From: an uncultured Pelagibacteraceae bacterium
GTDB lineage: Bacteria > Pseudomonadota > Alphaproteobacteria > Pelagibacterales > Pelagibacteraceae
NCBI GenBank assembly: GCA_902560625.1
Contig: CACEMD010000002.1
Location: forward strand, 62,001 to 126,000
Direction: 5' to 3'
Length of the DNA stretch: 64,000 nt
Of this stretch, positions 1 to 64,000 are shown one piece after another. The notes beneath the pieces were generated by a model, which was not told the DNA's origin, did not search any database, and was given only the letters and a program-made list of their open reading frames with translations. A program made the position numbers and the translations under genes. The stretch's first letter is position 1. Each line of letters starts with the position of its first letter.

Positions 1-545
1 TTTATAATTTGTTCCAAGATCTCATCTATACCTTCACCGGTTTTGCCTGAGCATGGCACAGATTCGGAAGTGTCGATGCCAATAACATCCTCAATTTGTT
101 TTTTTGTTTTATCAATTTCAGAAGCTGGTAAATCTATTTTATTTAAAACTGGTATAATTTCATGATTTATATCTAAAGCTTGGTAGACATTTGCTAATGT
201 TTGAGCTTCAACCCCTTGGGTACTATCTACGATCAAAATAGAACCTTCACAAGCGTAAAGAGATCTACTTACTTCATAGCTAAAGTCTACATGCCCAGGA
301 GTATCAATAATATTTAAGATATATTTTTTTCCGTTTTTTGCAGTATAATTCAGTTTAACAGTTTGTGCTTTTATTGTAATTCCTCTCTCTCTTTCAATGT
401 CCATAGAGTCAAGAACTTGAGCCTTCATCTCTCTTTCTGTAAGACCTCCACATTTATGAATTATCCTATCAGCTATAGTTGATTTACCATGGTCAATATG
501 TGCAATTATTGCAAAATTTCTTATATTATTAATTTTTGAACTCAT
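1..545 (-). CDS. lepA: Elongation factor 4 (LepA), N-terminal part, cut by window edge
   Basis: GTPase that acts on stalled or mispositioned ribosomes and helps translation fidelity and initiation. About 181 N-terminal residues are visible, all within the G domain: P-loop AHIDHGKS, the switch [14 protein letters not shown] for guanine recognition, then SGKTG. The HIDHGKST form with a following [11 protein letters not shown] stretch separates LepA from EF-Tu and EF-G. The start is the ATG whose complement ends at 545. It follows the pheT stop by only 4 nt, so it is likely the last visible gene of the thrS-to-pheT operon. The remaining two thirds of the protein lie outside the window. Confidence 0.95.
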
Positions 546-549
546 TTAA

Positions 550-2958
550 TTAGGACCTGATTTTCGCCCCAGATTTTATTTCAACAGTTGAAATTATTAG
601 ATTATTTATTTTTTCTAAATCATTTTCATTTAAAGTTTTATCTGAGGATTGAATAGTTACATTTAAAGCAATAGATTTTTTATTATCTGGAATATTTTCA
701 CCTTCATAAATATCAAATATTTTAACCGATCTAATTAATTCTTTATCAACAGAAGAAATTATTTCTATCAAATCTTGAGCTTTGAAATTTTTATCAACAA
801 CAAAAGCAAAGTCTCTTTCAGATTTTTGATAATCTGAATACTTAAAGTTTGATTTTTGGTCTTTAAGTTTAGTTTTGTTGTTTTTTAAATGATCTAGATA
901 AATCTCAAAACTAACTATAGCTTCTGTTTTGATATCAAGCTTTTTAACTATGTTAGGATGTATCTCTCCAAAGTAAGCCACCGGATCAATATCATCTTTG
1001 TCTAAATATAATGATCCTGACTTTCCTGGATGATAATAATTTGGAGATTTTTCTCTTATAAAAAAGCTGCTCTTGTCATAACCAGACTCCATCAAGGTTT
1101 GCAAAACATCTTTTTTTGCATCAAAAATATCAACATTTCTCTCTTTTTCATTCCAGTTATGTCTAAAGTTTTTTCCTGATTTTATTGCACCAATTACAGT
1201 TAATTGATTACCAGGTTGGTTATTTTTAAAAATTGGGCCAATTTCAAACAATGAGATATCTTTAAAACCTCTATCTAAATTTTTTTTCAGGTAAAACATC
1301 AAATTAGGAAATATAGAGTTTCTTAAAACATTTAAATCTGAGCTAATTGGATTGACTATTTTTATTTCTTTATAATCTTGTCTAAAAAGTTCGTTTATTT
1401 TTGAATCTGTAAACGACCAAGTAACAGTTTCATAATATCCTTTTGATGCTACAGATCGCTGAAGAAAATGAAAGAGTTTTTGTTGCTTATTTAAAGTATC
1501 TTTAATTCTATTTTTTTCTGGTTCTAAAGTTTGAATATTATTGTAACCTTTTATTCTTACTATTTCTTCTACAATATCAATTGGCTGAGTTATATCAGGT
1601 CTCCAAGAAGGAATTTTTAATTCAAGTTCTAATTTTTTCTTTGATATTTCAAAACCTAAATCTTTTAAAATTTTTATTATATCTTTTTCACTTACTTTAA
1701 AACCTGCTACTTTCTCAAACATCGAAATTTTAAATTTTATTTTATTATTTTTGTATTTTTGAGTTTTTTGAATGTCAAATTTACTAATTTTTCCTCCACA
1801 AATTTCAGTTATCAAGTTTGCAGCTTCTGTAAGTCCTAATTCAATAGAATTTGGATCTATTCCTCTCTCAAATCTAAATTTAGCATCAGTATCGATATTT
1901 AATTGTTTTGAAGTTTTTCTAATAGATTTTGGTAAAAAAAATGCAGACTCTAATAAAATATTTTTAGTATTAAATTCAGTTCCTGATCGTGTTCCTCCAA
2001 TTATTCCTCCCAGGCCAAGAACCCCAGATTTGTCGGAGATAACGCACATATCATCTTCCAATTTATATTCTTTGTTATCAAGTGCTTTAAAAGTTTCATT
2101 TTTTTTTGAATTTCTTACTATAATTTCTTTGTCAATTTTATCAGAGTCATAAGCATGTAGAGGTCTATTTAGGTTTAACATTACAAAATTTGTTATATCT
2201 ACAATTGCTGATATCGGTTTTTGACCCAAAGATTCAATCTTGTCTTTTAACCACTTTGGACTTTCCTTATTCGTAACACCTTTAATTAAACAACTGCCAA
2301 ATATAGTACAGCCTTGATTTTTATCTTTTGTGATTGAAACATTAATATTTTGAGGTCCATTCTTTTTAATATTTTTTTTCGAAATATCTTTTAGTTTTCC
2401 AGCTCCTGCAGCGGCGAGATCTCTAGCGATACCTCTCACTCCTAAACAATCGGGTCTATTAGGAGTTATCGACAAATCAATTACTTTTCCACTTCCATTT
2501 TTAAAATAATTTTTTCCTATTTTATTTGAGTACTTTTTTGGAGATAGTTCAGTAATTCCGTCGCTTTCATCAGATATATTCAATTCATTTTCAGAACAAA
2601 GCATTCCATAAGATATAACACCTCTTATTTTACTAATTGTAAGTTTCGTTTTACTTTTTGGAATTATTGATCCAGGTCCAGCATAAACTGTAAAAAGATT
2701 TTTTTTTGCATTTGGCGCTCCACATACAACCTTAATAGTGTTTTGCTCCCCTATATCGACATCACAAACCTTAAGTCTATCTGCATTGGGATGTTTTTCT
2801 GTATTTATAATTTTTGCTACTTTAAAATTGTCAAACTCTGAACGAGCTTTTTCAAAACTTTCAACCTCGAGTCCAACGTCTGTTAATTTTTCAATTATCT
2901 CGTTATCTTTAAACCTAGTATCGAGATGTTCCTTTAACCATCCTATTGTAAACTTCAT
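550..2958 (-). CDS. pheT: Phenylalanine-tRNA ligase beta subunit
   Basis: Beta chain of the (alpha-beta)2 phenylalanyl-tRNA synthetase in the cytoplasm; it binds tRNA-Phe and edits mischarged Tyr. 802 residues, the usual bacterial length. An N-terminal EMAPII-like tRNA-binding fold spans roughly residues 40-150 ([19 protein letters not shown]), followed by B3/B4 editing and B5 domains, and a C-terminal anticodon-binding ferredoxin-like domain from about 710 ([10 protein letters not shown]). Its ATG overlaps the pheS stop by 4 nt (ATGA), the normal coupling for this pair. Confidence 0.97.
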
Positions 2959-4022
2959 CTGCTAAGACCTCTATAGTTAGATGGAACATCTAACGGATCG
3001 AAACCAAAATGATTAAGCCATCTATAATCAGTTTCAAAAAATGCTCTAAGATCGTTTATTCCATATTTCAACATTCCAAGTCTATCTATTCCGATACCAA
3101 AAGCATAACCTTGAAATTTATTTGGATTTACATTTACATTTTTAAGCACATTTGGATGTACCATCCCACAACCAAGAATTTCTAGCCACTTATCTCCTTC
3201 CCCAATTATTATTTTACCATCTTTTAACTCATAACCAATATCTACTTCGGCTGACGGTTCAGTAAAAGGAAAATGGCTTGGTCTAAATCTCATCTTAATT
3301 TTATCTACTTCAAAAAATGATTTTATAAAATAGTTTAAACAACCTTTTAAGTGCCCCATATTTATTTCTTTATCGATATGAAGACCTTCAACCTGATGAA
3401 ACATTGGAGAATGAGTTTGATCACTATCAGATCTATATGTTCTACCTGGTGCAATAATTTTAAATGGAGGTTTTCCGTTTAACATAGTTCTTATTTGTAC
3501 TGGAGAAGTATGAGTTCTTAACAATAATTCTTTATTGTTATCTAGGTAAAAAGTATCATGCATATCTCTTGCTGGATGATGATCAGGCGTATTCAAAGCA
3601 GAAAAATTATAATGCTCGTTCTCAATGTCTGGCCCTTCTTCTACACTAAAACCAATCTCAGAAAATATAGATGATATTTCATCAATTACTTGGGATACAG
3701 GATGTATTTTTCCTCGATTAATTTCTCGCTCAGGCAAAGTTACATCTACTTTTTCGTTTACAAGTTTAGAATTTATTTCTTTAATTTCTATTTCTTGAAT
3801 TTTTATATTTATTATATTTTGAAGCTCTTCTTTTACTGCATTTAAATCCGATGCAAATTTTTTTCTTTCATCAGTAGGTAATGAACCTAATTTTTTAAAT
3901 GAATTCGAAATTTGTCCATTTTTACCAAATAATTCTGTTTTTATCTTATTTACAGTTTCTATATTTAAATTACTTTTTAACTTTTCTAAATACTCCTCTT
4001 TAATTTTTTTAATATCGGACAT
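2955..4022 (-). CDS. pheS: Phenylalanine-tRNA ligase alpha subunit
   Basis: Catalytic chain of phenylalanyl-tRNA synthetase, a class II enzyme. 355 residues. An N-terminal coiled-coil (about 1-90) binds tRNA. The catalytic core carries the motif 1/2 segment around [15 protein letters not shown], the Phe-pocket segment [16 protein letters not shown] near residue 250, and motif 3 [10 protein letters not shown] near residue 310. It lies between rplT, 42 nt upstream, and pheT, which overlaps by 4 nt. This is the same thrS-infC-rpmI-rplT-pheST order as in Escherichia coli. Confidence 0.97.
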
Positions 4023-4064
4023 ATTCGTAGATTATTTCTTAACTTAGGAAAAACAATAGAGAAG

Positions 4065-4421
4065 TTAATTAAGTGCTGACTGTGCTTTTTTTACTATTGT
4101 TTTAAATGCTTCTGGATTATCATATGCTATTTCAGCGAGAATTTTTCTATCCATCTTAATTCCCGATTTATTTAATCCATTTATAAACTTAGAATAAGTT
4201 AAACCCTCAGCTCTTACACCTGCGTTAATCCTCTGTATCCATAAAGACTTAAAAGTTCTTTTCTTATTTCTTCTATCTCTGTAAGCATACTGCATAGCTT
4301 TTTCCATTGCCTGCCTTGCTACTCTGATTGTATTCTTTCTTCGCCCCCACTGACCTTTTACAGCTTTTAAAACTTTTTTGTGTTTTGCGTGGCTCGTTAC
4401 TCCTCTTTTTGTTCTCGCCAT
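4065..4421 (-). CDS. rplT: 50S ribosomal protein L20
   Basis: Assembly-initiating large-subunit protein that binds 23S rRNA. 118 residues, the standard length, beginning [19 protein letters not shown] with the expected basic N-terminal tail and the [18 protein letters not shown] segment. It starts 1 nt after the rpmI stop. In enterobacteria L20 represses its own operon at a leader pseudoknot. I cannot recognise such a structure here, and the short gaps leave little room for one. Confidence 0.98.
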
Positions 4422-4422
4422 T

Positions 4423-4629
4423 TTATCCTCTTAGACTGTATGGCATATAAGATTTTACAATTTTTCCATCTTGTTTTGACATAACAGTTGTACCTCTTTG
4501 TTTCCTGATTTGAGAATTTGTTCTCTTAATCATTCCGTGTCTCTTGCCAGCTTGAGCAGTTATAACTTTTCCTTTAGCTGAAATTTTAAACCTTTTTTTT
4601 GCTGAGCTTTTTGTTTTAAGTTTGGGCAT
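4423..4629 (-). CDS. rpmI: 50S ribosomal protein L35
   Basis: Small basic large-subunit protein. I choose the ATG at 4629, giving 68 residues starting [15 protein letters not shown], which is the family's canonical start. An in-frame TTG at 4638 would add three residues (MKI) and is unlikely. It sits between infC (54 nt upstream) and rplT (1 nt downstream). Whole-family features, including the [19 protein letters not shown] stretch, are present. Confidence 0.96.
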
Positions 4630-4682
4630 AATTTTCAAGGTTTATACAAATATTAATATTAATTTACAACTACAATTATTCG

Positions 4683-5228
4683 CTATAATGGCTGAATAAC
4701 CATTATCATCTGTTTTCCGTCAAACTTTGGATCTAATTCTATTTTTCCTACAGCTTGCATATCAGCTTTTATCTTATCCATCAGTTCATTTCCAAGATGT
4801 GTATGTTGCAGTTCTCTACCTTTAAATCTAATTGTAAACTTAACTTTATCTCCTTTAGACAAAAATTTTTGAGCATTTTTAATTTTAAAAGTATAGTCGT
4901 GAACTTCTGTAACTGGTCTTAATTTGATTTCTTTTAATTCAATTTTCTTTTGTTTTTTTTTTGCTTTATTAGCTTTTTTTTGAGCATCATATTTATATTT
5001 TCCCATATCCATTATTTTACAAACAGGCGGTTTTGCATTTGGTGCTATCTCGATTAAATCTAGTCCTTCGTCTTTGGCCATAGATATTGCTTGATTTGTA
5101 TTTATAATACCTAAATTTTCGCCCGCACTTGATATAACTTGTATTTCTGGAGATGTAATTCTATGATTTGCTTTTGGGCCTCTATCTTTTGTTCTTCTCT
5201 GAAAATAATTTTGTTTAAAGTCTGCCAC
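4683..5228 (-). CDS. infC: Translation initiation factor IF-3
   Basis: Binds the 30S subunit, blocks premature 50S joining and checks the start codon and initiator tRNA. 181 residues, matching the Escherichia coli protein. The N-domain (to about 85) is followed by a lysine-rich linker (KKANKAKKKQKK) and the C-domain with FTIRFKGRELQHTHLG. The start is GTG at 5228, 4 nt after the thrS stop. In E. coli the rare AUU start is used for autoregulation through start-codon discrimination; GTG is a common start and would probably not support the same mechanism. Confidence 0.95.
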   Translation of the reverse strand: MADFKQNYFQRRTKDRGPKANHRITSPEIQVISSAGENLGIINTNQAISMAKDEGLDLIEIAPNAKPPVCKIMDMGKYKYDAQKKANKAKKKQKKIELKEIKLRPVTEVHDYTFKIKNAQKFLSKGDKVKFTIRFKGRELQHTHLGNELMDKIKADMQAVGKIELDPKFDGKQMIMVIQPL

Positions 5229-5232
5229 TAAT

Positions 5233-7146
5233 TTAGTTTGGTGATTTGCTCAAGGCAGAATATGTTTTTATAAAGTTATTCAAATCAATATTTTCTTGTT
5301 TATCTGAGTCCAATCTTCTAATTGTTACTGAATTAGAGTCAACTTCTTTTTTTCCACAAATTAATAAAATTGGTATTTTTTTTAGAGAATGCTCTCTAAT
5401 TTTATAGTTAAGATTGTGGTTTCTCAAGTCAACTTCACAAGATATTCCATTTTTTTTGATTTTGACATTTACTTCTTTTGCATATTTATCAAAATCATTT
5501 GAAACTGGTATTACAGTGACCTGTAATGGTGAAATCCAAAAAGGTAGTTTACCAGAGTAATTTTCTATTAAAATTCCAATAAATCTTTCTAAAGATCCAA
5601 AGAGAGCCCGATGAAGCATCACTGGAACTTTTTTAGATCCATCTTTATCAACATAGGATGCACCAAGTCTTCCAGGAAGATTTAAGTCTACTTGAAGAGT
5701 ACCACATTGCCAGTCCCTTCCAATTGCGTCTCTTAAAACAAACTCTATCTTTGGTCCATAAAATGCACCTTCTCCCTTATTTGTGCTATATTCTAAATTT
5801 GTAGCTTTAATCGCTTTTAATAATGCTTCCTCTGACTTATCCCAAATATGATCTTCACCTACTCTTAGGTCTGGTCTATCAGAATATTTTAAAATAACCT
5901 TTTCAAATCCTAGGTCTTTATATATATCTAAGATTAGTTTTGTGACTGACAGACATTCCTCAGTAATTTGTTGCTCTGTACAGAAAATATGAGCATCATC
6001 TTGAGTAAAGGCTCTTACTCGTAAGAGTCCGTGCAAAGCTCCTGAAGGTTCATATCTGTGGACTTTTCCAAATTCAGACATTTTAAGAGGTAGATCTCTA
6101 TAACTTTTTAAGCCTTGATTAAATACTTGCACACATCCTGGACAATTCATTGGCTTAATTGCAAAAATTTTTTCATCTGGTGTAGTTGATGTGTACATAT
6201 TTGCTCCAAATTTTTCCCAATGACCAGATTTTTCCCACAACGATCTGTCTAAAACTTCTGGAGTATTAATCTCCTTATATCCTGCATCGTCTTGTTTAGA
6301 CCTCATGTAGGAAACTAATTTTTGAAAGAGGTTCCAACCTTTTTCATGCCAAAATACAGAACCTGGGCTTTCCTCTCTAAAATGAAATAAATCCATTTCT
6401 TTTCCAAGTTTTCTATGATCTCTTTTTTCAGCTTCTTCTATCCTTTTTAAATATTGGTCGAGGTCTTTTTGGGTAGACCAGGAAGTACCATAAATTCTTT
6501 GAAGCATCTCATTATTTGAGTCTCCTCTCCAATAAGCTCCTGAAACTTTTGTAAGTTTAAAATATTTTCCAATTTTTCCAGTTGACATTAAATGAGGCCC
6601 TCTACACAAATCATGCCATTTACCATGAAAGTAAAGAGAAACTTCCTCTTCTTTTGGTATATCTTTTATAATTTCAGCTTTATATATCTCTCCAGCTTTT
6701 TTAAAATGTTCAATAGCTTTATCTCGCTTCCAAACCTCCCTACGAGTAGGCTCATCTCTCTCAACAATTTCAAGCATTCTTTTTTCTATTTTTCTTAAGT
6801 CTTCCTCAGTAAATGGTTCTTTTCTAGCAAAGTCATAGTAAAACCCATCGTCAATTACTGGTCCTATAGTTACTTGTGTACCAGGGAAAAGCTCTTGGAC
6901 AGCCATTGCTAATACATGTGCTGTATCGTGTCTTATTGTCTCTAATCCTTCTTTGTCTTTTGCTGTATAAATCTTTATTGAACAATCTTTATCTATTTCG
7001 TAATTTAAATCTTTTAAATTTCCATCAACGCTAATCACCAATGCTTGTTTTAATAGTGATTTACCAATTTTATCAGCTATTTGTACGCCAGTAATTTTTT
7101 TTTCAAAACTAATTGAATTTCCGTCAGGTAATTTAATATTAGGCAT
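5233..7146 (-). CDS. thrS: Threonine-tRNA ligase
   Basis: Charges tRNA-Thr; class II synthetase with editing of Ser-tRNA. 637 residues. An N-terminal TGS domain (1-60) is followed by the editing domain with the HxxxH pair at H73/H77 (RHDTAHV). The catalytic core has the zinc-site segment IKPMNCPGC, motif 2 HRYEPSGALHGLLRVRAFTQDDAHIF (in part) and motif 3 near LHRALFGSLERF. The C-terminal anticodon domain starts around 540. Its ATG overlaps the upstream glycosyltransferase stop as TAATG, suggesting translational coupling and a promoter upstream of that gene. Confidence 0.97.
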   Translation of the reverse strand: MPNIKLPDGNSISFEKKITGVQIADKIGKSLLKQALVISVDGNLKDLNYEIDKDCSIKIYTAKDKEGLETIRHDTAHVLAMAVQELFPGTQVTIGPVIDDGFYYDFARKEPFTEEDLRKIEKRMLEIVERDEPTRREVWKRDKAIEHFKKAGEIYKAEIIKDIPKEEEVSLYFHGKWHDLCRGPHLMSTGKIGKYFKLTKVSGAYWRGDSNNEMLQRIYGTSWSTQKDLDQYLKRIEEAEKRDHRKLGKEMDLFHFREESPGSVFWHEKGWNLFQKLVSYMRSKQDDAGYKEINTPEVLDRSLWEKSGHWEKFGANMYTSTTPDEKIFAIKPMNCPGCVQVFNQGLKSYRDLPLKMSEFGKVHRYEPSGALHGLLRVRAFTQDDAHIFCTEQQITEECLSVTKLILDIYKDLGFEKVILKYSDRPDLRVGEDHIWDKSEEALLKAIKATNLEYSTNKGEGAFYGPKIEFVLRDAIGRDWQCGTLQVDLNLPGRLGASYVDKDGSKKVPVMLHRALFGSLERFIGILIENYSGKLPFWISPLQVTVIPVSNDFDKYAKEVNVKIKKNGISCEVDLRNHNLNYKIREHSLKKIPILLICGKKEVDSNSVTIRRLDSDKQENIDLNNFIKTYSALSKSPN

Positions 7147-8300
7147 TAATTAAATAATTTTTTATATTCTGAATATGTAGAAAAACACATTTTTTCAATA
7201 TTAAATCTTTTTATTACATTTTTTCTACCCTCATTGCCAATAGATTTCAATGTAGTTTCATCTAGTTGTAAAACTTCTATGATTTTTTTACATAAAGACT
7301 CTGCTTTTCCAGACTCAAACAAAATACCTGTTTTATTATCAATAATTGTCTCATTTGAGCCACCAATATTGCTCGCTATTATTGGCTTTTCCATGGATTG
7401 AGCCTCAACTGATACTCTTCCAAAAGCTTCGGGCTCAATTGAAGCAGATACAATTATATCTGAAATCTTATAAGCAGTTGGCATTTTTTTGCAATTATTT
7501 ATAAATCTTATCTGATTATTCAATCTGTACTGCTCAACTAGTCTTTCGATTTTTTGCTTATAAATTTTTCTTCCCTGATCACTTCCTAAAATTATAGCAT
7601 AGAAAGCTTCATGTCCTAACTCTTTGTTTACTAAATTAATAGCTTCAATAAAAAGTTCTTGTCCCTTCCAATTTGTTAATCTCCCAGGCATTAATATTAT
7701 TTTTTTTCCTCTTTTGATTTCCCATTTATTTAATAATTTATCTTCATCTGAATCTATTATTGTTGAAGAATCAAAATAATCAGTATTAATTCCTCTAAAA
7801 ATTACTAAAAATTTTTTTTTTGGATCTAATAGTTTTGAATAATTATCTTGAATATGAGTAAAAATAAAATTTGAGCCTGCAATAATTAAATCAGATCTTA
7901 GCATAACTGAGTTATAAAATTTTTTTAACGAATTATTGAAATTATAAGTTCCATGAAATGTAGTAACAAATTTTTTTCTAGTGATTTTAGTTGCAAACAA
8001 ACAAGACCATGCTGGAGCTCTACTTCTTGCATGGACAACAGAAATATTCAAAAATAAAATAATTAAAGTTAAAATTATCGCATTGAATATAATTAATATC
8101 GGATTTTTGCTATGAACTGGGAGTCTTATAATTTTTACTTTTTTTTTATCTACAAATTTAAGTAACTCTCCACCACTTGTAACAATATACGAAGCACAGT
8201 TTTGTTCATATAAATAATGCGCCAAATCATAACATCCTGTTTCAGCACCTCCGTATCCTAGTTTTGGTATAACTTGTAATACTTTTAATTTAGATGACAT
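7146..8300 (-). CDS. Glycosyltransferase family 4 (GT-B fold), envelope polysaccharide
   Basis: Probable retaining glycosyltransferase for lipopolysaccharide or another envelope glycan; donor and acceptor are unknown. 384 residues. The N-terminal Rossmann half has PKLGYGGAETG (residues 13-23). A hydrophobic stretch near 65-90 may be membrane-associated. The C-terminal half has PGRLTNWKGQELF and the GT4 donor-site pattern EPEAFGRVSVEAQ (E-x7-E), then GGSNE. The gene is the first of a minus-strand run and its stop is fused to the thrS start (TAATG), so an envelope gene heads a translation operon. Confidence 0.85.
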   Translation of the reverse strand: MSSKLKVLQVIPKLGYGGAETGCYDLAHYLYEQNCASYIVTSGGELLKFVDKKKVKIIRLPVHSKNPILIIFNAIILTLIILFLNISVVHARSRAPAWSCLFATKITRKKFVTTFHGTYNFNNSLKKFYNSVMLRSDLIIAGSNFIFTHIQDNYSKLLDPKKKFLVIFRGINTDYFDSSTIIDSDEDKLLNKWEIKRGKKIILMPGRLTNWKGQELFIEAINLVNKELGHEAFYAIILGSDQGRKIYKQKIERLVEQYRLNNQIRFINNCKKMPTAYKISDIIVSASIEPEAFGRVSVEAQSMEKPIIASNIGGSNETIIDNKTGILFESGKAESLCKKIIEVLQLDETTLKSIGNEGRKNVIKRFNIEKMCFSTYSEYKKLFN

Positions 8301-8342
8301 ATGCTAAGTTAATATATTATCAGATAACTCGAATAGAATTAT

Positions 8343-9098
8343 ATGAAAAATTATAAATTACTTAAAATATCAAGTACAAAAAAACTTAGATATATTGTCA
8401 ATTATACTCAAAATCACTTATATGTGGTTTTCTTACATGGATTTGCATCTGACATTGAAGGTAAAAAACCAAAAATATTCAAGAGATTTGCAATTAAAAA
8501 TAAAATTGGTTTTTTAGCAATGGAATATTCAGGCCACGGAAAATCATCCGGAGAATTTACAAGAGGGAATATTAGTACTTGGACAAAAGATGCAGAAAAA
8601 ACTATAAAAAAAATTTTGAAAAAAAATAATTTTATTTTAATAGGATCTAGTATGGGCGCATGGATATCTTTGAATTTATTTAAAAATTTTAAAAAGCAAA
8701 TAAAAGGTTTTTTAGGAATTGGATCAGCACCTGAGTTTTTAACTTACTTGATGTGGAATAAATTTCCAAAAAAAGTGAAAAATGAAATAATTAATAAAGG
8801 AGTTTATAAACTTAAAAATGGTCAACATGAATACCTAATAACACATCAACTGATTAAAGATGGAAGAAAAAATAAAGTTTTAAACAAATCAATTACTTCA
8901 AAAATTCCAATTACAATGGTTCATGGTAGTAAAGATGAAGTGGTTCCAAAAATTTATTCTAAAAAAGTATTAAAACTTTTTCCCAACGGAAAGAAAAAAT
9001 TAAAAATAATAAATAATGGAGACCATAGTTTATCTTCAAATAGAAATCTTAAAATTATATTAAAAGAACTTAGTCAATTACTTAAAAAAATTGATTAA
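8343..9098 (+). CDS. Alpha/beta-hydrolase (serine esterase type)
   Basis: Cytoplasmic alpha/beta-hydrolase of about 250 residues; substrate unknown. The catalytic set is visible: oxyanion HG at 32-33, nucleophile Ser103 in GSSMGAW, acid Asp198 in HGSKDEVV, and His228 in NNGDHSL. The architecture resembles the ABHD10/palmitoyl thioesterase-like small hydrolases found in alphaproteobacteria. It starts 42 nt from the divergent glycosyltransferase gene, and its stop overlaps the convergent gltB stop by 4 nt. Confidence 0.8.
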   Translation: MKNYKLLKISSTKKLRYIVNYTQNHLYVVFLHGFASDIEGKKPKIFKRFAIKNKIGFLAMEYSGHGKSSGEFTRGNISTWTKDAEKTIKKILKKNNFILIGSSMGAWISLNLFKNFKKQIKGFLGIGSAPEFLTYLMWNKFPKKVKNEIINKGVYKLKNGQHEYLITHQLIKDGRKNKVLNKSITSKIPITMVHGSKDEVVPKIYSKKVLKLFPNGKKKLKIINNGDHSLSSNRNLKIILKELSQLLKKID

Positions 9099-12000
9099 CT
9101 AGCGATATCTATTGATTTTTTTCCTGAAATAGGATTTGCTAATTTATCCAGCATTTCTTTAGGACAAACTTGAAAAAAGTTACCAACTTCTCTATCAAAT
9201 TCGTCTAATATATATTTTGCAACCTTTGAATTAGTTTCTCTATAGTGCATTTGAATATGATCTTTTAAAAAATTTTTCCAATACTCAGTCTCGGGTTTTT
9301 GCCAAACAACTGTTTCTGGATTCACTTTTTTTTCAAAATCTTCTTTTTTGTCATAGATAAAAGCCATTCCTCCAGTCATTCCAGCACCAAAATTATCACC
9401 AACTTTTCCAAGAATTATAACATTTCCCCCAGTCATGTATTCACATCCATTTGTTCCACAACCTTCTAATACTGCAGTAGCACCAGAATTTCTTACAGCA
9501 AATCTTTCTCCTGCTTGACCTGATGCAAAAAGATATCCTGAAGTTGCACCGTATAAAACAGTATTACCAATTATTGTATTTTCACTAGATATTAAATTAC
9601 TTTCCTCTCGAGGTTTTACTACAATTGATCCTCCAGATAATCCTTTTCCAACATAATCATTTGCATCACCTTCAAGATTGAGTTTTAAACTTTTAATTGC
9701 AAAAGCACCGAATGATTGACCTGCAGAACCTTTGAAGTTTAATGTAAGAAAATTTTTATCTAACTTGTTGTCTCCATATTTTTTGTATAAATTATGTGAT
9801 ATCCTAGTTCCAACTGCTCTATGTGTATTTTTAATCTTAAATATTTTTTCAAATTTTTCTGAGTTGTTTAATCTACTTTCTACTTCAGGCCATATCTCCT
9901 GATCTAAAGTATCAGGAACTTTATTAATAGTTTGATACTCAGAATATCTTTTATTTTGACCTGGGTCTGCTTGTACAAATAGAGGATTAAGGTCTAAATC
10001 ATCTAAGTTTTCTGATGCCTTACTTACTTGTCTCAATAAATCTGTTCTGCCAATTACATCATTTAAAGATTTAAATCCTAGTTCTGCAAGGATTTCTCTG
10101 ACTTCGGTGGCTATAAATGTAAACAAATTTACAACTTTCTCTGGTGTGCCACTAAATTTTTTTCTAAGCTCATCATCCTGAGTGCATACCCCAACCGGAC
10201 ATGTATTTGAATGGCATTGTCTAACCATGATACACCCCATTGCAACTAGAGCTGTTGTTGCAACACCATACTCTTCTGCACCCATCATTGCAGCTATAAC
10301 TACATCTCTGCCAGTCTTAATTCCCCCGTCTGTTCTTAAAGTAACACTATCTCTTAAACCATTTAAAGTTAATACTTGGTTAGCCTCGGTTAATCCCATT
10401 TCCCAAGGAATTCCAACATATTTTACACTTGTTTGTGGAGTTGCTCCAGTACCACCATTATGTCCTGAAATTAAAATTATATCTGCCTTTGCTTTTGCAA
10501 CACCAGCTGCAATTGTTCCTATTCCTGAGGATGCAACTAGCTTCACACCTACTCTTGCATTAGGATTTATTTGCTTTAGATCGTAAATTAATTGAGCCAG
10601 ATCCTCTATTGAATAAATATCATGATGAGGAGGTGGAGAAATTAATGTAACACCCGGAGTCGAGTGTCTTAATTTTGCGATTTCTTTCGACACCTTGAAA
10701 CCTGGAAGTTGACCTCCTTCACCTGGTTTTGCCCCTTGTGCCATTTTTATTTCTATTTCATTACAATTATTTAAATAGTTAATTGTTACTCCAAATCTTG
10801 CTGATGCAATTTGTTTAACCCTAGAGTTTGCACTATCTCCATTTTCCATAGTAGTAAATCTTTTTTCATCTTCACCGCCTTCACCGCTGCATGATGCACC
10901 TTTAATTCTATTCATACCGATAGCTAAAGTCTCATGAGCCTCTTTAGATAATGCTCCATGAGACATACTCCCACTACCAAACCTTTTTAATATATCTTTA
11001 AGAGGTTCAACTTCAGAGATATCAATTGCAGGATTTAAATAACGTTTTCTAAAATCAATCAGATCTCTTAAATTAATTGGTGGTAAATTGTAAATTCCCT
11101 CAGTATACTTTTTGTATGCTTTGTAAGAATTTGAGCCAACCGCACTTTGTAATAAATGTATTAAATTTCCTTGATATTGATGCACTTCTCCATTTTTTCT
11201 ATATCTATAAATTCCTCCGATAGGAAGGACTGAGTCTTTATTCTCTAAGGCATCTTTATGAATAACTCTTAACTTCTTTTCAATTCCAGAAAGGCCAATT
11301 CCAGAAATTTTAGATATTACACCAGGAAAGTATTCAGAGACGATAGTTCTGCTAAGACCCACAGTCTCAAAATTGCATCCTCCCCTATAGGAACTTAGGA
11401 CAGATATTCCCATCTTTGACATGATTTTTAAAAGACCATTGTTTACTGATTTTATGTACCTTTTTATGCACTCTTCATATTCAAAATTACCAAATAATTT
11501 TTTTTCAAATCTCTGATATAAACTATCTAAAGCTAAATAAGGGTTAACTGTTGTTGCGCCAACTCCTATAAGTGTTGCAAATGAATGAGTATCTAAAGCT
11601 TCCCCAGTTTCAACATTTATTGAGACATATCCTCTTAGTTTGTTTTTAATTAGATAAGAATTGATTGCTCCAACACATAAAAGCATTGGGATAGGTATTC
11701 TGGTGTCTGAAATATTTTTATCAGATAGTATCAACTGCGTTACACCCTCTCTTACAGCTACCTCAGACATTTTTTTTAAATTATTTAATGCTATCTCAAG
11801 ATTTTCATTTTTTTCAAAAGTGCAATCTATTTTAAATGAATTCTTACCAAAAAAATTTATAAATTTTTCTAATTGTGAATTAGAGAGGATGGGACTACTT
11901 AAAACATATATATTTTCTTTAGTTAGATTATCAAAGTCTAAGATATTTCCTAGATTTCCAAACCTTGTTTTTAAACTCATGACTTTGTTTTCTCTTAAAG

Positions 12001-13603
12001 AGTCTATTGGTGGATTTGTAACTTGGCTGAAATTTTGCCTAAAAAAATGGTAGAGTGGTCTATATCTATCAGATAAAACTGCTAAAGGAGTATCATCACC
12101 CATTGAGCCGGTTGCCTCTTTTGCATCTTCAGCCATTGGGTGCAAAATTAATTCTAGATCCTCTAAACTAACACCAAATAAGTGTTGTCTTTTTTTTAAT
12201 TCATTGCCAGAAAATATATTTTTTTCATTAGATATTGTTATTTTTTTATCTAGATCAATTATTTGACTGTTAAAATGTTTATATTCTTTTGCTAAATAAT
12301 TTTTAATTTTTTCATTAGTAAATATTTTTCCTTTAGCTATTCTAACGCCTATAATTTCTCCTGGACCTAATCTTCCTTTTGAAATAATTTTCTTTTCATT
12401 CAGCTCGATCATACCTGTTTCTGATCCAGCAAATAACAAATTATCTTTTGTTATTGTATATCTAAGTGGCCTTAAGCCATTTCTATCGGTTGCTGCAATT
12501 ACCCATTCATTATCAGTTGCAGCTATTGCTGCAGGACCATCCCAAGGTTCCATTGTACTATTTAAGAAGTTGAACAAATCTCTGTGATCTTTTGATAAAA
12601 TTTTATCTTTTTTAGACCAAGCGTCAGGTATCAGCATAAGTTTAGCTAAAGGAGCTGGTTGACCGGATACATTAAGTAATTCAAAAACATTATCTAGTGA
12701 TGCGGAGTCAGAATTTCCAGCAGGAATAACTGGTTTAAGATTTTCAATATCCTCAAACAAAGGACTATTCATCTCTTGTTCATGTACCTTCATCCAATTT
12801 ATGTTACCTTTTAAAGTATTTATTTCACCGTTGTGAGCAATAGATCTAAATGGTTGAGCTAGATCCCAACTTGGAGCAGTGTTTGTAGAAAATCTTTGAT
12901 GGAAAATAGCATAACGAGAAATAAATCTGTCGTCTTTTAGGTCGGGGTAAAAGTCTGACAAGGCTTCAGCAAGAAACATTCCCTTATAAATTATTGATTT
13001 AGAGCTAAAAGAACAGATATAAAAATTATTTAAACTAATGCTGTCAGCTTGCTTTTCTATTTTACGTCTCGACTCGTAAAGTTTTCTCTCTAAAACTTTT
13101 CCAACCAAATTTTTATCATTATGTCTAAAAAGTACTTGGGCGATTTCAGGTCTTGTTTGATCAGCTTTAGATCCTAGAACTTTAGGGTTTACTGGTACCT
13201 GCCTCCAACCATATATGTTAAAGTTATTTTTTGTTAATTCACTTTCAATAAGAGTTCTGCAAATTTCCTGTGATTCATAATTATTTTTTGGTAAAAAAAC
13301 CATACCAACACAAATTTCAGAATTGTCATATTTGTGACCTGTTATTTCGATTTTTTCTACAAAAAAATCCTTTGGAATTTCTACATGTATTCCAGCTCCG
13401 TCTCCTGTTTTGCCGTCTGCATCAACAGCTCCTCTATGCCAAACCGCCTTCAAAGCCTCAATGCCGTTTTCTACAACTTTTCGTGATTTTTTACCCTCTG
13501 TTGATACTACTAATCCAACTCCACAAGCATCGTGCTCCATATCATTTGAATAAACATGATTGTCCTTTAATAATTTTCGATTTTTATAATATCTATTTAT
13601 CAT
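9095..13603 (-). CDS. gltB: Glutamate synthase (NADPH) large subunit
   Basis: Transfers the amide of glutamine to 2-oxoglutarate, forming two glutamates (GOGAT, nitrogen assimilation). 1502 residues, full length. A class II amidotransferase domain follows a 26-residue propeptide; Cys27 in HDACGVG would become the catalytic N-terminus. The central and FMN-binding synthase domains follow (PGEGGQLPG, GHNGGTGA). The iron-sulfur site is CHSNTCPVGVC. The C-terminal beta-helix with repeated G-x-x-x-G turns is present. gltD lies directly upstream and overlaps by 4 nt, so it is translated first. Confidence 0.97.
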   Translation of the reverse strand: MINRYYKNRKLLKDNHVYSNDMEHDACGVGLVVSTEGKKSRKVVENGIEALKAVWHRGAVDADGKTGDGAGIHVEIPKDFFVEKIEITGHKYDNSEICVGMVFLPKNNYESQEICRTLIESELTKNNFNIYGWRQVPVNPKVLGSKADQTRPEIAQVLFRHNDKNLVGKVLERKLYESRRKIEKQADSISLNNFYICSFSSKSIIYKGMFLAEALSDFYPDLKDDRFISRYAIFHQRFSTNTAPSWDLAQPFRSIAHNGEINTLKGNINWMKVHEQEMNSPLFEDIENLKPVIPAGNSDSASLDNVFELLNVSGQPAPLAKLMLIPDAWSKKDKILSKDHRDLFNFLNSTMEPWDGPAAIAATDNEWVIAATDRNGLRPLRYTITKDNLLFAGSETGMIELNEKKIISKGRLGPGEIIGVRIAKGKIFTNEKIKNYLAKEYKHFNSQIIDLDKKITISNEKNIFSGNELKKRQHLFGVSLEDLELILHPMAEDAKEATGSMGDDTPLAVLSDRYRPLYHFFRQNFSQVTNPPIDSLRENKVMSLKTRFGNLGNILDFDNLTKENIYVLSSPILSNSQLEKFINFFGKNSFKIDCTFEKNENLEIALNNLKKMSEVAVREGVTQLILSDKNISDTRIPIPMLLCVGAINSYLIKNKLRGYVSINVETGEALDTHSFATLIGVGATTVNPYLALDSLYQRFEKKLFGNFEYEECIKRYIKSVNNGLLKIMSKMGISVLSSYRGGCNFETVGLSRTIVSEYFPGVISKISGIGLSGIEKKLRVIHKDALENKDSVLPIGGIYRYRKNGEVHQYQGNLIHLLQSAVGSNSYKAYKKYTEGIYNLPPINLRDLIDFRKRYLNPAIDISEVEPLKDILKRFGSGSMSHGALSKEAHETLAIGMNRIKGASCSGEGGEDEKRFTTMENGDSANSRVKQIASARFGVTINYLNNCNEIEIKMAQGAKPGEGGQLPGFKVSKEIAKLRHSTPGVTLISPPPHHDIYSIEDLAQLIYDLKQINPNARVGVKLVASSGIGTIAAGVAKAKADIILISGHNGGTGATPQTSVKYVGIPWEMGLTEANQVLTLNGLRDSVTLRTDGGIKTGRDVVIAAMMGAEEYGVATTALVAMGCIMVRQCHSNTCPVGVCTQDDELRKKFSGTPEKVVNLFTFIATEVREILAELGFKSLNDVIGRTDLLRQVSKASENLDDLDLNPLFVQADPGQNKRYSEYQTINKVPDTLDQEIWPEVESRLNNSEKFEKIFKIKNTHRAVGTRISHNLYKKYGDNKLDKNFLTLNFKGSAGQSFGAFAIKSLKLNLEGDANDYVGKGLSGGSIVVKPREESNLISSENTIIGNTVLYGATSGYLFASGQAGERFAVRNSGATAVLEGCGTNGCEYMTGGNVIILGKVGDNFGAGMTGGMAFIYDKKEDFEKKVNPETVVWQKPETEYWKNFLKDHIQMHYRETNSKVAKYILDEFDREVGNFFQVCPKEMLDKLANPISGKKSIDIAS

Positions 13604-15039
13604 GCTACTTTTTCTACTTTATTTTTTTCAGCTTCTAAAAATTTTTGAATTGACTCAGCTGCATCTCTTCCATCTTTAATAGCCCATACAACAAGAGAAG
13701 CTCCTCTTACAATATCTCCTGCAGCAAAAACCCCAGATAAGTTCGTCTCCATAGTATCAAAATTGTTTTTAATTGTTCCCCATTTTGAAACATGCAACTC
13801 TGGAGATCCAAATAGTGTTGGTAGATCCTCAGGATCAAATCCTAGCGACTTAATTACCATATCTGCCTTTAAAATAAATTCAGAGTTTTGAATTGTTTCA
13901 GGTTTTCTTCTTCCGCTATCATCAGGTTCTCCTAATTTAATTTTATCTACAACTATATTTTGTATTTTATCTTTACCTTGAAATTCTTTTGGTGATGAAA
14001 GCCAAATGAATTCAACCCCCTCTTCTTCAGCATTTAAAACTTCCCTAGCTGAACCAGGCATATTTTCTTTGTCTCTTCTATATAAACATTTAACAGACTT
14101 AGCATTTTGTCTAATTGCTGTTCTTACACAATCCATCGCTGTATCACCACCGCCAATGACAACTACATTCTTATCTTTAGCGTTTAAAGTTCCATCATCA
14201 AAAAGTTTTACTTCATCCCCTAAACCTTTTTTATTTGAAGCAGTTAAAAAATCCATCGCTGGGAAAATATTTGCTAAATCGTTACCAGGAAGATTAATTT
14301 CTCTTGCTTTATATACTCCTGTGGAAATTAAAATAGCGTCATGTTTTTTTCTTAAATCTTCAAGAGAAGAGTCCTTACCAACTTCAAAGTTTTGAACAAA
14401 TTTTATACCACTTTTATTCAGTAATTCAGTTCTTCTTTCAACAACAAATTTTTCTAATTTAAAGTTAGGAATCCCATATATTAAAAGTCCACCTGCTCGA
14501 TCATACCGATCATATACTGTCACTTGATATCCTGATTTTCTTAATTGTTCAGCGCATGCTAATCCTGCAGGTCCAGCTCCGATTATTCCTATGCTTTGGT
14601 CCTTCTCAAATTTTACATCTATAGGTTTAACCCATCCTTTTTCCCAAGCATTTTCTGTGATAAATTTTTCTACGGATCCAATGGTAACTGTACCATGCCC
14701 AGATTGTTCGATTACACAATTTCCCTCACAAAGTCTGTCTTGAGGGCATATTCTGCCACATACTTCAGGCATATTATTGGTACTTTGAGATAGTAAGTAT
14801 GCTTCCTCCAGACGACCCTCAGCTGTTAATTTTAGCCAATCAGGAATATTATTACTTAAAGGGCAATGAACTTGGCAAAAAGGAACTCCACATTGTGAGC
14901 ATCTACTTGACTGTTCTTTTGCCTTTTCCCTAATAAATTCCTCATAAATCTCCTTAAAGTCTTCCTTTCTTTGTGAAGTGTCTCTTTTAGGTGGATTTTG
15001 TTGACCTATATTTACAAATTTTAACATTTTTTCAGTCAT
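13600..15039 (-). CDS. gltD: Glutamate synthase (NADPH) small subunit
   Basis: Electron-input subunit of GOGAT: FAD- and NADPH-dependent, passing electrons to GltB through iron-sulfur clusters. 479 residues. The N-terminal cluster-binding region has CSQCGVPFCQVHCP (residues 46-59) and a second set near CGRICPQDRLCEGNC. FAD site GIIGAGPAGLACAEQLRKSG and NADPH site VVIGGGDTAMD follow, then the FAD C-terminal motif FAAGDIVRGASLV. A 173-nt spacer separates it from divergent uppP and must hold both promoters; I could not assign them with confidence. Confidence 0.96.
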   Translation of the reverse strand: MTEKMLKFVNIGQQNPPKRDTSQRKEDFKEIYEEFIREKAKEQSSRCSQCGVPFCQVHCPLSNNIPDWLKLTAEGRLEEAYLLSQSTNNMPEVCGRICPQDRLCEGNCVIEQSGHGTVTIGSVEKFITENAWEKGWVKPIDVKFEKDQSIGIIGAGPAGLACAEQLRKSGYQVTVYDRYDRAGGLLIYGIPNFKLEKFVVERRTELLNKSGIKFVQNFEVGKDSSLEDLRKKHDAILISTGVYKAREINLPGNDLANIFPAMDFLTASNKKGLGDEVKLFDDGTLNAKDKNVVVIGGGDTAMDCVRTAIRQNAKSVKCLYRRDKENMPGSAREVLNAEEEGVEFIWLSSPKEFQGKDKIQNIVVDKIKLGEPDDSGRRKPETIQNSEFILKADMVIKSLGFDPEDLPTLFGSPELHVSKWGTIKNNFDTMETNLSGVFAAGDIVRGASLVVWAIKDGRDAAESIQKFLEAEKNKVEKVA

Positions 15040-15212
15040 ATTTTGCGAATATATATATTAATAAAATCGTCATTTAAAGCATAAGTAGGACAATATTTGT
15101 TACCTATTTTTTTAAAAAAGCCTATAAATATAACGTTAATTACCTTTTTGCATATCTATTATGATTTCATGTTATTGCTTTATTTTAGATTTATTTAGTT
15201 TACGAAAAATTA

Positions 15213-15980
15213 ATGATCTACAATTTTTTGGAAATTACTCTTTTAAGCATAATTCAAGGAATATCAGAATTTTTACCTGTAAGTTCGTCAGCTCATTTAT
15301 ATCTTGTTTCAGAAATCTATCAATTTAGATCACAGTCATTGATGACTGACGTTGCGCTTCATTTAGGCTCCTTAATTGCAATAATATTTTTTTTTAGAAA
15401 TGAATTAATAAATATTTTTAAAAATAAAAATCTTCTATATCTTTTAGTTCTAGGATCAATTCCACTTATAATTTTTGGTTTGTTAATTTTTTCCACAGGT
15501 CTAATAAACAATTTAAGAAATTTAGAAGTAGTAGCATGGACAACTTTAATATTTGCAATAATTTTATTTATTGCTGACAAATTTAGAGTAAGGAAAAAAT
15601 TAAATACAAATTTGAATATTAAAAGTATTTTGTTTATAGGTTTATTTCAAATTCTATCTATAATTCCAGGGGTAAGTAGATCTGGTATAGTAATCACTGC
15701 TGGGAGATTTTTAAATTTTGATAGATATGACTCTACAAAAATATCATTTTATCTATCAATACCTGCAATAGCTGGAGCTAGTATCCTAACTTTAAAAGAT
15801 CTAACTTATGAAACTATTAATTTTAATATTGTTATTCTTTTTGCAATAATTTTTTCTTTTATAGTTTCTTATTTATCAATCAAATATTTTTTAATATTTA
15901 CGAAAAAGTTTTCAATGACAATTTTTGTTATTTACAGAATTATTTTATCTTTAATATTATTCTACATTATATATTATTAA
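15213..15980 (+). CDS. uppP: Undecaprenyl-diphosphate phosphatase
   Basis: Integral membrane enzyme that recycles the undecaprenyl lipid carrier for peptidoglycan and other envelope glycans and can give bacitracin tolerance. 255 residues with about eight membrane segments. The two family signatures are present: GISEFLPVSSSAHL near residues 16-29 and the arginine-serine motif PGVSRSGIVITAGR near 150. It is transcribed alone. Its stop overlaps the convergent EamA gene by 14 nt. Confidence 0.96.
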   Translation: MIYNFLEITLLSIIQGISEFLPVSSSAHLYLVSEIYQFRSQSLMTDVALHLGSLIAIIFFFRNELINIFKNKNLLYLLVLGSIPLIIFGLLIFSTGLINNLRNLEVVAWTTLIFAIILFIADKFRVRKKLNTNLNIKSILFIGLFQILSIIPGVSRSGIVITAGRFLNFDRYDSTKISFYLSIPAIAGASILTLKDLTYETINFNIVILFAIIFSFIVSYLSIKYFLIFTKKFSMTIFVIYRIILSLILFYIIYY

Positions 15981-16860
15981 TTTTTTTTTGTGGGACAAGC
16001 TGCGATATAAGTACCGCACAAAGAATTAAAAAACATCCAATTATATTTGAAAAACCTAAAACTTGGTTTAAGATTATCCATCCTGCTATTGCTGCAAAAA
16101 CTCCTTCAAGTGAATATATTATTGCTGCTGGAGCTTCCTCTATATGTTTTTGAGCATACATCTGTAATGTAAACGCAATTCCACCTGACAAAACACCTGC
16201 GTACAAAATAGAATAACCCTCTAAAAAAATATTTGAAAAATTTATATCTTCAAATATTATAGCAAAAAATAATGATACGATACCAACAAATGCTGCTTGT
16301 AGTGCAGCATAAAACATTGGTATATCAAAAACTTCCATAAATTTTCCTGCATAAATGATATGTAGTGCCCAAAAAACTGAGCATAAAATTACTAGACCAT
16401 CACCTAACATAATTTGAGAATCTGAAAAATCACTTAAAAGATATACTCCTGCTACACACAATCCAATTGATGACCAAATGCTCCAGTGCACTTTCTTTGA
16501 GTAGATAAAGAAAAGTAGTATTGGAACTATTGGAACATAAAATACGGTAAAAAAAGCAGCATTTGCAATGTTAGTATACTGCAAAGAAGCTTGCTGTAAG
16601 TATGTGCCTAAAAATAAAGAAACACCCATAAATAAAAGGTATTTAAAAAATAATTTTTGATTTGATTTGATTTCATTTCTTATTTTTTTTTGTTCAAAAA
16701 TTAGTGCTATTGGAAGAATTGTTAAGAAACCTACGAAAAATCTTGCCATATTAAAGGTTAACGGCCCTATATTATCCATTCCTGTGTCCTGTGCGATAAA
16801 AGCTGTCCCCCAAATAAAAGTCGTCACTAATGCACAGACTATTGAGATAGATTTATTCAT
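15967..16860 (-). CDS. EamA/DMT-family transporter
   Basis: Inner-membrane permease of the drug/metabolite transporter superfamily; substrate not predictable. 297 residues forming two EamA repeats of five membrane helices (MNKSISIVCALVTTFIWGTAFIA opens the first in abbreviated form; ILCSVFWALHIIYAGK opens the second). Many members export amino acids or amines. It follows the 2-oxoglutarate oxygenase gene by 24 nt on the same strand, suggesting one unit, possibly linked to the same metabolite. Confidence 0.85.
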   Translation of the reverse strand: MNKSISIVCALVTTFIWGTAFIAQDTGMDNIGPLTFNMARFFVGFLTILPIALIFEQKKIRNEIKSNQKLFFKYLLFMGVSLFLGTYLQQASLQYTNIANAAFFTVFYVPIVPILLFFIYSKKVHWSIWSSIGLCVAGVYLLSDFSDSQIMLGDGLVILCSVFWALHIIYAGKFMEVFDIPMFYAALQAAFVGIVSLFFAIIFEDINFSNIFLEGYSILYAGVLSGGIAFTLQMYAQKHIEEAPAAIIYSLEGVFAAIAGWIILNQVLGFSNIIGCFLILCAVLISQLVPQKKINNI

Positions 16861-16884
16861 TTATTTTTTTCGATGTAAAGATTA

Positions 16885-17982
16885 TTAGAATATATTGTAT
16901 GTTCTACAAGAACTATCAAAATCTTCTTTATTTATATAACATCCAGATATTTTCCTCTTACCTTTAAAAGAGCCTCTCCCATGTAAGATTCTCCAATTAT
17001 TAAATATTAAAAGTTCACCTGGTTTTAATATATGTCTCCATTGAAATTCTTTGCTATTTGCAATTATATCGAATTTTTTGATTGCTTCATAAAATTTTAA
17101 AGTTAAATCATTATTGAGTCTAAAAGGTGCCCTATCGTAATTATTAAAACTCACTTGTAAAATTTCTTCATCGCTATTCAATCTAAAAATAGGTCTTTGG
17201 GCTTTTAAATATACTCCATCTCCTTTGTACTGACCTATTACTTCTATTTTTGACAAAATATCAAATAAATCCTTATTTTCTTTTTTGATTGTTTCTGCAA
17301 TTTTAAATCCATCAACCATTATCGATTCACCTCCTTTTGCTTCATATTCGCAGCAGAGAAGTAATTGAAGCCCTGGAGCATCATTACTATAAGTTGAGTC
17401 AGTGTGTGGTCTAAGTTCATCTTGTGTATAAGCACTATCTGCCATATTTTTATCTGACTCAAAACTCCATAGTCCTCCAAAAATTGATTGTCTTACATAC
17501 CCTATTTTATTTGCTACTGTTTCCACTGAACTCATATCGGTTTTACAATTAGTTACTACACAAAATCCAAAATCATATAATTTTTTTAAAAATAATTTAA
17601 ATCCATCTTTTGAATTTACTTTGTCAAAATTTATAAAAATTTTATCATCAACTTCATTTTTTAACCAAAGTTTGCATTTCGTTATTTCTGATTTATAATT
17701 GTAAGAATTCTCTTTTAAGAAATTATAAGAATATTTTATTGGCTTATCCATATCAGACCACAAAATAGTTAAACTATTTCCCTGATCTGATATTTCTGCT
17801 TTCTTAATGTGTAAATTAGTATCAATTTCAGCAGTAAAAATTTTCCTTTGATAAGATCTTGAGTCCCAACTTGTGTCATCTCTAGCATGATCTCTTAACC
17901 ATATATTTGGAAACTTATCTTCTTTTTCATTCTCAAAAAAAATATTTAATTCATTTGATAAAATTTTTAAATCTTTGATCAT
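16885..17982 (-). CDS. Gamma-butyrobetaine-hydroxylase-like Fe(II)/2-oxoglutarate oxygenase
   Basis: Non-heme iron oxygenase of the BBOX/TauD superfamily. Family members hydroxylate gamma-butyrobetaine or trimethyllysine; the substrate here is inferred, not shown. 365 residues. The N-terminal GBBH-like domain has FPNIWLRDHARD (24-35). The iron ligands fit H193-x-D195 (RPHTDST) and H334 with 2-oxoglutarate-binding R336 (LHGRGSF). The cysteines that bind zinc in the animal enzyme's N-domain are absent: the region reads DHARDDTSWD. It precedes an EamA transporter on the same strand. Confidence 0.85.
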   Translation of the reverse strand: MIKDLKILSNELNIFFENEKEDKFPNIWLRDHARDDTSWDSRSYQRKIFTAEIDTNLHIKKAEISDQGNSLTILWSDMDKPIKYSYNFLKENSYNYKSEITKCKLWLKNEVDDKIFINFDKVNSKDGFKLFLKKLYDFGFCVVTNCKTDMSSVETVANKIGYVRQSIFGGLWSFESDKNMADSAYTQDELRPHTDSTYSNDAPGLQLLLCCEYEAKGGESIMVDGFKIAETIKKENKDLFDILSKIEVIGQYKGDGVYLKAQRPIFRLNSDEEILQVSFNNYDRAPFRLNNDLTLKFYEAIKKFDIIANSKEFQWRHILKPGELLIFNNWRILHGRGSFKGKRKISGCYINKEDFDSSCRTYNIF

Positions 17983-17996
17983 ATTACTTTTAGAAC

Positions 17997-18176
17997 TTAT
18001 TTATCTTTCCATATCTCCTGACTTATATTTTTAGTAGCTTCTAAAATTTCATCTATAGAATAAATATGTGTAATTTCATCTTTTTTTTTTACCTTTTTAT
18101 CAAATTTTTCTAATCTACTTGCTTTTTCAGCTTCTAAAATAAGTGCCTCTGTATCTTTAGGTATGCTATTTTTCAT
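17997..18176 (-). CDS. Small hypothetical protein, 59 residues
   Basis: No family recognised. I choose the ATG at 18176 (MKNSIPKDTEALILEAEKAS); a GTG at 18191 would add five residues. It is predicted to be soluble, charged and mostly helical, ending SQEIWKDK. It lies 14 nt upstream of the oxygenase gene on the same strand, so it is probably the first gene of that unit. Real coding is supported by its place in the operon and mixed composition, not by homology. Confidence 0.5.
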   Translation of the reverse strand: MKNSIPKDTEALILEAEKASRLEKFDKKVKKKDEITHIYSIDEILEATKNISQEIWKDK

Positions 18177-18229
18177 GATTATTTTTAACACAATTATATC
18201 TTTTTTTGGACATTCTTAAATTGCATAAA

Positions 18230-18340
18230 ATGTTTATGATTAAGTTAATACTCAAAAAATTAAAGAAAACCAGTAATTTTCAAAACCTTGATGGTAAATA
18301 TTGGATTCAACGAATAATTTTAAATAAAAAAATTATTTAA
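18230..18340 (+). CDS. Possible 36-residue ORF
   Basis: A short ATG-to-TAA frame just upstream of tRNA-Arg. The product is basic, with a lysine-rich N-terminal half and a less repetitive C-terminal half (NLDGKYWIQRIIL) containing Trp, Gln and Arg, which is not what random AT-rich DNA usually gives. No clear ribosome site and no family recognised. It could be a remnant of a longer gene or chance. The rest of this 215-nt gap shows nothing else. Confidence 0.25.
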   Translation: MFMIKLILKKLKKTSNFQNLDGKYWIQRIILNKKII

Positions 18341-18391
18341 TTCCTAAAATACAAAAAAAAATATAAACATATATAAATAATTTATATGTCT

Positions 18392-18468
18392 GCGCCTGTA
18401 GCTCAATTGGATAGAGCGCTTGGCTACGGACCAGGAGGTTCTGGGTTCGACTCCTAGCAGGCGCACCA
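18392..18468 (+). tRNA. tRNA-Arg (anticodon ACG)
   Basis: A complete 77-nt cloverleaf with encoded CCA. The acceptor stem GCGCCTG pairs with CAGGCGC. The D arm is GCTC/GAGC, the anticodon stem CTTGG/CCAGG with loop CTACGGA, and the T arm CTGGG-TTCGACT-CCTAG. Anticodon ACG would be edited to ICG by TadA to read CGU/CGC/CGA. No terminator follows; a short reading frame starts 13 nt after the CCA. Confidence 0.98.
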
Positions 18469-18481
18469 GAGAAAGAGTATT

Positions 18482-18565
18482 ATGAAAGTATCTTTACAAA
18501 AATCTGTTTTATACTTTTTTGGTCTAGTTTTTTTAATCATTCTGTTAATATCACTATTTATTTAA
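18482..18565 (+). CDS. 27-residue single-pass membrane microprotein
   Basis: Frame MKVSLQKSVLYFFGLVFLII and seven more residues: a short basic N-terminus and one hydrophobic helix, with no charged residue after Lys7. No family recognised. It begins 13 nt after the tRNA-Arg CCA end and stops 4 nt before the thioesterase start, so it fits as a gene in a tRNA-microprotein-thioesterase transcript. T-rich DNA readily gives hydrophobic frames, so coding is plausible but unproven. Confidence 0.4.
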   Translation: MKVSLQKSVLYFFGLVFLIILLISLFI

Positions 18566-18569
18566 AATT

Positions 18570-18995
18570 ATGAAAAATAGTTTTAAACAATTGAGCATTC
18601 GCCCCGGTTTTATGAAACATAATGGTGGTATTTTATTTAGAGAACTGTCAAAAAAAAAATACGAATTCAAAACAAAAATAAAAAAAAATCATTTAAATGC
18701 AGCAGGTATAACTCACGGCGGTTTTATTGCTTCAATAATTGATGCTGGTGCTGGTACTGGAGCCCATAGAGTTTCAGGTAACCAATCATGTGTAACAATC
18801 TCATTAGATATTAATTTTATAAGTGCATCGAAACTTGGTGATGAAGTTTTGGGAGTTGTGAAAATACAAAAAAAAACAAGTTCAATGATTTTTTTAACTT
18901 GTCGCTTAGAGTGTAAAAAAAAAATAGTAGCTACTGCATCTGGAATATGGAAAATTTTAAACAAACCTATAAAGAAAGCAGGTTACGGTGGTTAG
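18570..18995 (+). CDS. PaaI-type hotdog-fold thioesterase
   Basis: Probable acyl-CoA thioesterase; the physiological acyl group is unknown. 141 residues, one hotdog domain. The signature THGGFIASIIDAGAG (residues 48-62) holds the HGG loop and the following acidic residue D58 of the PaaI/4HBT superfamily. Conserved later strands include CVTISLDINFISAS. It lies 4 nt after the microprotein and about 200 nt before the helicase gene, which probably has its own promoter. Confidence 0.88.
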   Translation: MKNSFKQLSIRPGFMKHNGGILFRELSKKKYEFKTKIKKNHLNAAGITHGGFIASIIDAGAGTGAHRVSGNQSCVTISLDINFISASKLGDEVLGVVKIQKKTSSMIFLTCRLECKKKIVATASGIWKILNKPIKKAGYGG

Positions 18996-19199
18996 TTTTA
19001 ATTAAATTATAGTTATTTAATATTTTTTTATTTGAAAAAAATTATATTGAATCATCTCTAATTATGTTACTATAACGTATACAAAAAAATTCAAAATGAG
19101 AACTTTTTCCTTTGTGATTCGGTCACGTTTTAGACTATTTTTGTTCTTTTCCGGCAACAATATATAGTTATAAAAATAAATGAGATACTAGAGATAGAA
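18996..19199. other. Leader/intergenic region upstream of helicase gene
   Basis: This gap is mostly AT-rich but contains an island of richer composition at about 19096-19160. A small hairpin is possible there (GTGA at 19114-19117 with TCAC at 19123-19126, loop TTCGG), and AGAAC near 19099 can pair with GTTCT near 19142. A 23-residue Phe/Arg-rich frame spans 19096-19167 but ends without an obvious partner gene. I regard it as an untranslated leader of the helicase gene with possible structure; function unknown. Confidence 0.35.
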
Positions 19200-21680
19200 A
19201 TGTTAAAAAATAAAATTAATGCTGTATTGGGTCCTACAAATACAGGAAAGACCTTCCTTGCAATTGAAACTATGCTTTCTTTTGAATCAGGGATGATAGG
19301 CTTTCCTTTACGACTATTAGCTAGAGAAGTTTATGATAAAATTATAAAAAAAGTCCCCGTAGATAAAGTTGCATTAATTACTGGAGAGGAAAAAATAATA
19401 CCAGCTAATTCGAAATATTTCTTATGTACAGTTGAGTCCATGCCTACAGATAAAAATTTAGATTTTGTTGGTATTGATGAAATACAGATGTCTGCAGATC
19501 ACGAACGTGGTCACATTTTCACAGATAGGCTATTAAACCTAAGAGGTGAAAAACTCACTATGTTTATGGGTTCAAGCTCTATGAAGAATATTATAGATAA
19601 ACTTGATGAGGATGTTGAATATATTAATCGAAAAAGACTTTCAAAACTTACATACTCTGGTCATAAAAAAATTTCTAGAATTGAGAGAAAAAGTGCAATA
19701 ATTGCTTTCTCTGCTGAAGAAGTATATGCAATTGCTGAATTAATACGAAGACAAAAAGGTGGAGCAGCAATTGTAATGGGTTCTTTAAGCCCAAAGACTA
19801 GGAATTCTCAAGTAGAACTTTATCAATCGGGCGATGTAGATTATTTAGTTGCAACAGATGCTATTGGAATGGGTATTAACATGGACTTAGAAAATGTTTA
19901 TTTTTCAAACTTAAAAAAGTTTGATGGTAAAAAACTTAGGAGACTTAAAGTTTCAGAAATAGGTCAAATTTCAGGTAGAGCAGGTAGATATTTAAATGAT
20001 GGCTCCTTTGGGATTACTGGTGATTGCGGAGAAATCAGTGCAGAAGAAGTTGAGCTTTTAGAAAATCATAAATTTGATAATATTCATTCAATATATTGGC
20101 GGAATACAAAATTAAATTTTAAAAATGGAAATTATTTAATTAAATCTTTAGAAGAGAGACCAAATAAATCTTGGCTTAAAAGAATTTACGAATGCGAGGA
20201 TGAAAAAGTTTTGAGACATATTTTAAAGGGTATAGAAAAATTAGAAGTTTATAATAATGAAAATGAATTAAAATTATTATGGGAATGCTGCCAAATACCT
20301 GATTTTGTTAAGAAAACTTATGGAAATCATTTGGAAGTGGTTGGAAAAGTCTTTAATTTTTTAAGAGAAAAACCAGGACGAATTTCTAATACTTATATGA
20401 AACAGCAATTATCAAGTTTAGATAGGTTAGAAGGAAATGTGGACTCTATATCAAACAGAATAGCAAATGTAAGAACATGGGCATATGTTTCAAATAAGTC
20501 AAATTGGGTTGAAAACCAAGATTACTGGATAGAAAGAACAAAATACATTGAAGATAAACTTTCTGATCGCCTTCACGAAGAACTAATTAAAAGTTTTATA
20601 GACAAAAGAGCTAGTATGCTAGCAAAAGGGCTAAAACAAGATGCTATTTTTGAAACCAAAATTATTGAAAAAGAGAAAGTTTTTATTGATAAACAATTTA
20701 TCGGAAAATTAAAAGGTTTAAAACTAGATTTAGATTTAAAAATTGGTGCTCTTGATGCAGATATAAAATCATTAAAGAAGGCCGCAAGGCAAAATGTAGG
20801 CCCAGAAATAATAAATCGAATAGAAAAAATCATTAAACTAAATTCAATAAGACTAGAAAATGATTTAAAAATTTATTGGGAAAAATATCCTATTGCTAAA
20901 CTGGCACCAGGAAAAGATTATTTAAAACCAGAAATTTCTCTAATCATTGATGATATGATTGAAAGTTTAGATAAACAAAAATTAAAAAATCATTTAGATA
21001 ATTGGATATCTAACAAAATCAATATAGATTTGAAAGATCTCTTAAGCTTAAAAAACTCTGAACAAAAAAATCCACAAGTGAGAGCACTATCTTACCTCAT
21101 TTATGAAAATAATGGTGTTGTCAAAAGAGAAAAAGTTTCAGGAATTTTAAAAAAGCTTGAACAAGATGACAGAAAAATTTTAAGAAGCATGGGTATAAAA
21201 TTTGGAAGATATCATATATTTTTATATAAATTATTTAAGCCTAATCCAGTCTCTTTAAGAATATGTTTGTGGAAAAATTTTCACCAAAATTATTTTGATT
21301 TAGAACCACCAACATTTGGATTAAACTTTATAGAAGAAAAAGTTTTTAAAAATAATTCTTTTATGCTTTTATGCGGTTTTGAAAGGTTTGGAAGTTTTTA
21401 CGTAAGAATTGATATATTGGAAAGATTATTTATGAATATAATAAACTTAAGTTCTGGAAAAAACAAGGAAATTAAACTTGTACCAGAAATGCTTAATCTT
21501 TTAGGTTGTAGTAAATTAAATTTTTTAAAATTAATAAAATTTATGGATTATAATTACATTGAAAAAGAAAACGAAATATATTTTAAATACGCTCCTAAAA
21601 AAGAAAAAAAGGTTAAAACTTATTTAAAAGATGAAAAAAATAGTCCATTTAATATTTTAAGCCAAATAAACTTTAAATAA
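19200..21680 (+). CDS. SUV3-like ATP-dependent RNA helicase
   Basis: DExH/D-family RNA helicase related to mitochondrial SUV3, which unwinds RNA for the degradosome. 826 residues. Walker A GPTNTGKT at 11-18, motif II DEIQ at 93-96, an SSS motif III (MFMGSSS), and motif VI QISGRAGRY near 255. A long helical C-terminal part follows, as in bacterial homologues. pnp is encoded elsewhere in this window, so the two RNA-decay partners are both present. Its stop is fused to the next start as TAATG. Confidence 0.92.
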   Translation: MLKNKINAVLGPTNTGKTFLAIETMLSFESGMIGFPLRLLAREVYDKIIKKVPVDKVALITGEEKIIPANSKYFLCTVESMPTDKNLDFVGIDEIQMSADHERGHIFTDRLLNLRGEKLTMFMGSSSMKNIIDKLDEDVEYINRKRLSKLTYSGHKKISRIERKSAIIAFSAEEVYAIAELIRRQKGGAAIVMGSLSPKTRNSQVELYQSGDVDYLVATDAIGMGINMDLENVYFSNLKKFDGKKLRRLKVSEIGQISGRAGRYLNDGSFGITGDCGEISAEEVELLENHKFDNIHSIYWRNTKLNFKNGNYLIKSLEERPNKSWLKRIYECEDEKVLRHILKGIEKLEVYNNENELKLLWECCQIPDFVKKTYGNHLEVVGKVFNFLREKPGRISNTYMKQQLSSLDRLEGNVDSISNRIANVRTWAYVSNKSNWVENQDYWIERTKYIEDKLSDRLHEELIKSFIDKRASMLAKGLKQDAIFETKIIEKEKVFIDKQFIGKLKGLKLDLDLKIGALDADIKSLKKAARQNVGPEIINRIEKIIKLNSIRLENDLKIYWEKYPIAKLAPGKDYLKPEISLIIDDMIESLDKQKLKNHLDNWISNKINIDLKDLLSLKNSEQKNPQVRALSYLIYENNGVVKREKVSGILKKLEQDDRKILRSMGIKFGRYHIFLYKLFKPNPVSLRICLWKNFHQNYFDLEPPTFGLNFIEEKVFKNNSFMLLCGFERFGSFYVRIDILERLFMNIINLSSGKNKEIKLVPEMLNLLGCSKLNFLKLIKFMDYNYIEKENEIYFKYAPKKEKKVKTYLKDEKNSPFNILSQINFK

Positions 21681-22108
21681 TGTTCAAAATTTTTAAAAAA
21701 GACGAAATTAAAGCTGACAAAGAAGAGATGATCCTATCTAAAATAGGATCGCTGTTAATACATGCGGCAAAGATTGATGAAAAATATACTGCTGATGAAA
21801 GAATTATTATTAAAAAAACACTCATTGAATTAGGCGCTAATAAAGAAGGTATAGATCAAATAATAGCAAAGGCGGAGGAAAATGAAAAAAAATCAAATCA
21901 AATTCTAGACTTTACTAGGGAGATAAAGAATTTAAGTACAGAAAAAAAAGAAATGATAATAGAATGTTTATGGAGCATAATTTATTCAGACACAAAATCA
22001 GATATGTATGAATCAAGTTTAATGAGAAAACTAGCAGGATTAATATATTTTGATAATAAAAAATTTGGAGATATCAAAGAAAAAGTAAAAAATAAAATTA
22101 AAAAATGA
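21680..22108 (+). CDS. TerB-domain protein
   Basis: 142-residue all-helical protein matching the TerB (tellurite-resistance/DjlA N-terminal) fold in pattern: [24 protein letters not shown] followed by helices and [23 protein letters not shown] in abbreviated form, i.e. two acidic AxxDG-like turns typical of metal-binding TerB repeats. Cytoplasmic, molecular role unknown. It is coupled to the helicase by TAATG and overlaps fdxA by 4 nt. In many alphaproteobacteria an S4-domain RNA-binding gene sits in this slot. Confidence 0.75.
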
Positions 22109-22431
22109 CTTATTTAGTTAACGAAAAATGTATTAAATGTAAGTTAATGGATTGTGTAGAGGTTTGTCCGGTTGATTGCTTTTATGAAGGCAAAAATATG
22201 CTTGTAATTAAACCAGATGAGTGTATAGATTGTGGCGTTTGTGAACCAGAATGTCCGGTTGACGCTATAGTTCCTGACACAGAAAGTGGAAGTGAAAAGT
22301 GGTTAGAAATAAACAAGAAATATTCCGAAATTTGGCCAAATATTTCAGAAAAGAAAGAACCGCCAAAAGATAATCAAAATTTTAAAAATGAACAGAATAA
22401 ATTTGAAAAATATTTTAAAGAAAACATTTAA
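22105..22431 (+). CDS. fdxA: Ferredoxin, 7Fe-8S type (FdxA)
   Basis: Low-potential electron carrier. 108 residues. Nine cysteines at 9, 12, 17, 21, 25, 40, 43, 46 and 50 reproduce the Azotobacter ferredoxin I spacing, in which one [3Fe-4S] and one [4Fe-4S] cluster bind ([17 protein letters not shown], then [12 protein letters not shown]). The C-terminal tail of about 50 residues is polar. It overlaps the TerB stop by 4 nt, and the downstream CarD start lies 44 nt inside it. Confidence 0.95.
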
Positions 22432-23203
22432 AAAAAAAGTCCCTAAAACCAAAGTTGCCAAAGGTAAGAATAAAAAATTAAAAACTAAAAATAAGAAAAC
22501 AAAACAAATAAAACAAAATAAAAAAATAATTAAAAAAAAAAACGAAACACAACAAGCAGTAAATAAAACAGATAATCTTAGAATTGTTAAAAATAACGAG
22601 CAAAAACCAGAAATAAAAAAAGTTAAAAAGCAGGAGAGCGAAAAAAGAATTTATAAGATCAAAGATTACGTTGTTTATCCAAAACATGGTGTGGGACAAA
22701 TCACAGAATTTAAGAAAATTAATATTGGTGGGATTGAAGTAGAAACTTACATTTTGAAATTTGAAAAAGATAAGGCAAATGGAATGGTTCCAGTCAATAA
22801 ACAAGTAAATTTGAGACCTTTGGCTACAATAAATCAAGTAAATAAATGTATAAGCATTTTAAAAAGTAAACCTAAGATTAAAAGATCTATGTGGAGTAGA
22901 AGAGCTCAGGAATATGAAGCAAAGATATCTTCTGGTAAAATTTATGAACTTGCAGAAGTAGTTAGAGATTTAAATAAAGGTGATGATATTTTAGTTGATC
23001 AATCTTATAGTGAGAGACAATTATTTGAAAAAGCATATGAAAGATTACTAACCGAATTTCAAATTGTTATGAATTCTACTCTAGAAGATGCACAGAAAAA
23101 ATTAGATAAAGCATTGAAAAGAAACTTACAAAACCAAGTTCAAAAAGTTGAGGAAGCTCCAAAATTAAAAGAAAAACAAGAAGAAATTTCCAAAGAAATA
23201 TAA
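22388..23203 (+). CDS. carD: CarD-family transcription regulator with lysine-rich N-terminal tail
   Basis: Binds the RNA polymerase beta subunit and stabilises open complexes at promoters (CarD/CdnL family). 271 residues, about 100 longer than usual. The RNAP-interacting Tudor-like domain begins near residue 88 ([19 protein letters not shown]), followed by the helical DNA-binding domain ([18 protein letters not shown]). Residues 1-86 are low-complexity and about one third lysine, like a histone tail. No other good start occurs before the domain, but a start nearer residue 80 cannot be excluded. The start overlaps fdxA by 44 nt. Confidence 0.9.
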
Positions 23204-23207
23204 CAGT

Positions 23208-23246
23208 AAAAAAAAACGCTTCCCACGCAAACGCCATGGGAAGCGT
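23208..23246 (-). terminator. Rho-independent terminator of the basic mini-gene
   Basis: Perfect 10-bp stem ACGCTTCCCA (23216-23225) with TGGGAAGCGT (23237-23246) around an 11-nt loop. Read on the minus strand it is followed by eight or nine U residues (A-run 23208-23216), a textbook terminator. It lies 26 nt beyond the stop of the 24-residue peptide gene. On the plus strand it is 12 nt after the carD stop but lacks a U-tract there, so it may only partly serve carD. Confidence 0.85.
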
Positions 23247-23272
23247 AATTATTTAAGAAAAAGAATACTAGA

Positions 23273-23347
23273 CTATCTTCTTCTTCTTTTTTTAGCTTTT
23301 TTAGCTTTCTTTTTCTTTTTAGCAGCTTTTTTTCTTCTTTTAGCCAT
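23273..23347 (-). CDS. 24-residue Lys/Arg/Ala peptide (mini-gene)
   Basis: Frame MAKRRKKAAKKKKKAKKAK followed by K and four arginines to a TAG. After Met it contains only Lys, Arg and Ala, so it is expected to bind nucleic acid or rRNA. Coding is supported by context: AGGGAG (complement of 23354-23359) 6 nt before ATG, a TTGACA promoter upstream and a terminator downstream. It resembles the tails of histone H1-like proteins or tiny ribosomal proteins such as Thx in character, not in sequence. Family not recognised. Confidence 0.75.
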   Translation of the reverse strand: MAKRRKKAAKKKKKAKKAKKRRRR

Positions 23348-23366
23348 CTTTAGCTCCCTGTTTAAT

Positions 23367-23385
23367 ACGAATCTTTATGATTCGT
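23367..23385 (-). promoter_or_regulatory. Perfect 7-bp inverted repeat in the mini-gene leader
   Basis: ACGAATC (23367-23373) and GATTCGT (23379-23385) flank a 5-nt loop TTTAT. It lies between the proposed promoter and the ribosome site of the 24-residue peptide gene, beginning a few nt after the predicted transcription start. No U-tract follows on the minus strand, so it is not a terminator. It could be a stabilising 5' hairpin or an operator. Confidence 0.55.
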
Positions 23386-23397
23386 TTGTTAAATATG

Positions 23398-23426
23398 TTT
23401 TTATTTTTTTTGATTAGTTATGTCAA
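23398..23426 (-). promoter_or_regulatory. Predicted sigma-70 promoter of the mini-gene
   Basis: On the minus strand, a perfect -35 TTGACA (complement of 23421-23426) is followed after 17 bp by TAAAAA (complement of 23398-23403), a weak -10. The start point would be near 23391, just before the leader hairpin. The rest of the gap to the acyl-CoA synthetase stop (23427-23535) is plain AT-rich sequence in which I see nothing. Confidence 0.5.
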
Positions 23427-23535
23427 TTCTTTAATTAAATACAAAAATTTATAAAAAAAAATTTAATATTTTTTTTTGTAGTACTTAAAAAAGTAAGAAA
23501 AATAGCGATTAATAAACAATTTTTTTATAATTAAT

Positions 23536-25242
23536 TTAATAAAGTTTCTCGAAAGAATTTTTATATTTCTGTATAATTTTAAATCTTTTTAACTTTAAAG
23601 TTGGTGTTAACATTCCATTTTCAATTGAAAATTTTTCATTAACAACGAAAAATTTTTTTATATTCTCTATTTTAGATAAATTTTTATTTATTTTTTCAAT
23701 TTCATGTTTGATTTCTTCATCTGTTAAGGATTTTTTTTCGTTGTGAAGGACTAATAAAGCAACTAGAAAAGGTTTATTATCACCATAAACGATTGCTTGC
23801 TCAAATATCTGGGAATTAATTAACTCATTTTCAATTTTTTGTGGAGAAATATTGTCCCCGCCAGGTGTGATAAGAATATCTTTTTTTCTATCTGTTATTT
23901 TTAAGTAATTATTCTCAAATACACCTATATCTCCTGTATGAAGCCATCCATTTTTTAAAACTTTATCTGTTTCTTCCTTTTTATTCCAATATCCAATCAT
24001 AACATTTTCACCTCTTACAAGAATTTCTCCATCCTCTGCAATTTTTACCTCATTTCCTCTAAAGGGTGGTCCAACTGTTTCTACTCTAATATCATTTATA
24101 GGATTACAGCTTACTACTGGAGATGTTTCAGTTAAGCCATATCCTTGAAGGGTGGGCAGGCCTATGGCATTTAGGAATAAGCCAATTTCTTTATCTAAAG
24201 ATCCTCCACCTGAAACAAAAGTTTTTAACGATCCTCCAAATTGAACCTTGATTTTTCTTCTAACAATTTTATCTAGAATATTATCAATTATCTTATCCCA
24301 AAAAGTTAGATGATCTTTTTTAATTTTTTTAAGTCCTAAATTTAACATTCTATTTATTAAAATTTTTTTTAAGCCAGTTGTTTTATTAAAACTTGCATTA
24401 ATTTTTTGATATAAGTTTTGATAAAATCTTGGAACTGCAGTCATAATTTCTGGACTACATTCATTCATGTTTTTAATTAATTTATCAATACTCTCAGCGT
24501 AAAAAACTCTGGCTGAAACTGAAATTTGAACAAATTGAACTGTATGCTCGTAAGAGTGAGATAAAGGTAGCCACGTTAAAAATCTTGTTCCATCTTTTTT
24601 AATCAATGGTTCCAGTATATCTTTAGCTCCTTCACAATTATTTAAGATTCCTCCATGACTCAAAATAACTCCTTTTGGATTTCCCTGAGTACCAGATGTA
24701 TAAATTATACAAGCGGGATCTTTTCTATTAATTTTAATTTTAGGAATATTATTTACACTAGCTAATTCAGAAAATAAATTGCTTATGTTAATATATTCAT
24801 TATCTTTCAAATTAGACAGTTTTTCAAAAGAAAATACTTTTTTAATAAATTTTTTACTATTAATTATATTTTTTATTTTTTTATATTGTTCATCATTTGA
24901 TACAAAAACTAGTGCTGGTGTGCAATCATCAATAATATATCTGTAATCTCTTTCGGAATAAGTTGTATAAGCTGGCACTGTGATTGCTTCAGATAACATT
25001 ATGGAAATATCAGTAATAAACCATTCTGGTCTGTTCTCAGATACCAATATACATCTATCACCTTTGCTTGCGTATTTTTTTATTTGATTGGAAAGCACGT
25101 TTACTGAGTCATATACTCCTTGCCAACTATAATTTTTTTTTGGTTCTTTTAATGATGTTAGTAATATTTTTTCTTTGTTTTTTTGATTTTCGTACTGATG
25201 AAAAAATAATTCTGTTAGGTTATTAATATTGTTTAAATTCAT
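23536..25242 (-). CDS. Long-chain acyl-CoA synthetase (AMP-forming)
   Basis: Activates fatty acids with ATP and CoA, probably at the inner membrane (FadD/FAA-type). 568 residues from the ATG at 25242. The AMP-binding signature IIYTSGTQGNPKGV is near residue 180; later motifs include LQGYGLTETSP and the hinge region GWLHTGDIG with ITDRKKDILITPGGDNISP. An in-frame TTG at 25260 would place the start inside tRNA-Leu and is rejected. It follows the tRNA by 8 nt. Confidence 0.93.
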   Translation of the reverse strand: MNLNNINNLTELFFHQYENQKNKEKILLTSLKEPKKNYSWQGVYDSVNVLSNQIKKYASKGDRCILVSENRPEWFITDISIMLSEAITVPAYTTYSERDYRYIIDDCTPALVFVSNDEQYKKIKNIINSKKFIKKVFSFEKLSNLKDNEYINISNLFSELASVNNIPKIKINRKDPACIIYTSGTQGNPKGVILSHGGILNNCEGAKDILEPLIKKDGTRFLTWLPLSHSYEHTVQFVQISVSARVFYAESIDKLIKNMNECSPEIMTAVPRFYQNLYQKINASFNKTTGLKKILINRMLNLGLKKIKKDHLTFWDKIIDNILDKIVRRKIKVQFGGSLKTFVSGGGSLDKEIGLFLNAIGLPTLQGYGLTETSPVVSCNPINDIRVETVGPPFRGNEVKIAEDGEILVRGENVMIGYWNKKEETDKVLKNGWLHTGDIGVFENNYLKITDRKKDILITPGGDNISPQKIENELINSQIFEQAIVYGDNKPFLVALLVLHNEKKSLTDEEIKHEIEKINKNLSKIENIKKFFVVNEKFSIENGMLTPTLKLKRFKIIQKYKNSFEKLY

Positions 25243-25250
25243 TTTATTTT

Positions 25251-25337
25251 TGGTGGGCAAAGAGAGAGTCGAACTCTCACAGTATTGCTACTATTGGATT
25301 TTGAGTCCAACGCGTCTACCAGTTCCGCCATTCGCCC
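25251..25337 (-). tRNA. tRNA-Leu (anticodon CAA)
   Basis: 87-nt class II tRNA with encoded CCA (complement of 25251-25253). The acceptor GGGCGAA pairs with TTTGCCC (one G-U). The anticodon stem TTGGA/TCCAA holds the loop CTCAAAA, giving CAA, which reads UUG. A long variable arm and T arm GAGAG-TTCGACT-CTCTC are present. It ends 8 nt before the acyl-CoA synthetase start, with no terminator between. Confidence 0.98.
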
Positions 25338-25400
25338 ATTATCTTAAATATATATTTTTATAATAATAGTATAAAAAGAATTATTGTAATAAAAGAAAAT

Positions 25401-26009
25401 ATGTTTAAAGAACTTTACAAGAAATCGATAAAACTAGCAGGACACAAAAGTTCAAAAACTATTCTGGCATTTATATCATTTATTGAGAGTTTTATATTTC
25501 CAATACCTCCTGATGTTTTCATAATCCCAATGACCATTGCAAAAAGAGATGAGTGGGTTCGAATTGCTCTAATTGCTTCTATAGGTTCAGTGCTTGGTGC
25601 ATGTTTGGGTTACTTTATTGGTTTTGTTTTTTTTAATGAGGTTGGAATTAAAATTTTTGAATTATATGGAGTAGACAATACATCTTTTTTAAAAGAAAAA
25701 GTTTCCTCGGAAGGAGGCGTGATTGCATGGATGACCCTATTAGCCATAGCAGGTTTTACTCCTGTTCCATTTAAGTTACTCACTATTACTAGTGGATTTG
25801 TTCATTTTAACATATTCTATTTTGTCATCATATCTGCCTTAACAAGAGGATCAAGATTTTTTATAATTGCTTTTTTAATAGGCAATTTTGGACCTACAAT
25901 GAAAAAAATAATTGAAAAAAAACTTTTACCTCTTTCAATTCTAATAGGATTTTTATTTATTATCTTGGGGTATGCGATCTATAATTTTTTAGTAAACTTT
26001 GGTTCTTAA
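25401..26009 (+). CDS. YqaA/DedA-type (VTT-domain) membrane protein
   Basis: Integral membrane protein of the SNARE-associated/VTT superfamily; relatives act in lipid scrambling or membrane homeostasis, but the exact role of the YqaA branch is unknown. 202 residues, about five membrane segments. The re-entrant pattern is visible: FIESFIFPIPPDVFIIPM near 26-43, and FTPVPFKLLTITSG with a basic SALTRGSRFF later. Coupled to dsbB by TAATG; yqaA-dsbB-coq7 is a recurring alphaproteobacterial order. Confidence 0.85.
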   Translation: MFKELYKKSIKLAGHKSSKTILAFISFIESFIFPIPPDVFIIPMTIAKRDEWVRIALIASIGSVLGACLGYFIGFVFFNEVGIKIFELYGVDNTSFLKEKVSSEGGVIAWMTLLAIAGFTPVPFKLLTITSGFVHFNIFYFVIISALTRGSRFFIIAFLIGNFGPTMKKIIEKKLLPLSILIGFLFIILGYAIYNFLVNFGS

Positions 26010-26488
26010 TGATTAAAATTCTTACATTTAATAAACTTTATTTATTTATTTCGACAATAAGTATTTTTAGTCTATTAAGTGCAATTTACATAGAATATGT
26101 TTTAGGAGTAAGACCATGCATTTTGTGTTTATACCAAAGATTGCCTTACATAATTTCAATTTTTTTGTGTTTTTTCGGTTATTATAACTTAGAAAATAAA
26201 CTTTGGATTTATCTTTTAATAATTATTTTTTTATTTGGTTCTGTATTATCAGGCTATCATGTAGGTATAGAAAACAATTTTTTTAAAGAATTTTCTGGAT
26301 GTACATCTAATAACCTAAATATCACAGATAAAAAGGAATTACTTAATTCATTAAGAGAAAGCCAGCCTAATTGTAAAGATGTAACCTTTAAATTATTAGG
26401 ATTCTCACTTGCGACTATTAATTTATTCTTATCTATATTTATTGTTATATTAAGTGTTATGGTTTTTAAAAATGAAAAAAACAGATAA
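26009..26488 (+). CDS. dsbB: DsbB-family disulfide bond protein
   Basis: Inner-membrane quinone reductase that reoxidises periplasmic DsbA-like thiol oxidases. 159 residues with four membrane helices. The periplasmic cysteine pairs are C37-x-x-C40 (RPCILCLYQR, with the conserved Arg after it) and C98/C122 in the second loop. The adjacent coq7 makes ubiquinone, the electron acceptor for this enzyme class. The coq7 start lies 17 nt inside this gene. Confidence 0.92.
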   Translation: MIKILTFNKLYLFISTISIFSLLSAIYIEYVLGVRPCILCLYQRLPYIISIFLCFFGYYNLENKLWIYLLIIIFLFGSVLSGYHVGIENNFFKEFSGCTSNNLNITDKKELLNSLRESQPNCKDVTFKLLGFSLATINLFLSIFIVILSVMVFKNEKNR

Positions 26489-27005
26489 AAAATTATTAGA
26501 AGAATTTATTAGAGTGGATCATGCAGGGGAGAGAGGTGCAATTAAAATTTATGAAGGCCAACTTCTTGCTTTAAAAACAATTATGAAAAATGATGAATTA
26601 AAAGAAAAAATTGAAGAAATGAAAATTCATGAACAAGAACACTCAGATTTTTTTGATAAAGAGATAAAAAAAAGAAATATTGAACCAACAAAATTTTTAC
26701 CTCTCTGGGATATATTGGGAGTAACTTTGGGATTTGGGTCCACAATTCTTGGTAATAAAGCTGCTATGCTATGTACTGCATCTGTTGAAGAAGTAATTGA
26801 TGAACATTATCAAAATCAGATTAGTAAGATTGGAGATGATGAAAAAATTTTGAAAAATAAGATTATTAAATTTAGAGAGGATGAGCTGCATCATAAAAAT
26901 ATAGCATACGAAAATGGGGCAAGTAAAGAAGGTCTTTACTCTCTTTTAGATAAGATTATTAAAACAAGTTCAAGAATTGCTATTACGATTTCTGAAAAAA
27001 TTTAA
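26472..27005 (+). CDS. coq7: 3-demethoxyubiquinol 3-hydroxylase (Coq7 type)
   Basis: Di-iron hydroxylase of ubiquinone biosynthesis. 177 residues from the ATG at 26472; a GTG at 26454 would add six residues. The di-iron ligands appear as E-x-x-H patterns: RVDHAGERGA with the first Glu, HEQEHSDFF, EEVIDEHYQNQ and EDELHHK. The short single-domain form matches alphaproteobacterial and mitochondrial Coq7. The gene is the last of yqaA-dsbB-coq7. Confidence 0.94.
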   Translation: MKKTDKKLLEEFIRVDHAGERGAIKIYEGQLLALKTIMKNDELKEKIEEMKIHEQEHSDFFDKEIKKRNIEPTKFLPLWDILGVTLGFGSTILGNKAAMLCTASVEEVIDEHYQNQISKIGDDEKILKNKIIKFREDELHHKNIAYENGASKEGLYSLLDKIIKTSSRIAITISEKI

Positions 27006-27575
27006 TTAAGGTTCAAGCTCAACGTCCCAATATAGATAATCAATCCAGCTTTCGTGTAAAAAGTTAGGAGGAAAGTTTTTTCCATTTCTATGTAAGTCTT
27101 CAGTGGTAGGCTGATAAGGTAATTGATTTAATTTCATACCTGAACTTTTAAGAAGTCTTCCTCCTTTCTGAACATTACAACTTGAACAAGCAGTTACAAC
27201 ATTATCCCAATCGGTTTTGCCACCTTTGGATCTTGGAAGCAAATGATCAAAAGTTAAATCATTTTTACTTCCACAATATTGACATGAAAATTTATCTCTT
27301 AAAAAAACATTAAATCTTGTAAAATTTGGATTTGATTGTGGCTTTATAAACGATTTCAAGGCTATAACACTTGGAAGTTTCATGCTAAATGAAGGGCTTC
27401 TAATTACTCTGTCATAATGATTTACAATTACTACTCTGTCTAAAAAAACAGATTTGATCGAGTCCTGCCAGCTCCAGAGTGAAAGTGGATAATAGCTAAG
27501 TGGTCTGTAGTCAGCATTAAGAACTAACGCTGGGCATTTCTCGAGAGAAATATTTTGACTATCTAATTGTTTCAT
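27006..27575 (-). CDS. HNH endonuclease-domain protein
   Basis: 189 residues. The HNH core has zinc ligands C98-x-x-C101 (FSCQYCG) and C130-x-x-C133 (TACSSCN), with DH at 110-111 and N125 as the catalytic set. A conserved N-terminal domain (CPALVLNADYRPLSYYPLS) is found in a widespread alphaproteobacterial HNH family whose biological role is not established. The start codon follows a 68-nt spacer. Its stop abuts coq7's stop (convergent, no gap). Confidence 0.85.
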   Translation of the reverse strand: MKQLDSQNISLEKCPALVLNADYRPLSYYPLSLWSWQDSIKSVFLDRVVIVNHYDRVIRSPSFSMKLPSVIALKSFIKPQSNPNFTRFNVFLRDKFSCQYCGSKNDLTFDHLLPRSKGGKTDWDNVVTACSSCNVQKGGRLLKSSGMKLNQLPYQPTTEDLHRNGKNFPPNFLHESWIDYLYWDVELEP

Positions 27576-27643
27576 TTAATAAGACTAGCTCAAATAAATT
27601 AAATTATCAATGGAACATATTAAATATTAAATTTTTATTAAAC

Positions 27644-28294
27644 CTAAAAATGTTGTTTAATAAAAGTTAGTGCCTCGCTTGATGCTTCAATTGATATATG
27701 ATGATCACATTTTTTAATAATTTTTGAAAAAATTTTAATTTTACTTCTTAACATAAAATCTTTAGCATCAAGAAGATTTGAAACTGGAACAACATTATCT
27801 AGTTCTCCATGAATTAATAATATATCAGATTTAGATGTGATTCTTTTTGACAAGTCATCCTTATCTATTATTTTTCCAGAAAAACCTACTATACAAGCTA
27901 AGCTATCTTTTAATGTAAGACCAACATTGAGAGAAATCATACATCCTTGACTAAAACCAGACAAACATATTTCTGAATTTTGTAAATTATATTTTTTTTT
28001 TACTTCGTCTATATATTGTTTAACAACAGACTCTGATTTTATAACTTCTTTTTTGATGTAATCATCATTATCTGTATTCAAGTCAAACCATTGACATCCC
28101 GATGGATTTATTTGACATTTTTCATGCCCATCAGGACATAAAAAAATTGTATTCTTTAAAAACCTCTTCCAATTGTATGCTAAAGAGCTTATATCTTTTC
28201 CATCCCCTCCATATCCATGAAGTAAGATAACTGCATTTTTTATATCATTATTTTGATCTGGCTCGATAATTGTTGTATTTAAACAAAAAGTCAT
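27644..28294 (-). CDS. Phospholipase/carboxylesterase-family alpha/beta-hydrolase
   Basis: Small soluble serine hydrolase of the EstB/YpfH (acyl-protein thioesterase-like) family; natural substrate unknown. 216 residues. Nucleophile Ser115 in GFSQG, acid Asp166 in HGELDNVVP and His198 or His199 in KKCDHHIS. The oxyanion segment is LLHGYGG at 24-30. Divergent from argH across 71 nt. Confidence 0.88.
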   Translation of the reverse strand: MTFCLNTTIIEPDQNNDIKNAVILLHGYGGDGKDISSLAYNWKRFLKNTIFLCPDGHEKCQINPSGCQWFDLNTDNDDYIKKEVIKSESVVKQYIDEVKKKYNLQNSEICLSGFSQGCMISLNVGLTLKDSLACIVGFSGKIIDKDDLSKRITSKSDILLIHGELDNVVPVSNLLDAKDFMLRSKIKIFSKIIKKCDHHISIEASSEALTFIKQHF

Positions 28295-28365
28295 AGAGTT
28301 ATTATTATGTTTTTTTTTTAAAATTAAAAGTTAATTAATTAATCTAAAAGGTATAATTATATTGA

Positions 28366-29760
28366 ATGAGTAAAGTAAAAAAAAATAAATCCGTTTGGAG
28401 TTCCAGAATCCTTAATGAAAATTCAAATAACTTTAAGAAATTTGGAAGTTCTATATATATAGACAGAAGACTATTCAAAGAAGATATTTCTGCATCAATG
28501 GTACATATTGAAATGTTATGTAAACAAAAAATAATTTCGCTAAAAGTAAAAAATAAAATTATTTGGGGCCTTAAGAAAATTTTAAATGAAATAGTCAAAA
28601 AGAAATTTAATTTTGATATTAAACACGAAGATATTCATATGAATATAGAAAATAGATTGTTTGAAATTATTGGTGAGGATGCGGGATATTTACATACTGC
28701 TAGATCAAGAAATGATCAGGTTATTACAGATTTTAAATTATGGATAAGAAAAGCAAATAAAGAAATTATTAAAAATTTAGATACAACAATAAAGATTATT
28801 TTAAGTAGTTCAGAAAAGCATATATATACAATTATGCCAGGTTTTACTCATTTAAAAAATGCTCAACCGATTTCCTTAGCGCATTACCTTCTTGCTTATG
28901 TTGAAATGTTTAGTAGAGATAAAAAAAGATTTTTAAGAAATTTATCGAGTTTACTGGAGAATCCTTTAGGTGTTGGTGCATTATCTGGAACCTCTTATAA
29001 TATAGATAGAAATTATACTACAAAGAAACTAAAGTTTGACTCACCCACAAATAATTCTATAGATACAGTTTCAGATAGAGATTTCGTAGTCGATTTTCTT
29101 TATACAGCATCAATGTGTTCAATGCATATTTCTAGAATTGCTGAAGAGTTGATTATTTGGAATTCAGAAGGTTTTAATCTTATTTCATTAAATGACAAAG
29201 TTGTAACAGGATCCTCAATTATGCCACAGAAAAGAAATCCAGACTCTTTAGAATTAATTAGAGGAAAAACTGGTTCAATATATGGCAATTTATTTTCTAT
29301 GCTGACAGTTCTTAAGGGGCTTCCATTATCATATTTTAAAGATCTTCAAGACGATAAAAAATTCATTTTTGATGCCTATGATCAATTAAAAAATTCAATT
29401 ATGGTTATGAATGAAGTGCTTAAAAATATTTTATTTAATAAAAAAAATATGCAAATCCTTGCAGAGAAAGGGTTTATCACATCCACTGATTTTGCTGATT
29501 ATTTAGTAAAAGTGCATAATTATCCCTTTAGAAAAGCTTATCAATCGACTGCAAGCTTAGTAAATTATTGTGAAAAAAAAAATAAAAAGCTAAGTGAATT
29601 AACAATTAATGAGATAAGAAAAATAGAGCCTAAGTTAAACGATAAAGTATTGAAAGTTTTTAATCTTAAAAATTCTATAGATTCAAAGAAATCATACGGA
29701 GGAACCTCTTTTGGTAATATCAAAAAAATGATAAATAAATACAAGAAAGAAATAAAATGA
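28366..29760 (+). CDS. argH: Argininosuccinate lyase
   Basis: Last step of arginine synthesis: argininosuccinate to arginine and fumarate. 464 residues, standard length. The fumarase-superfamily signature GSSIMPQKRNPD is intact near residue 283, and HTARSRNDQV (substrate site) lies near residue 110. The lipoprotein start overlaps its stop by 4 nt (ATGA). argH, the lipoprotein and lysA form a plus-strand cluster. Confidence 0.97.
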   Translation: MSKVKKNKSVWSSRILNENSNNFKKFGSSIYIDRRLFKEDISASMVHIEMLCKQKIISLKVKNKIIWGLKKILNEIVKKKFNFDIKHEDIHMNIENRLFEIIGEDAGYLHTARSRNDQVITDFKLWIRKANKEIIKNLDTTIKIILSSSEKHIYTIMPGFTHLKNAQPISLAHYLLAYVEMFSRDKKRFLRNLSSLLENPLGVGALSGTSYNIDRNYTTKKLKFDSPTNNSIDTVSDRDFVVDFLYTASMCSMHISRIAEELIIWNSEGFNLISLNDKVVTGSSIMPQKRNPDSLELIRGKTGSIYGNLFSMLTVLKGLPLSYFKDLQDDKKFIFDAYDQLKNSIMVMNEVLKNILFNKKNMQILAEKGFITSTDFADYLVKVHNYPFRKAYQSTASLVNYCEKKNKKLSELTINEIRKIEPKLNDKVLKVFNLKNSIDSKKSYGGTSFGNIKKMINKYKKEIK

Positions 29761-29885
29761 AAAAAAAAATTATAATAATAATATTTTTTTTTGTATTTTT
29801 AATTTCTTGTGGAAAAAAAGGTGATCCTGAGTATAAAGCTGAAAAAAATCATAATATATTTAAAAATAATATTTTAAGATTCTAA
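29757..29885 (+). CDS. LptM/YifL-like small lipoprotein
   Basis: 42 residues. A basic start (MKKK), hydrophobic h-region, and lipobox FLISCGKK with Cys18 as the lipidation site give a mature outer-membrane lipoprotein of 25 residues. The sequence after the Cys, CGKKGDPEY, matches the CGxKGxL-Y pattern of LptM (YifL), which assists oxidative maturation of the LptD LPS translocon. Location just before lysA (dapF or lysA in other proteobacteria) supports this. Overlaps argH by 4 nt. Confidence 0.7.
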   Translation: MKKKIIIIIFFFVFLISCGKKGDPEYKAEKNHNIFKNNILRF

Positions 29886-29912
29886 AGGCTTTAAAAAAAA
29901 AATTATTAAAAA

Positions 29913-31127
29913 ATGAAATATATAAATAAAATTTTTTCAATTGAGAAAGTTAGCGCAATAAAGCTTGCGAAAAGATTTGGTACTCCAATTTATTGTTATT
30001 CATATAATAAAATTAAAGAAAACGTATTAAATTTCAGAAAAAATTTTGATAACTTTAAACCCCTAATTTGCTTTTCTGTAAAATCTAATAGTAATTTATA
30101 TTTACTGAGAGAAATAAAAAAGCTTGGTTTTGGGGCTGATGTTGTATCAATTGGGGAATTGATCAAAGCTTTAAAAGCAGGCGTTGAGCCAAAAAAAATC
30201 GTATTTTCTGGGGTAGGTAAAACCTCTGGAGAAATATCTTACGCAATAAATAAAAAAATATTATTAATCAATGCAGAGTCGAAAAGTGAAATAATAAAGA
30301 TTGAAAAAATTGCAAAATCAAAAAGGAAGGTCGTTGAAATAGGTATAAGATTAAATCCTAATATAGATGCTAAAACATTAAGTCAGATTTCTACTGGAAA
30401 AAAAACTAACAAGTTTGGAGTAGAGGAAAATGAACTTTATAGATTAATCAACTTAATAAAGAAGTCAAAATATTTAAAGCTAAGTTGTTTAAGTGTTCAT
30501 ATTGGAAGTCAAATTCTTGATTATAAACCATATATCAAAATGTTAAAAATATTAGGTCGAATTATAGACAAGTCTCGCCACAAATTTAAATTCATTGACT
30601 TGGGTGGTGGAATGGGAATTTCTTATGGTGATAAAATTAAAAAGTTAAACTACCAAAAATACAGTAAAGAGGTTAATAAATTCTACAAAAAATATAAAGC
30701 AAAAATTATCTTTGAACCAGGCAGATCTGTAATTGCAGATGCTGGAGTATTAATTTCTGAAGTTATATACATAAAAAAAACAAATTATAAAAATTTCGTA
30801 ATATTGGATGCAGGAATGAACGATTTGATGAGACCAGCATTATATAGGTCTAAACACAAAATTATCCCAGCGATTAAAAGAAATCAATTGCAAAAAAAGA
30901 ATATAGAGTTCGTTGGACCAATATGTGAAACAACTGATAGTTTTTTAATATTGAAAAAGTTCCAGAAAATAAAAGAGGGGGAAATTTTGGTAATTTGTGA
31001 CGTTGGTGCCTATGGCATGTCTTTAAGCTCTAACTATAATCTTAGACCTAGACCAATAGAGTTATTAATTAAGGAAAAAAAAATAAATATCATTAAAAAA
31101 AGGGAAAGAATTTTAGATATAATTTAA
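29913..31127 (+). CDS. lysA: Diaminopimelate decarboxylase
   Basis: PLP enzyme converting meso-diaminopimelate to lysine. 404 residues. The Schiff-base lysine is K57 (CFSVKSNSN). Alanine-racemase-fold features follow: HIGSQI, the phosphate-binding LGGGMGISY, EPGRSVIADAG, and the active-site Cys in GPICETTDSF, with CDVGAYG near the C-terminus. Gap of 27 nt to the lipoprotein and 12 nt to plsC. Confidence 0.96.
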   Translation: MKYINKIFSIEKVSAIKLAKRFGTPIYCYSYNKIKENVLNFRKNFDNFKPLICFSVKSNSNLYLLREIKKLGFGADVVSIGELIKALKAGVEPKKIVFSGVGKTSGEISYAINKKILLINAESKSEIIKIEKIAKSKRKVVEIGIRLNPNIDAKTLSQISTGKKTNKFGVEENELYRLINLIKKSKYLKLSCLSVHIGSQILDYKPYIKMLKILGRIIDKSRHKFKFIDLGGGMGISYGDKIKKLNYQKYSKEVNKFYKKYKAKIIFEPGRSVIADAGVLISEVIYIKKTNYKNFVILDAGMNDLMRPALYRSKHKIIPAIKRNQLQKKNIEFVGPICETTDSFLILKKFQKIKEGEILVICDVGAYGMSLSSNYNLRPRPIELLIKEKKINIIKKRERILDII

Positions 31128-31139
31128 TTTTTTAATTTA

Positions 31140-31850
31140 ATGCTAAGGAATTTCTTATTTTTATTTTTTTTCTTCTTTGGAATTATTTTTTTATCAATAA
31201 TTTTTTTACCCTCCTTTTTTTTACCAAAAAAAGTCGCTTTGTTTGGTGGAAAAATTATGGGTTATTGGTCAAAATTTTGTTTACAATTAATTCTTTCTAC
31301 TAAGATAGTCATTAAGGGAAAGGAAAACATTATAAAAGATAAAAAATTTTTTATAGCCTGCTCACATCAATCAATGTTTGAAACATTTTTTTTACAAACA
31401 ATTTTTAATTATCCTGTTTTTATTTTAAAAAAAGAGTTGCTTAAAATACCAATATTTGGTTGGTATTTATCAAAAATAGGATCTATTTCCATTGATAGGA
31501 ATAAAATTAAAAAAGAAAATTTAGATTTTTTATCAAATGTGAAAGCTGTAGTAAGTTCCACAAGCCGTCCGCTAATAATATTCCCTCAGGCTACGCGTAC
31601 AAATTTTAATGATAGATCACCATTCAAAAAAGGTGTATCAAGAATTTATGAAGAACTAAAAATTAGCTGTCAGCCTGTAGCAATAAATTCAGGAACAGTT
31701 TGGCCTAAGTCCGGTGAATTAATTTCTAATAAAACAATCACTATATCTATTTTAGAACCGATTGAACCTGGCAAAAATGAAAAAGATTTTTTAGTTTTTT
31801 TACAAAATAAAATTTATAAAGAATTAGATAATATTACTAGCCTTTCATAG
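31140..31850 (+). CDS. plsC: 1-acyl-sn-glycerol-3-phosphate acyltransferase
   Basis: Makes phosphatidic acid from lysophosphatidic acid at the inner membrane. 236 residues with an N-terminal membrane segment (8-30). Motif I reads HQSMFE (H76...E81), so the usual HX4D is HX4E. Motif III is FPQATRT (148-154) instead of FPEGTR. These are conservative departures seen in alphaproteobacterial members as I recall. Its stop overlaps the convergent dnaN stop by 14 nt. Confidence 0.9.
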   Translation: MLRNFLFLFFFFFGIIFLSIIFLPSFFLPKKVALFGGKIMGYWSKFCLQLILSTKIVIKGKENIIKDKKFFIACSHQSMFETFFLQTIFNYPVFILKKELLKIPIFGWYLSKIGSISIDRNKIKKENLDFLSNVKAVVSSTSRPLIIFPQATRTNFNDRSPFKKGVSRIYEELKISCQPVAINSGTVWPKSGELISNKTITISILEPIEPGKNEKDFLVFLQNKIYKELDNITSLS

Positions 31851-32949
31851 GCATTACGACGTAAATACTGTCAAAGTCTGATGGATCTTTAATCAATGCT
31901 GGAGACCCTGTATCTTTGAAATATATTTCTATAATATCTCCATTTAATTGTGAGGCTATATCGATAAGATATCTAGAATTAAAACTAATATCTAAATCAT
32001 GATCGAATTTAACGTTGAAACTTTCTTTACCATCACCACTGTTGGTATTATTTACAGATAAATTTAATATATTTTTTGTGATATTAAATTTTACACCATC
32101 TTTTTTATCTAAAGAAACAGATGCCACTCTATCAACTGAGTTTAAAAATAGTTTTAAGTCAGCTTCAAGTTTTTTTTTATTTTCTCTTGGAATAACTTGT
32201 AAATAGTTTGGAAATTTTCCATCAATCAATTTTGAAATCAAAATACTATTATTCAATTCGAATTTAATTTTGGATTTAATATTTGACACTTTTACATCAC
32301 CTTCATAATCTTCTAAAATTGAACATAATTGAAAAATTGTTTTTTTCGGTAAAATTATTGGTTCAAATTCTATTTTATCTGAGAGAAGTAATTTTGAGAT
32401 GGACATTCTATGACTGTCTGTAGCAGCAGCTGTTAAGTAAAATTTTTCATCATTTTGAGTTTGATGAAAATATATTCCACTTAAATAATGTCTTGTTTCA
32501 TCGTTAGAAACTGAAAATTTACATTTGTTAAGAAGTTTAAGTAAATTTTTAGAATTTATGGAAAATTCATTTTGATTAAAATTTTCATCAGTTATTGGAA
32601 ATTCTGAAGGATCAATACAATTTAAATTAAATGCTGCATTTTCTGACTCTAAATGTATTTTATTATTACCTTGATATGAAAAATTTATTATTTTTCCAGA
32701 ATTAAATTTTCGAATTATATCGTACATTATAGAGGAGGATGTTGTAGTTTTGCCCTCCTCAATAATCTCAACATTTTTAATTTTATGAATAAAGATTAAA
32801 TCTAAATCTGTTGCTATAACAGTAAGATTTGAATTACTTGCATCTAATAAAACATTTGAAAGTATAGGTAAGGTGCTTCTTTTTTCAATTACACCTTGGC
32901 AATAATTTAGAGATTTTTGAAAGTCAGCTTGATTTACATTAAATTTCAT
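31837..32949 (-). CDS. dnaN: DNA polymerase III beta sliding clamp
   Basis: Ring-shaped processivity clamp of replication. 370 residues, three repeated clamp domains, with the N-terminal MKFNVNQADFQKSLNYCQGV and the C-terminal VYVVMPMKG-type ending typical of the family. Its ATG lies 11 nt inside the dnaA gene, so dnaA-dnaN is one transcription unit. recF is not adjacent in this window. Confidence 0.97.
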   Translation of the reverse strand: MKFNVNQADFQKSLNYCQGVIEKRSTLPILSNVLLDASNSNLTVIATDLDLIFIHKIKNVEIIEEGKTTTSSSIMYDIIRKFNSGKIINFSYQGNNKIHLESENAAFNLNCIDPSEFPITDENFNQNEFSINSKNLLKLLNKCKFSVSNDETRHYLSGIYFHQTQNDEKFYLTAAATDSHRMSISKLLLSDKIEFEPIILPKKTIFQLCSILEDYEGDVKVSNIKSKIKFELNNSILISKLIDGKFPNYLQVIPRENKKKLEADLKLFLNSVDRVASVSLDKKDGVKFNITKNILNLSVNNTNSGDGKESFNVKFDHDLDISFNSRYLIDIASQLNGDIIEIYFKDTGSPALIKDPSDFDSIYVVMPMKG

Positions 32950-34354
32950 TATCTTTGTTATAAAGAATTTTATTTTTTAAATTATCAACATTCATTTTTA
33001 ACTCATTGTCCTCTTTTATCAATCTATCAATTGTTTTTACAGAATGTATCACTGTTGTATGATCTCTATTTGAAAATGTTCTTCCAATTTCAGGTAACGA
33101 TTTGGATGTTAAAATTTTTGCTAAATATATTGCTGTTTGTCTTGGTCTAACTAGGTACCGTGAACGTCTAGAAGATAACATTTCATTTTTACTGATTTTA
33201 AAATACTTGCAAACTGTTGTCTGTATTAAATCAATTGTTACTTTATTTTCAGATAAGTTTAGTAAATCTTTTAAAATAATTTTAGTTTCTGAAATATTGG
33301 GTATTTTATTATATATTCTTGAAAAAGATACTATACGGTTTAATGCACCAACCAATTCTCTTATACTATTTTTTACCTCAGAACTTATAAATTTTTGTAA
33401 CTCATTAGTAATGTTTAGTTGATTAGAATATAACAAGTTAAGATCATAGCATTTAGATTTTACTATTTCATATCTTAAATCATAGTCTGGGCTTTGTATA
33501 TCGACAACTAAGCCTCCAGAAAAACGAGATTTAATTCTCTCTTGAATTCTTAAAAGTTTATTTGGAGATCTGTCTGCAGATAAAATTATTTGTGAACCTT
33601 TGTCTAAAAGGGCATTGAATGTATGGAAAAATTCTTCTTGCATAGCCTCTTTACCATTCATAAATTGAATATCGTCTATTAATAAAGCATCTGTATTTCT
33701 GAAATAATCTTTAAATTTCACCATATCATTATTTTTTATAGATTTTACAAATTGATACATGAAACGTTCTGCAGATATAAACATTACTTTTTTTTGCTGC
33801 TTATAATTTAATCCTATTGCATTTAATAAATGAGTTTTTCCCATCCCAACTCCACCATAAATATAAAGTGGGTTGTATTGTGATATATTTTCGGAAACTT
33901 TTTTTGACGCTTCGTATGCAAGTTTATTACTTGAGCCCACAACAAAATTTTTAAAATTTTTGTTTGGATCAATTCTATTGTATTGGAGATAAGTATCTTT
34001 TATAAAAGAAACATTTTCAGTATTTATTTTATTATTATTGTTTTCATATATATTTGCAGCACGATTTTCTTTTTTATGATTTACTGTAAACTCAATCCTG
34101 GATATATTTTTATTGTTAGATTTGACTATTTGTAAAATTTGATCAATATATCGAGAGGTAATCCAATCTCTTATAAATCTTGTTGTCACAGATATTAAAA
34201 TATAATTATTAAATTCATCAATAAATTCAATTTTTTTTAACCAACTGTCATAAATGTCATGTCCAAATTTTGATTTCATTTCTGACTGTATAGAATCCCA
34301 ATCTATTTTTTTTTCATAGATTTCTTTATTGTCTTTACTAAGATTTTTATTCAT
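32939..34354 (-). CDS. dnaA: Chromosomal replication initiator DnaA
   Basis: AAA+ ATPase that opens oriC. 471 residues. Domain I at 15-90, a short Asn-rich linker, then the AAA+ domain with Walker A GGVGMGKT (167-174) and Walker B ALLIDDIQF. Domain IV contains the DnaA-box-recognition signature RPRQTAIYLAKILTSKSLPEIG (in part) and NRDHTTVIHSV. rpsT and mutM lie upstream in the common alphaproteobacterial arrangement. Confidence 0.98.
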   Translation of the reverse strand: MNKNLSKDNKEIYEKKIDWDSIQSEMKSKFGHDIYDSWLKKIEFIDEFNNYILISVTTRFIRDWITSRYIDQILQIVKSNNKNISRIEFTVNHKKENRAANIYENNNNKINTENVSFIKDTYLQYNRIDPNKNFKNFVVGSSNKLAYEASKKVSENISQYNPLYIYGGVGMGKTHLLNAIGLNYKQQKKVMFISAERFMYQFVKSIKNNDMVKFKDYFRNTDALLIDDIQFMNGKEAMQEEFFHTFNALLDKGSQIILSADRSPNKLLRIQERIKSRFSGGLVVDIQSPDYDLRYEIVKSKCYDLNLLYSNQLNITNELQKFISSEVKNSIRELVGALNRIVSFSRIYNKIPNISETKIILKDLLNLSENKVTIDLIQTTVCKYFKISKNEMLSSRRSRYLVRPRQTAIYLAKILTSKSLPEIGRTFSNRDHTTVIHSVKTIDRLIKEDNELKMNVDNLKNKILYNKDNEI

Positions 34355-34657
34355 GGAAGAATAAGAATTAACTCTTTTAACAATTCATTTGCAATAAATT
34401 ATTTAGTAATTCAAAAGAAAAATAAAATCTCTAATTGAATAAACCTTAGCGAGAAATTTATAAACTTTTTAATTGAATTTTATTATTTTTTTTTAGTACA
34501 AAAAAATTTACTTTAACCAATAAATCTTAAAACCACATATAGTAATATCTTTAAGGAAGTTTATATATTGTGTATATTATATCTTAGGTTGTAGAAATTA
34601 ATTTTTATTTATTATGTTTATTGTTTTATATCTAAAATTTAAGTCTACCTAAAGTTG
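34355..34657. other. 303-nt gap between rpsT and dnaA
   Basis: AT-rich spacer on the minus strand that should hold the dnaA promoter and the end of the rpsT transcript. I find no reading frame of note and no strong terminator. Only one near-consensus DnaA box (TGTGTATAT at 34569-34577, one mismatch to TGTGNATAA) is visible, so there is no cluster indicating oriC. It may serve dnaA autoregulation or be chance. Confidence 0.5.
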
Positions 34658-34918
34658 TTAAAGACTGTTTATCTTTCTAGTAATTCTTGAAATATTTCTT
34701 GAGGCATTCTTTTTTTTAATTATTCCTGACTTTGAAATTTTCATTAGTTCAGAGTTTAATTTAGGTAAAAATTCTAATGCTTTTTTTTTATCTTTTTTAT
34801 TAATAATTGATTGCATCTTCTTCAAGGCATTTTTAAATCTGCTTTTTCTTGCTTTATTTACAGTTGTCTGTCTTGATATTCTTCTTATTCTTTTGATTGC
34901 TGATTTTGTGTTTGCCAT
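34658..34918 (-). CDS. rpsT: 30S ribosomal protein S20
   Basis: Small-subunit protein that binds 16S rRNA helix 44 region. 86 residues beginning MANTKSAIKRIRRISRQT, nearly all helical and basic, as expected. ATG start. It lies 49 nt downstream of mutM and 303 nt upstream of dnaA on the same strand. Confidence 0.97.
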   Translation of the reverse strand: MANTKSAIKRIRRISRQTTVNKARKSRFKNALKKMQSIINKKDKKKALEFLPKLNSELMKISKSGIIKKKNASRNISRITRKINSL

Positions 34919-34967
34919 AGGCGCGATCTATAACTCGCAATTATTGGGTGGTCAATAAAATAATAAG

Positions 34968-35831
34968 TTATTTTTGACATTTTTTACAAAAAAAAGTAGA
35001 CCTATTCGAAATAAAAATTCTTTTAATAATTCCCTTGCAATACCTATTTATACACTTTTTTTCATTTCTATTGTATGCCCTAAATTCATTTTGATACGAT
35101 CCCTTTTGGCCCTTAGAATTTTTGAAATCTCTTATAGAAGAACCACCCTTAGTAATTGCTTTTTTTATAACTAATTTTGAATACTTTACAATTAATTTGA
35201 TTTCATAAGATCCTAATTTAAAACCTAGTTTTTTAGGATTTATTCTAGAATAATTTAGAATTTCATTTACATATATATTGCCAAGTCCTGAAACTATAGA
35301 TTGATCTAACAAAATATCTTTTATTTTTTTTTTTCTGTGATGTATTTTACTCATCAAATATTTATTATTAAATTTATTGTCTAAAGGTTCTAGACCAAGT
35401 TTTTTAAAAAAATTCAAAAATTCTTTCTTTGAAGAAAGTAACAATATAAAGCCAAATCTTCGTGGATCATTATAAATTAATTTTAATCTATTAAAAACAA
35501 TCTCTACATGATTATGTTTCTTTGGAAGCTTTTGTTGATTATAAAAACTAAGATTTGTATAAATATTTTTTTTATTTTTTTTTACTAGATGTAATGTTCC
35601 TGACATTCCAAAATGAATTATCAAATATTTTGATTTTGTTAAATTAACTATAAGATACTTTGATTTTCTCTCGATTCTGAGTATCTTTTCATTTTTCAAT
35701 TTTTTTGGAATATTTTTTTGAATTTTAAACCTTAAATTCTTGTTTTTGATAAAAACCTGTTTAATTTTTTTAAATTTTATAGTTTTTTCAAGCGACCTCT
35801 TTACAATTTCTACTTCTGGCAATTCTGGCAT
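34968..35831 (-). CDS. mutM: Formamidopyrimidine-DNA glycosylase
   Basis: Base-excision repair enzyme removing 8-oxoguanine and FapyG. 287 residues. The N-terminus MPELPEVE supplies the catalytic Pro and Glu after Met removal. The H2TH region includes ILLDQSIVSGLGNIYVNE (near 170). The C-terminal zinc finger keeps four Cys (KKCINRYC and FFCKKCQK). Divergent from ubiE across 35 nt. Confidence 0.96.
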   Translation of the reverse strand: MPELPEVEIVKRSLEKTIKFKKIKQVFIKNKNLRFKIQKNIPKKLKNEKILRIERKSKYLIVNLTKSKYLIIHFGMSGTLHLVKKNKKNIYTNLSFYNQQKLPKKHNHVEIVFNRLKLIYNDPRRFGFILLLSSKKEFLNFFKKLGLEPLDNKFNNKYLMSKIHHRKKKIKDILLDQSIVSGLGNIYVNEILNYSRINPKKLGFKLGSYEIKLIVKYSKLVIKKAITKGGSSIRDFKNSKGQKGSYQNEFRAYNRNEKKCINRYCKGIIKRIFISNRSTFFCKKCQK

Positions 35832-35866
35832 TTGTGATTATATTGTTTAAAATAAATAAATAAACT

Positions 35867-36571
35867 ATGCAACAAAGCTTACAACAAAAAAAAGGACTGG
35901 TTCAAACTGTATTTAATAAAGTCTTTGATAAATATGATCTGATGAACGATTTAATGTCCCTAGGTATCCATAGAAGTTGGAAAAATAATTTAATTAAAAT
36001 TATGAACCCATCTATCACACAAAATCTTATTGATGTGGGATGTGGAACCGGAGATATTGCTAAATTGTATTCTGACGCAACAAATAGAAAAGCTGAGGTT
36101 CTTTGTTTAGATCCAAATATGAAAATGTTACAAAAAGGAAAAAAGAGACTCAAGAATTACCAAAATTTAAAATGGAAATGTGGGTACGCTGAAAAATTGT
36201 CACTTCCAGACAATTATTTTGATTTTTATGTAATTAGTTTTGGTTTAAGGAATACAAAAGATATTAATAAAGCTGTATCAGAAGCATTTAGAGTACTTAA
36301 AAAAGGTGGATGTTTTTTCTGCTTAGAATTTTCAAAAATTCAAAATTCAAATCTAGAAAATATCTACAAAATTTACTCCAAATTAATACCAAAAATTGGA
36401 AAATTTATAGTTGGTGACGAAAAACCATATAATTACCTAATAAAAAGTATTGATAAATTTATCAATCAAGAACAACTAATAGAAATTTTGAGGCACAATA
36501 ATTTTGAAAATTGTAAATATAGAAATTTAAGTGGGGGTATAGTTGCAATTCACTCCGGATGGAAAATTTAA
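35867..36571 (+). CDS. ubiE: Ubiquinone/menaquinone C-methyltransferase UbiE
   Basis: SAM-dependent C-methylation step of ubiquinone synthesis. 234 residues. Signature FDKYDLMNDLMSLGIHRSWK (about 21-40), SAM motif LIDVGCGTGDIA, and the family motif RVLKKGGCFFCLEF. Its stop is fused to the preferred ubiB start as TAATG, so the two ubiquinone genes are coupled. Confidence 0.97.
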   Translation: MQQSLQQKKGLVQTVFNKVFDKYDLMNDLMSLGIHRSWKNNLIKIMNPSITQNLIDVGCGTGDIAKLYSDATNRKAEVLCLDPNMKMLQKGKKRLKNYQNLKWKCGYAEKLSLPDNYFDFYVISFGLRNTKDINKAVSEAFRVLKKGGCFFCLEFSKIQNSNLENIYKIYSKLIPKIGKFIVGDEKPYNYLIKSIDKFINQEQLIEILRHNNFENCKYRNLSGGIVAIHSGWKI

Positions 36572-38136
36572 TGCTTAAAAAAATTTATATTTTGCTCAAA
36601 ATCGCAAGAAAACTTTGTCAATCTGAAGCTTTGAAAGTAATTTCAAAAATTCATAAACCTCCGATGATTATTGTTTTTTTATCTAGTTTACTGTCTTTTT
36701 CTTTCTCAAATAAATCTAAAAAAGAAAATATAAGTGATGAGGAAAAATTATGTAACTCTATTCAAAGTATGGGTACAACCTTTATTAAATTGGGTCAATT
36801 TCTAGCAACTAGACCTGATATAATTGGAGAAAAATTATCTGATCAATTAGAAAAGCTTCAAGATAAACTTCCACCTTTTTCAAATGAAAAAGCAAAAGAT
36901 ATTCTAAAAAAAAATATCGGAGAAAGATCTTTTAACTCAGTAATTAATTTTAGTGAGCCTGTTGCTGCTGCATCAATTGCGCAAGTTCATAAAGCGCAAA
37001 TAAATGATAATGGTACAATTAAAGATGTTGGGATCAAGATACTAAGACCAGATATTAAAAAAACCTTTAACGAGGAAATCGATGCATTAATGCTGTTAGC
37101 ATATATAATTGAAAATCTTATAAAGAAAACAAGACGATTGAAATTAGTTGAGGTAGTTTTCTTGTTAAAAGAAATTACAAATCATGAAATGGATTTAAGA
37201 TTTGAGGCAGCAGCAGCTAATGAATTTTTTGATAATACTAAAAACGATTCTGGTTTTAGAGTTCCTAAAATTTATTGGAATTATACTGGTGAAGAAGTTT
37301 TAACACTTGATTGGATAGATGGAGTATCAATAAGAGAAAGGGATGCTATTATGTCAAAAAAAATAGATTTAAATATTATTGCTTCTGATATTATTCAACA
37401 TTTTTTAAGGCATGCTGTTAGAGATGGTTTTTTTCATGCAGATATGCATCAAGGAAATCTTTTTATAGATAATTCTGGTCAAATAGTTCCTATAGACTTT
37501 GGTATAATGGGAAGAATTGACAAATTAAATAGAAAATACTTAGCTGAAATATTATATGGTTTTATTAAGAGAGATTATAAAAAAGTAGCTGATGTTCATA
37601 TCCAAGCTGGATTAGTTCCTCAAAATGTGCAGGTTGATGAATTGGCTCAAGCTTTGAGGTCAATAGGGGAGCCTATATTTGGACAATCAGTTAAAGATAT
37701 ATCTGGTGGAAAACTATTAACTCAATTGTTTGAAATTACTGAAAAATTTAATATGCAAACTCAACCCCAGTTGCTTTTGCTTCAAAAAACTATGGTAGTT
37801 GTTGAAGGAGTTGCAAGAAAGCTAAACCCTGATACAAACATTTGGGAAACATCAAAACCAGTATTAGAAAAGTGGTTAAAAGAAACAAAGGATCCACTCA
37901 ACAATTTAAGTAAAACCTTGAAAGAATCAACAGAAGCGTTAAAAAACTTACCTGATTTTCCTAAAATTATGGAAAAAGCTAACCAAGCTCTAACCTTTTT
38001 AGCAAGTGGCCAGATACCTCAAAATTCAAAATCTTACTCAGCGTTGGAGGAAAAGAGATTGGAAATAAAATCTTTTAAAAATCAAAGTATTATTGGATTA
38101 TTACTACTTGTATTTTTAGGTTTCATAGTATTTTAA
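36571..38136 (+). CDS. ubiB: Ubiquinone biosynthesis kinase-like protein UbiB
   Basis: Atypical kinase/ATPase (ABC1/ADCK family) required for ubiquinone synthesis, membrane associated. 521 residues from ATG 36571; an earlier ATG at 36559 adds four. KxGQ motif is KLGQFLATRPD, the alanine-rich loop AAASIAQVHKA, catalytic-loop FHADMHQGNLF and metal-binding DFG-like PIDFGIMGR. A C-terminal hydrophobic segment (IIGLLLLVFLGFIVF) anchors it. Confidence 0.95.
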   Translation: MLKKIYILLKIARKLCQSEALKVISKIHKPPMIIVFLSSLLSFSFSNKSKKENISDEEKLCNSIQSMGTTFIKLGQFLATRPDIIGEKLSDQLEKLQDKLPPFSNEKAKDILKKNIGERSFNSVINFSEPVAAASIAQVHKAQINDNGTIKDVGIKILRPDIKKTFNEEIDALMLLAYIIENLIKKTRRLKLVEVVFLLKEITNHEMDLRFEAAAANEFFDNTKNDSGFRVPKIYWNYTGEEVLTLDWIDGVSIRERDAIMSKKIDLNIIASDIIQHFLRHAVRDGFFHADMHQGNLFIDNSGQIVPIDFGIMGRIDKLNRKYLAEILYGFIKRDYKKVADVHIQAGLVPQNVQVDELAQALRSIGEPIFGQSVKDISGGKLLTQLFEITEKFNMQTQPQLLLLQKTMVVVEGVARKLNPDTNIWETSKPVLEKWLKETKDPLNNLSKTLKESTEALKNLPDFPKIMEKANQALTFLASGQIPQNSKSYSALEEKRLEIKSFKNQSIIGLLLLVFLGFIVF

Positions 38137-38143
38137 TTATTTT

Positions 38144-39343
38144 ATGGAAAATTTAAAAAATAAAAAAATTTTGTTAATAATTTGTGGTGGTATAGCTGCA
38201 TATAAATCTTTAGAACTAATAAGATTATTTAAGAAAAGTGGATCAATGGTAAAAACTATTTTAACAAATAATGCAAAAAAATTTGTTACACCACTCTCTG
38301 TTGTTTCGTTATCTCAAGAAAAAGTTTATTCAAATCTTTTTGATTTAGAAAATGAGTCTGAGATGGATCATATATCTCTATCAAGATGGGCCGATATAAT
38401 TTTAATAGCTCCTGCAACTGCAAATACTATTTCAAAAATAGCTAATGGATATGCTGACGATCTAGCATCTACAGTTGTTTTAGCTTCTAACAAAAAGATT
38501 TTTTTAGCTCCAGCAATGAATGTTCGAATGTGGGAAAACTCTTCAAATAAAAAAAATATTAATAAATTAATTGATTTTAATTATAAAATAATCGGACCTG
38601 AAAAAGGAGACATGGCATGTGGAGAGTATGGTGAAGGTAAAATGACAGAACCAAGAGAGATGATGAATAATTTAAATAGATACTTTCAAAATTTGAGTAA
38701 TAACTCAAAGTTTACTGCTTTAGTTACAGCGGGGCCTACTCATGAGTATATCGACCCAGTAAGATATATAACAAATAGATCAAGTGGTAAGCAAGGTTAT
38801 GAAATAGCAAGGTGTTTACAGGAAAGTGGAATAAAAACAACACTAATTACAGGGCCAACTAATTTAAGACCAGTAGAAGGTGTTGATATTATTAAAGTTA
38901 AGTCAGCTGAAGAAATGTTTAAAAAAACTTTAGAAAACTTGCCTTCAGATATAGGAATTTTTTCTGCAGCGGTCTCAGATTGGAGAGTCAAAAATTATAA
39001 GAATATTAAAATAAAAAAAGATGAAAATATAAATCTAGAGTTTGAAAGAAATATTGATATTTTAAATCATGTTTCAAATCATAATAGTCTTAGACCAAAA
39101 ATTGTTATTGGCTTTTCAGCAGAAACAAATAATATTTTAAAAAATTCAAAAGCGAAGATTGAACAAAAAAATTGTGATTGGATAATCGCAAATGATGTAT
39201 CTAATGATGCTATAGGATTCGAATCAGACTTAAATGAGGTTACAATATTCTATAAAGGCAAAGATAGTGAAAAATTCCCTCGAATGAAAAAATCTTTGCT
39301 AGCAAAAAAAATAGTTGAAAAAGTTATCTCACAATTAAACTAG
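38144..39343 (+). CDS. coaBC: Bifunctional phosphopantothenoylcysteine decarboxylase/synthetase
   Basis: Two steps of coenzyme A synthesis. 399 residues. The N-terminal CoaC flavoprotein half has the active-site His region SEMDHISLSRWADIILIAPA and the Cys-bearing MACGEYGEGKM. The CoaB half begins near 187 with VTAGPTHEYIDPVRYITNRSSG (in part) and uses CTP. 7 nt after ubiB. Confidence 0.96.
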   Translation: MENLKNKKILLIICGGIAAYKSLELIRLFKKSGSMVKTILTNNAKKFVTPLSVVSLSQEKVYSNLFDLENESEMDHISLSRWADIILIAPATANTISKIANGYADDLASTVVLASNKKIFLAPAMNVRMWENSSNKKNINKLIDFNYKIIGPEKGDMACGEYGEGKMTEPREMMNNLNRYFQNLSNNSKFTALVTAGPTHEYIDPVRYITNRSSGKQGYEIARCLQESGIKTTLITGPTNLRPVEGVDIIKVKSAEEMFKKTLENLPSDIGIFSAAVSDWRVKNYKNIKIKKDENINLEFERNIDILNHVSNHNSLRPKIVIGFSAETNNILKNSKAKIEQKNCDWIIANDVSNDAIGFESDLNEVTIFYKGKDSEKFPRMKKSLLAKKIVEKVISQLN

Positions 39344-40121
39344 TTTGATATTATAATTATAAATATTAAATTTAAAGAAATGATATCTGGATTAAGCAAA
39401 GAATATATAGAGAGATATTCTCGACAAATAATTTTAAAAAATGTTGGACCTTCAGGACAAAAAAAAATTACAAATTCAAAGGTTTTAATCATTGGAGCAG
39501 GAGGTTTGGGATCCCCGGTCTCAGACAGTTTGTCAAGAGCAGGGGTTGGTAATATTGGAATTGCAGATTATGATAAAGTAGATTTATCAAATATTCATAG
39601 ACAATCTATGTTTACCACCAAAGATATTGGTAAATATAAAGTAGATGTTATAAAAAAGAGAATTAAATTAATAAATCCAAAAGTAAAAGTAAAAATCTTT
39701 AAAAAAAACGTAACTAAAAAAAATATAGAAAAAATTTTTAAAGGATATGAAATAATTGTTGATGGGTCGGATAATTTTAAAACCAAATTTTTATTAAATG
39801 AATATTGTATAAAACATAAAAAATTTCTAATTGTAGGAGCAATAGGTAGTTTTGATGGTCACATATTCTCTTTTGATTTTAGAAATAAAAAAGTGCCGTG
39901 CCTTCGGTGTTTTTATCAAAATATGCCTTCCGACGATGTTCTAAATTGTCAGACAGAAGGTGTACTTAGTCCTATTACTGGTATTGTTGGAAATCTTCAA
40001 TCAAATGAGGTTTTGAAGAATATTTTAAAAATTAAAAATAATTTAAAGGGTTACATTTTAATAATTAATTTAATTAATTTGACTTTTAGGAAAGTAAGGT
40101 ATTTTAAAAAAAAAATTGTGT

Positions 40122-42834
<2,713 letters not shown>

Positions 42835-42838
42835 CATA

Positions 42839-42853
42839 TTAGAATTATTCTAA
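42839..42853. promoter_or_regulatory. Fur/Irr-type operator, box 1 (perfect palindrome)
   Basis: TTAGAATTATTCTAA: a perfect 7-1-7 inverted repeat just upstream of the katG -35. It has the geometry of Fur-family sites (PerR boxes TTATAATNATTATAA) and half-sites like the rhizobial iron control element bound by Irr (TTTAGAA/TTCTAAA). The irr gene is 39 nt away, which makes Irr the leading candidate; Fur is the alternative. Confidence 0.65.
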
Positions 42854-42891
42854 ATTAGTAAACTTATCTTTAAGATTTTAATTTTTTGATT

Positions 42892-43308
42892 TTAATTACT
42901 ATTTGCAATCTTAACCAGTACTTCAATTGATTTTACCTTTTTTCCAGGAATGTTTTTTTTGATCTTTATGCGACTAATGTCCTCATCATAAAAATCGGTA
43001 AGTTCATTAGTATTTTCATTGAAAAAATGATGGTGGTTAGAAATATTTGTATCAAAAAATGTTTTATCACTATTTATTGAAATTTCTTTTAAATGACCTT
43101 TTGACTTCAAAATTTCAACGGTATTATAAATGGTTGCTAATGAAATTTTATTTTTTGAGTTTAAATTAAGAATTTTAGCTAAATCACTGATTGTAAAATG
43201 AAAAGTTCTTTCACGATCAAATAGTACTTTACATATCTCTATTCTTTGTTTTGTGGGTCTTAGATTAGAAGATCTTAATTTTTTAACTAAATTTTGTTCT
43301 ATAGTCAT
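42892..43308 (-). CDS. irr: Fur-family iron response regulator Irr
   Basis: Heme- and iron-responsive regulator typical of alphaproteobacteria. 138 residues: winged-helix DNA-binding domain (LRPTKQRIEICKVLF to ATIYNTVEILKSKG) and a dimerisation domain with the diagnostic HHH motif at 92-94 (NHHHFF), part of the heme-responsive site in rhizobial Irr. No Cys zinc site. It is divergent from fabA, the classical irr-fabA arrangement, and 92 nt upstream of katG on the same strand. Confidence 0.88.
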   Translation of the reverse strand: MTIEQNLVKKLRSSNLRPTKQRIEICKVLFDRERTFHFTISDLAKILNLNSKNKISLATIYNTVEILKSKGHLKEISINSDKTFFDTNISNHHHFFNENTNELTDFYDEDISRIKIKKNIPGKKVKSIEVLVKIANSN

Positions 43309-43388
43309 ATTTTATCTATATTTTATAACAATTATAGAGCATTTGTATATTATTATTATTGCTAATAAAGTATTAAGGTTTTTAAATT

Positions 43389-43892
43389 ATGAATAAAAAA
43401 TCATCTTATAATTATGAGGATCTAATTAGCTGCGGAAATGGCGTACTTTTTGGTCCTGGGAACGCCAAATTACCTTTACCTCCAATGCTCATGTTTGATA
43501 GAATTACAAATATTAAAATAAACGGTGGAGCTTTTAATAAAGGTATAATTGAAGCTGAATTAGATATTAAAGAAAATATGTGGTTTTTTGATTGTCATTT
43601 TAAAAATGATTCTGTTATGCCTGGATGTCTTGGATTAGATGCAATGTGGCAATTGGTTGGTTTTTATTTAGGATGGTTAGGAAATCCTGGAAAAGGAAGG
43701 GCGTTAGGTGTTAATTCTGTGAAGTTTACTGGGGAAGTTTTAAAAAACATAAAAATCGCAAAATATGAAGTAGATATGAAAAGAATACTTGCTAAAGAAG
43801 GAACAACTGTTGGTCTTGCTAACGGAATTTTAAAAGCTGATGGAAAAAAAATTTATTCAGCTGAGAACTTAAAAGTTGGATTATTTAAATAA
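43389..43892 (+). CDS. fabA: 3-hydroxydecanoyl-ACP dehydratase/isomerase
   Basis: Introduces the cis double bond of unsaturated fatty acids. 167 residues, one hotdog domain. Catalytic His70 (WFFDCHF) and Asp84 ([10 protein letters not shown]) are present, the latter distinguishing FabA from FabZ. Coupled to fabB by TAATG and followed by fabI. The 80-nt spacer to irr must contain both promoters. Confidence 0.96.
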
Positions 43893-45103
43893 TGAGAAGA
43901 GTAGTAATTACTGGAATAGGTATAGTTTCTTGCCTTGGAAATAATCAAGGTGAGGTAAAGGAATCATTACTAAATTCCAAATCAGGAATTTCTTTTTCTG
44001 AAGAGTATAAAGAGTATAATCTTAAAAGTCATGTGCATGGAAAACCAAAAATAAAACTTGAAGACCACATAGATAGAAAAACTATAAGATTTATGGGATC
44101 TGGCTCTGCATATAATTATATTGCAATGAAACAGGCAATTGAAGACTCAGGTTTAGAAGAAAAAGATGTAAGTAATTTTAAAACAGGAATTGTAATGGGT
44201 TCGGGTGGTCCTTCAATTGAAAATGTAATTTTAGCAGCAGATAAAACTAGAGTTAAGACTCCAAAATTGATGGGTCCTTTTATTGTTCCAAGAACGATGG
44301 CCAGCACAGCCTCAGCAACTCTTGCTGTTCCTTTTAAAATTAAAGGAACAAATTATACAATGAGCTCAGCTTGTGCAACTAGCGGTCACTGTATAGGTAA
44401 TTCAATGGAGCTAATTCAAATGGGAAAACAAGATGTTGTTTTTGCTGGAGGAAGTGAGGAGATCCATTGGGCAATGACTGCTATGTTTGATGCAATGACT
44501 GCTTTATCTTCAAAATATAATAATACCCCAGAAAAAGCGTCTAGAGCTTATGATAAAACTAGAGATGGTTTTGTAATTGCAGGCGGAGCCGGTGTACTAG
44601 TGCTTGAGGAATATGAGCACGCTAAAGCAAGAGGTGCAAATATTTATGCAGAATTAACTGGTTATGGTGCAACATCTGATGGATATGATATGGTAGCTCC
44701 ATCAGGTGAAGGAGCTGTTAGGTGTATGAAAATGGCACTTGCAACATCAAAAAATAAAATTGATTATTTAAATACTCATGGAACTTCCACACCTGTAGGA
44801 GATATTACAGAATTAAATGCAGTAGCTGATACTTTTGGAACAGAAATACCAAAAATAAGTTCAACTAAATCTTTGTCGGGCCATCCACTGGGAGCTGCTT
44901 CTGTTCATGAAGCTATTTACAGTTTAATTATGATGAAAAATAATTTTATTGCTGCATCAGCAAATATTAATGATATGGATGAAAATGCTAAAAAATTTCC
45001 AATAGTTATGCTTACTGAAAAAAATGTTGAATTAAACGCTGTAATGTCTAATAGCTTTGGTTTTGGTGGAACCAATGCAACTTTAATTTTTGAAAAGGTT
45101 TAA
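43892..45103 (+). CDS. fabB: 3-oxoacyl-ACP synthase I
   Basis: Condensing enzyme elongating unsaturated acyl chains. 403 residues. The Cys-His-His triad is visible: Cys161 in [12 protein letters not shown], His in [11 protein letters not shown] near 295 and His in [10 protein letters not shown] near 330. FabB-type rather than FabF-type is inferred from sequence character and pairing with fabA. Confidence 0.96.
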
Positions 45104-45106
45104 ATA

Positions 45107-45892
45107 ATGAGCTTAATGAAAGGTAAAAAGGGTTTAATTATGGGGGTTGCAAATGAAAGATCAATTGCTTGGGGTATATCACAAAAACTATCAGAGGCTG
45201 GGGCGGATTTAGCATTTACTTACTTAGGAGATGCACTTAAAAAAAGAGTTATTCCTTTAGCGAAGAAATTAAGTTCGAAAATTACTATTAGCTGTGACGT
45301 AGAAAAAAAAGAGGAAATTATAAAATTATTCGAGGATATAAAAACAGAATGGGGAAAAATAGATTTTGTAGTCCACGCAGTTGCCTTTTCAGATAAATCA
45401 GAATTATCTGGAGAGTATATTAACACCACTAGAGAAAATTTTTTAAGGAGTATGCTAATTTCATGTTTTTCGTTTACTGAGGTTGCAAAGGAAGCAGCAA
45501 AAATAATGAATGAAGGTGGAAGCATGCTTACACTAACATATGAATCAAATAAAGCTATTCCAAACTATAATGTAATGGGTGTATGTAAATCTGCACTAGA
45601 GGCTAGTGTTAAGTATCTTGCAAGAGACCTTGGAACTAAATCAATAAGAGTAAATGCCATTAGTGCAGGACCTATTAAAACTCTGGCAGCATCCGCAATA
45701 GGAGACGCCAAATTTTTGTATAAGTGGAATGAGGATCACTCTTTTTTGCAAAGAAATGTTGATATTAATGATGTTGGAAATTCAGCATTATACTTATTAA
45801 GCAATCTAGCAGCTGGAGTTACAGGTGAAATACACTATGTGGATGCAGGATATAATAAGGTAGGGATGCCAAATCCTAAAAATATTTCTTAA
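45107..45892 (+). CDS. fabI: Enoyl-ACP reductase (NADH)
   Basis: Last step of the fatty acid elongation cycle; short-chain dehydrogenase fold. 261 residues. NAD site GVANERSIAWGI near 13-24, and the active-site pair Tyr and Lys in the YNVMGVCK pattern (Y-x6-K). Third gene of fabA-fabB-fabI, with a 3-nt gap. Confidence 0.96.
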   Translation: MSLMKGKKGLIMGVANERSIAWGISQKLSEAGADLAFTYLGDALKKRVIPLAKKLSSKITISCDVEKKEEIIKLFEDIKTEWGKIDFVVHAVAFSDKSELSGEYINTTRENFLRSMLISCFSFTEVAKEAAKIMNEGGSMLTLTYESNKAIPNYNVMGVCKSALEASVKYLARDLGTKSIRVNAISAGPIKTLAASAIGDAKFLYKWNEDHSFLQRNVDINDVGNSALYLLSNLAAGVTGEIHYVDAGYNKVGMPNPKNIS

Positions 45893-45896
45893 AAAA

Positions 45897-46010
45897 ATGT
45901 CTAAAAGATACAGTGGTAAATCATTCAAAGATTCAAGTTTAATGAAAAAACCAAAACTAACTTTGAAAGAAAAAAGAAAATTAAAAAAAAACAAAAAGAA
46001 AAATAAATAA
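45897..46010 (+). CDS. 37-residue lysine-rich peptide
   Basis: Frame MSKRYSGKSFKDSSLMKKPK plus 17 mostly Lys residues. It begins 4 nt after fabI and ends 1 nt before the next small gene, so it is placed like an operon member. The N-terminal half is not low-complexity (RYSGKSFKDSSL), which favours real coding. No family recognised; nucleic-acid or ribosome binding would be a guess. Confidence 0.5.
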   Translation: MSKRYSGKSFKDSSLMKKPKLTLKEKRKLKKNKKKNK

Positions 46011-46011
46011 A

Positions 46012-46161
46012 ATGTTAATTTTAGTTTGGTTTATAGTTTGTATAATTTTTGCATTTGTGCAATTTGCAGCTGGCGATACAGGACATGCATTAGAAGTTTT
46101 CGCGTTGATAAGTGCAATTGCATTATTTTTTTTGAGCAGAATAAAAGGTAAAATTAAATAA
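46012..46161 (+). CDS. 49-residue two-helix membrane microprotein
   Basis: Frame MLILVWFIVCIIFAFVQF, a polar turn AAGDTGHALE, a second helix FALISAIALFFL and a basic end (SRIKGKIK). This topology with a conserved-looking polar loop, rather than uniform hydrophobicity, supports coding. Family not recognised. It starts 1 nt after the basic peptide stop and ends 2 nt before the DUF4149-like gene. Confidence 0.55.
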   Translation: MLILVWFIVCIIFAFVQFAAGDTGHALEVFALISAIALFFLSRIKGKIK

Positions 46162-46163
46162 AA

Positions 46164-46550
46164 ATGGAAAATTTAATACAAAATATTGTTGCATTCTGTT
46201 TGGGTATGATGTTTTTTTTTTCTTTTGTATTAGCTCCAATGATTTTCAAAATTTTAGATGAAGAAAATGCTGGCAAATTTGTTAGGAAAATTTTTCCGTA
46301 TTACTATTTTGTAAATTTAGTATTTTTATCATCTGTAATTTTATTGTTCTTCTATATTTCAAAAATTAATCTTGATTTATATGTAGCAATCTCGCTTGTA
46401 ATTTCATTTGTATTTGCACAGTTTTTTTTAATGCCTCTAATTAATAAATTGAAGGATAATAATGAGAATAATAAATTTAAATATGCTCACGGTCTGTCTG
46501 TGCTACTAAACTTTATTCAAATGATTGGGCTAGTTTATCTTCTAATTTAA
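46164..46550 (+). CDS. DUF4149/TMEM205-like membrane protein
   Basis: 128 residues with four membrane helices. The first-helix signature GMMFFFSFVLAPMIFKILDEENAGKF (in part) and the following RKIFPYYYF match the DUF4149 (TMEM205-like) family, whose function is unknown. Its stop is fused to the next start as TAATG. Confidence 0.7.
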   Translation: MENLIQNIVAFCLGMMFFFSFVLAPMIFKILDEENAGKFVRKIFPYYYFVNLVFLSSVILLFFYISKINLDLYVAISLVISFVFAQFFLMPLINKLKDNNENNKFKYAHGLSVLLNFIQMIGLVYLLI

Positions 46551-47092
46551 TGAAAAAATTTTTAGTTCTCATATTTTTTTTTTTATCAACTAATTCATTT
46601 TCAAATGATAAAATTATTAACTCTCTAGTAGATGGAAAAAAAATAGTTTTTATAAGACATGCAATTGCACCTGGAAATGGAGATCCATATAATTTTGATA
46701 TAACTGACTGCTCAACTCAAAGAAATTTAAATGGTAAAGGTAGGATACAATCAAAAAAAATAGGAAAATTTTTTAAGTCTAATAATATTAAAATTGACAA
46801 GGTATTGTCTAGCGAATGGTGTAGATGCAAAGATACAGCAAGTATTGCTTTTGGAAACATGCAGACATTCAATGCTCTTAATTCATTCTATGAGGAAAGA
46901 TTTTCAGAAAATAAAAGCAAGCAAATTATTGATTTAAAAGAATATATCAAAAATTGGGAAAGTGAAAAAAACCTAATCTTAGTAACTCATTATATTGTTA
47001 TTTTAGAAATATTTGATATTGGTGTTTCCTCAGGCGAAATAATTGTTTCTAATAAAAACTTTGAATTAATTGGTAGTTTTGAAACTATGTAG
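46550..47092 (+). CDS. Exported histidine-phosphatase-family protein
   Basis: 180 residues. A signal peptide (MKKFLVLIFFFLSTNSFS) is followed by the phosphoglycerate-mutase-like core: catalytic His in IVFIRHAIAPG (RHG appears as RHA), later Arg in SSEWCRCKDTA, and the second His in LVTHYIVI. Small periplasmic SixA/Ais-like phosphatase; substrate unknown. It is the last gene of the plus-strand run from fabA. Confidence 0.82.
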   Translation: MKKFLVLIFFFLSTNSFSNDKIINSLVDGKKIVFIRHAIAPGNGDPYNFDITDCSTQRNLNGKGRIQSKKIGKFFKSNNIKIDKVLSSEWCRCKDTASIAFGNMQTFNALNSFYEERFSENKSKQIIDLKEYIKNWESEKNLILVTHYIVILEIFDIGVSSGEIIVSNKNFELIGSFETM

Positions 47093-47103
47093 TTTCTTAA
47101 TTT

Positions 47104-47205
47104 TTAAAAAATACTAATTCCTTCTTTATAAAAAAATATAGCCAAAATCATGATGGCTAAAAAATAAATAATTCCGTAGATTGTATATTTAAATTTTTTC
47201 TTCAT
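47104..47205 (-). CDS. 33-residue single-pass membrane microprotein
   Basis: Frame MKKKFKYTIYGIIYFLAIMI and 13 further residues: basic N-terminus, one hydrophobic helix, and a charged C-terminal end (FYKEGISIF). It starts 12 nt after the pnp stop and could be the last gene of the nusA-to-pnp operon. Positive-inside charge pattern is good. No family recognised. Confidence 0.45.
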   Translation of the reverse strand: MKKKFKYTIYGIIYFLAIMILAIFFYKEGISIF

Positions 47206-47217
47206 CTGCTAAATGAA

Positions 47218-49290
47218 TTAAACAGAAGCTTGTTTAATAGATAATTTAACTTTTCCTCTATCAAAACCTATGACTTTTACTTTAACTTCATCGCCCTCTT
47301 TCACAACATCAGTAACTTTTGCAACCCTTTTATCAGCTAACTCTGAAATATGAACAAGACCGTCTTGTTTGCCTAAAAAATTAACAAATGCTCCAAACTC
47401 CATAATCTTCATTACTTTCCCATTATAAATTTTATTGAGTTCTGCTTTAGCAGTAATATCTTTGATGAATTGTAATGCAATATTTCTAGACTTCTCATCA
47501 GGAGCAGCAACTGTAACAACCCCTTCATCATTTACATCAACTTTGGCTCCAGATTTTTCCACAATTTCTCTTATTGTTGCTCCACCTTTTCCAATTACTG
47601 CTGCAATATCTTTTTTGTCTACAGTAATTTTCTCCATTTTTGGAGTATGTTTTCCTACACTATCTCTAGACTTGTTTAAGGCTTTGTTCATTTCACCAAG
47701 TATATGAATTCTACCTTCTTTTGCCTGTTTCAATGCTTGATCCATGATTTCAAAAGTAATTCCAGTTATCTTAATGTCCATTTGAAGTGCTGTTATGCCA
47801 TCTTTTGTTCCAGCAACTTTAAAATCCATATCACCTAAGTGATCTTCGTCTCCGAGAATATCAGATAATACGCTAAAATCATCGCCTTCTTTAATCAATC
47901 CCATCGCTATACCAGCAACTGGTTCTTTAATTGGAACTCCTGCATCCATTAATGCAAGTGAAGATCCACAAACTGTTGCCATTGAGGATGAGCCGTTAGA
48001 CTCTGTAATTTCTGAAACAATTCTAAATGTATAAGGAAAACTCTCCTTTGAAGGTAAAGAAGATTTAATTGCTCTCCAAGCTAGTTTTCCATGACCAATT
48101 TCTCTTCTTCCAGTGCCTATTCTCCCAGTTTCTCCAACTGAGAATGGAGGAAAGTTATAATGCAACATAAATCTTTCTCTTTGTAACCCATCTAGGCTTT
48201 CAATTCGTTGCTCATCGTCAGATGTTCCTAAGGTAGTAGTTACTATTGCTTGTGTTTCTCCTCTTGTGAATAGTGAAGATCCATGGACTCTTGGTAATAT
48301 TCCAACCTCACATGAAATTGGTCTTATATCTGAGAGACCTCTACCGTCTATTCGATTTTTATTTTTCAAGATATCACTTCTAACAATTGATTTTTCTATG
48401 CTTTTAAGTTCAGAATTAACATCCAAATCTGAATAATCTTCATTATCTTCGTAAATTTTTTTTGCTTTATCTGTAATTTCAGAAATAAGATTAGATCTTT
48501 CTTTTTTGTCCTTAATTGAGAAAGCTTTTTTTAGATCATTTGTGAATTCATCTTCAAGCTTTTTCTTAACTTCTGAAAGATCTTTTTTTTCTACAATCCA
48601 TTCAGGCTTTTTACATTCTTTAGCAATTTCTTCTATCATTTTAATAATTGGTACGAAATTTTCATGACCAAATTTAACTGCATCTAACATCTCTTTTTCT
48701 GTTAAACCTTTTGCCTCTGACTCAACCATCAAAACGGCGTCTTTTGTGCCTGCAACTACTAGATCTAATTTTGATTTTTCTAAATCTATTTTTGAGGGAT
48801 TTAAAACATATTTTCCGTCAATAAATCCTACTCTAGATGCAGCAACTGGACCCATAAATGGCATTCCTGATATAGCTAAAGCTGCTGATGAAGCTATAAT
48901 TGATAAAATATCAGCTTCATTCTCCTTATCATAAGATATTACAGTTGGAAGAAGTTGTACTTCATTTTTAAACTCATCAGGAAATAATGGTCTTATTGGT
49001 CTGTCAATTAATCTAGATATTAAAGTTTCGCTTTCAGTTGGTCTGGCTTCTCTTTTAAAATATCCTCCAGGAATTTTACCTGCTGAATAATATTTTTCTT
49101 GATAATTTACTGATAAGGGAAAGTAGTCAACATCAGGATTGACTTTTTTAGCTCCTACAACTGTAGCCATTACAACTGTTTCTCCACACTGAGCAATTAT
49201 TGCTCCATCTGCTTGTCTTGCTATTTTTCCTGTTTCAATTGAAATTTTTTTTCCATCAATTTCTGTCTCTTTTTTTATTATTTTAAACAT
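47218..49290 (-). CDS. pnp: Polyribonucleotide nucleotidyltransferase (PNPase)
   Basis: Phosphorolytic 3'-5' exoribonuclease and degradosome component. 690 residues: two RNase PH domains (FFTRGE-type catalytic region [13 protein letters not shown] near 345, and [15 protein letters not shown] near 475), KH domain ([13 protein letters not shown] near 560) and C-terminal S1 domain ([15 protein letters not shown]). Starts immediately after the rpsO stop. Confidence 0.97.
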
Positions 49291-49539
49291 TTATTTCCTT
49301 AATTTTAGTTTTGAAATTACATCTTTGTAAGATTCAATTTTATTTTTTTTTAAATAATCCAATAACTTTTTTCTTTTATTAACTGCTTTTAATAAACCAA
49401 CAGATGAATGTTTGTCTTTATTGAATTTTTTAAGATGACTAGATAAATTTTCAATTTTATCTGTTAATAGAGCAACTTGAATTTCTGTTGATCCAGTATC
49501 TTTTTCGTGAATTGCCAGTTCTTTAGCTTTTTTGTTCAT
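49291..49539 (-). CDS. rpsO: 30S ribosomal protein S15
   Basis: Small-subunit protein binding 16S rRNA. 82 residues, a few shorter than the usual 89 because the N-terminal helix is trimmed. Core DTGSTEIQVALLTDKI, HSSVGLLKAVNKRKKLLDYL are intact. Its ATG overlaps the rbfA stop by 4 nt. In most relatives truB would sit between rbfA and rpsO; it is absent here. Confidence 0.96.
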   Translation of the reverse strand: MNKKAKELAIHEKDTGSTEIQVALLTDKIENLSSHLKKFNKDKHSSVGLLKAVNKRKKLLDYLKKNKIESYKDVISKLKLRK

Positions 49540-49913
49540 TTTGTTCCTTGTTTATATGTTTGTTTTATTAAATTTTCAATTTTTTCAGCATATTCAAAAG
49601 ACTCATCTTTAACGAATAAGATCTTGGGCAAAAACTTCATAACTATTTTTTTTGAAAGAACTTTTCTTATTAAATAAGAAAATTCCTTTAGTTTTTCAAC
49701 TACTTCATTTGCATTTTTACCTTCCAAAGGTAAAACAAAAGCCTTTGCCACTTTTAGATCAGGACTCATTCTCACCTCAGTAACAGTAATATTTTTTGTA
49801 TCTAAATTTGGTAATTTTGCTTCATCTCTTATAAATATCATTCCTAATGCCTGTTTGATCATTTCTCCCACTCTTAACTGTCTTTGTGTAATAGGTTTTC
49901 CTAATTTTGTCAT
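49536..49913 (-). CDS. rbfA: Ribosome-binding factor A
   Basis: 30S maturation factor with a KH-like fold. 125 residues: RQLRVGEMIKQALG at the N-terminus and ITVTEVRMSPDLKVAKAFV in the core. The C-terminal FLPKILFVKDESFEYAEKI is typical. Start fused to the infB stop (TAATG). Confidence 0.95.
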   Translation of the reverse strand: MTKLGKPITQRQLRVGEMIKQALGMIFIRDEAKLPNLDTKNITVTEVRMSPDLKVAKAFVLPLEGKNANEVVEKLKEFSYLIRKVLSKKIVMKFLPKILFVKDESFEYAEKIENLIKQTYKQGTK

Positions 49914-52123
49914 TATATTCTTCTCTCAGTAATTGTTGAATTATAAGCTTCAATGATGTCATTTTTTTTGAAATCGGTGAAATCTTTAATAGTAATTCCA
50001 CATTCAAGACCTGCGGAAACTTGCTTGGTTTGATTTTTTTCTCTAAAAATTGTTCCAATTTTTCCATTAAACACTATTGTTCCATCTCTAATAATTCTTG
50101 CACTGGAATCTTGTGTAATTTCTCCATCTAATACTTTTGAACCAGCAACTTTGCCTACTTTTGAAACTTTAAATATTTCTAAAATTTCTGCAGACCCAAT
50201 AATTTTCTCATCTATATCAGGCGTTAGTAATCCAGACATTTTATTTTTTACAAAATCTAAAACCTCGTAAATTATATTAAAAAATGAGATATTTATTTTG
50301 CTTTGCTCTGCCAGTTTTTTTGCCTCTTTGGTAGGTTTTACATTAAATGCAATTAAAACAGCATTAGATGCTTTAGCTAATGTAACATCCGTTTCGGTTA
50401 TCATCCCTATGTCAGATAATATTATTTTAGCTTTCACCTCATCATGTTTTATTTGCGAAATTGCATTTTTAATTGCCTCTGAAGAGCCATGAACATCTGA
50501 TTTAATTATAATATTAAGCTCTTCAGATACTTTATCACTGAAAGCTGACTCTTGAGTAACAAATGTAAGTGCAGTTTTACCTTGTTTTGCCTCTTCAATC
50601 CTGCCATCAGCTAATGTTTTTGCCTCTTTTTCCGTAGGCAAGACTATAAAATCGTCTCCTGATCGTGCTGCTCCATTAATTCCTAAAATTTCAACTGGTG
50701 TAGCTGGTTCTGCAAAGTTTATATTTTCTCCTAAGTCATTAATAATTGCTCTAACTTTTCCCCACTTTACACCGCTTACAAAATAATCTCCTTTTTTTAA
50801 AGTACCTGCAGTAATAATAATATTTGCAATAGGTCCTCTTCCAACATCAATTTTCGACTCCATTACTATACCTTTTGCATTTGTTTCAAAATCAGTCTTT
50901 AAATCCAGTAGCTCAGCCTGAAGTTGAACAGACTCTAATAACTTATCTAAGTTCATCTTTGTCTTTGTTGATATTTCAACAACTAATGTATCTCCTGAAA
51001 GTTCCTCTGCAATTAATTCGTGCTCTAAAAGTTGATTTTTGATTTTTTGGGGATCAGCTTCAGGTAAATCACATTTGTTAATAGCAACTACAATTGGCAC
51101 TTTTGCAGCTTTTGCATGTTTAATCGACTCGATTGTTTGAGGTTTTACTCCATCATCAGCAGCAACTACTAATATAACTATATCAGTTAATTTTGAACCT
51201 CTGGCTCTCATTTCAGTAAAAGCAGCATGTCCAGGGGTATCTATAAATGTTATTTTTTCAGAATTATTTATTATTTGATATGCACCAATATGTTGAGTTA
51301 TGCCCCCAAATTCTCCTGATACTACATTTGCCTTTCTTAATGAGTCTAATAGAGATGTTTTCCCATGATCTACGTGACCCATTACTGTTACTATAGGAGC
51401 TCTACTCTTGAGGTTTTCAGTTTTGATATCTTTGATTTTTTTAATTATTTCTTCTGTTTTCTCCTCTTTTATTGGAATATGTCCAAATTCTTTAACCAAA
51501 TATTCTGCCGTATCTGCATCTATAGTATGATTAATGGTCACTGTAACACCCATACCTAGTAGGTGTTTAATGATATTGCTTGATTGTTCCGCCATCCTGT
51601 TAGCTAACTCTCTAATAGTTATTACCTCAGGTAAATTGATTTCCCTTTTAATAGGTCTTAGAGCATCTTTGCTATCTTCTCTCTTTAACTCCCTATTTTC
51701 TTTTTGTTTGGCTCTTTTTAATGAAGCAAGACTTCTTGATCTTGAAAAACTATCATCATCACTTAGAGCTCTAGATATGGTTAATTTTAATTCTCGTCTT
51801 CTAGGACTTAGTTTGCCTTTTGTTTCCTTTGCAACGGACTCACCCTTAAGTCTTTTTGTTGCTCTTTGCTCAGCTTGCTTACGTTTTTCAAAATCTGACT
51901 GGTTTGATAAATTTGATTTTGAAAAAGACGGTTTTTTTGATGTAAAATTTGGCTTTGTTGATACTTTGCTATTAAAATTCCTAGAAAAATTTTTTTGTTG
52001 AGTCCTTCCAGAAGATTTTTCAATTATTACAGAATTTTTAGATTTAAATTTAGCTTTTTCGATATTATTTATTGTCTTTTTCGAACTTCCAGAAATTGAT
52101 AACTTTAATTTTTTCTTTTCCAT
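49913..52123 (-). CDS. infB: Translation initiation factor IF-2
   Basis: GTPase that places initiator tRNA on the ribosome. 736 residues; the N-terminal region is a shortened, basic, low-complexity tail (1-150), then IF2N, and the G domain with [12 protein letters not shown] near 247, [15 protein letters not shown] and NKCD. Domains II-IV follow with the C-terminal tRNA-binding domain ([15 protein letters not shown]). It follows nusA by 10 nt with no ylxR gene between. Confidence 0.97.
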
Positions 52124-52133
52124 ATTTCATCTT

Positions 52134-53687
52134 TCAATCTGTAAATATTTTATTTCTTGCTGACATAATAAGTTCATCAGCCTCTTTTTTTGACAATGCA
52201 AAATCTTCTAAATATCCTTTAATTTTTACTCTTTCTCCATTTACTATATCATAGGCGCCTGTTAGTTCATCTGATGCTAAATCTGCAAAGTCATTTAGAG
52301 TTAATATTTTCGACTCACCTAAAGTAACTAGCATTCCTGGAGTTAAACCTTCGTGCTCTATTAAGTCATTCTCTAGGCCAAGATCCTTGATTTTATTTGA
52401 TATTTCTTCCTGGTCCTTTTTATGAAATTCATTTGCTCTCTCAATAAGTTCTTTAGCGGTTTCTTCTTCTATGCCCTCAATTTTTGATAATTGCTCAATA
52501 TTGCTGTCTTTTACATCATCAATTGTGGAAAAACCCTCTGCTACTAAAAGTTGACCAAGAGTTTCGTCTAATTCTAGATTTTTAACAAAATTTTCTGTTT
52601 TGTCTTTAAACTCTATTTGCCTTTTCTCAGAGTCCTCTTGATCAGTCATTATATTAATTTCATAATTTAATAATTTTGTTGCTAATCTCACATTTTGACC
52701 TCTTCGGCCAATTGCCTTACTTAAATTTTCCTCTGTTAAAATTACGTCAAGTTTTTTTGATTCATTATCTACATTTACTCTTTGAACTTCTGCGGGAGAT
52801 AAAGCGTTAGATACTACTATTGCTGGATCCTCTGACCAATTAACAATATCAATTTTTTCTCCCTGCAATTCATTGACTACAGCTTGGACTCTACTACCTC
52901 TCATTCCTACACATGCTCCAACTGGATCTAAAGAGGTATCTATAGCTTTAACACATATTTTTGCTCTACTTCCAGGGTCCCTAGATGAAGATTTAATTTC
53001 AATTAAACCATCATAAATTTCTGGGACCTCTTGAACAAATAATTTTTCCATAAATTTTGGATGAGCACGTGAAAGAAAAATTTGCTGACCTCTTGGCTCT
53101 CTTCTTACATCAAGACAGTATGCTTTTAGCCTATCTCCAGCTTTAATATTTTCTCTTGGTATTAATTCATTTTTTTGAACAATTGCTTCTGTTTTTCCTA
53201 AATCAACAATAACATTTCCAAATTCTAACCTTTTCACTATTCCACTAAGAATTGTATCTTTTTTATCCTTAAAGTCATTGAACTGTCTTTCTCTCTCGGC
53301 CTCCCTAACGTTAAAGCTTATTACTTGTTTCGCTGTTTGGGCAGCTATCCTTCCAAAGTCAAATGATGGTAAAGGTTGTAATATTTCATCACCAATTTTT
53401 TTATCTTTATTATCTTCACTTAATGATATTGCATCATTAACGCTAATCTCTAAATTAATATTCTCTGGTTTTTCTACAATTTGTAATTTTCTAAAAATAC
53501 CAATTTCACCGTTTTCTCTATTAATCTTAACAGTAATTTCATTATCTGATCCAAACTTTGATTTAGCAGCTTTAGCTATGCCACTTTCCATAGAATCAAT
53601 AATTAACTCCTTATCAATAGATTTTTCAAGGGCTACTGCTTCTGCAATTCTTAATAATTCTAATTTGTCAGCACGTCTATTTAACAT
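52134..53687 (-). CDS. nusA: Transcription termination/antitermination factor NusA
   Basis: RNA polymerase-bound factor controlling pausing, termination and antitermination. 517 residues from the ATG at 53687; a TTG at 53702 lies in a terminator U-tract and is rejected. N-terminal RNAP-binding domain, S1 (LSGIVKRLEFGNVIVDLG near 150), two KH domains (VGACVGMRGSRVQ and KAIGRRGQNVRL), and C-terminal helix-hairpin-helix repeats. The rimP gene usually preceding it is absent. A hairpin/U-tract sits in its leader. Confidence 0.95.
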   Translation of the reverse strand: MLNRRADKLELLRIAEAVALEKSIDKELIIDSMESGIAKAAKSKFGSDNEITVKINRENGEIGIFRKLQIVEKPENINLEISVNDAISLSEDNKDKKIGDEILQPLPSFDFGRIAAQTAKQVISFNVREAERERQFNDFKDKKDTILSGIVKRLEFGNVIVDLGKTEAIVQKNELIPRENIKAGDRLKAYCLDVRREPRGQQIFLSRAHPKFMEKLFVQEVPEIYDGLIEIKSSSRDPGSRAKICVKAIDTSLDPVGACVGMRGSRVQAVVNELQGEKIDIVNWSEDPAIVVSNALSPAEVQRVNVDNESKKLDVILTEENLSKAIGRRGQNVRLATKLLNYEINIMTDQEDSEKRQIEFKDKTENFVKNLELDETLGQLLVAEGFSTIDDVKDSNIEQLSKIEGIEEETAKELIERANEFHKKDQEEISNKIKDLGLENDLIEHEGLTPGMLVTLGESKILTLNDFADLASDELTGAYDIVNGERVKIKGYLEDFALSKKEADELIMSARNKIFTD

Positions 53688-53700
53688 AATTATACGATCC

Positions 53701-53727
53701 AAAAAAAAATGGGCCGAAGCCCATTTT
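53701..53727 (-). terminator. UUCG-loop terminator between metK and nusA
   Basis: Nine-bp stem AAAATGGGC (53706-53714) with GCCCATTTT (53719-53727). On the minus strand the loop is UUCG closed by C-G, an exceptionally stable tetraloop, and a nine-U tract follows (A-run 53701-53709). It would end the metK transcript. It is also only 14 nt before the nusA ATG, inside any nusA leader starting from the upstream promoter candidate. Confidence 0.85.
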
Positions 53728-53749
53728 GAAATTTCAACAATGTGAAATT

Positions 53750-53777
53750 AATATAAGTATTTTCTTTAAATATTCAA
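53750..53777 (-). promoter_or_regulatory. Candidate nusA promoter upstream of the terminator
   Basis: On the minus strand TTGAAT (complement of 53772-53777) is followed after 16 bp by TATATT (complement of 53750-53755). It lies between the metK stop and the hairpin. The start point would be near 53743, so the transcript meets the hairpin and U-tract within about 40 nt, which would make the hairpin an attenuator. Confidence 0.45.
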
Positions 53778-53783
53778 CTTTAA

Positions 53784-54947
53784 TTACTTAGCAAAAACAG
53801 TTGATTTGTCTGTTTTTTCCCAAGAAAAAGAGCCATCTGACTCTGGATTTCTCCCGAAGTGTCCATATGCTGCTGTTTTTTGATAAATAGGTTTATTCAA
53901 ACCCAACATTTCTCTTATACCTCTTGGGCTTAAATCAAAATTTTCATTAATCAATTTTTCAACATGCCTATTTTTTTCTTCATCATTATCAAATAGATCG
54001 ACATAGATAGAGAGAGGTTTAGAAACACCAATTGCATATGCAAGTTGAATTAAACATTTTTCAGATATTTTTGATGCAACTACATTTTTAGCTAAATATC
54101 TAGATGCATATGCTGCAGACCTATCTACTTTTGTTGGATCTTTTCCTGAGAAAGCACCACCACCATGAGGTGCTGCACCACCATAAGTATCAACTATTAT
54201 CTTTCTCCCAGTTAATCCACTATCTCCATCGGGACCACCTATTACGAAATTTCCTGTAGGATTAATATAAATCTCTTTTTCATCAAGATTGCCTAACAAA
54301 TTTTTTGGAATTGACTTCTCAATGTATGGCATACAAAGCTCTTTAACTTTCGTTAAATCAACATCTTTGGAATGTTGTGTAGAGATGACCACTGACTTTA
54401 CTGCACTTGGCACACCATCTTTATACTCAATAGTAATTTGACTTTTTGAGTCTGGCTCAATCCCTTTTAGTTTTCCAGATTTTCTATCTTCAGCCATTAA
54501 TCTTAAAATTCTATGTGAGTAATGAATTGGAGCCGGCATTAGTACATCAGTCTCATTACATGCATAACCAAACATGATTCCCTGATCACCGGCACCTTCA
54601 TCTTTGTTTCCAGAAGAATCGACACCCATGGCTATATCCGCTGACTGAGAGTGTAAGTGAGTTTCAATCTTAGTAGTATCTTTCCAACTAAAACCATCTT
54701 GGTCATAACCAATGTCTTTGATGCAATCTCTTACTTTTGATATTAATTCTTCTTTTTTAATTTCCGGACCTCTTGTCTCGCCTGCTAAAACTACTTTATT
54801 GGTTGTTGTTAAAGTTTCACATGCAACTCTTGCCTGGGGTTCCATTCCCAGATATGTGTCTACCACCATATCAGATATTCTATCACATACTTTATCTGGA
54901 TGACCTTCTGAAACTGATTCACTAGTGAATAAAAAATTTTTTTTCAT
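53784..54947 (-). CDS. metK: S-adenosylmethionine synthetase
   Basis: Makes SAM from methionine and ATP. 387 residues. ATP-binding N-terminus [14 protein letters not shown], the signature [12 protein letters not shown] near 115-126, and the phosphate loop [19 protein letters not shown]. It starts 1 nt after the lnt stop, so it belongs to the miaB-phoH-ybeY-lnt-metK operon. I see no room for a SAM riboswitch directly in front of it. Confidence 0.97.
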
Positions 54948-54948
54948 T

Positions 54949-56463
54949 TTAAGTACCTTTCTTTTTTTTTAAAAAAAAAATCAAAGTAATATAAAAAGTC
55001 AAAAAATAAAAGAATATCTTGTTACCATGCTTACTGAACATTGTTGTTTCTGAATATCTGAAACTATTTATAAAGATTACTCCCTTCTGGGTTGATTCTA
55101 CCTTTTTGACTACCATACCTTTGGGATTAATATGTGCAGAAATCCCATTATTACTCGACCGAACTGTATTCTTTCCCTCTTCTATTGACCTAAATATAGA
55201 ATGAGAAAAATGCTGTACCGGTCCATTTTTTTTACCAAACCATCCATCTTCAGAGATATTTAGTATAAAATCGTAATCTAATTTTTGCTTATTTAATTGC
55301 CCACTGTAAATTATTTCATAACATATTAGAGGAAGAAATTTAATTTCATTTATATTAATTAAATCTCTATTAACATCTGGGCTAAAAGAGTTATATCCAA
55401 ATGTAATTTTCTTTAATCCAACTTTTTTAAATAAATTTTCAAAAGGTAGAAATTCACCAAATGGCACTAGTTTGTTCTTATTATATTTACTCAATAACTC
55501 TAAGTTATTATCTAAAAATACCATTGAATTAAATATTTTTTTATCTTCCTTGCTAGTAATACCCAAAACTAATTTTTGATTTTTTGAAAAATTATTATTA
55601 AATATTTTGCGTAAATAATTTAAATCTTCTAAATAGAGACTTGGAAAAGTTCCTTCGGGATAAACAAAAATAGTTTTATTATTTTTATTGCGATTACTTA
55701 ATTTTATTAATTCCTCTGCAATTAAATTTATAGAGTCATCTTGAAGATATCTTTTTATTTCTATTTTAGGAGAGATTATTTTAATATTTGTTTCTAATTT
55801 TTCTGGCACTTTTTTATTAAAATTTTCAATAGTATAAATGCCATAAAAATAATTAATTAAAATTAAAGATATTAATCCTGCTGTCAAAAATATTTTTTTT
55901 GTTTTGTTTTTATTCATAAACCAAATTAATGGAGTTAAGAAAAGCGTGATTGATAAAAGATTAAATGAATAAGTGCCTATAAATGACAAAATTTGTAAAA
56001 AATTAATATAATTTGTCCAGCTATAAACTATCAGGTTCCATGGAAATCCACCCAAAGCTACACCTCTAATAAATTCAATTCCAGAAAATATAACTGCAAA
56101 CAGTAAAATCGAGGCAATATTTAATTTTAAATGAAACCAAGAAAGAAAAAGTGTAGACAGCCCATAAAAAGTTCCAAGAAAAAGAGGTATTAAGATTAAA
56201 GCGAAAGGTATCAAGTTTTTATAGCTTTCATCAAAAGTAAGAGAATTTGTTATCCAGTGAAGGCTTAAAATAAAATATCCAAATCCAAACATCCAGCCTA
56301 TAGAAAACGATATAAATTTGCTAGAAGTATAATATTTTAAAAAAAAAAAATATATTAATGGATATGTTAAAAAATTTAAAAATACGAAATTATATGGAGG
56401 AAGGCTAAAGGAACTAATTGAACCTAAAATAAACGGTACTAGATATATTATTATTTTATTCAA
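54949..56463 (-). CDS. lnt: Apolipoprotein N-acyltransferase
   Basis: Inner-membrane enzyme adding the third acyl chain to lipoproteins. 504 residues. Six to seven N-terminal membrane helices (1-210), then a periplasmic nitrilase-like domain with the triad Glu in VYPEGTFP, Lys in [12 protein letters not shown] and Cys in [12 protein letters not shown] final membrane helix precedes the basic tail. Overlaps ybeY by 4 nt. Confidence 0.95.
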
Positions 56464-56888
56464 TTTTTTTTATTAAGATAATTAAATATTAAATTTTCTT
56501 TTTTTTTCATTTTATTATACTCTTTAATTTTTTTATGATCGTATCCGAGTAAGTGCAAATATCCATGTATCCAAATTTTATCAAATTCATGCTCAAAGCT
56601 ATTTAATTTAGATCTTTTATTAATAATCTCAAAACTTATTGCTATATCGCCAATATAAGAATTTTCTTTTGTGGGAAAAGATAGAACGTCTGTTGGTCTG
56701 TTGATTTTTCGAAATTTATTATTTAATTTTTTCATTTTTAAATTGTTAGTTAATAAAATTGAAAATTCCTTATTTTTTTTACCTAATATTTCAGACACCT
56801 TTTTAATTTTGTTATTTATATACTTTTTGGGATCTTTAAGATTTTTTTGCCATCCGTAATGATCTATGTAAACATTGGCTTTTATCAT
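56460..56888 (-). CDS. ybeY: Endoribonuclease YbeY
   Basis: Metal-dependent RNase in 16S rRNA 3' maturation and ribosome quality control. 142 residues. The zinc motif H-x3-H-x5-H is complete in HGYLHLLGYDH, and the upstream RPTDVLSFP motif is present. Overlaps phoH and lnt by 4 nt each (ATGA). Confidence 0.95.
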   Translation of the reverse strand: MIKANVYIDHYGWQKNLKDPKKYINNKIKKVSEILGKKNKEFSILLTNNLKMKKLNNKFRKINRPTDVLSFPTKENSYIGDIAISFEIINKRSKLNSFEHEFDKIWIHGYLHLLGYDHKKIKEYNKMKKKENLIFNYLNKKN

Positions 56889-57895
56889 TCATCTATATTT
56901 TTACTGGAATATGCTTTAACAATCTTAGAGACTAATGGATGTCTAACAACATCTGTATGGTCAAAATCAATAACTGAGATTTCTTTTAGGTGACCTAAAA
57001 TTTTTTTTGAACGGTTCAATCCTGATAATGATTTATTGGGCAAATCTATTTGAGATGGGTCACCATTTATTACAATCTTTGAATTTTCGCCGATTCTTGT
57101 TAGAAACATTTTAATTTGTGTGTCAGTTGCATTTTGAGCTTCGTCTAAAATTGCAAAAGAATTCTTTAAAGTTCTACCTCTCATAAATGCTAAGGGAGCA
57201 ATTTCTATATCGCCAACCTCAATTTTTTTTTGAATTTTTTCAAAATCTAACAAATCGTACAAAGAGTCGTATAATGGTCTTAAATATGGATCTACTTTCT
57301 CTCTCATATCTCCTGGTAAAAATCCAAGTCTTTCCCCTGCTTCAACTGCTGGTCTAGATAGTATAATTCTATCGATTTTTTTATCCAATAACATTGTTAA
57401 TCCAATGGCAACCGCTAAAAAAGTTTTACCTGTACCAGCTGGTCCAGCTGAAATAACTATATCACTTTCTTTTAGTGCTCTTACATAATTTTTTTGTTTT
57501 TCTGATCTTGGAATTACAGATTTCTTTGGGGTTTTGATTATATACTCCATATTTTTTTCGGAAGGACTTTTTTTTTGTTTAATCATAAATTTACTCACTG
57601 AAGAAACTATATCTTTTTCCTCAATAGTTCCATTAATATTGAATTGTTCTACTAAAAATTCTATCGCATTTTTAACAATCTCATTTTTGGTTGGATTACT
57701 TTTTATTAATAAAGAATTACCTCTAGAATAGATGTTTGTCTGAGTTATTTTTTCTAATTCTTTTATATTATTATTAAACTCTCCAACAACACCAAGAAGA
57801 ATTTCATTATTTTGAAAGATAATACTCAAAGTATCATTACCAGAATAAACAAACTTTAGATTTGATTGAATTTTTTTATTTAAAATACTACTCAA
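56885..57895 (-). CDS. PhoH-like ATPase
   Basis: Cytoplasmic P-loop ATPase of the PhoH/PhoL family linked by operon to YbeY and RNA metabolism. 336 residues. Walker A GPAGTGKTF near 155, Walker B ILDEAQN, and the conserved RPAVEAGERLGFLPGDMREK (in part). Between miaB (1-nt gap) and ybeY. Confidence 0.94.
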   Translation of the reverse strand: MSSILNKKIQSNLKFVYSGNDTLSIIFQNNEILLGVVGEFNNNIKELEKITQTNIYSRGNSLLIKSNPTKNEIVKNAIEFLVEQFNINGTIEEKDIVSSVSKFMIKQKKSPSEKNMEYIIKTPKKSVIPRSEKQKNYVRALKESDIVISAGPAGTGKTFLAVAIGLTMLLDKKIDRIILSRPAVEAGERLGFLPGDMREKVDPYLRPLYDSLYDLLDFEKIQKKIEVGDIEIAPLAFMRGRTLKNSFAILDEAQNATDTQIKMFLTRIGENSKIVINGDPSQIDLPNKSLSGLNRSKKILGHLKEISVIDFDHTDVVRHPLVSKIVKAYSSKNIDE

Positions 57896-57896
57896 A

Positions 57897-59234
57897 TTAT
57901 GCTGCTTTCATATTTTTCTTTAACTGAATTTTTCCAAAGAGTGAATTTTGATTACAACTATCTATTTTCACATTAACAATTTTTCCAATATTTTTTTTAT
58001 TTCCTTCAAAAATTACTGAATTAAGAAACTTATTTCTTCCAAATAGCTTTTTTTCATCTTTCATTTTATTTTCTACAAGAACTTCTATTTCCTTTCCAAC
58101 AAATGAATTATTCATTTTTTTTTGAAATTTAAAAAGTAATTCTTGAATTTTTAGTAATCGTAAATTTAAAATATCCTTATCAATTAATTCTAGTTGTGAG
58201 GCTTTAGTTCCTGGTCTTGGGCTAAAAATAAATGAGAAAGAATTAATAAATTCAATTTTTTTTATAAGATTTATTGTATCAGCAAAATCCACATCTTCTT
58301 CTCCAGGATAACCAACAATAAAATCACTTGAGAATTCTATATTAGGATTAATTTTTTTCAATTTCTCATATATTTCAATGTAATACTCTACAGAATGTTT
58401 TCTGTTCATCAGCTGTAAAACCTTATTTGACCCGCTTTGAATAGGTAAATGAACAAATGGCATCAACTTCTTTGATTTTGAATAACAACTTATTAAATCA
58501 TCTGTCATATCTTTAGGATGTGAGGTTGTGTACCTTATTCTTTCTAGCTCAGAATATTTCTCTAATTCAAGTATCAAATCAGAGATTCTAAATTCTTTAT
58601 TTTTCTCTTTATATGAGTAAGCGTTAACATTTTGACCAAGAAGAGTGATTTCTTTCGCTCCGTTTTTAATAAGTTGCTCAGCCTCTTTTATAATCTGAAT
58701 AAAAGGTCGAGAAAATTCAGGACCTCTTGTATAGGGAACTACACAAAAGTTACAAAACTTATCACATCCTTCTTGTATGGTCAGGAAACTTGATACGGTA
58801 TTATTCTTATTTTCAATTTTTTCTAAAAATTGAAATTTAGATATTGTTTCAAATTCAGTTTCCTCATTTTTTTTGTTACTTTCAAAATTACTTAGAACGT
58901 TATTTATTTTGTGATAAGATTGAGGTCCTATCACAATGTCAATGTAGGGCTCTCGTTTGATCATTTCCTGGTTTTCTGCTTGAGCCACACATCCAGCTAC
59001 AATTAATATTGGTTTTTTTTTATTTTTATAGATTTTTTTTACTCTACCTATTTCATGATAGACTTTTTCTTTTGCCTTATCTCTGATGTGGCAAGTGTTA
59101 AGTATATAACAATCAGTGTTTTCTTGACTCTGAGTTTTGTGAAAACCAATTTTTTTTACAGAATCGTATATTCTGTTAGTGTCATATACATTCATTTGAC
59201 AGCCAAATGTTTTAATGAATACTTTTTTTTCCAT
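57897..59234 (-). CDS. miaB: tRNA-2-methylthio-N6-dimethylallyladenosine synthase
   Basis: Radical-SAM enzyme adding the methylthio group to i6A37 of tRNAs. 445 residues. The N-terminal UPF0004 domain supplies cluster Cys (KTFGCQMNVYD, LNTCHIRDKA, VAGCVAQ). The radical-SAM motif is CDKFCNFC near 156, and the C-terminal TRAM domain ends the protein. 3 nt after fur. Confidence 0.96.
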   Translation of the reverse strand: MEKKVFIKTFGCQMNVYDTNRIYDSVKKIGFHKTQSQENTDCYILNTCHIRDKAKEKVYHEIGRVKKIYKNKKKPILIVAGCVAQAENQEMIKREPYIDIVIGPQSYHKINNVLSNFESNKKNEETEFETISKFQFLEKIENKNNTVSSFLTIQEGCDKFCNFCVVPYTRGPEFSRPFIQIIKEAEQLIKNGAKEITLLGQNVNAYSYKEKNKEFRISDLILELEKYSELERIRYTTSHPKDMTDDLISCYSKSKKLMPFVHLPIQSGSNKVLQLMNRKHSVEYYIEIYEKLKKINPNIEFSSDFIVGYPGEEDVDFADTINLIKKIEFINSFSFIFSPRPGTKASQLELIDKDILNLRLLKIQELLFKFQKKMNNSFVGKEIEVLVENKMKDEKKLFGRNKFLNSVIFEGNKKNIGKIVNVKIDSCNQNSLFGKIQLKKNMKAA

Positions 59235-59237
59235 TAA

Positions 59238-59648
59238 TTAAGATTTTTTTTTAATGCCATATAGTTCAAGTTTATGATCAACCAATTCATAACCATACTT
59301 GTCGGCTACCTTTTTTTGTAAAATTTCAATTTCATCATTAACAAACTCTATAATCTCTCCGGTCTTGATATCAATTAAATGATCATGATGGCTTTCGCTC
59401 ATTTCCTCATAACGAGCTTTCCCACCTTTAAAGTCGTGCTTTGCGAGAATTCCAGCTTCTTCAAATAATTTAACAGTTCTGTAAACAGTAGCTATACTAA
59501 TTTTTGAGTCTAATTTAGAAACCCTGTTATAAAGTTCATCTACATCAGGATGATCACTTGACTCTGACATAACTTTAGCAATTATTTTTCTTTGTTCCGT
59601 TAACTTTACACCTTTAGAAATACATTTTTGTTCAATAGTTTCTTTCAT
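59238..59648 (-). CDS. fur: Fur-family regulator (Fur/Mur)
   Basis: Metal-sensing repressor; in alphaproteobacteria the orthologue at this locus senses iron or manganese. 136 residues. Winged helix (LTEQRKIIAKVM to ATVYRTVKLFEEAG) and the metal-binding region SHHDHLIDIKTGEIIEF. The C-terminal CxxC zinc site of Escherichia coli Fur is absent. Separate in sequence from irr in the same window, so two Fur-family regulators are available. Confidence 0.93.
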   Translation of the reverse strand: MKETIEQKCISKGVKLTEQRKIIAKVMSESSDHPDVDELYNRVSKLDSKISIATVYRTVKLFEEAGILAKHDFKGGKARYEEMSESHHDHLIDIKTGEIIEFVNDEIEILQKKVADKYGYELVDHKLELYGIKKKS

Positions 59649-59662
59649 TGCAATATATAACT

Positions 59663-60034
59663 CTAATAATTAATTTTAATCAAATTTTTTTTTAATTTAC
59701 CCTTATCAAATAACTCTAAGATTTCATTATAATTTTTGTTTTTTACCTGACTTGATTTAAATCCATATAAATTTAATTGATTTGTGATATTTAAAGCTTT
59801 AACAACTGCAATTGATGCCTTAATACTTGAAGATTTACCAGGTCCTTGATTAACTAAAATATTATTAATTTTATTGATATTTATATTGTTGCTTTTTAAA
59901 AAGTTAAAAAGTAAGCCCGTAAATTTATCAAAATTTTCTCTACTGTTACTAAATTCGTTAGTATATGATTTATTATCGTCTATGATTTTAAAAAAAACAT
60001 TATCTTTTGCAGCATCAATAATTAAAGTTATCAT
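59663..60034 (-). CDS. tsaB: TsaB-like protein, N-terminal half only
   Basis: TsaB supports TsaD in forming threonylcarbamoyladenosine at tRNA A37. 123 residues from ATG 60034 (MITLIIDAAKDNVFFKIID), about half the usual length. The ASKHA first-lobe pattern is kept (LVNQGPGKSSSIKASIAVVKAL), but the second lobe is missing and only 14 nt remain before fur, so no continuation is possible. The usual rimI neighbour is also absent. Its start overlaps the divergent deacetylase gene by 53 bp. Confidence 0.75.
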   Translation of the reverse strand: MITLIIDAAKDNVFFKIIDDNKSYTNEFSNSRENFDKFTGLLFNFLKSNNININKINNILVNQGPGKSSSIKASIAVVKALNITNQLNLYGFKSSQVKNKNYNEILELFDKGKLKKNLIKINY

Positions 60035-61040
60035 TATATTAATTTTTACTTTTAATTCTAATGCAGAAGAAAATAATAGCAAATATTATAGTGAAGATAG
60101 AGGTGTTATTTCTTTAATGTACCATAGATTTAATGAAGATAAATACCCTTCTACCAATATTCAAATGAATGTTTTTAAGGAACATATAAATAAAATTAAA
60201 GGCCATAAAATAAATTTTTATAACCCTTTGGATTTTGCAGAAAATTATAACAAATCAAAAGTAAATAAGAAAATTTTATTAACAATTGATGATGCATTCT
60301 CCTCTTTTTATAAAAATGCATGGCCTTTTTTAAAACAAAATAAAATTCCTTTTATTTTGTTTGTATCAACGGATCCAGTAGGAAAAAAAGGATATATGAC
60401 TTGGGAGCAGATAAGAGAAGTAGAAAAAGAGACATTTGCTTTTATTGGTAATCATTCACATTCACATGAATACATGATTGAATTTGACTCTTTTAAATTT
60501 CAAAATGATATAAATAAATCAATAAAGATTTTTGAAAAAGAACTAGGTTATAATCCTATATTTTTTTCATACCCATTTGGAGAGTACAGTCTCAAACAAA
60601 AAAATTTCATAAAAAAAAAATTCAAATTTGCATTCGGCCAACATTCAGGGGTTATTGATATAAATAAAGATAAATTTGAAATACCAAGATTTCCAATAAA
60701 TGAAAAATATGGAGATCTAGAAAGATTTCAATTTTTAATTAAATTACTTCCACTACAATATGATAACATTTTCCCTGAAGATAAATTAATTCTTTCAAAA
60801 GATAACCCTCCTAAAACATATATTAATTTTTTCAGTAAACAAAAAAATTTAGATAAAATAAATTGTTATTCTAATGAAGGTAATGATTGGAAAAAAACAA
60901 ATTTAAAAATTATTGACAATAAATTATTTATAAATTTTTCTGAAAAATTTTTATTTAGAAGAGGAAGAATTAATTGTTCTTTAAATGATGAAGAAGGCTG
61001 GAAGTGGCTTGGAATTCAATTTACAATCAGGCTAGATTAG
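59982..61040 (+). CDS. Polysaccharide deacetylase (NodB-type), exported
   Basis: Probable carbohydrate esterase 4 acting in the periplasm. 352 residues from ATG 59982, chosen because it gives a signal peptide (SIIKVIIILIFTFNSNA, then EE). The same frame is open back to 59874. NodB motifs: LTIDDAFSSF (metal-binding DD), NHSHSHEYM (H-x-H-x-H) and SYPFGEY. A C-terminal extension of about 110 residues is unrecognised. Overlaps tsaB at its start and the Bax-type gene at its stop. Confidence 0.78.
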   Translation: MILKKTLSFAASIIKVIIILIFTFNSNAEENNSKYYSEDRGVISLMYHRFNEDKYPSTNIQMNVFKEHINKIKGHKINFYNPLDFAENYNKSKVNKKILLTIDDAFSSFYKNAWPFLKQNKIPFILFVSTDPVGKKGYMTWEQIREVEKETFAFIGNHSHSHEYMIEFDSFKFQNDINKSIKIFEKELGYNPIFFSYPFGEYSLKQKNFIKKKFKFAFGQHSGVIDINKDKFEIPRFPINEKYGDLERFQFLIKLLPLQYDNIFPEDKLILSKDNPPKTYINFFSKQKNLDKINCYSNEGNDWKKTNLKIIDNKLFINFSEKFLFRRGRINCSLNDEEGWKWLGIQFTIRLD

Positions 61041-62165
61041 ACTTTTAAGTTTTTTACTCTTTGGAAGTATTTTTGCATCATCAAAATCTTTTAAAGAATT
61101 TTGCTCTATAATTTTTTTAAGTACCTTAATATATTCTGTTCCAGTTTCTGCATAATTTTCAAGATATTCAACCAGTTTTAAACTATCAAGATCTTCATTA
61201 TTATCTCTCAAGATTGCTCTTTGCTTCCTAAAACTTTTATAACCTGAGTGAGTGTTTAAATTTCTTTGATAAGCTCTTACAGACGCTTTTAAAACTTTGA
61301 ATTTCATAACTTTGTGAGAAGATTCGCTGCTGGCCGCTAATGGTTTAATTCCATCTCCAGAGTAAGTCCATTGACCATATAAAGCATTTCCCTCTATAGC
61401 AAATCTTGACGTACCCCATCCTGTTTCTTTAGCAGCTTGTGCTATAGCAAGTGATACTGGGATTACGTCCATCCTAATCTTTAGTGTTGAAAGATCGTTT
61501 TTAATTACACCATACTGTTTAAACTTTTCCGCTATCCATTTTTTCTCAGATTCAGAGTTGTTATTTTTATTTAAAACCGTAAATAATCTTTTTCTATCTA
61601 GTTTTATTCTTGCATTTTCCTCCAGAATAAGTGGCAAAACAATTTTAATAAAAAGATCTTTCCTTTTTTTTGAGCTTTCTATTTTTTTAATTTCAACAGG
61701 TAAAAGATTTATCTCAATTGGTTTTACAATTTTGTTATTTCTTATTTTTTTTAAATCATAGCTCAAATCTTCAAAAAGTTGATCTAATGTCGAGGCACTA
61801 AGCCTCACAGAATTTTCAGGAGTTTCATTTAATTGAAATATATCATCAAACAAATTTTTCCTATCAAGTTCTTCATCTAAACTGAAAGGTATTCCATTTT
61901 GAGCATTTAAAATTATTTTTTCTAAATCAAATTTTGACTTATTTTGAATCTCTATAGGCTTTTTTAAAACTTTAGATATATAAACTGTACTTGTAGGTAA
62001 AATTGAAAAAAAGACTATAACAAAAAAACTTAGTAATAAAGTTTTATATATATTTATAATTTGTTCATTGGACTTTTTTTTTTTAATTTTGCTAATCTTG
62101 AATCCTCTATACAACAGGTTTTTCCTTATATCTTTTAATTTAAGTTTGTGAATATTGCTTATCAT
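61032..62165 (-). CDS. Bax-type glucosaminidase-domain protein
   Basis: 377 residues. Basic N-terminus, one membrane helix near 40-62, a charged middle region and a C-terminal glucosaminidase/lysozyme-fold domain: IAQAAKETGWGTSRFAIEGNALYGQW (in part; catalytic Glu in KETGWG), then RAYQRNLNTHSGYKSFR. Inner-membrane-anchored periplasmic hydrolase probably acting on peptidoglycan. Convergent with the deacetylase, stops overlapping by 9 nt. Confidence 0.85.
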   Translation of the reverse strand: MISNIHKLKLKDIRKNLLYRGFKISKIKKKKSNEQIINIYKTLLLSFFVIVFFSILPTSTVYISKVLKKPIEIQNKSKFDLEKIILNAQNGIPFSLDEELDRKNLFDDIFQLNETPENSVRLSASTLDQLFEDLSYDLKKIRNNKIVKPIEINLLPVEIKKIESSKKRKDLFIKIVLPLILEENARIKLDRKRLFTVLNKNNNSESEKKWIAEKFKQYGVIKNDLSTLKIRMDVIPVSLAIAQAAKETGWGTSRFAIEGNALYGQWTYSGDGIKPLAASSESSHKVMKFKVLKASVRAYQRNLNTHSGYKSFRKQRAILRDNNEDLDSLKLVEYLENYAETGTEYIKVLKKIIEQNSLKDFDDAKILPKSKKLKSLI

Positions 62166-62183
62166 GCTTTTATCTAATTTACT

Positions 62184-62732
62184 TTAAATTGCTAATACTT
62201 CTTTTACTTCTGGAATATAATGACACAAAAGATTCTGAACTCCTTTCTTTAGTGTCATAGTTGAACTTGGGCAACCTGAGCAACTTCCCTGTAATTTAAC
62301 TTTTACAATTCCATTACTAAATTCTTGAAATTTTATATCACCGCCATCTCTTGCAACTGCAGGACGAATTTTAGTATCGAGTATTTTAATGATTTTTTTT
62401 TCCACCTCTTTTAGGTCACCACTTTCCTCTCCATTTGATTCATGATCAATTACAATTTCATTTTCATTTTCATTCGAATAGTAATCATTAATAAAAGATT
62501 TTATAATATGTTTAATCTCTTCCCAATCTGTATCTTCTTTTTTATTAACTGATAAATAATCCTTAGTTAAAAAAATACTTTTAACTCCATCTACAGACAT
62601 TATATTTCTTACTAATTCATTATCGGTCTGACTTTTTTCAAAAATTTCAATAACACCTTCGTTCAAAACTTTTTTTCCTGGAATAAACTTTAGAGAGTTT
62701 GGGTTTGGAGTATTTTCAGTTTGTATAAACAT
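62184..62732 (-). CDS. nfuA: NfuA/NifU-type Fe-S scaffold
   Basis: Carrier that delivers [4Fe-4S] clusters. 182 residues: an N-terminal Nfu-N domain (FIQTENTPNPNSLKFIPG) and a C-terminal NifU-like domain with ARDGGDIKF and the cluster-binding C-x-x-C in GSCSGCPSST. It follows trpS by 47 nt. Confidence 0.95.
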   Translation of the reverse strand: MFIQTENTPNPNSLKFIPGKKVLNEGVIEIFEKSQTDNELVRNIMSVDGVKSIFLTKDYLSVNKKEDTDWEEIKHIIKSFINDYYSNENENEIVIDHESNGEESGDLKEVEKKIIKILDTKIRPAVARDGGDIKFQEFSNGIVKVKLQGSCSGCPSSTMTLKKGVQNLLCHYIPEVKEVLAI

Positions 62733-62779
62733 AATTGATATATAATTATATATTTTATAATTTAAAGATTAAAATTGCC

Positions 62780-63781
62780 TCAAAAACCAACAATTTTTTT
62801 CATTTCATCAACTTTTTTTGATGCGATTGCATTTGCTCTTTCAGCTCCCTCTTTCAAAACATCATCAATATATTTTGAATCTTTTTGTATATTTTTCATT
62901 TTTTGTGAAACAGGTGATAATTTTTCGATTAATAAATCTGAAAGTTTATTTTTAAATTCTGAAAAGTTTCTACCACTAAATTCATTAAGTGTTTTAGTTA
63001 AGTCTTGATTATTTAGACTTGAATAAATTCCGAATAAATTTTCTGCTTCAGGTCTCTTTTTTAACTCTTCCTGATTTTCGGGGAGCGGGTGATTATCGGT
63101 TTTAGCTTTTTTTATTTTACTTACTATGGAGTCCTTATCATCATTAAGATTAATTCGACTAAAGTCTGATGGATCTGATTTGCTCATTTTTTTTGTTCCA
63201 TCTTTTAAACTCATAATTCTTGAAAAATTTTTTTTTATTAATGGTTCAGGTACCCTTAAGAAATTTGGTGCTTTAAAATCTAGATTAAATTTCTGAGCAA
63301 TGTCTCTGCAAAGCTCTAAATGTTGTTTTTGATCTTCACCAACTGGAACATGAGTTGTATCATATAGTAAGATGTCAGCTGCCATCAATACTGGATAAAT
63401 GTAAAGTCCAACACTTGCTTTTTCTTTATCTTTTCCTGCTTTTTCTTTAAATTGTGTCATTCTGTTTAACCAACCCATGCGAGCTACACAGCTTAATAAC
63501 CATGACCCTTCAGAATGTGATTTTACTAGAGATTGATTAAATATTATGCTTTTTTTATAGTCTAATCCGCTTGCAAGAAATGCAGCAGTAGTTTCTCTTA
63601 TATTTTTTTTTAAAGCAACTGGATCTTGCTTTGTTGTAAGTGCGTGTAGATCTACTACACAATAAATACACTCATTCTGATCTTCATTTTGTAAATCTAC
63701 AAAATTTCTAATAGCACCAATATAATTCCCTAAATGAAGATTACCAGTTGGCTGAACTCCAGAAAAAATTTTTTTACTCAT
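62780..63781 (-). CDS. trpS: Tryptophan-tRNA ligase
   Basis: Charges tRNA-Trp; class I synthetase. 333 residues. The HIGH motif is LHLGNY in [16 protein letters not shown], and the KMSKS motif is exact in KKMSKSDPS near residue 200. 6 nt after murJ, the common alphaproteobacterial murJ-trpS pairing. Confidence 0.97.
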
Positions 63782-63787
63782 ATTTTG

Positions 63788-64000
63788 TTAATACTTTAAT
63801 TTAATATCTGAAATTTTAAAAGCTTTTGTAAGTATTGATATAATTATATATGCAACAAATGTTATGATTACTAACAGCATTATCACTAAAAGTTTATATT
63901 CATTTTCATATAATAATCTATTTGAGTAATAATCAATTAAATTATAAAAAAATATTGAAGTAATTATCGTTGACATAAATATTTTTAATAAATTGTTAAT
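63788..64000 (-). CDS. murJ: Lipid II flippase MurJ, C-terminal end (cut by window edge)
   Basis: The frame is open to the window end and gives about 70 residues with two membrane helices, ending ILTKAFKISDIKLKY. The final helix and the KxSDxK-type end resemble MurJ (MviN). The gene order, directly before trpS, supports this. An internal ATG at 63976 is not the true start. Confidence 0.75.
   Translation of the reverse strand: MNNLLKIFMSTIITSIFFYNLIDYYSNRLLYENEYKLLVIMLLVIITFVAYIIISILTKAFKISDIKLKY

Follow-up and report, generated by a model that had tools for sequence, protein, structure and literature searches.

The smallest ribosomal proteins, bTHX, bL37, bS22 and eL41, have 20–35 residues, most of which are Lys and Arg. 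In Chlamydia, the H1-like, lysine-rich protein Hc2 (HctB) differs in length among strains through the number of its repeats (PMC2848022). The Pseudomonas proteins AlgP and PhaF carry tails with K/A/P-rich H1-like repeats. AlgP joins a separate N-terminal domain to a tail of ~195 residues, and KPAA peptides of this tail bind DNA in vitro (PMC9239181).

The gene discussed here lies at 23208–23426 on the minus strand of the window, the whole 64,000-nucleotide stretch of Pelagibacteraceae DNA that was analysed. A preliminary description had proposed a self-contained gene dedicated to a polycationic peptide, and most of the parts it named can be read directly: the –35 box TTGACA (23421–23426) with a 17-nt spacer, the perfect inverted repeat ACGAATC-ATAAA-GATTCGT (23367–23385), which can form a 5′ hairpin and holds two GANTC sites, the Shine-Dalgarno (SD) sequence AGGGAG (23354–23359) 6 nt ahead of the ATG at 23347, and a frame of 24 K/R/A codons (23273–23347, stop included) encoding MAKRRKKAAKKKKKAKKAKKRRRR. 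The peptide consists of M plus 12 K, 6 R and 5 A, with a net charge of about +18. The element CGAATC (23379–23384), which contains the GANTC (CcrM) site GAATC, is found ~3–8 nt past the predicted transcript start. Two parts had been described less exactly. The terminator is present, with a T run reaching ~23208, but its hairpin (23216–23246) has 12 pairs, 7 of them G-C, and not a stem of 10 bp. The TTGACA box is also real, but the promoter was over-rated: the probable –10, TAAAAA (23398–23403), 17 nt past the –35 box in an A-rich tract, is weak, and a strict sigma70 scan omits this promoter. That scan gave no excess of promoters in the region (17 vs. 17.8 in shuffles) or of terminators (1 vs. 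1.0).

The strand from 23386 to 23208 folds with z = –4.5, and none of 200 shuffles folded as well. In the predicted fold, the last codons, AGAAGAAGAAGA (23247–23300, minus strand), form a stem with a run of pyrimidines beyond the stop, which closes over the stop codon. Rfam at gathering score recognized only two tRNAs in the window and no family in the region of the peptide gene, and the covered parts of the Meyer 2009 motif survey hold no recognized entry for it (PMC2704228). When the source genome was searched with the 24-residue peptide, the single match reported was this locus.

The neighbors, named from their own sequences, are an acyl-CoA synthetase gene (23536–25260, minus strand) and, convergent with the peptide gene, carD (22388–23203, plus strand). 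Past the terminator comes carD on the opposite strand, and all genes down to 19200 are on the plus strand. Since a same-strand gene that could be regulated is absent downstream, a leader peptide or attenuator was rejected. The SAR11 CarD protein begins with ~60 lysine-rich residues (22388–22565, plus strand), and it is curious that carD and the peptide gene, side by side, both specify polycations. In one genus outside the order (L221, L222) CarD bears a long H1-like KKPAAKK tail at its N-terminus.

Conservation was examined at 158 carD loci of Pelagibacterales from ten genera, 114 in the genus of the window (g1) and 44 in the others; three of these 44 repeat a place already sampled, and a species may occur in more than one sample. 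Left out were genomes in which carD had no match (3 of 22 in one sample, 14 of 52 in another). The complete peptide gene was found in the same place and on the same strand in 149 of the 158. In the other nine the contig ends within the gene (six) or 40–112 nt past the carD match (three), and no intact site lacking the gene was seen among the 158. The L209 contig begins at the terminator of the gene. Four further loci of the genus all have it complete, and two more are cut just before the start codon or SD. The promoter box, SD, ATG, frame, stop and terminator are all retained across the order, as the claim of a dedicated gene would have it. TTGAC is at the same place in ten genera, among leaders reaching that far, and a G+C-rich hairpin with a T run follows the gene in 18 loci covering all genera. 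The leader AGGGAGCTAAA[AG]ATG was read in 105 of 111 loci of the genus, a contig end cutting the other six. Comparison of the block across SAR11, which the preliminary description had suggested, was made with the 241-nt block: of 151 genomes in the genus, 116 reach a best E < 1e-25, among them 21 of the 22 that are at least 90% complete, and the other 35 match weakly only. The best 80 of 444 named carD relatives are all labeled Pelagibacteraceae, Candidatus Pelagibacter or Pelagibacterales, i.e., SAR11.

The coding test was made on 47 distinct CDSs of the genus, which specify 27 distinct peptides; the start was taken as the ATG behind the SD, with an additional in-frame ATG upstream in L068 and L085. 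Differences in length among the 47 are whole codons, and both flanking spacers vary by single bases (20–26 nt from GATTC to ATG, 19–28 nt from stop to terminator). For the 22 distinct CDSs of 27 codons, pS was 0.174 and pN 0.047, giving pN/pS 0.27. Bases other than the majority base amount to 0.5% at the first codon position and to 6.5% and 6.1% at the others; a nearly invariant first position is expected if codons for Lys, Arg and Ala alone are allowed. The residues specified by the 47 CDSs are limited to K, A, R, M, T and P. Acidic residues are absent, and neither Glu nor Gly is found, though a single base change in Lys and Arg codons would give them. Judged by its conservation and by these patterns, this is a conserved protein gene, neither a chance ORF nor a bare RNA.

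The length of the product is far from constant. Within the family of the window it is 21–24 residues in g8 and g9, 22–35 in g1, 31 in g6, 36–38 in g5 and 34–58 in g7, where repeats resembling PAKK appear. The other sampled family of the order, f2, has forms of 40–99 residues of the type MEELKVIFAKARKKAKKKAAPKKKRKAAKRKPAKKK..., with AAPKK and PAKK repeats, and g2 by itself has five lengths (40, 60, 79, 80 and 85 residues). The short forms keep the composition but have few repeats. N-termini begin with MAK(R/K) directly or with a short MEELKVIFAKA; MAK(R/K)RKKA is conserved, and the C-terminus is basic. Because place, strand, terminator and leader element are common to them, the short and long forms were taken as one gene. 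We infer that they share descent, which low-complexity sequence cannot prove, and that the change in length was shrinkage and not growth.

Outside the order, a carD-like match was obtained in 125 of 141 alphaproteobacterial genomes (127 of 143 with two members of the order included). The peptide gene was absent from the 70 of these carD neighborhoods that were read, 30 in a first set of loci and 40 in a second; a few could hide it where the contig ends near carD. A composition rule for K/R-rich ORFs near carD was positive in 45 of 48 loci of the order vs. 3 of 70 outside; those three (L222, L238, L244) were judged to be chance ORFs in GC-rich DNA. A class-wide search with the 85-residue form matched 0 of 143 genomes and is uninformative, as it missed known relatives of the gene too. 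Within the scope of carD neighborhoods, the gene looks like an innovation of the Pelagibacterales at the carD site.

Comparison with the described systems starts from the long forms, whose AAPKK and PAKK repeats in variable number recall the lysine-rich repeats of Hc2 and the tails of AlgP and PhaF. In contrast to AlgP, the whole protein here is the tail. Hc2 is larger, with 165–237 residues vs. 21–99, and it differs in having a family profile: four members of the present series (24, 35, 58 and 85 residues) were without a Pfam or NCBIfam match at E ≤ 1, a blank that is weakened by the filters for biased composition. A likeness to Hc2 in the binding of DNA is putative. A description of the peptide gene was not found in the open-licence full-text literature.

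As we envisage it, the gene would give a single-gene transcript of ~180 nt, a short mRNA whose strong SD would direct translation into an almost pure Lys/Arg/Ala polycation. The short peptide would be a miniaturized form of a histone-H1-tail-like protein, the longest members resembling H1 tails, and would bind and condense nucleic acid, probably the nucleoid, total charge counting for more than exact sequence. Length drifts but charge and the Lys/Arg/Ala composition persist, which is the pattern expected for the binding of a polyanion and not for the fit of a pocket. From the sequence evidence we consider it somewhat probable that the peptide is a nucleic-acid-binding polycation with the nucleoid as its main target. 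We infer not only the binding and the target, but also the level of transcription and translation.

The main rival, which ranks second and which we regard as unlikely, is a small accessory ribosomal protein like bTHX, bL37, bS22 or eL41, a K/R-rich helix threaded into rRNA. The size and K/R content recall such proteins, the conserved N-terminus and basic C-terminus would agree, a structured leader would suit autoregulation, and the sole match of the 85-residue form in PDB, a weak one, is to a putative ribosomal protein L29 (phmmer, E 0.52). However, lengths of 21–99 residues with repeats that vary even within a genus are unusual for a part fitted to rRNA. The 24-residue form has no PDB sequence match at E ≤ 10 (phmmer), and the gene lies outside any ribosomal operon, with no ribosomal genes adjacent.

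The element near the predicted transcript start bears on how the peptide might be regulated. CGAATC is present in 148 of 149 rows, the exception (L058) being cut, and the base after it is A, with one exception seen (L154). Its distance from the first base of TTGAC is 39–43 nt in ten genera, as measured in leaders reaching both; five loci of the genus cut before TTGAC were excluded from this distance. The pattern TTGACN{33,38}CGAATC was found at the peptide locus in nine of nine genomes and at one extra place in one of them. Its backwards control gave 19 matches in the same nine genomes, so the rarity of the pattern proves nothing and the common place alone counts. The GAATC within the element is a GANTC site conserved at the predicted transcript start. 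A CcrM homologue has been stated for SAR11 (PMC3973325), and the reported share of GANTC sites with full methylation is 99.86% in cultured Pelagibacter and 71–95% in sea samples (PMC9516812). A CcrM-type N6_N4 methyltransferase was detected in 11 of 11 genomes and the GcrA family in 36 of 41, though the control of the latter search was also positive in Sulfolobus.

The locus shares with alphaproteobacterial promoters controlled by GcrA and CcrM a conserved GANTC at the promoter, in genomes with both proteins, and CGAATCA, on the other strand TGATTCG, fits their extended motif YGAKTCG (PMC7987155). Against such control, the site does not lie between –35 and –10 but falls past the predicted start. 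Caulobacter promoters differ in behavior according to whether GANTC is placed between –10 and –35 or elsewhere (PMC4287350). A methylation switch made of paired GANTC sites, attractive within the genus, was rejected, as the hairpin lacks GATTC, the second site, in 8 distinct loci of g5–g9 and in others; only the first site can matter throughout the order. In the upstream regions of SAR11 ccrM itself, by contrast with the placement at the peptide gene, GANTC, as inspected by eye, closely follows a TTGAC box in 10 of 11, with L181 as the exception; these promoters, L178–L180, L182 and L183 among them, suggest self-control by methylation. A more specific form of the nucleoid reading would make the forms of 21–35 residues a minimal H1-tail-like "histone", whose transcription, behind a structured 5′ leader, would be tied to replication by CcrM methylation of GANTC, so that condensation of the nucleoid would follow the cell cycle. 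We hold this form to be doubtful.

Polycations generally bind polyanions, and the chief target may be polyphosphate, membrane lipid or RNA condensates instead of the nucleoid. We judge this improbable. AlgP associates with polyphosphate granules (PMC9239181), but genes for polyphosphate metabolism were not seen adjoining the peptide gene.

The leader also raises the question of an RNA as the main or second product, i.e., a stable small RNA bounded by two hairpins, beside which the peptide would be minor. All of the 148 leaders, in 56 distinct forms, have a stem of at least 6 bp that includes or follows CGAATC, although choosing the best stem per leader favors finding one, and the hairpin occurs in all ten genera with compensating changes. 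Variants of the stem include GATTCG, GATTTG (with a G-U pair), ACTTAAA/TTTAAGT, ACATA/TATGT, CAA/TTG and CAC/GTG. When everything past the first nine bases was shuffled, in up to three leaders per genus, the observed stability was reached by at most 0.6% of 1000 shuffles in eight genera and by 3.7–5.7% in g8 and g9. In g5–g7 the stem mostly leaves out the CGA part, whose constancy needs another cause, either recognition at the DNA level or transcription initiation. For the SD, the predicted pairing is 0.97–0.98 in g5 and g7, at most 0.11 in g8 and g9, and 0.42–0.74 elsewhere, so that no single translational switch can be claimed. In f2, leaders L165–L170 and L191–L212 have a second nearly constant stretch, TAACCTCTAACTAAACCC. 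Directly ahead of their SD is a CCC/GGG hairpin, which in g4 is CGC/GCG, a compensatory change. As a marker for the order, CGAATCN{2,8}GATTCG was rejected: it occurs in 106 of 117 genomes of the genus, none of 27 from the remaining genera of the family and none of 53 from the other family, and the gene is present where the pattern is absent. A leader pattern matched three viral contigs, which were rejected as viral copies, the K/R peptide, carD and the synthetase being absent from all three.

The strong fold and the hairpin maintained by compensatory change would suit such an RNA. However, ordinary stable mRNAs have such ends too, there is no Rfam family at gathering score, and the coding constraint is clear. 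The preliminary description had offered a small RNA as its alternative, to be preferred if relatives kept the hairpins and lost the ATG, SD and stop; since these are retained with the frame alongside the hairpins, that alternative is disfavored, and we give an RNA product little credence. An AT-rich genome in which A runs encode Lys could yield such a frame by accident, but with conservation across the order and with Glu and Gly missing one base away, a chance ORF in an A-rich stretch can practically be set aside. Beyond the preliminary description, there are the longer H1-tail-like homologues, the conserved GANTC at the predicted start and the compensatory hairpin.

Contigs tend to end here. 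For the best 80 of 444 carD loci, the number of contigs ending within 3 kb is 16 on the gene side of carD and 10 on the other; 12 of the 16 end 129–374 nt past the carD match, compared with 1 of the 10 within 400 nt. The 12 near ends fall over or beside the peptide gene and its leader (L006, L017, L024, L035, L036, L037, L058, L069, L071, L074, L077 and L080), and L303 and L304 also end at or beside the gene. Assemblies may break at the low-complexity codons or at the hairpin, which would hide the gene from catalogues, and this, besides its short length, may partly explain why it was overlooked.

SAR11 bacteria are among the most abundant marine bacterial groups and have very little spare DNA. 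That they devote a promoter, leader and terminator to ~24 residues implies a real use. The series from 99 down to 21 residues is a natural experiment on the amount of H1-like tail required. Should the peptide prove to condense the nucleoid, it would rank with the smallest histone-like proteins, and it would raise the question of the way DNA is packed in cells this small.
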